Virus record (IMG/VR): IMGVR_UViG_3300044631_000103
Location: 1-20,772 of that record
Source: a virus
Direction: 5' to 3' (one strand)
Length of the DNA: 20,772 nucleotides
The notes beneath the pieces were generated by a model. It was not told the origin of the DNA. It saw only the letters and a program-made list of their open reading frames with translations, and did not search any database. The first letter of the stretch is position 1, and the number at the start of each line of letters is the position of its first letter. A program made the position numbers and the translations under genes. Positions 1 through 20,772 of this stretch are shown here, one piece after another.

Positions 1-871
1 ATGTGTGTGAGCCATTATCCATCCATCCATAAAGGCAAGGCTCATGCTGGCTCTGATAATCAGTTTGGCTCAATGTCAAACTATTTTTAGCCCAAATAAT
101 CATTGAACTGAAATGGAAGAATTCTCTAAAAACCTTGTGGAATACATCAGCACAGCGGTCTGAATGAAAGCAATAAATGGAAGCGCCAGATTTGGCTGCC
201 ATCAGATAATTAGCAAATGCCGCCCTCAATAGGTCTTCCAAGCCATCTCTTGAATCATTGTTGATGCCTTTATAGTCCACGCCATAAGGCGGGTCGGTGA
301 ACACCATGTCGGCCTTCTGCCCATCCATCAACTTATCCACAGCGTCAATGCTTGTGGAGTCTCCGCACATCAGGCGGTGATTGCCAAGTTGGTAAATGTC
401 GCCCAGCTTGGTCTTAGGCTCATCAGGAATGTCAGGTACGGCATCCTCGTCTGTCAGCCCTTCCACCATTTCAGGCTCTAACAATGCGTCTAGTTCTTTA
501 GTGTCAAAGCCCAATATGTCCAAAGCAAACCCGTCTGCCAATAGGTCATTCAACTCTATGGTCAGCATTTCATTGTCCCACCCTGCATTGAGTGCTAGGC
601 GGTTGTCGGCAATGATGTAAGCCTTGCGTTGGGTCTCTGTCAGGTCTTTTAGCTCGATGGTTGGGACTTCTTTGTAGCCCAGCTTTCTTGCAGCCATCAG
701 CCTGCCATGCCCTGCAATGATGCCATTCTCCCCATCCACCAATATCGGGTTAGTCCATCCGAATTCTTTGATGCTTGAGGCAATCTGGGCTATTTGCTCA
801 TCAGAGTGGGTGCGGCTGTTGTTGACATAAGGTATCAATTTATCCACAGGCTTTTGCACAATTTTTAGCAT
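1..871 (-). CDS. ParB-like domain fused to DNA methyltransferase (3' end beyond window)
   Basis: From the ATG at 871, 290 codons are open and then the window ends, so the C-terminus is missing. Residues about 10-80 look like a ParB/sulfiredoxin-type domain, with the motif IIAGHGRLMAA and a DNRLALNAGWD segment after it. Residues about 160-290 begin an amino-methyltransferase: motif IV reads TDPPYGVDY near residues 192-199. The SAM-binding motif I (FxGxG) is not seen and should lie outside the window, which implies a beta-type motif order. ParB-methylase fusions of about 400-450 residues are common in phages and usually lack a partner endonuclease. The expected role is adenine-N6 or cytosine-N4 methylation of phage DNA, possibly against host restriction. 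GAGG lies five bases before the ATG. The gene sits after an intrinsic terminator, so it may need readthrough or its own promoter. Confidence 0.9.
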   Translation of the reverse strand, partial: MLKIVQKPVDKLIPYVNNSRTHSDEQIAQIASSIKEFGWTNPILVDGENGIIAGHGRLMAARKLGYKEVPTIELKDLTETQRKAYIIADNRLALNAGWDNEMLTIELNDLLADGFALDILGFDTKELDALLEPEMVEGLTDEDAVPDIPDEPKTKLGDIYQLGNHRLMCGDSTSIDAVDKLMDGQKADMVFTDPPYGVDYKGINNDSRDGLEDLLRAAFANYLMAAKSGASIYCFHSDRCADVFHKVFREFFHFSSMIIWAKNSLTLSQTDYQSQHEPCLYGWMDNGSHT

Positions 872-880
872 GGTGTCCTC

Positions 881-905
881 AAAAAAATGGGAGCATCAGC
901 CCCCA
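881..905 (-). terminator. Intrinsic terminator upstream of the methyltransferase fusion
   Basis: On the minus strand a seven-pair stem (positions 905-899 with 894-888, one G-U pair) closes a four-base TGAT loop. One uninterrupted run of seven T (887-881) follows directly. This is a textbook Rho-independent terminator for leftward transcription. It lies between the HNH gene and the methyltransferase start, only 9 bases before that ATG. It has no T-run in the other direction, so it should act one way only. Confidence 0.8.
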
Positions 906-935
906 AAAGCTGGCAACTGCATTTTGTCAGCGTAC

Positions 936-1262
936 TCATTTTGCAATGTCCGGTACAGGAATGTCAACAGGCCATTGGTTTGTGTCCACTAACAATTGAA
1001 CTGTTTTGAAGTGGGCAATGTTCCATGCTTGCTGTCTTTCAGCCTTTGACCACTTTGCACCTTGGTCAATGTCGTAATGGCAAGTTTGGCATAAAGCCGC
1101 TACCAGATTGTCGTCTGCTTTTATTCCTCTGCCTTTGCCGCCACCCCAATTGCTATGTGCTGCTTGAATTCCATTTTCTGTTCCACAAAGCTGACAGGAT
1201 AGAGCCGCCACTAATTTTAGCAGTTTCTGGCTTCTCACATACTTGTGTTTCGGATATTGCAT
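936..1262 (-). CDS. HNH-type nuclease-domain protein of the phage Nin-region kind
   Basis: A 108-residue protein with a treble-clef HNH layout: C23xxC26, then AAHSN with H36, a glycine-rich GGGKGRG segment, and C58xxCH at 58-62 followed by YDIDQG. This pattern is typical of small phage HNH/DUF1364-like proteins near recombination genes. Whether it cuts DNA is not shown; the family includes structure-specific nucleases in lambdoid nin regions. The ATG at 1262 is used because later starts (GTG codons at residues 9 and 18) would remove the N-terminal YVRSQKLLK helix that such proteins share. The first 110 bases overlap, in another frame, the zinc-ribbon gene upstream. RusA and NinB are encoded just upstream, so a role in recombination intermediates is a reasonable inference. 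Confidence 0.75.
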   Translation of the reverse strand: MQYPKHKYVRSQKLLKLVAALSCQLCGTENGIQAAHSNWGGGKGRGIKADDNLVAALCQTCHYDIDQGAKWSKAERQQAWNIAHFKTVQLLVDTNQWPVDIPVPDIAK

Positions 1263-1380
1263 ATTCTTTGGTGTAAAACTTGTGGTTGTTTTCGCACTGG
1301 CGCTTTCGGCTGACGAATTCTGGGTTTGATCGGGTGTCTAAAACTTTGAGGGTTTCAGAGCCACAACGGGGACACATCAT
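1153..1380 (-). CDS. Small zinc-ribbon protein, NrdR-N-terminus-like
   Basis: A 75-residue protein. Its first 40 residues form a zinc ribbon: C3xxC6 and later C29xxxH33, with LKVLDTR between. This closely resembles the N-terminal ribbon of the transcription repressor NrdR, but the ATP-cone domain is absent. The tail after about residue 45 has no recognisable features and lies in the stretch that overlaps the HNH gene. The start at 1380 overlaps the previous stop as ATGA, which supports translation coupling. A small DNA- or RNA-binding role is likely from the fold; no target can be named. The usual phage pattern would be a shorter protein, so the tail may be tolerated overlap rather than a functional part. 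Confidence 0.65.
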   Translation of the reverse strand: MMCPRCGSETLKVLDTRSNPEFVSRKRQCENNHKFYTKEYAISETQVCEKPETAKISGGSILSALWNRKWNSSST

Positions 1381-1670
1381 GCTTGTCCTCTTGCTCGGAT
1401 GGCGGCATCAACTTCGGATTCGCTTAAAACAGCCCATCGTTTTTGTTGAGTGTTGCGGCACAGCCTGCGATAGGTGTCGTGGTCTGTTTTTGCAATGTCA
1501 TCAGCCGTGTCGATGTCATCTAACAGCATCCAAAGTTTTAAAGATTTCTCACGCTCATGCTGTGCTACTAGCTTGGCAAAGCGTTCAAGCCAAAGCAAAT
1601 CTTTTTCTTGAGCCAATTCAATAAATGAACCAGCTTGTCGCCCCATCTGCATAATTTCTTCTCGTGTCAT
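1377..1670 (-). CDS. Conserved-looking phage protein of unknown function
   Basis: A 97-residue soluble protein with no membrane segment and no obvious metal site. It opens with MTREEIMQMGRQAG and is mainly alpha-helical and rich in charged residues. LERFAKLVAQHEREK at about 28-42 looks like an amphipathic helix. It starts in an ATGA overlap with ninB and ends in an ATGA overlap with the zinc-ribbon gene, so it is firmly inside the operon. I do not recognise a function. Position alone links it to the recombination/replication block. Confidence 0.7.
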   Translation of the reverse strand: MTREEIMQMGRQAGSFIELAQEKDLLWLERFAKLVAQHEREKSLKLWMLLDDIDTADDIAKTDHDTYRRLCRNTQQKRWAVLSESEVDAAIRARGQA

Positions 1671-2068
1671 GTCTCAATCCCCTTTTCTGCCATCCATGCC
1701 AAGAGCCATTCAATGAACTCTGAGCCTTCTTCTTTAGTGAACTTGTGGCTTTGTAGCCCCAATTGAACAACTCGTTCCCCATCTAGGCTTGGGGCGACCT
1801 TGCCCACCTTGCGCCCTGTTTCATGCGCCCATTGGTCAATTAAGAGCCTTTTCCAATCATCTGATGACCAAGCACTGCCAGCGCCCTTCATTTGCTTGGC
1901 AACCATGTCAATCAGGGCATGGAACATATCGTTTTGGTCTGTGCTGCGGGTGGCTTTCTTGACCTCCAAGCGCAATTGCTTACCAGCCTGTAAGGTTTCC
2001 TTAATCTTGGGCCATAAGTCTTTCAGTACTGTGTGGGCTTGTTGGCTGTTGTGTAGGGTGACGATCAT
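1667..2068 (-). CDS. ninB: NinB/Orf-family recombination mediator
   Basis: A 133-residue protein close to the length of lambda Orf/NinB (146). Family features visible are the LRLEVKKATRSTDQNDMFHA segment at about 33-52, the WSSDDWKRLLIDQW region near 67-80, and the SLDGERVVQLGLQSHKFTKEE stretch near 92-113 that precedes the C-terminal helix. Orf-family proteins bind single-stranded DNA and help load recombinase in place of RecFOR; this is family knowledge. It follows RusA with an ATGA-type overlap at 2065-2068, the classical pairing of a mediator and a junction resolvase in lambdoid nin regions. The recombination partners (annealing protein and exonuclease) are on the divergent operon. Confidence 0.88.
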   Translation of the reverse strand: MIVTLHNSQQAHTVLKDLWPKIKETLQAGKQLRLEVKKATRSTDQNDMFHALIDMVAKQMKGAGSAWSSDDWKRLLIDQWAHETGRKVGKVAPSLDGERVVQLGLQSHKFTKEEGSEFIEWLLAWMAEKGIET

Positions 2069-2484
2069 GCTTGCCTCACTATTACTTCAACTTTTGCCAC
2101 TTCACCATAAACCTTGGTGGCATGAATAGATGTGATTTGGGAATCGTTCTCAAAAACAATTTTGTCCATGCCATCGATCACAGACTTAACCACATTGTCC
2201 AAATCGGGCTTTTTGGTGTGTTTTTCAGAATCGCTTAAACAAGCCTCAGTGCGTTTTTTTGAGTATGAGGCGGGAACAGGAAAGGTGACATAAATAAACG
2301 CCTCCAAAGCCCCTTCTAGCGGTTCTGATGCCCCAATTGCCGCCTTTGCCATCATCCCAACATCGGATTCATAGTTCTTGGTCTTTTCAGGTGTGTAAGC
2401 AACAGGGAACTTTCCTCTTGTGGAAAACCTTGGTCTGCCTTTAGCAATTGGAATTCCATAAATCGTGAACATGATCTGCATCAT
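2065..2484 (-). CDS. rusA: RusA-family Holliday junction resolvase
   Basis: A 139-residue protein with the RusA hallmarks. The N-terminus has GIPIAKGRPRF at 10-20, and the acidic core KKPDLDNVVKSVIDGMD at about 91-107 is followed by FENDSQI. D94, D96 and D114 align with catalytic D70, D72 and D91 of E. coli RusA, and K100 fits the conserved lysine. RusA is a dimeric magnesium-dependent nuclease that resolves four-way junctions before packaging. The start at 2484 sits in an ATGATG context overlapping the previous stop; the methionine at residue 5 is an alternative start. The gene is intact and slightly longer than the 120-residue E. coli protein because of an insertion near residues 72-92. Confidence 0.92.
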   Translation of the reverse strand: MMQIMFTIYGIPIAKGRPRFSTRGKFPVAYTPEKTKNYESDVGMMAKAAIGASEPLEGALEAFIYVTFPVPASYSKKRTEACLSDSEKHTKKPDLDNVVKSVIDGMDKIVFENDSQITSIHATKVYGEVAKVEVIVRQA

Positions 2485-2660
2485 TTTTTGTCTTTCTGTT
2501 CATTCATGCGTTTTTTTAGATCGTCAGCAGCCGCTTGGCCTCGCCTCTTGGCAATATCCGCTAGGGTCTGTTGCCACCAATATTGGGCTTCTCCCCTGCC
2601 CTCCTCCAAGACTTTCTTGCGATAGCGTCTGATCCATTCTTGGGCTTCTGTGTTCCTCAT
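2481..2660 (-). CDS. Small helical phage protein, unknown function
   Basis: The convincing part is a 59-residue frame starting at the ATG at 2660 (MRNTEAQEWIRRYRKK...). It is helical and charged, with paired tryptophans in YWWQQTL and a lysine-rich end. The same frame is open further upstream to an ATG at 2750 (89 residues), but that extra stretch coincides with the better-looking start of the neighbouring gene read in another frame. GGGAG lies three bases before the 2660 start. It ends in an ATGA overlap with rusA. I do not recognise a function. The start choice is uncertain and linked to the damaged junction described for the next entry. Confidence 0.6.
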   Translation of the reverse strand: MRNTEAQEWIRRYRKKVLEEGRGEAQYWWQQTLADIAKRRGQAAADDLKKRMNEQKDKK

Positions 2661-2760
2661 AGTCTCCCGTAAGTTCAAGCGCTCTTGTGATGACAAATTC
2701 GCTAAATTGTTGACCTTCTCTGACCCGATTAAGGATGGCTGTTGCTTCATGGTGTGTCAT
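2524..2760 (-). CDS. Small unknown protein with out-of-frame C-terminal extension
   Basis: The start at 2760 overlaps the methyltransferase stop as ATGA, the standard junction in this operon. Residues 1-33 (MTHHEATAILNRVREGQQ then a helix ending ALELTGD) look like a real small phage protein. From residue 34 on, the frame runs through the neighbouring gene, and its composition turns into an unconvincing Gly/Ser/Pro-rich tail. One extra base just before the ATGAGG at 2660 would produce an immediate TGA, giving a protein of about 34 residues ending LTGDL and an ATGA overlap with the next gene. I infer a one-base deletion, real or from sequencing. Function unknown. Confidence 0.45.
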   Translation of the reverse strand: MTHHEATAILNRVREGQQFSEFVITRALELTGDYEEHRSPRMDQTLSQESLGGGQGRSPILVATDPSGYCQEARPSGC

Positions 2761-3839
2761 ACAAGAATCAATGATTGTTGTGCTGTACGTTTGTTTTGCA
2801 ATTCACAGTATTTAGGATTTAACTCGCATCCCAAATATTGCCTACCAAGGTCTTGGGCTACTTGTGCGGTAGTTCCAGAACCCATGAATGGGTCTAAAAC
2901 AATTCCTCCAACTGGTGCGCCAGAAAGTATGCAAGGCTCAATCAGTTCTGTTGGAAACACAGCAAAGTGCGCTCCAGAATAAGGCTTTGTGTTAACAGTC
3001 CAAACACTTCGTTTGTTTGCCATTTCATAAGACTTTTCTAAACCAGAATGAGGTTGCAATCCAGTACCTTCTTTGTGGTACTTTCCATTACTTCTGTCTC
3101 TTGTACCCCAATCTTCTTTTACAGGCTCTTTGATCGCAACATGGTCAAAGTGATACTTATGTGATTTGCTAAACAGGAATATGTATTCATGCGCTTTAGT
3201 GCAACGATCTTGCACACTCTCTGGCATAGGGTTTGGTTTATGCCAAATGATGTCTTGGCGCAAATACCAACCATCTGCCCTTAAAGCAAATGCAAGCATC
3301 CAAGGTATTCCAATTAGGTCTTTGGTTTTTAGACCAGTAGCGTGTAATTTATCCAACTTTCTATCATTAGCTGGCATATTGTTTCTGCCTTCACGCTGAT
3401 ACTCAGGGCTAGCCCTTGCAAAACCATTGCTGTTGCAGTAACTGTCACCAATGTTGACCCATAAAGTGCCATCGTCTTCAAGAACATCCCAAACACATCG
3501 AAACACTTCGACCATGTTTTTGATGTACTCTTCAGGAGTATCTTCTAATCCTAATTGCTCATCAATGCGTTTAGCACCACAGAGATGGCAGTTTGATGAT
3601 GATCCTCCTCTATGTCCTACCTCTGGTCGCAAAACATTAGTTCCTCGCTTTGGGTCATTCCACTTAGTAGGCATTGAGATGGAATGCTCACAATTAGGAT
3701 CGCCTCCCTCCCATTTAGCAGTCCCATAGTCTCGCAAGCCATAGTAGGGTGGGCTTGTTATGCAAGTTTGAGCCTTAACACCCTCTGATGCCCATTTACG
3801 CATAATCTCACGGCAATCACCAAATTCAATTTTGTTCAT
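2757..3839 (-). CDS. Site-specific DNA methyltransferase, beta class (N6-adenine or N4-cytosine)
   Basis: A complete 360-residue methyltransferase. Motif IV TSPPYYGLRDYG is at about 28-39 and the SAM-binding motif DPFMGSGTT at about 316-324, so catalytic motif precedes SAM motif as in the beta class. An inserted CEH ... CHLC cluster in residues about 45-90 could bind zinc. GIPWMLAFALRADGWYLRQD in the middle is typical of this family. SPPY proteins may act on adenine N6 or cytosine N4; the sequence alone does not decide. No endonuclease gene is adjacent, so it is an orphan methylase and probably modifies phage DNA. It starts in an ATGA overlap with the P-like gene. Confidence 0.92.
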   Translation of the reverse strand: MNKIEFGDCREIMRKWASEGVKAQTCITSPPYYGLRDYGTAKWEGGDPNCEHSISMPTKWNDPKRGTNVLRPEVGHRGGSSSNCHLCGAKRIDEQLGLEDTPEEYIKNMVEVFRCVWDVLEDDGTLWVNIGDSYCNSNGFARASPEYQREGRNNMPANDRKLDKLHATGLKTKDLIGIPWMLAFALRADGWYLRQDIIWHKPNPMPESVQDRCTKAHEYIFLFSKSHKYHFDHVAIKEPVKEDWGTRDRSNGKYHKEGTGLQPHSGLEKSYEMANKRSVWTVNTKPYSGAHFAVFPTELIEPCILSGAPVGGIVLDPFMGSGTTAQVAQDLGRQYLGCELNPKYCELQNKRTAQQSLILV

Positions 3840-4231
3840 GCTTTTCCACCATAGTGTTTTTTAAGTTCTGCTAATTTAGCCAACGCTTCTGCCCTGATTC
3901 TTTCGCTTTCAATCTGCTCATGGATTGTTTTCTTGCGCTCAATCAGAACTTCAGTTGGAGGCTTAACAGGGATTGATGGGCCTTGGTTGCACATATCCCG
4001 AAAAGCAATGGCGCTCGGTGGAAAGTCTTTGTCCAGCTTGCCAAGCGCAAAATCTAGGCTTGGCTTGTAAGTCAGGAATCTGCCAAGGTATTGCTTCCAA
4101 GTCTGTCTGACAAGGTTTGGGTCAACATCTTGCCAGTGGGTGATGAATCGTGAGCCGTAGATAGCGTTCATCATTCCAAAAATGTAATCAAAACCTGAGT
4201 CTGGATCACAAAAGTCGTTTTCGTTCCACAT
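3836..4231 (-). CDS. Lambda P-like replication protein (helicase loader)
   Basis: A 131-residue protein directly after the O-position gene. Its central part has the layout of lambda P-like proteins: FGMMNAIYGSRFITHWQD, then RQTWKQYLGRFL, then a helix ending LGKLDKDFPPSAIAFRDMC, where the PPS and the following aromatic and Cys mark the end of the conserved domain. The C-terminal third is a charged helix, probably coiled. Lambda P (233 residues) recruits host DnaB helicase to the origin; this version is shorter. It overlaps the O-position gene by 26 bases. The O-P order and the match in the core motif support the call, but sequence similarity to P is moderate. Confidence 0.65.
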   Translation of the reverse strand: MWNENDFCDPDSGFDYIFGMMNAIYGSRFITHWQDVDPNLVRQTWKQYLGRFLTYKPSLDFALGKLDKDFPPSAIAFRDMCNQGPSIPVKPPTEVLIERKKTIHEQIESERIRAEALAKLAELKKHYGGKA

Positions 4232-4961
4232 CTTGTGCCTCCAGTACTATGGTTTCAGGTTTAGCCCAAAAGGGCGTTTTAGGAATTGATTTGCCCCTGG
4301 TCAACTCTGCCATTACGTTTTGGCGTTCTTCAGACTTGGTGAGTTTTTCTTTTAGCCATTCAGCTTTCAAGCCTTGGCTGCCACGGGTACACCACTCAAT
4401 CAAAAACTGCTCAAGTGACCAACCAATCTTGTTGGCCTCAGACCTTGCGCCTTTTACGACTGTCTCGGTCACAGAGGATTTTTTAGCTTTCCTGAGTTGC
4501 AACCAATCATTCCAAACTTGCTCAGAAACATCAGGGGGGCAAGCAACGACAGTTGCTTTCTCTCTCTTTGGTTTATGGTTATTGGTTATTGGTTTATGGT
4601 TATTGGTTGCTATTGGGGTAGCATTAGGGGGGCTATTAGCCTCCCCATTAGGGGGTGTTCCCCACCTCTTAGCCGCCCCACGTTTGCCAGCCTCTGCAAA
4701 CTCTTTGTATTGCTTAATTTCCTTGTCAGCCCTTGGGTTTACAAAGCCATCTTCTGTGGATAAAAAGAATTCATTTAAGACTGTCAAAACATCTTCTTCA
4801 TGCTCTTTCATGCCAACTTGTCTGGCAGCATCCCTGTGCTTTATTGGTTGTTCGTGCAAAAAGTAGTAGTCCAAAAGTCTGCGATAGGCCAAATCTTCCA
4901 TCAATGAAAGATGCCTAGTGTGACTCATGTAGTCACCAATGTGAAATTGGTAGTAATGCAT
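4206..4961 (-). CDS. DUF1376 (YdaU-like) replication protein in the lambda O position
   Basis: The N-terminus MHYYQFHIGDYMSHTRHLSL followed by MEDLAYRRLLDYYFLHEQP is the DUF1376/YdaU signature, a winged-helix-like domain of about 90 residues. A low-complexity Asn/Pro/Thr linker at about 105-135 contains TNNHKP twice. A basic C-terminal region follows, with VSEQVWNDWLQLRKAKK and a helix ending IEWCTRGSQGLKAEWL. Such proteins stand in for lambda O and are believed to bind the phage origin. I prefer the ATG at 4961, with AAAAGG seven to eight bases upstream, over the ATG at 4976, which adds MKRRV and has its AGGGAG too close. Tandem heptamers inside the linker may be the origin itself. Confidence 0.82.
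   Translation of the reverse strand: MHYYQFHIGDYMSHTRHLSLMEDLAYRRLLDYYFLHEQPIKHRDAARQVGMKEHEEDVLTVLNEFFLSTEDGFVNPRADKEIKQYKEFAEAGKRGAAKRWGTPPNGEANSPPNATPIATNNHKPITNNHKPKREKATVVACPPDVSEQVWNDWLQLRKAKKSSVTETVVKGARSEANKIGWSLEQFLIEWCTRGSQGLKAEWLKEKLTKSEERQNVMAELTRGKSIPKTPFWAKPETIVLEAQDVERKRLL
4570..4611. repeat. Six tandem heptamers (consensus GGTTATT) inside the O-like gene
   Basis: Reading the plus strand, six direct heptamers run without gaps: GGTTTAT, GGTTATT, GGTTATT, GGTTTAT, GGTTATT, GGTTGCT. They also form two 21-base units (4570-4590 and 4591-4611) that differ at only two positions, so the coding frame is kept and the protein repeats TNNHKP. In lambda the origin consists of iterons inside gene O. 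The position here is the same, which makes these candidate iterons. An alternative is a slippage-prone linker with no DNA role. Confidence 0.75.
4627..4645. other. Strong hairpin next to the heptamer array
   Basis: An eight-pair stem (4627-4634 with 4638-4645, one G-T pair) closes a three-base ATT loop. It lies 15 bases from the heptamers, within the coding region of the O-like gene. There is no T-run on either side, so it is not a terminator. A second, shorter G/C hairpin follows at about 4651-4664. It could be part of an origin or a translational structure. Confidence 0.5.
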
Positions 4962-5022
4962 AACTCGCCTTTTCATACTCCCTTAAAAGAAACTGCGGCA
5001 GGAGAGGGAGGTAACTCTTTTC

Positions 5023-5044
5023 GGTCTGCTCATGACTTCAGACC
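5023..5044 (-). other. Stem-loop between the Cro-like gene and the O-like gene
   Basis: A perfect six-pair stem GGTCTG/CAGACC encloses a ten-base loop in the 103-base gap between the Cro-like stop (5065) and the O-like start (4961). No T-run follows, so it is not an intrinsic terminator. In lambda this gap (cro to cII) holds nutR and tR1. No clear boxA is seen, so any such role is speculation. Apart from this hairpin and the Shine-Dalgarno-like sequences near 4970-4985 the gap shows nothing. Confidence 0.35.
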
Positions 5045-5064
5045 TAGCCGTGTTTCAAACAATC

Positions 5065-5217
5065 TTAAACGAACCACTCAGGTTTCAGCAACTTTAATTG
5101 CCAAATTCTTGCTATTGGTACAGCCTTCCATTGGGCAACAGCGGGTTGCTTTATGCCCAACAGCTTGGCAAGCTCACTCTGTGAGCCAGCTAGTGCAATA
5201 AACTTTTGTTTGTCCAT
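5065..5217 (-). CDS. Cro/YdaS-like helix-turn-helix repressor, 50 residues
   Basis: ATG at 5217 to TAA at 5065, 50 residues. GSQSELAKLLGIKQPAVAQW at about 11-30 is a clear helix-turn-helix: helix 2 SELAKLLG, turn, recognition helix QPAVAQW. The VPIARI and LLKPEWF that follow are typical of small Cro/YdaS-like proteins. It is the first gene of the leftward replication operon and faces the rightward operon across a 133-base control region. The expected role is binding operators in that region to shut down early transcription. There is no recognisable Shine-Dalgarno sequence. A TATAAT lies seven bases before the ATG, so the mRNA may be leaderless. The alternative, an antitoxin-type YdaS, is less likely with no toxin gene nearby. 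Confidence 0.8.
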   Translation of the reverse strand: MDKQKFIALAGSQSELAKLLGIKQPAVAQWKAVPIARIWQLKLLKPEWFV

Positions 5218-5224
5218 AAGGAAG

Positions 5225-5230
5225 ATTATA
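5225..5230 (-). promoter_or_regulatory. -10 box of the leftward early promoter (leaderless Cro-like mRNA)
   Basis: A perfect TATAAT on the minus strand ends seven bases before the ATG of the Cro-like gene. Normal spacing puts the RNA start at or one base before the A of ATG. No good -35 is seen at 16-18 bases (ATGTTG or AATGTT), so the promoter may be weak or need an activator. Confidence 0.55.
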
Positions 5231-5278
5231 GCCAATTGCAAAAAAGCAACATTAGGGAAAGTACTTACAAAATAATTG

Positions 5279-5306
5279 TTGATGACTTAATAAGCTGGGT
5301 TATAAT
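5279..5306 (+). promoter_or_regulatory. Rightward early promoter
   Basis: TTGATG at 5279-5284 matches four of six -35 positions. A 16-base spacer leads to a perfect TATAAT at 5301-5306. Transcription should start near 5312-5314, about 38 bases before the first rightward gene at 5351. It faces the leftward -10 box, forming a divergent early control region like lambda PL/PR but with no gene between. Confidence 0.65.
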
Positions 5307-5313
5307 TTACCCA
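5296..5313. promoter_or_regulatory. Operator-like dyad over the rightward -10 box
   Basis: TGGGT (5296-5300) and ACCCA (5309-5313) form a perfect five-base inverted repeat with eight bases between, and the spacer holds the whole -10 box. An 18-base dyad is about the size bound by a Cro dimer, and occupancy would block polymerase. I see no second clear copy, although shorter dyads (ACAA N5 TTGT near 5267-5280, TTGC N6 GCAA near 5236-5249) lie in the same control region. Confidence 0.45.
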
Positions 5314-5315
5314 TG

Positions 5316-5332
5316 CCCTGAACTTCTCGGGG
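5316..5332 (+). other. 5'-leader stem-loop of the rightward early mRNA
   Basis: Six pairs (5316-5321 with 5327-5332, one T-G) close the five-base loop ACTTC, right at the predicted 5' end of the rightward transcript. No T-run follows. It could protect the mRNA 5' end; the stem and pentaloop size resembles a lambda boxB, but I see no boxA next to it. Confidence 0.4.
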
Positions 5333-5350
5333 TCTATTTAGGAAACCAAA

Positions 5351-5479
5351 ATGAAATATTTAATTCAAACTGAATTTGGAAAAAGCTACAAAGCTTTTCG
5401 TGTGACCACAACTAGTGGCATCACATTGGCCTACTTTAAAAACCGCAATGATGCAATTGCTTTTTGCAAAAGTTTTTAA
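5351..5479 (+). CDS. Small unknown protein, first gene of the rightward operon
   Basis: ATG at 5351 to TAA at 5479 gives 42 residues. It starts MKYLIQTEFGKSYKAFRV and ends with KNRNDAIAFCKSF, probably a small alpha/beta fold. AGGAAA precedes the ATG at a good distance. It is the first gene after the rightward promoter, the position held by N in lambda, but it lacks the arginine-rich N-terminus of N proteins. I do not recognise a family. The identical leader AGGAAACCAAA recurs before the next gene, which supports both starts. Confidence 0.65.
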   Translation: MKYLIQTEFGKSYKAFRVTTTSGITLAYFKNRNDAIAFCKSF

Positions 5480-5488
5480 GGAAACCAA

Positions 5489-5761
5489 ATGATTGACTAC
5501 AAACTCCAATACCACTTTGATGAATTCGTCACTTATGACGATGGCACAACCCTTGAGAAAGTCAAAGTCGGGTATGACTATTACCCAGCAGAATTCAATC
5601 TGCCCCATGACCACAACTCAGCAGAAATCTACGATGTGTTTGTCTTTAGCGAAAAGGGTGATGACATTTCTTGCGATCTGCCCTCATCCGAATTTGAACG
5701 CATTGTTTCTGAAGTCAAGATTCACCACGCTCGTATGCTGAAAGAACAAAATGAAATCTAA
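5489..5761 (+). CDS. Unknown acidic phage protein
   Basis: A 90-residue soluble protein, MIDYKLQYHFDEFVTYDDGT at the start, rich in Asp, Glu and aromatic residues. The middle has EIYDVFVFSEKGDD and the end is a helix with SEVKIHHARMLKEQNE. No cysteine pattern or membrane segment is present. It carries the strong leader AAGGAAACCAAATG. I do not recognise a family; a negatively charged small early protein of this type could bind a host protein, but that is only a possibility. Another frame overlapping it (5493-5741) lacks such a leader and is not called. Confidence 0.75.
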   Translation: MIDYKLQYHFDEFVTYDDGTTLEKVKVGYDYYPAEFNLPHDHNSAEIYDVFVFSEKGDDISCDLPSSEFERIVSEVKIHHARMLKEQNEI

Positions 5762-5843
5762 GATCATCACAACAATTGTCGAATGGACATTGGCGATCAT
5801 CATCTTTGGTGGCTGGGGCGTAATGCTCGCATGGAGAGGCTAA
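5751..5843 (+). CDS. 30-residue single-pass membrane peptide
   Basis: ATG at 5751 to TAA at 5843 codes for 30 residues: a short basic start MKSKIITTIVEW, then about 16 hydrophobic residues TLAIIIFGGWGVMLAW, then RG. It overlaps the previous gene by 11 bases and ends three bases before the next ATG, filling the gap exactly. GAAAGAA is a usable but weak ribosome site. Small early membrane peptides are common in phages, but I cannot name a function. The tight fit and the amino-acid pattern favour a real gene. Confidence 0.55.
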   Translation: MKSKIITTIVEWTLAIIIFGGWGVMLAWRG

Positions 5844-5845
5844 TC

Positions 5846-6031
5846 ATGATTGACAAACTCAAAGATTATTTCCGCTTGCCATCACCCAAAGAACTGGCTG
5901 CCAAAGAACTTGAAATGGCACAACGCAAGCTGTTAGAGGCTCTCAGCGCCCAAGAATATGCCAAGCGCATGGGTGAGTACCACCAAGACAGAATCAAACG
6001 CCTGACAGCTTATTTAAAGGAAGAATCATGA
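5846..6031 (+). CDS. Small helical phage protein, unknown function
   Basis: The ATG at 5846, with GGAGAGG at good spacing, gives 61 residues: MIDKLKDYFRLPSPKELAAK, then an almost continuous charged helix with EMAQRKLLEALSAQEYAKRM and DRIKRLTAYLKEES. A longer frame from 5783 adds an unlikely His/Trp-rich lead that is the membrane-peptide gene read out of frame, so I reject it. Proteins of this pattern (FRLPSP... then helix ending RIKRL.AYL) occur in phage early operons as unknowns. It ends in an ATGA overlap with the next gene. Confidence 0.75.
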   Translation: MIDKLKDYFRLPSPKELAAKELEMAQRKLLEALSAQEYAKRMGEYHQDRIKRLTAYLKEES

Positions 6032-6222
6032 ACGCAGACTACATCATCAATGAAGTGGCACAAAATGCCGCCAGCATCTATGAAGGACAAGACCCACGGG
6101 ATCGCCTGGCTTATCAAGTCGGGATGCTTCAGGGCAAGATTCGTAGCCTCTGCTACTTAATCAACATCACCGCTGAAGAACTTAAACATTTGCAAATCGA
6201 ACTCTTACAGGAACAATCATGA
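6028..6222 (+). CDS. Small unknown helical protein before the annealing protein
   Basis: 64 residues starting MNADYIINEVAQNAASIYEG and continuing with DRLAYQVGMLQGKIRSLCYL, then an acidic, Leu-rich helix. It is probably two helices and could dimerise by coiled coil. It begins and ends in ATGA overlaps (6028-6031 and 6219-6222), so it is translated with the annealing protein gene. No known domain seen. Confidence 0.72.
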   Translation: MNADYIINEVAQNAASIYEGQDPRDRLAYQVGMLQGKIRSLCYLINITAEELKHLQIELLQEQS

Positions 6223-6773
6223 GCATCGCTAACTTACTCAAAACAAATGTCAATGACCACACAGAAAAGAAAGCCAATCTGACTTACCTGTCTTGGGCTT
6301 GGGCTTGGGCAGAAGCACTCAAAGCAGACCCCAAAGCCTCGTTCAAGGTTGAAATGTTTGGTGACAAGTGCTTCATGGATATCAACGGCACAGCAATGGT
6401 CTGGGTCACAGTGACCATGTTTGACAAGCCAATGACTTGCCAGCTTCCGGTTATGGATCACCGCAACAAAGCCATCGTAAACCCTGATGCTTTCCAAGTG
6501 AACACAGCCATCATGCGTTGCATGACCAAAGCACTCAGCTTGCATGGCCTCGGCCTGTACATCTATGCAGGGGAAGATTTGCCCGATGGTGTAGAGCCTG
6601 AGTCAACCATTGAGCCTGACACCATGACAGACTTGTTTGCTGCCATTGAAAGCGCCAGCACCCAAGACGAACTCAAACTGGCTTACAAAATAGCTTATGC
6701 CGCTTGTGATGGTGATAAGGCTTGGCAGATGAAAGTGATTGCAGCCAAAGACAAAGCAAAGGCCAAATTATGA
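6219..6773 (+). CDS. Single-strand annealing protein, DUF1071/Sak type
   Basis: 184 residues. The signature is NLTYLSWAWAWAEALKADP at about 20-38, a beta-rich middle with GTAMVWVTVTMFDKPMTCQL, then PDAFQVNTAIMRCMTKALSLHGLGLYIYAGEDLP at about 89-122. This matches the DUF1071 group of phage single-strand annealing proteins. These proteins coat ssDNA and pair complementary strands, working with a 5'-3' exonuclease in Red-like recombination; that is family knowledge. The exonuclease is two genes downstream and an SSB-like protein next. The C-terminal third (about 125-184) is a less conserved helical tail. The call rests on motif recognition and context. Confidence 0.82.
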   Translation: MSIANLLKTNVNDHTEKKANLTYLSWAWAWAEALKADPKASFKVEMFGDKCFMDINGTAMVWVTVTMFDKPMTCQLPVMDHRNKAIVNPDAFQVNTAIMRCMTKALSLHGLGLYIYAGEDLPDGVEPESTIEPDTMTDLFAAIESASTQDELKLAYKIAYAACDGDKAWQMKVIAAKDKAKAKL

Positions 6774-7012
6774 AAACAGATGAAGATGATGAATTCGACC
6801 GCATTAAGCGTGAGAACGCTTTGTATGAAGTTTATAGACTAGGACAAGAAATAGAAAAGAGTGGTCAACCATACCATTGGGATGTTTATGTCTCACCCTC
6901 ACAGCGCAATCAGGTGCTTGAGGAAGTGGCAAAAGAGATTCAGAAGATGACCGCCTTTGGTCAGGATACGTTGGACAGTTTTAGCGTTTACATAAGGAGC
7001 ATGAAATCATGA
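6770..7012 (+). CDS. Unknown small protein between annealing protein and exonuclease
   Basis: The ATG at 6770 overlaps the previous stop as ATGA and gives 80 residues: acidic start MKTDEDDEFDRIKRENALYE, helices with RLGQEIEKSGQ, and a YHWDVYVSPSQRNQVLEEV segment. It ends in ATGA with the exonuclease gene. A longer reading from 6722 would add 16 residues from inside the annealing protein gene and is not favoured. No family recognised. Being wedged between two recombination genes suggests, but does not show, a linked role. Confidence 0.75.
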   Translation: MKTDEDDEFDRIKRENALYEVYRLGQEIEKSGQPYHWDVYVSPSQRNQVLEEVAKEIQKMTAFGQDTLDSFSVYIRSMKS

Positions 7013-7635
7013 TTGAAATGATGGATCAAGGGTCGGAAGAATGGTTCACCATTCGCATTGGCAAAGTCACCGCATCTCGTGTAGCTGACGTTATCGCCAA
7101 GACAAAGACGGGTTACAGCGCCAGCCGTGACAACTACATGGCTCAATTGATCTGTGAACGCCTGACGGGTCAAAAGGGTGAGAGTTTCACCAACGCTGCT
7201 ATGCAACACGGCACAGACACAGAACCCCTTGCAAGAGCCGCTTATGAGGCTTTACAGGATGTTTTGGTTGATGAGGTGGGGTTTGTACCCCATCCCTCAA
7301 TCATCATGGCTGGCGCATCTCCTGATGGCTTGGTGGGTGATGATGGCCTCTTAGAGATTAAATGCCCCAACACAGCCACGCACATTGAGACTTTGTTGTC
7401 CCAATCAGTGCCAGGCAAGTACAACACCCAAATGCAATTCCAGATGGCTTGCACAGGGCGGCAGTGGTGTGATTTTGTCAGCTTTGACAATCGCCTGCCG
7501 GATGAACTTCAATTGTTTGTGAAACGAGTCCCACGGGATAACGAATTCATCAAGCAAATGGAAGACGAAGTGGTCAAATTCTTAAACGAACTTGATATCA
7601 AAATTGCTCAACTTATGGATTTAAAAAATGTCTAA
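7009..7635 (+). CDS. YqaJ/lambda-Exo-type recombination exonuclease
   Basis: 208 residues, similar to lambda Exo (226). The start MIEMMDQGSEEWFTIRIGKV then TASRVADVIAK is the YqaJ N-terminal motif with its glutamate-tryptophan pair and T/S-AS. MQHGTDTEPLARAAYE at about 65-80 follows, and GASPDGLVGDDGLLEIKCP at about 102-120 supplies the PD-(D/E)xK site: D106, E116, K118. QMQFQMACTGRQWCDF at about 143-158 is the usual downstream helix. It would digest the 5' strand of double-stranded ends and hand the 3' strand to the annealing protein. ATGA overlap with the previous gene, eight-base overlap with the next. Confidence 0.92.
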   Translation: MIEMMDQGSEEWFTIRIGKVTASRVADVIAKTKTGYSASRDNYMAQLICERLTGQKGESFTNAAMQHGTDTEPLARAAYEALQDVLVDEVGFVPHPSIIMAGASPDGLVGDDGLLEIKCPNTATHIETLLSQSVPGKYNTQMQFQMACTGRQWCDFVSFDNRLPDELQLFVKRVPRDNEFIKQMEDEVVKFLNELDIKIAQLMDLKNV

Positions 7636-7867
7636 ACTTTACGAAATCACAATTGTTTCAGGTAAATACAAAAACAAAGATGGTGTGGAAAAATCCCGCT
7701 ATCAAAACATTGGCTCTGTCATTGAAACCAAGAACGGCCCAATGCTCAAACTTGACATGATTCCACTTATAGATGGTGGATGGAACGGCTGGGCATACAT
7801 GAATGAACCAAAGCCCAAAGACGATTACAAGGGCTTGCCAAAAGACGAGGAAGACATCCCATTTTGA
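7628..7867 (+). CDS. Small SSB-like protein with acidic DIPF tail
   Basis: 79 residues. The body is beta-rich: KLYEITIVSGKYKNKDG, KSRYQNIGSVIETKNGP, LKLDMIPLIDGGWNGWAY, the layout of a shortened single OB-like fold found in phage SSB-like proteins. The last residues DEEDIPF match the C-terminal acidic tip of SSB, which binds partner proteins. Position after the exonuclease supports a DNA-binding role in recombination and replication. It is shorter than host SSB (about 178), with no long linker. The tip is directly seen; the OB fold is inferred from pattern and family resemblance. Confidence 0.75.
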   Translation: MSKLYEITIVSGKYKNKDGVEKSRYQNIGSVIETKNGPMLKLDMIPLIDGGWNGWAYMNEPKPKDDYKGLPKDEEDIPF

Positions 7868-7872
7868 TTAAC

Positions 7873-7887
7873 AGGGGCATTGCCCCT
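7873..7887 (+). other. Stem-loop in the only sizeable gap of the rightward operon
   Basis: A perfect six-pair AGGGGC/GCCCCT stem with a three-base ATT loop lies six bases after the SSB-like stop and just before AAGGAG of the next gene. No T-run follows, so it is not a standard terminator. It may stabilise the upstream mRNA or be a processing site. Confidence 0.5.
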
Positions 7888-7901
7888 AACAAGGAGAAAT
7901 C

Positions 7902-8228
7902 ATGGACTATAAAGACGCATTTAAGAAAATTTTCGCCATGCCCGAATTCCCAAGAGTAAGGGCAAATGATCCTCTAACATCGTTTCAGGCAGCAGATTCA
8001 ATCAAAGAATCTGCCACCCAGCACCACCAGACAATCTTTGAGTGTCTCCAAATACATGGGGCTTTAGGCAAAGATGGCATATCGGCTCATACCAATCTGG
8101 ACAGCAATCAGGTTGCCAGGCGGCTCAACGAAATGAAAATGATGGGTTTGATTGAATTGACAGGTAACACAGTCAAATCCAACTCAGGCAGAAGCGAAAG
8201 AGAGTGGCAATGTACCCAATCGAATTAG
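7902..8228 (+). CDS. Winged-helix DNA-binding protein
   Basis: 108 residues with the strongest ribosome site of the operon (AAGGAGAAATC before ATG). The region from about 20 on, RANDPLTSFQAADSIKE, HHQTIFECLQIHGALGKDGI, SAHTNLDSNQVARRLNEMKM, MGLIELTG, is the familiar phage winged-helix pattern: helix, helix, recognition helix (NQVARRLNEMK), then wing strands ending SGRSEREW. This class is frequent in phage early operons and is annotated as MarR-like or plain HTH. It could regulate late early-to-late switching, which is inference. It overlaps the next gene by 19 bases. Confidence 0.75.
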   Translation: MDYKDAFKKIFAMPEFPRVRANDPLTSFQAADSIKESATQHHQTIFECLQIHGALGKDGISAHTNLDSNQVARRLNEMKMMGLIELTGNTVKSNSGRSEREWQCTQSN

Positions 8229-8389
8229 GCGGCAATCAGCCTGTTCATAAATTACGAAATTGTAATAAATGTGATGAGACCAAGCCGCCAGAGGGTGGGA
8301 TTGATATGGGACACAAATGGATTTGCCAATCTTGCTGGATCATGCGTTTGACAGGCAAACATTTCCGCGAGAACTCAACTCAAAAATAA
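8210..8389 (+). CDS. Small zinc-finger protein
   Basis: 59 residues from the ATG at 8210 (a GTG at 8204 in the same frame would add two residues). Cysteines form a CNKC ... CQSC four-cysteine site, with KPPEGGIDMGHKWI between, a compact zinc ribbon. GAGAG lies upstream of the ATG inside the winged-helix gene. It is the last gene of the rightward operon and its end overlaps the end of the endolysin gene by 15 bases. Function unknown; binding of nucleic acid or protein through the zinc ribbon is possible. Confidence 0.68.
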   Translation: MYPIELGGNQPVHKLRNCNKCDETKPPEGGIDMGHKWICQSCWIMRLTGKHFRENSTQK

Positions 8390-8851
8390 GGCTCTTTCGT
8401 CAATTCTGCGCTTTTGTAAGCCTTTGAGAACTTTGCCGCCAGCCATGCAGTACTTCAAAAGTTCCTCGGCAGCGCCCTCCATGTCTCCCCTAAGTACCTT
8501 TTGGCGCAGGGTTGACCTCTGGAGAGTGCCAAGCCCTACATTGAAAGAAAATGAAACCAGTGCGTCAAACTGTCCTTGAGTAAGAGGCACAGGACAATAA
8601 GTAGCCACGCCTTTCTCAAACCTAGTAAGGTCTGCCCTAAGTATTGCATCTACTTCCTCCATTGAGTGTTTTCGCATGGCCTCTGGCGGTGGCACAAAGG
8701 CATCCCGCTGATCTATCTTCAGTTTGCCTTGCTCTGGAAACATCACATGACCAACCCCTACAGTCCACAGCTTTGCAGGGCATTTATAGGGATTTTGCCT
8801 CACGCCCTCGTGATGGCGAATCATGTGCAAGCACTTGTCTGAGATGTTCAT
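8375..8851 (-). CDS. Endolysin, T4-type lysozyme (GH24)
   Basis: 158 residues, full length for GH24 phage lysozymes. The catalytic arrangement E-8-C-5-T is complete: E15 in HHEGVRQNPY, C24, and T30 in LWTVGVGH. The core LTQGQFDALVSFSFNVGLGTLQRS and the C-terminal RRIDERALFL are typical. It cuts the N-acetylmuramic acid to N-acetylglucosamine bond in the cell wall. There is no signal peptide or signal-anchor segment at the N-terminus, so release through a holin is expected; the holin-like gene is directly upstream (ATGA overlap at 8848-8851). It is the last gene of the late operon. Confidence 0.92.
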   Translation of the reverse strand: MNISDKCLHMIRHHEGVRQNPYKCPAKLWTVGVGHVMFPEQGKLKIDQRDAFVPPPEAMRKHSMEEVDAILRADLTRFEKGVATYCPVPLTQGQFDALVSFSFNVGLGTLQRSTLRQKVLRGDMEGAAEELLKYCMAGGKVLKGLQKRRIDERALFLS

Positions 8852-9363
8852 TTGCCAAAAGCCCGACCACCAAAGTGGAAAGCAATGATTGAGGCAAACA
8901 GGGCTTGGGTGTCAGAATCCCACAACATTTCAGCCAATTCGGTGAACGGCACACCACGATTCCAGCCGTAAGCAAACAGGCCAATATCAATGAACAGCAA
9001 CAGGAAAAAGAAGCCGTAAGTAATGACAGGGCGCACACTTGCTCTAAGGTTTTTCATCCATGTGGATGTTCCCTCATTCAAGCTAGTGTCATGGGCATAG
9101 AGGGCTTGCATTTCAGCTTGCTGTGCGCCAATCAGAACCTGAGTAGTGTTGGCTGCGCTCTCGGTAGCCAGTTGCTCAGACTTGATGTGTTCAATTCTTT
9201 CCTGTGCTTCAAACCCTGCTTTACGCAGTTCTAACTCACGGGTGATCTGCATCTGGGCAAGGTTTAGCTCATGCTTTTTATCTTGCCGATCTTGGAAGAA
9301 CTCCAAAATCTTGGGCAGGCCGCCCATCAAGAATGAGATTAGGGTTGAAAGTAGTGTCAGCAT
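8848..9363 (-). CDS. Holin-like membrane protein (GTA_holin_3TM-like)
   Basis: 171 residues. A short hydrophobic N-terminus (LTLLSTLISFLMGGLPKILE) is followed by a long charged helix from about 25 to 105, probably coiled coil. Then come NLRASVRPVITYGFFFLLLF with a membrane segment at about 115-132 and a last hydrophobic stretch ALFASIIAFHFGGRAFGK. The RASVRPVITY ... FHFGGRAF pattern matches the three-helix holin family described for gene transfer agents and many environmental phages. It lies immediately before the endolysin with an ATGA overlap, the normal holin place. Assigned from pattern and position. Confidence 0.72.
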   Translation of the reverse strand: MLTLLSTLISFLMGGLPKILEFFQDRQDKKHELNLAQMQITRELELRKAGFEAQERIEHIKSEQLATESAANTTQVLIGAQQAEMQALYAHDTSLNEGTSTWMKNLRASVRPVITYGFFFLLLFIDIGLFAYGWNRGVPFTELAEMLWDSDTQALFASIIAFHFGGRAFGK

Positions 9364-9372
9364 AGTGATCCT

Positions 9373-9984
9373 TTACTGTTTGCTTTTACTCAATATATTA
9401 CTTGCGATTTGCAACATACTAATTGCCTTGTTTAAGTCCTTGGGTTCTTTGTCCCAACCAACAGTGATTTGCCCAACAAACCGACCTTGCTCTGGCGGCA
9501 CACTTACACGGCATCCAAAGGTAACGCCCTTCTCAATGTACCAAAGGCCAATCTCACTTTGAGCCACGGTATATTCGCTACACGGTATCTCATTAGCCAT
9601 CAGTGCAATCACATCACGATTATTGGCTGAACTCTGGGTAAACAAACCAACATCCAAGCCATCATGCGTTTTGTCTCTGCCTTCACGGGTATAGGCACGA
9701 AACAGAACCCTTGTGCCAAATAAAGGGTTTACTTTGAATATAGCAATGACTGTTGCATCGGTGTTTTTAAACAAATGCGCTGCAACATCTTCTGCCCTTT
9801 CTTCTGCAATCGTTGGGAGTTTCTTGTTCTCTTTATAGGCATCAAATAGAAAAGATTGGTTCTGCCAAACAAAGTATCCAGCAAATGCAAACACTGCCAT
9901 CAGTATCAGCGCAAACAGCTTGAATGGGCTATCTACATAGGACAGCACCTTGCTCAATACGTCTGATGGCTTCTCGTCACTCAT
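9373..9984 (-). CDS. Membrane-anchored protein of unknown function
   Basis: 203 residues. One clear membrane segment at about 22-40 (FKLFALILMAVFAFAGYFVW) follows a charged N-terminus. The remainder, about 160 residues, is mixed alpha/beta with IAEERAEDVAAHLFKNTDAT, LFGTRVLFRAYTREGRD and GRFVGQITVGW; two cysteines (IPCSEY, TFGCRV) flank a strand pair. The strand-rich outline recalls GAF-like sensor domains, but I cannot confirm that. It lies inside the lysis region, between small membrane proteins, and starts in an ATGA overlap with the upstream 49-residue gene. Its location suggests a late membrane function such as lysis control or exclusion, as inference only. Confidence 0.72.
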   Translation of the reverse strand: MSDEKPSDVLSKVLSYVDSPFKLFALILMAVFAFAGYFVWQNQSFLFDAYKENKKLPTIAEERAEDVAAHLFKNTDATVIAIFKVNPLFGTRVLFRAYTREGRDKTHDGLDVGLFTQSSANNRDVIALMANEIPCSEYTVAQSEIGLWYIEKGVTFGCRVSVPPEQGRFVGQITVGWDKEPKDLNKAISMLQIASNILSKSKQ

Positions 9985-10130
9985 AGTCCAAACATCCCCA
10001 ATATCTTGGTCACGACCTTATCGGCTAATTCATCAGGCAGGAAGCGCAAAAAACCAACGACATACCAAGCAATGCAAAGCCTGACAAAGACTTTGAGGAA
10101 TAGATCAAATTGCTTTTGGTACTCATTCAC
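9981..10130 (-). CDS. 49-residue single-pass membrane protein (GTG start)
   Basis: GTG at 10130 to TGA at 9981. The start overlaps the upstream stop as GTGA and the end overlaps the next ATG as ATGA, so the gene fills the space exactly. The protein begins NEYQKQFDLFLKVFVRLCIAWY, with a hydrophobic segment at about 11-28 (FLKVFVRLCIAWYVVGFL), and ends with an amphipathic helix PDELADKVVTKILGMFGL. No family recognised. A role as holin, antiholin or lysis accessory is possible from the neighbourhood. Confidence 0.62.
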   Translation of the reverse strand: MNEYQKQFDLFLKVFVRLCIAWYVVGFLRFLPDELADKVVTKILGMFGL

Positions 10131-10621
10131 CGACCACACCTTGTCTTGGCACAGAAATCTTGTATCTCAGCAATTCCCCAACCAACTGCACCCAAGAGCA
10201 TCACGATCACAACAACACCAACCGCCCATGCCATGTATTCTTCTTCTTCTTCTTTTCTTTTCTTTTCTTCTTCTTTGGCTTGTCTGGCTAAATGAGCATC
10301 TTCAATGTCCATTTGCTGCTGGCGTTGCTTAATCTTAGTCCACACGTCTGCACGGCCAGTAGCCTGAAATAAGAGCATCAATTCGGCCTCAAAACGCTTC
10401 GCCTCATCAAGCGCCATCTCGATTTGAAGTGCAGTGCCTAAGTTTGATTTGTTGCCAGAACGCTTGGCTTCTACCATCGCCCTTGTTGCAACGCTCTTGG
10501 CGTCAAACATCTTGGCGATAGACGGGGCTAAACCAGCCAGATCATTTGCGACCTTGCTGGCTTTTTTGACTACGCTGATTGCACTTTGTAATCCTGCAAG
10601 CGCTGTTATGGGGTCAATCAT
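10127..10621 (-). CDS. Phage protein with charged helix and C-terminal membrane segment
   Basis: 164 residues from the ATG at 10621, which overlaps the stop of the 47-residue gene upstream as ATGA; an upstream ATG at 10642 would add seven residues but breaks that junction. The start MIDPITALAGLQSAISVVKK is followed by SKVANDLAGLAPSIAKMFDA and helices to about 110. A highly charged Lys/Glu run comes from a polypurine stretch, then a membrane segment MAWAVGVVVIVMLLGAVGWG and a short tail with two cysteines. Similar proteins occur as unknowns near the lysis or tail genes of podoviruses. It could be an inner-membrane lysis component, such as a spanin partner, but no spanin signature is seen. Confidence 0.75.
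   Translation of the reverse strand: MIDPITALAGLQSAISVVKKASKVANDLAGLAPSIAKMFDAKSVATRAMVEAKRSGNKSNLGTALQIEMALDEAKRFEAELMLLFQATGRADVWTKIKQRQQQMDIEDAHLARQAKEEEKKRKEEEEEYMAWAVGVVVIVMLLGAVGWGIAEIQDFCAKTRCGR
10238..10276. repeat. 39-base pure pyrimidine/purine tract
   Basis: Thirty-nine bases of only C and T on the plus strand (TTC and TTTTC units) within the preceding gene, where they code for the alternating Lys/Glu stretch. Simple-sequence tracts of this type can slip, so length variation between relatives would be expected. Confidence 0.85.
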
Positions 10622-10761
10622 TTCCGTACAACCTTTACCCATTCAAGGCAAACAACCTTCCGGTTGTAAACATCACCTGTCCACGCCCACCTTACACAAC
10701 GGTACTCGACTTTTTCTAAAGTTCTTGCTAACAGAAACAATGGCAAAAAAAGCCAAAGCAT
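10618..10761 (-). CDS. 47-residue protein with N-terminal hydrophobic segment
   Basis: ATG at 10761 to TGA at 10618. The first 12 residues MLWLFLPLFLLA are strongly hydrophobic, followed by RTLEKVEYRCVRWAWTGDV and YNRKVVCLEWVKVVRK. The pattern of a short export or anchor segment followed by a compact domain with two cysteines (C22, C38) and several tryptophans suggests a periplasmic protein with a disulphide. The stop overlaps the next start as ATGA. It fills the gap of about 130 bases between two better-known genes. I recall similar short unknowns in phages, but I cannot name a function. Confidence 0.65.
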   Translation of the reverse strand: MLWLFLPLFLLARTLEKVEYRCVRWAWTGDVYNRKVVCLEWVKVVRK

Positions 10762-10768
10762 CCATTGC

Positions 10769-10966
10769 TCACAAACCTATGATTTTTTTGACCAACTCGC
10801 CCGCAAAGCCTGGGCCGAGCAATACAGCCGCAATTACCACATAAAGCAAATACTCAATGCGGGTCATGCGCTGTGAACCTGATTCAAAGGACTTTTCAAT
10901 GGCGGTGTACCTCTCAGCACAGACCGCCTCATGAACCGCCAGCCGTGTGTCGGTATCCTCAAGCAT
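10769..10966 (-). CDS. Small single-pass membrane protein, holin candidate
   Basis: 65 residues. A charged N-terminal helix (LEDTDTRLAVHEAVCAERY) is followed by FESGSQRMTRIEYLLYVVIA and a membrane segment at about 38-57 (EYLLYVVIAAVLLGPGFAGE), with a short basic end VKKIIGL. This layout, hydrophilic helix then one C-terminal membrane segment, is frequent in phage proteins annotated as holin-like. It starts in a TAATG overlap with the gene upstream. It may be a second holin or an antiholin to the three-helix protein next to the endolysin; which one is the active holin cannot be told from sequence. Confidence 0.7.
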   Translation of the reverse strand: MLEDTDTRLAVHEAVCAERYTAIEKSFESGSQRMTRIEYLLYVVIAAVLLGPGFAGELVKKIIGL

Positions 10967-11319
10967 TAGATACCCTCACCCTGAACGATGTAGACCGTAG
11001 AGGCGGCAGAGGCCAAGCCACTGAAGAATGACTCACGCTGAAAGCGCAAGACCTCAACAGCACCAGGCGCTAAAACGATTGCAGCAGTAGGTGAGCCAGC
11101 AGTAGGTGCAACAGCATTTGCTGTAGCAATTGCCGCTGTTGGGCCTATACCCAGAAACACCGTGTTGGTGCTTGAGTTGATGATGCGATATTGCCCTGTG
11201 CCTTGCCCATCAAAGCGTGAGTCAACAAGCGCCTGAACGCCAGTAGAGGCAGATGCGGCAGCAGGGATAACAACTGTTTGACCAAGTGGGGCAAATGCGA
11301 TTTGTGAATTAGAAGCCAT
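10966..11319 (-). CDS. Small beta-rich virion-type protein
   Basis: From the ATG at 11319 (GGAGT seven bases upstream; a longer reading from 11361 adds a poor Lys/His-rich lead) the protein is 117 residues. MASNSQIAFAPLGQTVVIPA is followed by Ala/Thr/Ser-rich strands with GQYRIINSSTNTVFLGIGPT and a late AVEVLRFQRESFFSGLASAA. It has no membrane segment. The outline (short strands, Pro/Ala loops, final VYIVQGEG) resembles the two beta-rich proteins at 19703-20384. It may be a decoration or fibre-associated protein; function is not known. Confidence 0.7.
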   Translation of the reverse strand: MASNSQIAFAPLGQTVVIPAAASASTGVQALVDSRFDGQGTGQYRIINSSTNTVFLGIGPTAAIATANAVAPTAGSPTAAIVLAPGAVEVLRFQRESFFSGLASAASTVYIVQGEGI

Positions 11320-11320
11320 G

Positions 11321-11569
11321 TCAGACTCCTTGTGCGGCTTGGACTGCTTCGTATGCCGCAATTACTGCGGGTGTATGAATAGATGCGGCAATTGCTTGCA
11401 CTTTGGCATCTTCACCGCTTACATCAGCACCAGGCACGACAACATGACGGTGAAACTTGCTACTGATTTCCACGCCATCTTCTTTGATAGCAGTTTTGGT
11501 GCGAACTTGGATTGAGCCGTTTTCAACAACTTCAATACGATCTACTACGCTTACTTTTTCGAGAGCCAT
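11321..11569 (-). CDS. Small unknown protein after the tailspike
   Basis: 82 residues starting MALEKVSVVDRIEVVENGSI, continuing with QVRTKTAIKEDGVEISSKFH and a polar middle, and ending in an Ala-rich helix (AVIAAYEAVQAAQ). GGAGT precedes the ATG. Proteins of this pattern sit beside tail-fibre genes in many podoviruses as unknowns; a fibre-associated or assembly role is likely only by position. No cysteines or membrane segment. Confidence 0.72.
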   Translation of the reverse strand: MALEKVSVVDRIEVVENGSIQVRTKTAIKEDGVEISSKFHRHVVVPGADVSGEDAKVQAIAASIHTPAVIAAYEAVQAAQGV

Positions 11570-11595
11570 TTTGATACTCCAATCAAAATCAAATT

Positions 11596-11612
11596 CCAGT
11601 GTTCCGCACTGG
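11596..11612. terminator. Hairpin after the tailspike gene, weak terminator candidate
   Basis: A perfect six-pair CCAGTG/CACTGG stem with a five-base loop lies in the 48-base gap after the tailspike stop. In the leftward direction it is followed by AATTTGATTTTGATT, which is T-rich but not a clean T-run. It may weakly reduce transcription into the downstream genes. Confidence 0.35.
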
Positions 11613-11617
11613 CACGG

Positions 11618-12838
11618 TTATTTTGCCACCCAACCAGTGTTACCTGATCCAGATTGTTTTACATAAAATGAAGTCCCTGCACCGCCATCTTCACGCATAA
11701 ATATAGAACCAACAGGTGCGGTTACAGCGCCCTCTGGAGTTCCAACACCAGCGTGAATTTGGGCAGTTGAGCCATCAACCGCAACATAGCCTGGAAATAT
11801 AGCTCTAGGCTCGTTTGCAAAAATGTTGCTGTTTGTCTGCAATGAGAACGAGCCATTGCCTGAAAATGTTGGTGTAGACTGACCAACATTGATGCAATTT
11901 ACAGACACGCCACTTGGTGCGGTTATGTTGTTTGACCCAGACGTTTCGTGGAATCTACCGCCAATAAAATTGACTTGACTTCCAGCTGCGGCATTTGTTA
12001 GGTCAATCAAATTACTGACGTTTTCGTTTTGAATGAAGCAATTTACAAAATCAACGCATCCGTATGCAAATGACGAATTTGAATAAATTGTGACACCATT
12101 TTCAAGGTAACACCCATTAAAACTTAACTGCGAAATGTTTGCACCAATTTTGACGTTAGTGCCTGGTGGGTTTGCAAGTGTGCATCCAAAAAAGTGATTG
12201 ATAGTGCCGAGGATGAACACGCCATTAATACAACCTTCAATCCGACAACCGTAAAAATTATTGTTTGTCGCACCGCAACTGATACCGCGAGTTGTGACTA
12301 CGTTAGAGAGGTAATCGTACCCTTGAATGTTGATGTTGTAAAACTGAGCGTCAACTGCCTCTGCTGTGTCAAGAGCAATGCCAGCAATGGAATTGATACC
12401 CACATTGTTGAACACTATGCCAAAGGCAATTCCTGGAGGCGCTCCAGCACCCGTGCAGTCAATGCCACCAGTCGCAACGGCACAGCCATTAAAAACAATG
12501 TCCCGAATTGAAACGCCTTGCTTATCATTGCAACTAAACATCAAAATTGCCGACTGCGTAAAAATCTGCGACATACCGACCGCAGCAGTTGGGTTGTTTG
12601 AAGTGGTGGCGTTAAGTGCGTTTCCGTTCTCACCAAAAAACACCTGATCTGTTGATGTGAATTGCAGTGTCGTTGTAATTTTGTAATTGCCACGGGGCAA
12701 AAACACATTTGCGCCCGTATTTAATGCGGCTTGAATAGCTGGTTGGCTATTAGCAACACCAGTGGGATCAGCACCATAATCCAAGGCGTTTACATACGCC
12801 CCTGAAATCATGGAATAGGTTGCTTTGGTCAATGCCAT
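11618..12838 (-). CDS. Tailspike with pectate-lyase-like beta-helix
   Basis: 406 residues. The start MALTKATYSMISGAYVNALD followed by YGADPTGVANSQPAIQAAL is the standard opening of phage tailspikes with a right-handed beta-helix of the pectate-lyase-3 type. Asn- and Gly-rich repeated strands (about 95-310) fit the coils. The last 50 residues (GTPEGAVTAPVGSIFMREDG, FYVKQSGSGNTGWVAK) are a known phage fibre end domain. It probably binds or degrades host surface polysaccharide; no catalytic residues can be assigned by eye. AAAGGA precedes the start. It has no head-binding domain of its own, which is encoded two genes upstream. Confidence 0.85.
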   Translation of the reverse strand: MALTKATYSMISGAYVNALDYGADPTGVANSQPAIQAALNTGANVFLPRGNYKITTTLQFTSTDQVFFGENGNALNATTSNNPTAAVGMSQIFTQSAILMFSCNDKQGVSIRDIVFNGCAVATGGIDCTGAGAPPGIAFGIVFNNVGINSIAGIALDTAEAVDAQFYNINIQGYDYLSNVVTTRGISCGATNNNFYGCRIEGCINGVFILGTINHFFGCTLANPPGTNVKIGANISQLSFNGCYLENGVTIYSNSSFAYGCVDFVNCFIQNENVSNLIDLTNAAAGSQVNFIGGRFHETSGSNNITAPSGVSVNCINVGQSTPTFSGNGSFSLQTNSNIFANEPRAIFPGYVAVDGSTAQIHAGVGTPEGAVTAPVGSIFMREDGGAGTSFYVKQSGSGNTGWVAK

Positions 12839-12848
12839 GATTTGTCCT

Positions 12849-13859
12849 TTAGACTGTATAAAAGCCTGTGATTTCTAATACAGTAACACTTGTGTCCATT
12901 GGAACGCCATTCCATGCACCACCGCCAACTGGCGATTGAAGCAATTTTATAAATGTTCCACTAGTTTGCGCTCTAGCTAAAAGCATATTTAAGGCGGTCA
13001 AGGCCAAATCATAAGTACCATTTGACATTTGTGATTGTGTTGTTGAGTTCACAGTAAATGGTAACCCGTTTACTTGCATATCACCCGTTCCAGTATGAGC
13101 AGACCAAGCTAAATTAACGCTTACATACACAACTCGACCAATTTTGGTGTATGTACCTACTTGAGTTGTGTAAGTGCCAGTTCCAGCGGTAAGTTGACCC
13201 GCAATGACTGGAGTAAACGTGCCTTCTTCATAGTCAGCCAACAACTCGCTTGTGCCTGTGCCTGGTGTGGCAGAAAAATCGATACCTTGACCAGATGTTG
13301 CAATGACTACGTTGCCTGTTGTTGCAGTAACCGTAGTAAAGCTACCTGCTAAAGCAGTAGTGCCACCAATGGCTACATTATTCATGGTACTTGCAGTTGC
13401 AGGGTTAATAGTTACAGTACCAGTACCAGTTGGGCTAATATTTACTGCTGCATTAGCAGGATTGATATTAGTTGCCACTTCAAGTGATAAATTGTTTCCA
13501 CCACCTGAACCCCACTGCATTTGATTAGTTCCACCATTATTTTTAATAGTGCCACCAGCAGAACTTAATGCTTGAATAACAGGTGTACTAACACTGGTTG
13601 ATGCGGTTACAGTAGTAGCATTAATAGTATCGCCACCCTCTACCCTTTGCCAAACTGAGCCATTAAAGACCGCCCAATCACCAACACCCCACAATGTTTC
13701 ACCATTTAAGTTAGTTGAACCAGCAACGCTGACAACATAATAATCACCTTTTGCCCCAACGCTAGATGTGAGGGTAGGTGTGTTTGTGGAAGCATTCCAT
13801 GTGCCTTTGTAGTTCAAAGCACCAAGTGCGTTCGTGATAGATGAAATTGTTTTTAACAT
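12849..13859 (-). CDS. Tail fibre protein
   Basis: 336 residues rich in Thr, Ser, Gly and Asn. The start MLKTISSITNALGALNYKGT is followed by WNASTNTPTLTSSVGAKGDY and LWGVGDWAVFNGSVWQRVEG, which matches the common N-terminal fibre module in which a short carbohydrate-like domain is repeated. The middle is a low-complexity Thr/Ala region about 85-200. The C-terminal part begins with LLADYEEGTFTPVIAG, a motif seen at the start of fibre tip domains, and ends with ITGFYTV. AGGAA lies seven bases upstream of the ATG. It probably forms a trimeric fibre, or an anchor between the head-binding protein and the tailspike. Confidence 0.82.
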   Translation of the reverse strand: MLKTISSITNALGALNYKGTWNASTNTPTLTSSVGAKGDYYVVSVAGSTNLNGETLWGVGDWAVFNGSVWQRVEGGDTINATTVTASTSVSTPVIQALSSAGGTIKNNGGTNQMQWGSGGGNNLSLEVATNINPANAAVNISPTGTGTVTINPATASTMNNVAIGGTTALAGSFTTVTATTGNVVIATSGQGIDFSATPGTGTSELLADYEEGTFTPVIAGQLTAGTGTYTTQVGTYTKIGRVVYVSVNLAWSAHTGTGDMQVNGLPFTVNSTTQSQMSNGTYDLALTALNMLLARAQTSGTFIKLLQSPVGGGAWNGVPMDTSVTVLEITGFYTV

Positions 13860-13869
13860 GGTTTATTCC

Positions 13870-14355
13870 TCAGAATACAAATTCAATGATAGAGGTGAAT
13901 GGTGGTGCTTGTGTGAATGTTACATTGCCATTTGCAAATGTGTAGGTGTTTTGATTTTGATATACACCGTTGATGTAGATTGCACTTGGCACAGATGAAA
14001 CTGAAAAAATTGTCTGTGAGCCTGTGCCTGTGGCATTAGAAACCACTGAACCACCACTAAAAGCATTGTCATTCAGCGAGGTATAGACCACCGTGGCGTT
14101 TTTATTCTGCACTTGAATGGAGTAATCGCTTGCGGTGTAAATACGTGCTGGTGTGCCTTGGTAGACAGGATAGCCACCACTGGTGCGAATCGGTTGGACA
14201 GCAGTGATTGTCAGAGCTGAATCCCAATAAACAACAATCGGGTTTGTAATTGGGTTCAGATTGACAGTGCCAATCCAGATGTAACCATCTTCAAGTGGCT
14301 GTCCAGCAGCATCCGCAAACGCTGGATATGGTGGTTGAACTGATAGTGCTGACAT
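13870..14355 (-). CDS. P22-tailspike-like head-binding protein, free-standing
   Basis: 161 residues. The first about 110 residues (QPPYPAFADAAGQPLEDGYI, WIGTVNLNPITNPIVVYWDS, TSGGYPVYQGTPARIYTASD, YSIQVQNKN) match the head-binding domain of P22 tailspike, which has the same GKIYIGKI ... GYPVYNGQ pattern. The last 50 residues (SVSSVPSAIYINGVYQNQNT, TFTQAPPFTSIIEFV) are another common fibre module. In P22 this domain is the N-terminus of gp9; here it is a separate gene. It should attach tail fibres or spikes to the tail. The start overlaps the gp16-like stop by one base (TAATG). Confidence 0.8.
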   Translation of the reverse strand: MSALSVQPPYPAFADAAGQPLEDGYIWIGTVNLNPITNPIVVYWDSALTITAVQPIRTSGGYPVYQGTPARIYTASDYSIQVQNKNATVVYTSLNDNAFSGGSVVSNATGTGSQTIFSVSSVPSAIYINGVYQNQNTYTFANGNVTFTQAPPFTSIIEFVF

Positions 14356-16775
14356 TACTGGTTCTCCTGTGAGAGTTGACGCTCAGTTTGGATTGCAGAT
14401 TGCAAAAATTGAATCCGAGCATCAAGTTCTTTAGGCAACTTAATTTGATCTGCAAATTTCTGAAATGATTGTGACATAGCTGTTCGTCTAATACTAGCCG
14501 CACTTGGTGTGCCTTTAGTGGCAGCTTCGATTGTAAGTTTCTGGAAACTCTCATCAGCAAACAATTTTCCTGCTGCCTTGAGTGAATCCTTGTTACCTTG
14601 AGTCATTGCTCCTGTGATTATTGATGTGGCAGCAGCCGCAATAGGCCCACCCATTGCCGCTGCACCCGTCAATGCACCTTTTGAAAGTGTGCTTTCCATG
14701 ATCTTGCCAATCAGATTTTCGGCTTGCATCCCTTGCAACAATGCTTGGTTTGCTTTTCCTGTTGTCAAAACATTTGCTCTGGCTTCAGTAACTCTTTTGG
14801 AAACTTCAAATAGATCACGCAAAACGTCTGCTGAGTCTTTTCCAAGTGTGTCTACGATGGTTTTGTAAACTGGTGGATTAGCTCTCAACTTTGGATATAT
14901 ATCAGCAAACTCAGAGAATCCAAAACCACCCTTTTCAGCGCCTCTTGCAGAACGTGTAACAGATGCCAGTGCAGTAGCAATAGTCTCTTTGCGTAAGTCT
15001 TCTGGAACAGTCTTTAGCAGACGATTGAACTCGCCTGCATCGCCTTTTGCCGCACCAGTGATGGCGGTACGCATCTTATTGGCAACGCTACCCTCAATGT
15101 CTTGACCAAATGCATTTACAATGCGATTGCCTAATGCACGTTCTTTTGCATATAAAAGGTTGGCTGCACGTAATTGCTGGCGCAACTGCTCGCCACCAAT
15201 ATTACCCACGTTTGTTAGTTGGTCGTCAGAGAGTGCCGCATACAAGCGCTTGAGGTCTGCCTCGGCCATACTGCCATAGGGTGATTCCATCTTGTTGATA
15301 GCTTTACCAATCAAGGATTTTTCACGTTTGAGTAGGCCATATGTAACGTTTCCTCGCTCAATCATGTTTGCCAGTTTGCGCTCGGCTGAGGACATTCCTT
15401 CTTCAGTAACTCTTGCTTTAACATCATCAAGTGTTGCTTTGAGTTTTGGCAAATTAACTATTGATGTTTCTGGAACTACTGCGTCAACTGCATCGTAAAC
15501 TTTACCTGCTTGTGTATTGAGGTCTAAGCGTGTTTTTGTCAGCGAGTCCTTGATTTTTTGCGATACCACGCCTGGTGCGACTGTACCTTCAACAAATGTG
15601 GCATCAAATTGTTTTATCACATCATCGGCTTTATCTACAGCTTGGGTTACTGTATTGCGCCATGCAGCTTCAGGTTCACCACCAGCAACAGAACGTGTTA
15701 GACCAGCCGCTGCTCGGACCTGTGGGTTATCGCTGAACACATCGGCAGGCAATTGGATGCCAAGTCGATCAGCCGCTTCCTTTGCCGCCAAATTAACTTG
15801 TGCAAGATCAGCCAATCGGTCACGTGCGCCTGCCGAACCAAACCCTGTGCCTGCGGCTTTTTTAACTAAGTTACCAACTTCTTCCTCAGTCACTGCCGCC
15901 ACGATTGGCGCAACAGGTGGTGCTGCTGGAACAACTGGAATCTCTGGAGCTACTGGCGCAATTTCTGGCATTACTGCGGCTGCTGGAGGTGCTTCTGGGG
16001 CCATTGCTGTACCCATTGGAGCGCCTGCTATACCTGGTGCTGGTGCTGGTGCTTTGCCTGTAACACGCCGAACGCCCTGCTTAACAGCTTGGACAACTGG
16101 TGGTGTTACACGCTGAATGATTTGTCCTGCTGGGCCAGTAACACCAGCCATAGCCACTTCGCCTTTATCGAATTGTCCACCAGTTGCAGCTTGTGTTCCC
16201 TCAATTGCTGTCTGTGTTAATGCAGATTTACCAGCCGCACCTAATATGGTTGTCGCTCTACCTGCTGGGGTAAATGCCAATAAACCACCAACTGCACGAG
16301 GTATATCTCCAACAGTAAAGCCAGGCGGTATTGCATATTCTTTTTGGTCAACACTTGAACGCAGAATAAAGTTTCCTTTTTCATCCTGCCGCACACCAAG
16401 TTGTGGAAAATTAGATTGCAAAATCTGCACAGTTTCTTTTGGGTTTGATACCAAACTACCCAATGCAGATTTAAACGATGCAAGACTCATTTGATTAAGT
16501 TCTGGCATAGTTGTCCACTCAGGCAATGCTTGTGTCTCTGGTGTTGTTCTAGCACGCCCTGTAATTGATTCAGCCAGCGATGCCAAGAATCCAGTGGGTT
16601 GTGCAGTTGGTGTAGTTTCTGGTGCTGTAGCAGGTGCGGCTGTTGGCGCTGCGACTTGCTGTTGACCAGCTCGTATAGCTGCTACACGGGCTTTAAGTTG
16701 TGGCGAGTCTGGTGGAACATCATCAGGGATGTTATCTACTGTGATGCCATCTTTTGTGGTTATGGAGTAGGCCAT
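14355..16775 (-). CDS. Ejection (internal virion) protein, P22 gp16-like in position
   Basis: 806 residues, the largest gene. The start MAYSITTKDGITVDNIPDDV and PPDSPQLKARVAAIRAG is a common N-terminus of large internal virion proteins. Pro/Ala/Thr linkers lie at about 40-62 and 241-295, a glycine-rich hydrophobic stretch at about 152-200, and long helices between about 300 and 690. A second glycine/alanine-rich hydrophobic stretch (LSKGALTGAAAMGGPIAAAA) lies near 695-715. Such proteins leave the capsid with the DNA and help it cross the cell envelope. P22 gp16 has 609 residues and the same gene position after gp20. It is coupled to the gp20-like gene. No lytic transglycosylase motif is seen. 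Confidence 0.78.
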   Translation of the reverse strand: MAYSITTKDGITVDNIPDDVPPDSPQLKARVAAIRAGQQQVAAPTAAPATAPETTPTAQPTGFLASLAESITGRARTTPETQALPEWTTMPELNQMSLASFKSALGSLVSNPKETVQILQSNFPQLGVRQDEKGNFILRSSVDQKEYAIPPGFTVGDIPRAVGGLLAFTPAGRATTILGAAGKSALTQTAIEGTQAATGGQFDKGEVAMAGVTGPAGQIIQRVTPPVVQAVKQGVRRVTGKAPAPAPGIAGAPMGTAMAPEAPPAAAVMPEIAPVAPEIPVVPAAPPVAPIVAAVTEEEVGNLVKKAAGTGFGSAGARDRLADLAQVNLAAKEAADRLGIQLPADVFSDNPQVRAAAGLTRSVAGGEPEAAWRNTVTQAVDKADDVIKQFDATFVEGTVAPGVVSQKIKDSLTKTRLDLNTQAGKVYDAVDAVVPETSIVNLPKLKATLDDVKARVTEEGMSSAERKLANMIERGNVTYGLLKREKSLIGKAINKMESPYGSMAEADLKRLYAALSDDQLTNVGNIGGEQLRQQLRAANLLYAKERALGNRIVNAFGQDIEGSVANKMRTAITGAAKGDAGEFNRLLKTVPEDLRKETIATALASVTRSARGAEKGGFGFSEFADIYPKLRANPPVYKTIVDTLGKDSADVLRDLFEVSKRVTEARANVLTTGKANQALLQGMQAENLIGKIMESTLSKGALTGAAAMGGPIAAAATSIITGAMTQGNKDSLKAAGKLFADESFQKLTIEAATKGTPSAASIRRTAMSQSFQKFADQIKLPKELDARIQFLQSAIQTERQLSQENQ

Positions 16776-16776
16776 A

Positions 16777-18129
16777 TTAGTAATCCACAGTCACGTTGCG
16801 GGTTGCACCAAATACGTTTTCAGGATTCAGTTTGTAGTTCTTCACCACAATATTTAAGTCCTTTTTTTCTTGTTCAGCTTTTTTCTGTGCTGCATCTAAA
16901 TATTGCTTTGCGAGTGCGACATATTCCCCTCGCTGCTTAGAATCCAAACTGAACAATTGACCGCTTTGAATTTTTGTAGCCTGATTAGCCAGACGCTCAA
17001 AAAGGCCAGCAGTATCTCTTGCAGTAGCAAATTCGGTCTCACGTACCACCGAGCCTGGGTCAAGCATTTTCATAAAACCAGTAATCAAGGCAATGTCACC
17101 AGGGCCAGTTTGTGCATTAGCAGATGCTTTAAGGTTGCTGTAAATACCATCAAGTTCACCATAGACCTTGCTACGGCCTTGCCATTCTTTACGTATTTTT
17201 TCTTCCTGTGTGAACTTCTTATCAGGGTCAACACCACCAGTGGCCTGAAGTGCGGAAAGTTCTAGTGTAGCCTTCTGTATTTCTGCGCCAAGTTTTTTGG
17301 TTTGAGCGAGTGCCTGACTAGTTTGTGCATTTGTCAGACCAAGGTCAGCGGCTTTCTTTTTAAGGTCTGCAAGTGTGATCTGCTCTGCATACTTTTCCTT
17401 AACCTTTGCTTCATTTGCTTGTGCAAGTTCAAGGTCTCGTTTAATTATTAATCTTTCAGCTTCAATTGGTTCGTTTTGCAATTTAATACGCAAATCTGCA
17501 ACTTTAGTTTGAGCCTCAGTTACTGCTTGCTCTGCTTTAGCTCCAGCTTCTTTTAATGCGCTTGGCTGGAGGGCTTCTGCCCTCTGTGTTGACAATGCCT
17601 TGTCAGCATTATCGAGAAATTCTTTACCGCCAGGCAATCCAGCAATAGTCAACGCAATCGTTGTCTGCGCTCCTGTTGGGTTGAGCCTAATAAGATTTGA
17701 AAGGTCGTCAAAACCTTGCGCCTCTTTTTCTCTCCCAGCATTTCTAAGTGCTGTGGCTTGTTCCTTAAGTTGCATTTCAGCAACTGGCAAATTTCCAGAC
17801 TTAATAGCCGTGTAAACCTGAGTGCCTTGTCTTAAAGTGTTTTGTTGCTGTTCTTTTGTTTGAGCCTCAAAACCAGACAATACTGTTGCCGCTTGATCTT
17901 TAGGCAAAAAGGCAGTAACCCGTGCGTAATCTGTTGCGGTCGCATTAGGATTTTTAAATAAATTTGCAAGTTCAGTTTGAGCTGTCTGCGCTCTCTCTCT
18001 AGCTTGCTGTGCCGCTTGAACTTCAGCAATGCCAGCACCAAGTTTGAACCCGCCCAAAGCAGATTCAAATGGACTTTGCACATCAACTGTGTAATTTATA
18101 GGTTGCATTAAAGGGTTAATCGTTGCCAT
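16777..18129 (-). CDS. Ejection protein, P22 gp20-like in position
   Basis: 450 residues, compared with 471 for P22 gp20. After MATINPLMQPINYTVDVQSP and FESALGGFKLGAGIAEVQAA the protein is nearly all helical, Gln/Ala/Lys/Glu-rich, with strong coiled-coil character at about 25-60 and 190-295. The C-terminal part has FMKMLDPGSVVRETEFATAR and LFERLANQATKIQSGQL, a motif common in phage DNA-ejection proteins of podoviruses. It should sit inside the capsid and pass into the cell during infection. AAGGAT precedes the ATG. Identity as gp20-like rests on order, length and composition rather than on a certain motif match. Confidence 0.75.
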   Translation of the reverse strand: MATINPLMQPINYTVDVQSPFESALGGFKLGAGIAEVQAAQQARERAQTAQTELANLFKNPNATATDYARVTAFLPKDQAATVLSGFEAQTKEQQQNTLRQGTQVYTAIKSGNLPVAEMQLKEQATALRNAGREKEAQGFDDLSNLIRLNPTGAQTTIALTIAGLPGGKEFLDNADKALSTQRAEALQPSALKEAGAKAEQAVTEAQTKVADLRIKLQNEPIEAERLIIKRDLELAQANEAKVKEKYAEQITLADLKKKAADLGLTNAQTSQALAQTKKLGAEIQKATLELSALQATGGVDPDKKFTQEEKIRKEWQGRSKVYGELDGIYSNLKASANAQTGPGDIALITGFMKMLDPGSVVRETEFATARDTAGLFERLANQATKIQSGQLFSLDSKQRGEYVALAKQYLDAAQKKAEQEKKDLNIVVKNYKLNPENVFGATRNVTVDY

Positions 18130-18139
18130 GTTTTAATCC

Positions 18140-18790
18140 TTAAAACCCAAGTCCTGGAGTTTTTCCTGCACCGTATTGGAAACCAAGCAGTTGACCAGGC
18201 AAGTTAAATAATTGCCCATAAGCCCTCGCTTGACCGATCTCACCACCAGCCTGTGCTGCGCCTTGTTGAGCAAGTAAATTTGCCACATTTGTACCTGATT
18301 CCATACCAGCCGCACCAACACCAGCCGCAGAACGTTGACCCAATGTAGTCATTCCACCCAAGCGACCATATTGTTCTTCAATCAGTTGATTAAGCACTTG
18401 TGGGCGAAACTGAGCCAATGCCGCTTGAACATTGCCGCCACGCAATCCACCTGTTGCAGATGCCCTTTGAAGTAAGGCTTCCTCGCCTTGTCGTGTGAGT
18501 TCCTGAAAACGCTCACTTCCACTTATACGCTCAATGGCGGCACGTTCTGCCTCTGGCCCTCTTAAACCAATAAATGCTTGCTGTGCTTCCAATGCTGGCA
18601 AACCAGCTTCTGTGTAAGGTTTTAACAAGGCTTGTAAAGCATCAAACTGTCTGCGTTGTTCTTCAATGCCAGCTTGAGCTGCACCAGATTGAATATCTGC
18701 CGCTGAACCTGCGGCTTTGGCTTGCATTGAACTTCCGATAAGTTGGCTTCCACCAACGACTAGGGCTGTGACTGGATCAGGCATCGCCAA
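18140..18790 (-). CDS. Ejection protein, P22 gp7-like (DNA transfer protein)
   Basis: 216 residues, compared with 229 for P22 gp7. The pattern MAMPDPVTALVVGGSQLIGS, AADIQSGAAQAGIEEQRRQF, DALQALLKPYTEAGLPALEA, RFQELTRQGEEALLQRASAT and GGLRGGNVQAAL is the usual sequence of this family. A glycine/alanine-rich hydrophobic start and QYGRLGGMTTLGQRSAAGVG near the end fit as well. It is an internal virion protein released with the DNA. It lies directly upstream of the gp20-like gene, as in P22. The start overlaps the preceding gene by 14 bases. Confidence 0.82.
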   Translation of the reverse strand: MAMPDPVTALVVGGSQLIGSSMQAKAAGSAADIQSGAAQAGIEEQRRQFDALQALLKPYTEAGLPALEAQQAFIGLRGPEAERAAIERISGSERFQELTRQGEEALLQRASATGGLRGGNVQAALAQFRPQVLNQLIEEQYGRLGGMTTLGQRSAAGVGAAGMESGTNVANLLAQQGAAQAGGEIGQARAYGQLFNLPGQLLGFQYGAGKTPGLGF

Positions 18791-19220
18791 ACTCCTTCAT
18801 GTAATCTTCAAAAGTTTCGCCATACAAAGCCATCACATGATGACCATATTTTGTGGCATATCCAGCACCATGCACTAGCGAAACGGTCATTAAAATCAAA
18901 TCGTAATATCCGGCTCGCCAAACAAAAGATTTTGCATCTGCCTGTTTATTGCGCTCTGCCGTATCCGAGGATTGCCACTTGAGAATCATTGTCGCCAGCA
19001 AGGGCGTTAAATGGGTGCTGTTGGCGATAAAAAAGGTGTTCTGGTGCATACCCACCAATGTGTTCCAAATGGTCGCATTGAGGTCTTCTCGTTCCACTTC
19101 ATCGCCATCTGCAACATCATCAAAGACTTGGATTGCGTCAAAGACCATCATCAGCCAATCAATGGCTGTTTGGGGTAGCATAAAAACCTTTGTCAGGTTT
19201 TCTCGCAGTCCATCGGTCAT
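18777..19220 (-). CDS. Unknown protein upstream of the ejection genes
   Basis: 147 residues from the ATG at 19220, with AGGAG six bases upstream; a longer TTG reading at 19226 would add two residues. MTDGLRENLTKVFMLPQTAI leads into a largely helical protein with HQNTFFIANSTHLTPLLATM, the pair RAGYYDLILMTVSLVHGAGY and a His/Tyr-rich end. No membrane segment is clear and no metal site can be assigned. It takes the place of gp14 in P22 (upstream of gp7), but I see no sequence match to that protein. It is probably virion-associated by position. Confidence 0.72.
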   Translation of the reverse strand: MTDGLRENLTKVFMLPQTAIDWLMMVFDAIQVFDDVADGDEVEREDLNATIWNTLVGMHQNTFFIANSTHLTPLLATMILKWQSSDTAERNKQADAKSFVWRAGYYDLILMTVSLVHGAGYATKYGHHVMALYGETFEDYMKEFGDA

Positions 19221-19242
19221 CCACAACTCCTAGATAGGGCAG

Positions 19243-19268
19243 GCCGCTGGATGCCAGAACTCAGCGGC
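19243..19268. other. GC-rich stem-loop in the gap before the gp7-region genes
   Basis: A perfect seven-pair GCCGCTG/CAGCGGC stem (19243-19249 with 19262-19268) closes a 12-base loop. It lies in the 75-base gap before the gene at 19220. In the leftward direction CTGCCC follows, so it is not an intrinsic terminator. It could be a late mRNA processing or stability element. I see nothing else in the gap. Confidence 0.5.
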
Positions 19269-19295
19269 TTGATTTTCGCACAAATTCGGAAAAGG

Positions 19296-19691
19296 TCAAT
19301 CCTCATATTCTCTGTCTTCCCAAGCCTGACAAACCCGCATATCGTTGCAGATAAAGTTCAGCTTTTCGCAGTGACCCCTAAACCCTGCGCCCTTGTCATA
19401 AGCCGCCATTGGGATGCGCTCAATCCGCACTTGGGTCATGAAGCTGTTATCGTAATACTCGCAGTTCGAGCAATGCTTGCGTCTTGCGTCTTTTTCATCG
19501 CACTGCATTGCCTCTGCCAAACCAGCGTAGAACTCCTTATTTGCACCAGGCTCATTGGTGGGCATTTCAGGGCCATAGTTCCAATCAGCCACCGCAACGG
19601 CATAGTTCTTTTTGTTCTCTGCGTTGGTCAAAAATTCTTCTTCCATCGGCAAGCCATTAAAGCCTCTGGGAATCATCATAAATTCTTTCAT
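19296..19691 (-). CDS. Cysteine-rich unknown protein of the late region
   Basis: 131 residues. The N-terminal half is plain (MKEFMMIPRGFNGLPMEEEF). The second half carries a cysteine cluster: a C at about 64, HCSNCEYYD at about 73-81, GHCEKLNFICNDMRVCQAWE near the C-terminus. The spacing CSNC ... C ... C ... C is known from many short phage proteins of unknown function. It probably binds a metal (zinc or iron-sulphur), but no specific fold can be named. Location among capsid-associated genes suggests a virion or assembly role. TAAAGGAGC lies upstream of the ATG. Confidence 0.75.
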   Translation of the reverse strand: MKEFMMIPRGFNGLPMEEEFLTNAENKKNYAVAVADWNYGPEMPTNEPGANKEFYAGLAEAMQCDEKDARRKHCSNCEYYDNSFMTQVRIERIPMAAYDKGAGFRGHCEKLNFICNDMRVCQAWEDREYED

Positions 19692-19702
19692 TTCTAGCTC
19701 CT

Positions 19703-20038
19703 TTAAGTAATTTCACGCCCACTGGCACGAATGGTCAATGATGTGGCTGCGCTTGCAATGGTAGATATAAAACTGCCAGACTCCAATGCTTGCCCGACCA
19801 ATTCAGGGAATGTGTAGGTCTCATCTGGTGCAATGCTTCTGGTGTCCACAATCAGATTAGTTACGCCTGCTGTGCCGCCACTTGTCACCAAGTTAACGCT
19901 GATCGTTACATTTCCTGCTGTGGTATTGGTGGCAGTGAATTTGTCAATGATCGCTTTACAGTTCACAGCTGTGTACTGCGTAGTCTGTGTGCCTTCGGCC
20001 TGTTTTGGTGGTATCAGCACCTTGATTGATACGGTCAT
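19703..20038 (-). CDS. Small beta-sandwich-like virion protein, paralogue 1
   Basis: 111 residues from the ATG at 20038, with AAGGAGTATGAA just upstream; a longer reading from 20068 adds a poor lead. MTVSIKVLIPPKQAEGTQTT, QYTAVNCKAIIDKFTATNTT and AGNVTISVNLVTSGGTAGVT are alternating strands, ending SLTIRASGREIT. It is clearly related to the next gene: both have YT ... FxxxNTTA ... xxVxLV.SxGxAG ... LTI.ASG.E.T. Small beta-rich proteins like this decorate capsids or tail fibres in podoviruses. Function is inferred. Confidence 0.75.
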   Translation of the reverse strand: MTVSIKVLIPPKQAEGTQTTQYTAVNCKAIIDKFTATNTTAGNVTISVNLVTSGGTAGVTNLIVDTRSIAPDETYTFPELVGQALESGSFISTIASAATSLTIRASGREIT

Positions 20039-20048
20039 TTCATACTCC

Positions 20049-20384
20049 TTATGTGGCTTCGCCACCACTTGCGATGATTGTGAGGCCAGTCGATGCTGCT
20101 TGAATTTGAATGGTATCCCCCGCGTTCAGTACCTCAATGCCGTTGTATTGCAAGGCGTTATTGGCTGGCACAGACACATCGTATAGGAAAGCATTTCCAG
20201 TTCCAGCCGAACCTGCTGATGGAACTAAAAAGACTCTCACGTTTATGGCGGCTGCCGTTGTATTGGCAATGCTGAATTCTTTGAGCAACGTGCGTGTACT
20301 GGCTGGAACAGTGTAAAGCGTAGTCACGCCAGTGGTGATGGCGGCTTGGCCTAATTTAACAGGGGTAATTACATCGAAAGCCAT
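20049..20384 (-). CDS. Small beta-sandwich-like virion protein, paralogue 2
   Basis: 111 residues, the same length as its paralogue downstream. MAFDVITPVKLGQAAITTGV, TTLYTVPASTRTLLKEFSIA, NTTAAAINVRVFLVPSAGSA and GLTIIASGGEAT are short beta strands with Ser/Thr/Gly/Ala loops. The shared pattern from the NTTA segment to the end indicates tandem duplication. The gene overlaps the preceding one by 16 bases. It could be a capsid decoration protein, and no membrane segment or cysteine is present. Confidence 0.75.
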   Translation of the reverse strand: MAFDVITPVKLGQAAITTGVTTLYTVPASTRTLLKEFSIANTTAAAINVRVFLVPSAGSAGTGNAFLYDVSVPANNALQYNGIEVLNAGDTIQIQAASTGLTIIASGGEAT

Positions 20385-20772
20385 ATCAGCACCTGATTAG
20401 ATCTTACCCTTGGGGTTTGGTTTGCATAAGGCAAGATGCCATTTACATCATGCTCCAATTCGATATTATTACGCACAGGGGCTAGTGCAAGCAAATCCAA
20501 TGCTTGAGCCAATCTTGGGATAGCATCTAATGTCTGTTGCACCTTGGCGTTGAGGACAGCATCATCAACTGAGGTATCTTGCGCCAATGCACTTAATTGT
20601 GCCAATGCCTCATTTGCTGTTGCCGCTGCCGTGTCTGCCTGATACTCAAAGTCAGTCCCGACAATAACTTGCAGTTGGTCAACAGTGGAAAACAGCAATT
20701 CAAACTGTCTGATCTGTTGTTGATCGGTCAGAAACTCCGCAAGCTGGTCACGGGTCAAGTTAAGTTTGCGGG
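20369..20772 (-). CDS. Unknown phage protein, 5' end beyond window
   Basis: The frame is open to the right edge (RKLNLTRDQLAEFLTDQQQI precedes RQFELLFSTVDQLQ), so the true start is outside or at the edge; a TTG at 20758 would start inside a better-looking sequence and is not favoured. The protein is acidic and helical: an N-terminal TRDQLAEFL ... QFE motif, a long Ala/Gln-rich helix, then LDLLALAPVRNNIELEHDVN near the end. Proteins of this shape occur beside capsid genes in podoviruses. I cannot name a function. It overlaps the next gene by 16 bases. Confidence 0.7.
   Translation of the reverse strand, partial: RKLNLTRDQLAEFLTDQQQIRQFELLFSTVDQLQVIVGTDFEYQADTAAATANEALAQLSALAQDTSVDDAVLNAKVQQTLDAIPRLAQALDLLALAPVRNNIELEHDVNGILPYANQTPRVRSNQVLIWLSM

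Follow-up and report, generated by a model that had tools for sequence, protein, structure and literature searches.

The six small genes that lie in front of an endolysin gene in this DNA are best read, with a probability of about three in four, as part of the lysis cassette of a short-tailed phage, in which a T4-type and a TeaA-type holin stand together with a membrane module that is independent of the holin. The cassette is ordinary in kind and unusual in make-up, since two holin types are combined with a strictly coupled accessory unit; gene order, conservation, the fold similarity of T203 and the swapping of holins and endolysins are demonstrated, and the activities given for its proteins below are predicted ones. 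The initial annotation had placed six membrane or exported proteins here, far more than a holin and spanins need, and had treated them as one set, perhaps a lysis-timing or membrane-exclusion system not yet described. The lysis context and the excess of membrane proteins are both upheld. The view of a single new system is not, as the region divides into a holin/endolysin block whose members are swappable and the ta164-s49(-s47) genes, which form a unit apart. T203 and H171, moreover, have known relatives (T4 holin T and TeaA/GTA_holin_3TM, respectively). T203 could plausibly act in lysis timing, since it is the T-type holin that is regulated when T4 lysis is inhibited (PMC11413866); for membrane exclusion, the findings count neither in favor nor against.

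Table 1. Genes of the cassette and the adjoining endolysin, with positions in the window
Gene	Position	Strand	Description
m65	10769..10966	-	65 aa; soluble N-terminal part, single C-terminal TM helix (41-59)
s47	10618..10761	-	small protein; ~30-residue predicted periplasmic part; C22 and C38 invariant
ta164	10127..10621	-	164 aa; phrog_32327; C-terminal TM anchor (hydropathy 133-151)
s49	9981..10130	-	49 aa; GTG start; TM helix 10-28; amphipathic C-terminal stretch
T203	9373..9984	-	phrog_31287; T4 holin T-like; hydropathy peak 21-39
H171	8848..9363	-	phrog_6637; TeaA/GTA_holin_3TM-like holin candidate
lys158	8375..8851	-	GH24 phage lysozyme; PF00959 E 7e-37; phrog_7

Gene order and conservation

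The window, that is, the whole stretch of 20,772 bases that was analyzed, is a fragment of a short-tailed phage genome. Its plus strand carries recombination genes, and on the minus strand, upstream of the cassette, lie genes for P22-like DNA-transfer/ejection proteins together with tail and tail-spike genes. The six genes are placed between the tail spike and the GH24 endolysin, all on the minus strand, in the order m65, s47, ta164, s49, T203 and H171, followed by lys158 (Table 1). A check of the ORFs and hydropathy analysis confirmed the six membrane or exported proteins at this place, with one strong hydrophobic helix each in m65, ta164, s49 and T203. Other details of the initial annotation held only in part. 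H171, described as a three-helix holin-like protein, has two strong hydrophobic helices (2-20 and 113-131) but a weak third one, and the hydrophobic start ascribed to s47 contains no segment above the cut-off in the window, although a signal-peptide-like start is evident in its relatives. Likewise, the two genes of fewer than 50 residues were said to fit between stop/start overlaps; s49 overlaps both neighbors by 4 nt each, but s47 does so (also by 4 nt) on its downstream side only and is preceded by a gap of 7 nt. T203 and H171 are spaced by 9 nt.

Median dN/dS values among relatives were 0.10 for ta164, 0.11 for s49, 0.24 for s47 and 0.04 for both T203 and H171; the value for m65 (0.11) comes from one pair only, with saturated dS. 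Retention in relatives and low dN/dS, indicative of purifying selection, argue that the small ORFs are not chance occurrences. Matches to virion structural proteins would likewise have counted against the initial annotation; none of the six proteins gave an accepted match to such families. Comparison with spanin families gave no match for any of the six, and the window holds no recognized spanin. A sequence search of the PDB gave no match, and nothing useful was returned by NCBIfam or by PADLOC, whose library covers host defence and not phage exclusion.

The constancy of the set was examined in a census of 83 non-redundant loci that had been fetched with T203 or H171 and kept only if an endolysin was present. 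An H-type holin was found in 80 loci and T203 in 65, both counts being inflated by the use of these two proteins as queries; ta164 was found in 64 and s49 in 60. The co-occurrence expected of a single set did not hold for m65 (24/83) or s47 (16/83). Absence from most relatives had been named in the initial annotation as evidence against its own reading, and neither gene can be regarded as a constant member; m65 is an optional member of the cassette.

Putative holins and their exchange

An AlphaFold model of T203, built from 39 natural sequences (pLDDT 84, pTM 0.68), consists of an amphipathic helix (6-15), a TM helix (20-41), a bridging helix (43-54) and a GAF-like α/β domain. The published layout of T4 holin T runs from an amphipathic helix through a TM and a bridging helix to a periplasmic domain (PMC12162936). 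Indeed, when the model was compared with the PDB using Foldseek, the first three ranks were taken by T4 holin T (6psk, 6pxe and 6px4), the best match being to its periplasmic domain (E 6e-6, TM 0.71 by target). GAF domains scored just behind, so the fold alone is no proof of holin function. Named matches among the BFVD viral models include Holin, Class III holin and T holin lysis mediator. Support at the sequence level is weak but points the same way: the T203 and T4 T families align end to end in hhalign (E 0.0017, probability 15%), and the probability falls to 5% with a wider alignment; other, unrelated cassette families align over short stretches (E 0.04-0.15). When a T4 T HMM was run over 2,681 ORFs, T203 relatives took ranks 1-139 (E 0.0015), with the first outsider at E 0.57, although many of the 139 are closely related to each other and do not count as independent. 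The modeled architecture suggests that T203 acts as a T4 T-type holin.

More than 500 relatives of T203 were matched in IMG/VR, and a genome scan gave a single one, in a metagenome-assembled genome. Residues C135 and C158 are invariant in the 39-sequence alignment. RI is the partner of T4 T and is not required of every T-type holin; an RI antiholin profile found nothing significant among the ORFs of 60-130 aa in the relatives. Two members of the Straboviridae, Cronobacter phage S13 and Citrobacter phage Ci1, carry T203 relatives. No T4-type holin T was recognizable in either phage, a result that for S13 was repeated beside positive controls, and the T203-family gene is possibly a replacement of T in both. 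One locus (L183) contains two T203-family genes (2757-3362 and 4100-4852) with a 230-aa ORF between them (3359-4051). In three others (L089, L092 and L099), a 77-aa tryptophan-rich ORF that has no family match lies between T203 and H171 (e.g., L092:6774-7007).

H171 is built of an N-terminal hydrophobic helix, a long charged helical middle and two C-terminal hydrophobic segments. It gave no match to PF11351 above the gathering score and is therefore not filed as a member of that family; an hhalign alignment covered only the H171 C terminus. A homologue of H171 in locus L164 (MW202710) matches phrog_1544 (E 2.4e-7), as does TeaA of ICP1 (E 1.7e-53). H171 is tied to the TeaA family through this intermediate homologue, which makes it a candidate holin. 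Experiments showed TeaA, a PF11351 protein, to be a holin: it dissipates the membrane potential, and dinitrophenol triggers it (PMC7182436). H171 probably works like a PF11351/TeaA holin. True PF11351 proteins (E to 5e-24) occupy the role of H171 beside the endolysin in sister cassettes, and there GH108 or M15 endolysins replace GH24.

The family match identifies lys158 as a GH24 endolysin, presumably cytoplasmic. Hydropathy revealed neither a hydrophobic N terminus nor an export signal, and for such an endolysin a hole-forming (large-hole) holin is expected. Among the 83 loci, the endolysin was of GH24 type in 49, GH108 in 26 and M15 in 8. The slot before H171 is filled by T203, by a 90-aa two-TM protein or by a 102-aa one-TM protein, or is empty. 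The blocks that follow ta164-s49 include T203-H171-GH24, H171-GH24, T203-GH108-PF11351 and T203-PF11351-M15, and in a fifth type a two-TM protein occurs with Rz and GH19; overall, GH24, GH108, M15 and GH19 endolysins are thus exchanged. In L243, L245 and L301, the genes after ta164-s49 encode a two-TM protein whose tail is rich in proline, an Rz-like spanin and an endolysin of GH19 type, and L301 has an additional ORF for a 63-aa lipoprotein-like product (5098-5289).

In the mechanism proposed here, T203 and/or H171 would build up in the inner membrane and, at a set time, permeabilize it, giving lys158 access to the cell wall. H171 or its PF11351 counterpart would accompany the endolysin almost constantly, and T203 would be a common, replaceable addition that could tune timing. 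The periplasmic GAF-like domain of T203 may be the counterpart of the antiholin-binding site that delays lysis in T4. Alternatively, T203 could form no hole and instead, anchored in the membrane, act from the periplasm as a sensor or as a regulator, antiholin or trigger, of H171 as the real holin. The near-constant presence of an H-type holin, the lack of T203 in many complete H171-lysozyme cassettes and the GAF-like nature of its periplasmic domain would all fit such a role. Against it, T4 T, an established holin, shares the architecture (PMC12162936), and a T203 relative in Edwardsiella phage GF-2 is the sole annotated candidate between Q and the endolysin. A purely regulatory T203 is thus rather unlikely, and the assignment as a T-type holin is preferred.

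The ta164-s49(-s47) unit

The relatives of s47 have a signal-peptide-like N-terminal stretch followed by an almost invariant mature part of 30 residues, EYRCVRWAWTGDVYNRKVVCLEW, with two invariant cysteines. In ta164, a helical cytoplasmic part precedes the C-terminal TM and a short predicted periplasmic tail, which in most relatives carries the motif CAKxRCGR with two conserved cysteines; its model is helical and of low confidence, and a structure search of the PDB gave no match below E 0.58. The N terminus of s49, (M/V)NEYQK, is conserved among relatives. Two further sets of loci, fetched with s47 and with ta164, avoid the query bias of the census, and some contigs may be in both. Both ta164 and s49 adjoin s47 in all 39 non-redundant s47 loci, s49 follows ta164 in 37 of 37 non-redundant ta164 loci, and an endolysin lies within about 4 kb in every locus of either set. 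T203 was present in just 9/39 and 9/37, respectively. Ten of the 37 ta164 loci contain s47 and nine T203, with both in one, and the two show no positive association. The ta164-s49(-s47) genes are a separate, translationally overlapping accessory membrane unit that accompanies several unrelated holin/endolysin blocks.

Several specific roles were considered for this unit and rejected: that of a T203-specific antiholin, because T203 is found in so few loci of each set; that of spanins, because one of the following blocks already has Rz and the TM of ta164 is C-terminal; and, for ta164, that of a counterpart of ICP1 ArrA, with which it does not align. Most likely, though this is a tentative assignment, the unit modulates lysis timing or the late-infection envelope in a general way and is not the partner of one holin. 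More specifically, s47-ta164-s49 might be an undescribed holin-independent lysis-control module that sets or blocks lysis whatever holin and endolysin follow, a speculative proposal. If true, such a module would comprise an exported peptide with two cysteines, an inner-membrane protein that is tail-anchored and has two further cysteines in its periplasmic tail, and a small one-TM protein.

The same exported and tail-anchored components and the independence from holin and endolysin type across the five block types are also compatible with a superinfection-exclusion or envelope-sealing module that lies beside the lysis genes merely as part of a late operon. The constant proximity of an endolysin in both sets is closer than exclusion genes need, and PADLOC, with its library of host defence, offered no match; an exclusion module is doubtful, if conceivable. 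Like T4 RI (PMC8385771, PMC11413866), s47 is small and exported with two invariant cysteines, which would suit a periplasmic antiholin of T203. It does not co-occur with T203, as the 9/39 s47 loci and the single ta164 locus with both attest, and shows no similarity to RI (hhalign probability 1%), so this role was rejected as barely credible. A role of the small proteins in the virion or its assembly, without a link to lysis, is very unlikely too. Their genes come after the tail-spike genes, and m65 has a sub-threshold match in NCBIfam (E 0.007; 16 bits, cut-off 50) to RCAP_rcc01685, a family for head formation in gene transfer agents, but no structural family match was accepted and the linkage is constant to endolysins, not to any particular tail gene. 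A general modulating role of ta164-s49(-s47) therefore remains the preferred reading.

A different small protein is found in another branch of T203 relatives. In most of the listed loci L160 and L167-L208, the gene for an exported protein of 89-114 aa with two conserved cysteines overlaps the stop codon of the T203 relative by 4 nt. The family also occurs in T203-free cassettes, and it has a 78-79-aa neighbor where the 90-aa two-TM protein replaces T203. The window yielded no homologue of it. In 149 pooled loci, ta164 with s49 (123 loci) and the exported family (18 loci) never occur together, an exclusion that may partly reflect lineage because the queries used for fetching differed between the sets. 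In size, export and number of cysteines the protein resembles T4 RI, but the two are not related in sequence, and homology to RI was rejected (hhalign probability 0.3%, best rank with the RI profile 156). That it takes a place comparable to s47-ta164-s49 is a lead and not a finding.

Comparison with known lysis systems

Most work on T-type holins and lysis inhibition concerns T4-like phages, and TeaA/ArrA of ICP1 is the other worked example. In the present cassette, a T-like holin candidate stands beside a TeaA-like one in small, abundant environmental phages, both types being known from lysis inhibition. The cassette allows a test of whether lysis is commonly regulated in phages beyond the T4 group, and it contains, in ta164-s49(-s47), a unit that is conserved although the holin/endolysin blocks beside it are of five unrelated kinds.

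T203 shares with T4 holin T the amphipathic helix, the one TM, the bridging helix and a periplasmic GAF-like domain. The sequence similarity is, in contrast, very weak, T203 lies beside a second holin-type gene, and the RI antiholin known for T4 was not found among T203 relatives. T5-like phages have their T gene immediately before the endolysin. The arrangement in phage GF-2 is Q antiterminator, T203 relative, endolysin and Rz; the T203 relative is directly before the endolysin, with a 4-nt overlap, and hence in the holin slot. GF-2 differs from the window in the Rz-like spanin after the endolysin, and neither a second holin nor the ta164-s49 unit is annotated there. ICP1 TeaA and H171 are linked through the L164 homologue, with PF11351 proteins filling the H171 role in sister cassettes, but the ArrA antiholin is not matched by ta164 and the neighboring genes of ICP1 differ. 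According to published accounts, two holin-like proteins beside the endolysin also tune lysis time in mycobacteriophage Girr (LysF1a/b; PMC13056207) and in phage N4 (gp62/gp63; PMC12642591). As described there, the Girr and N4 proteins are of different types from those of the cassette described here.
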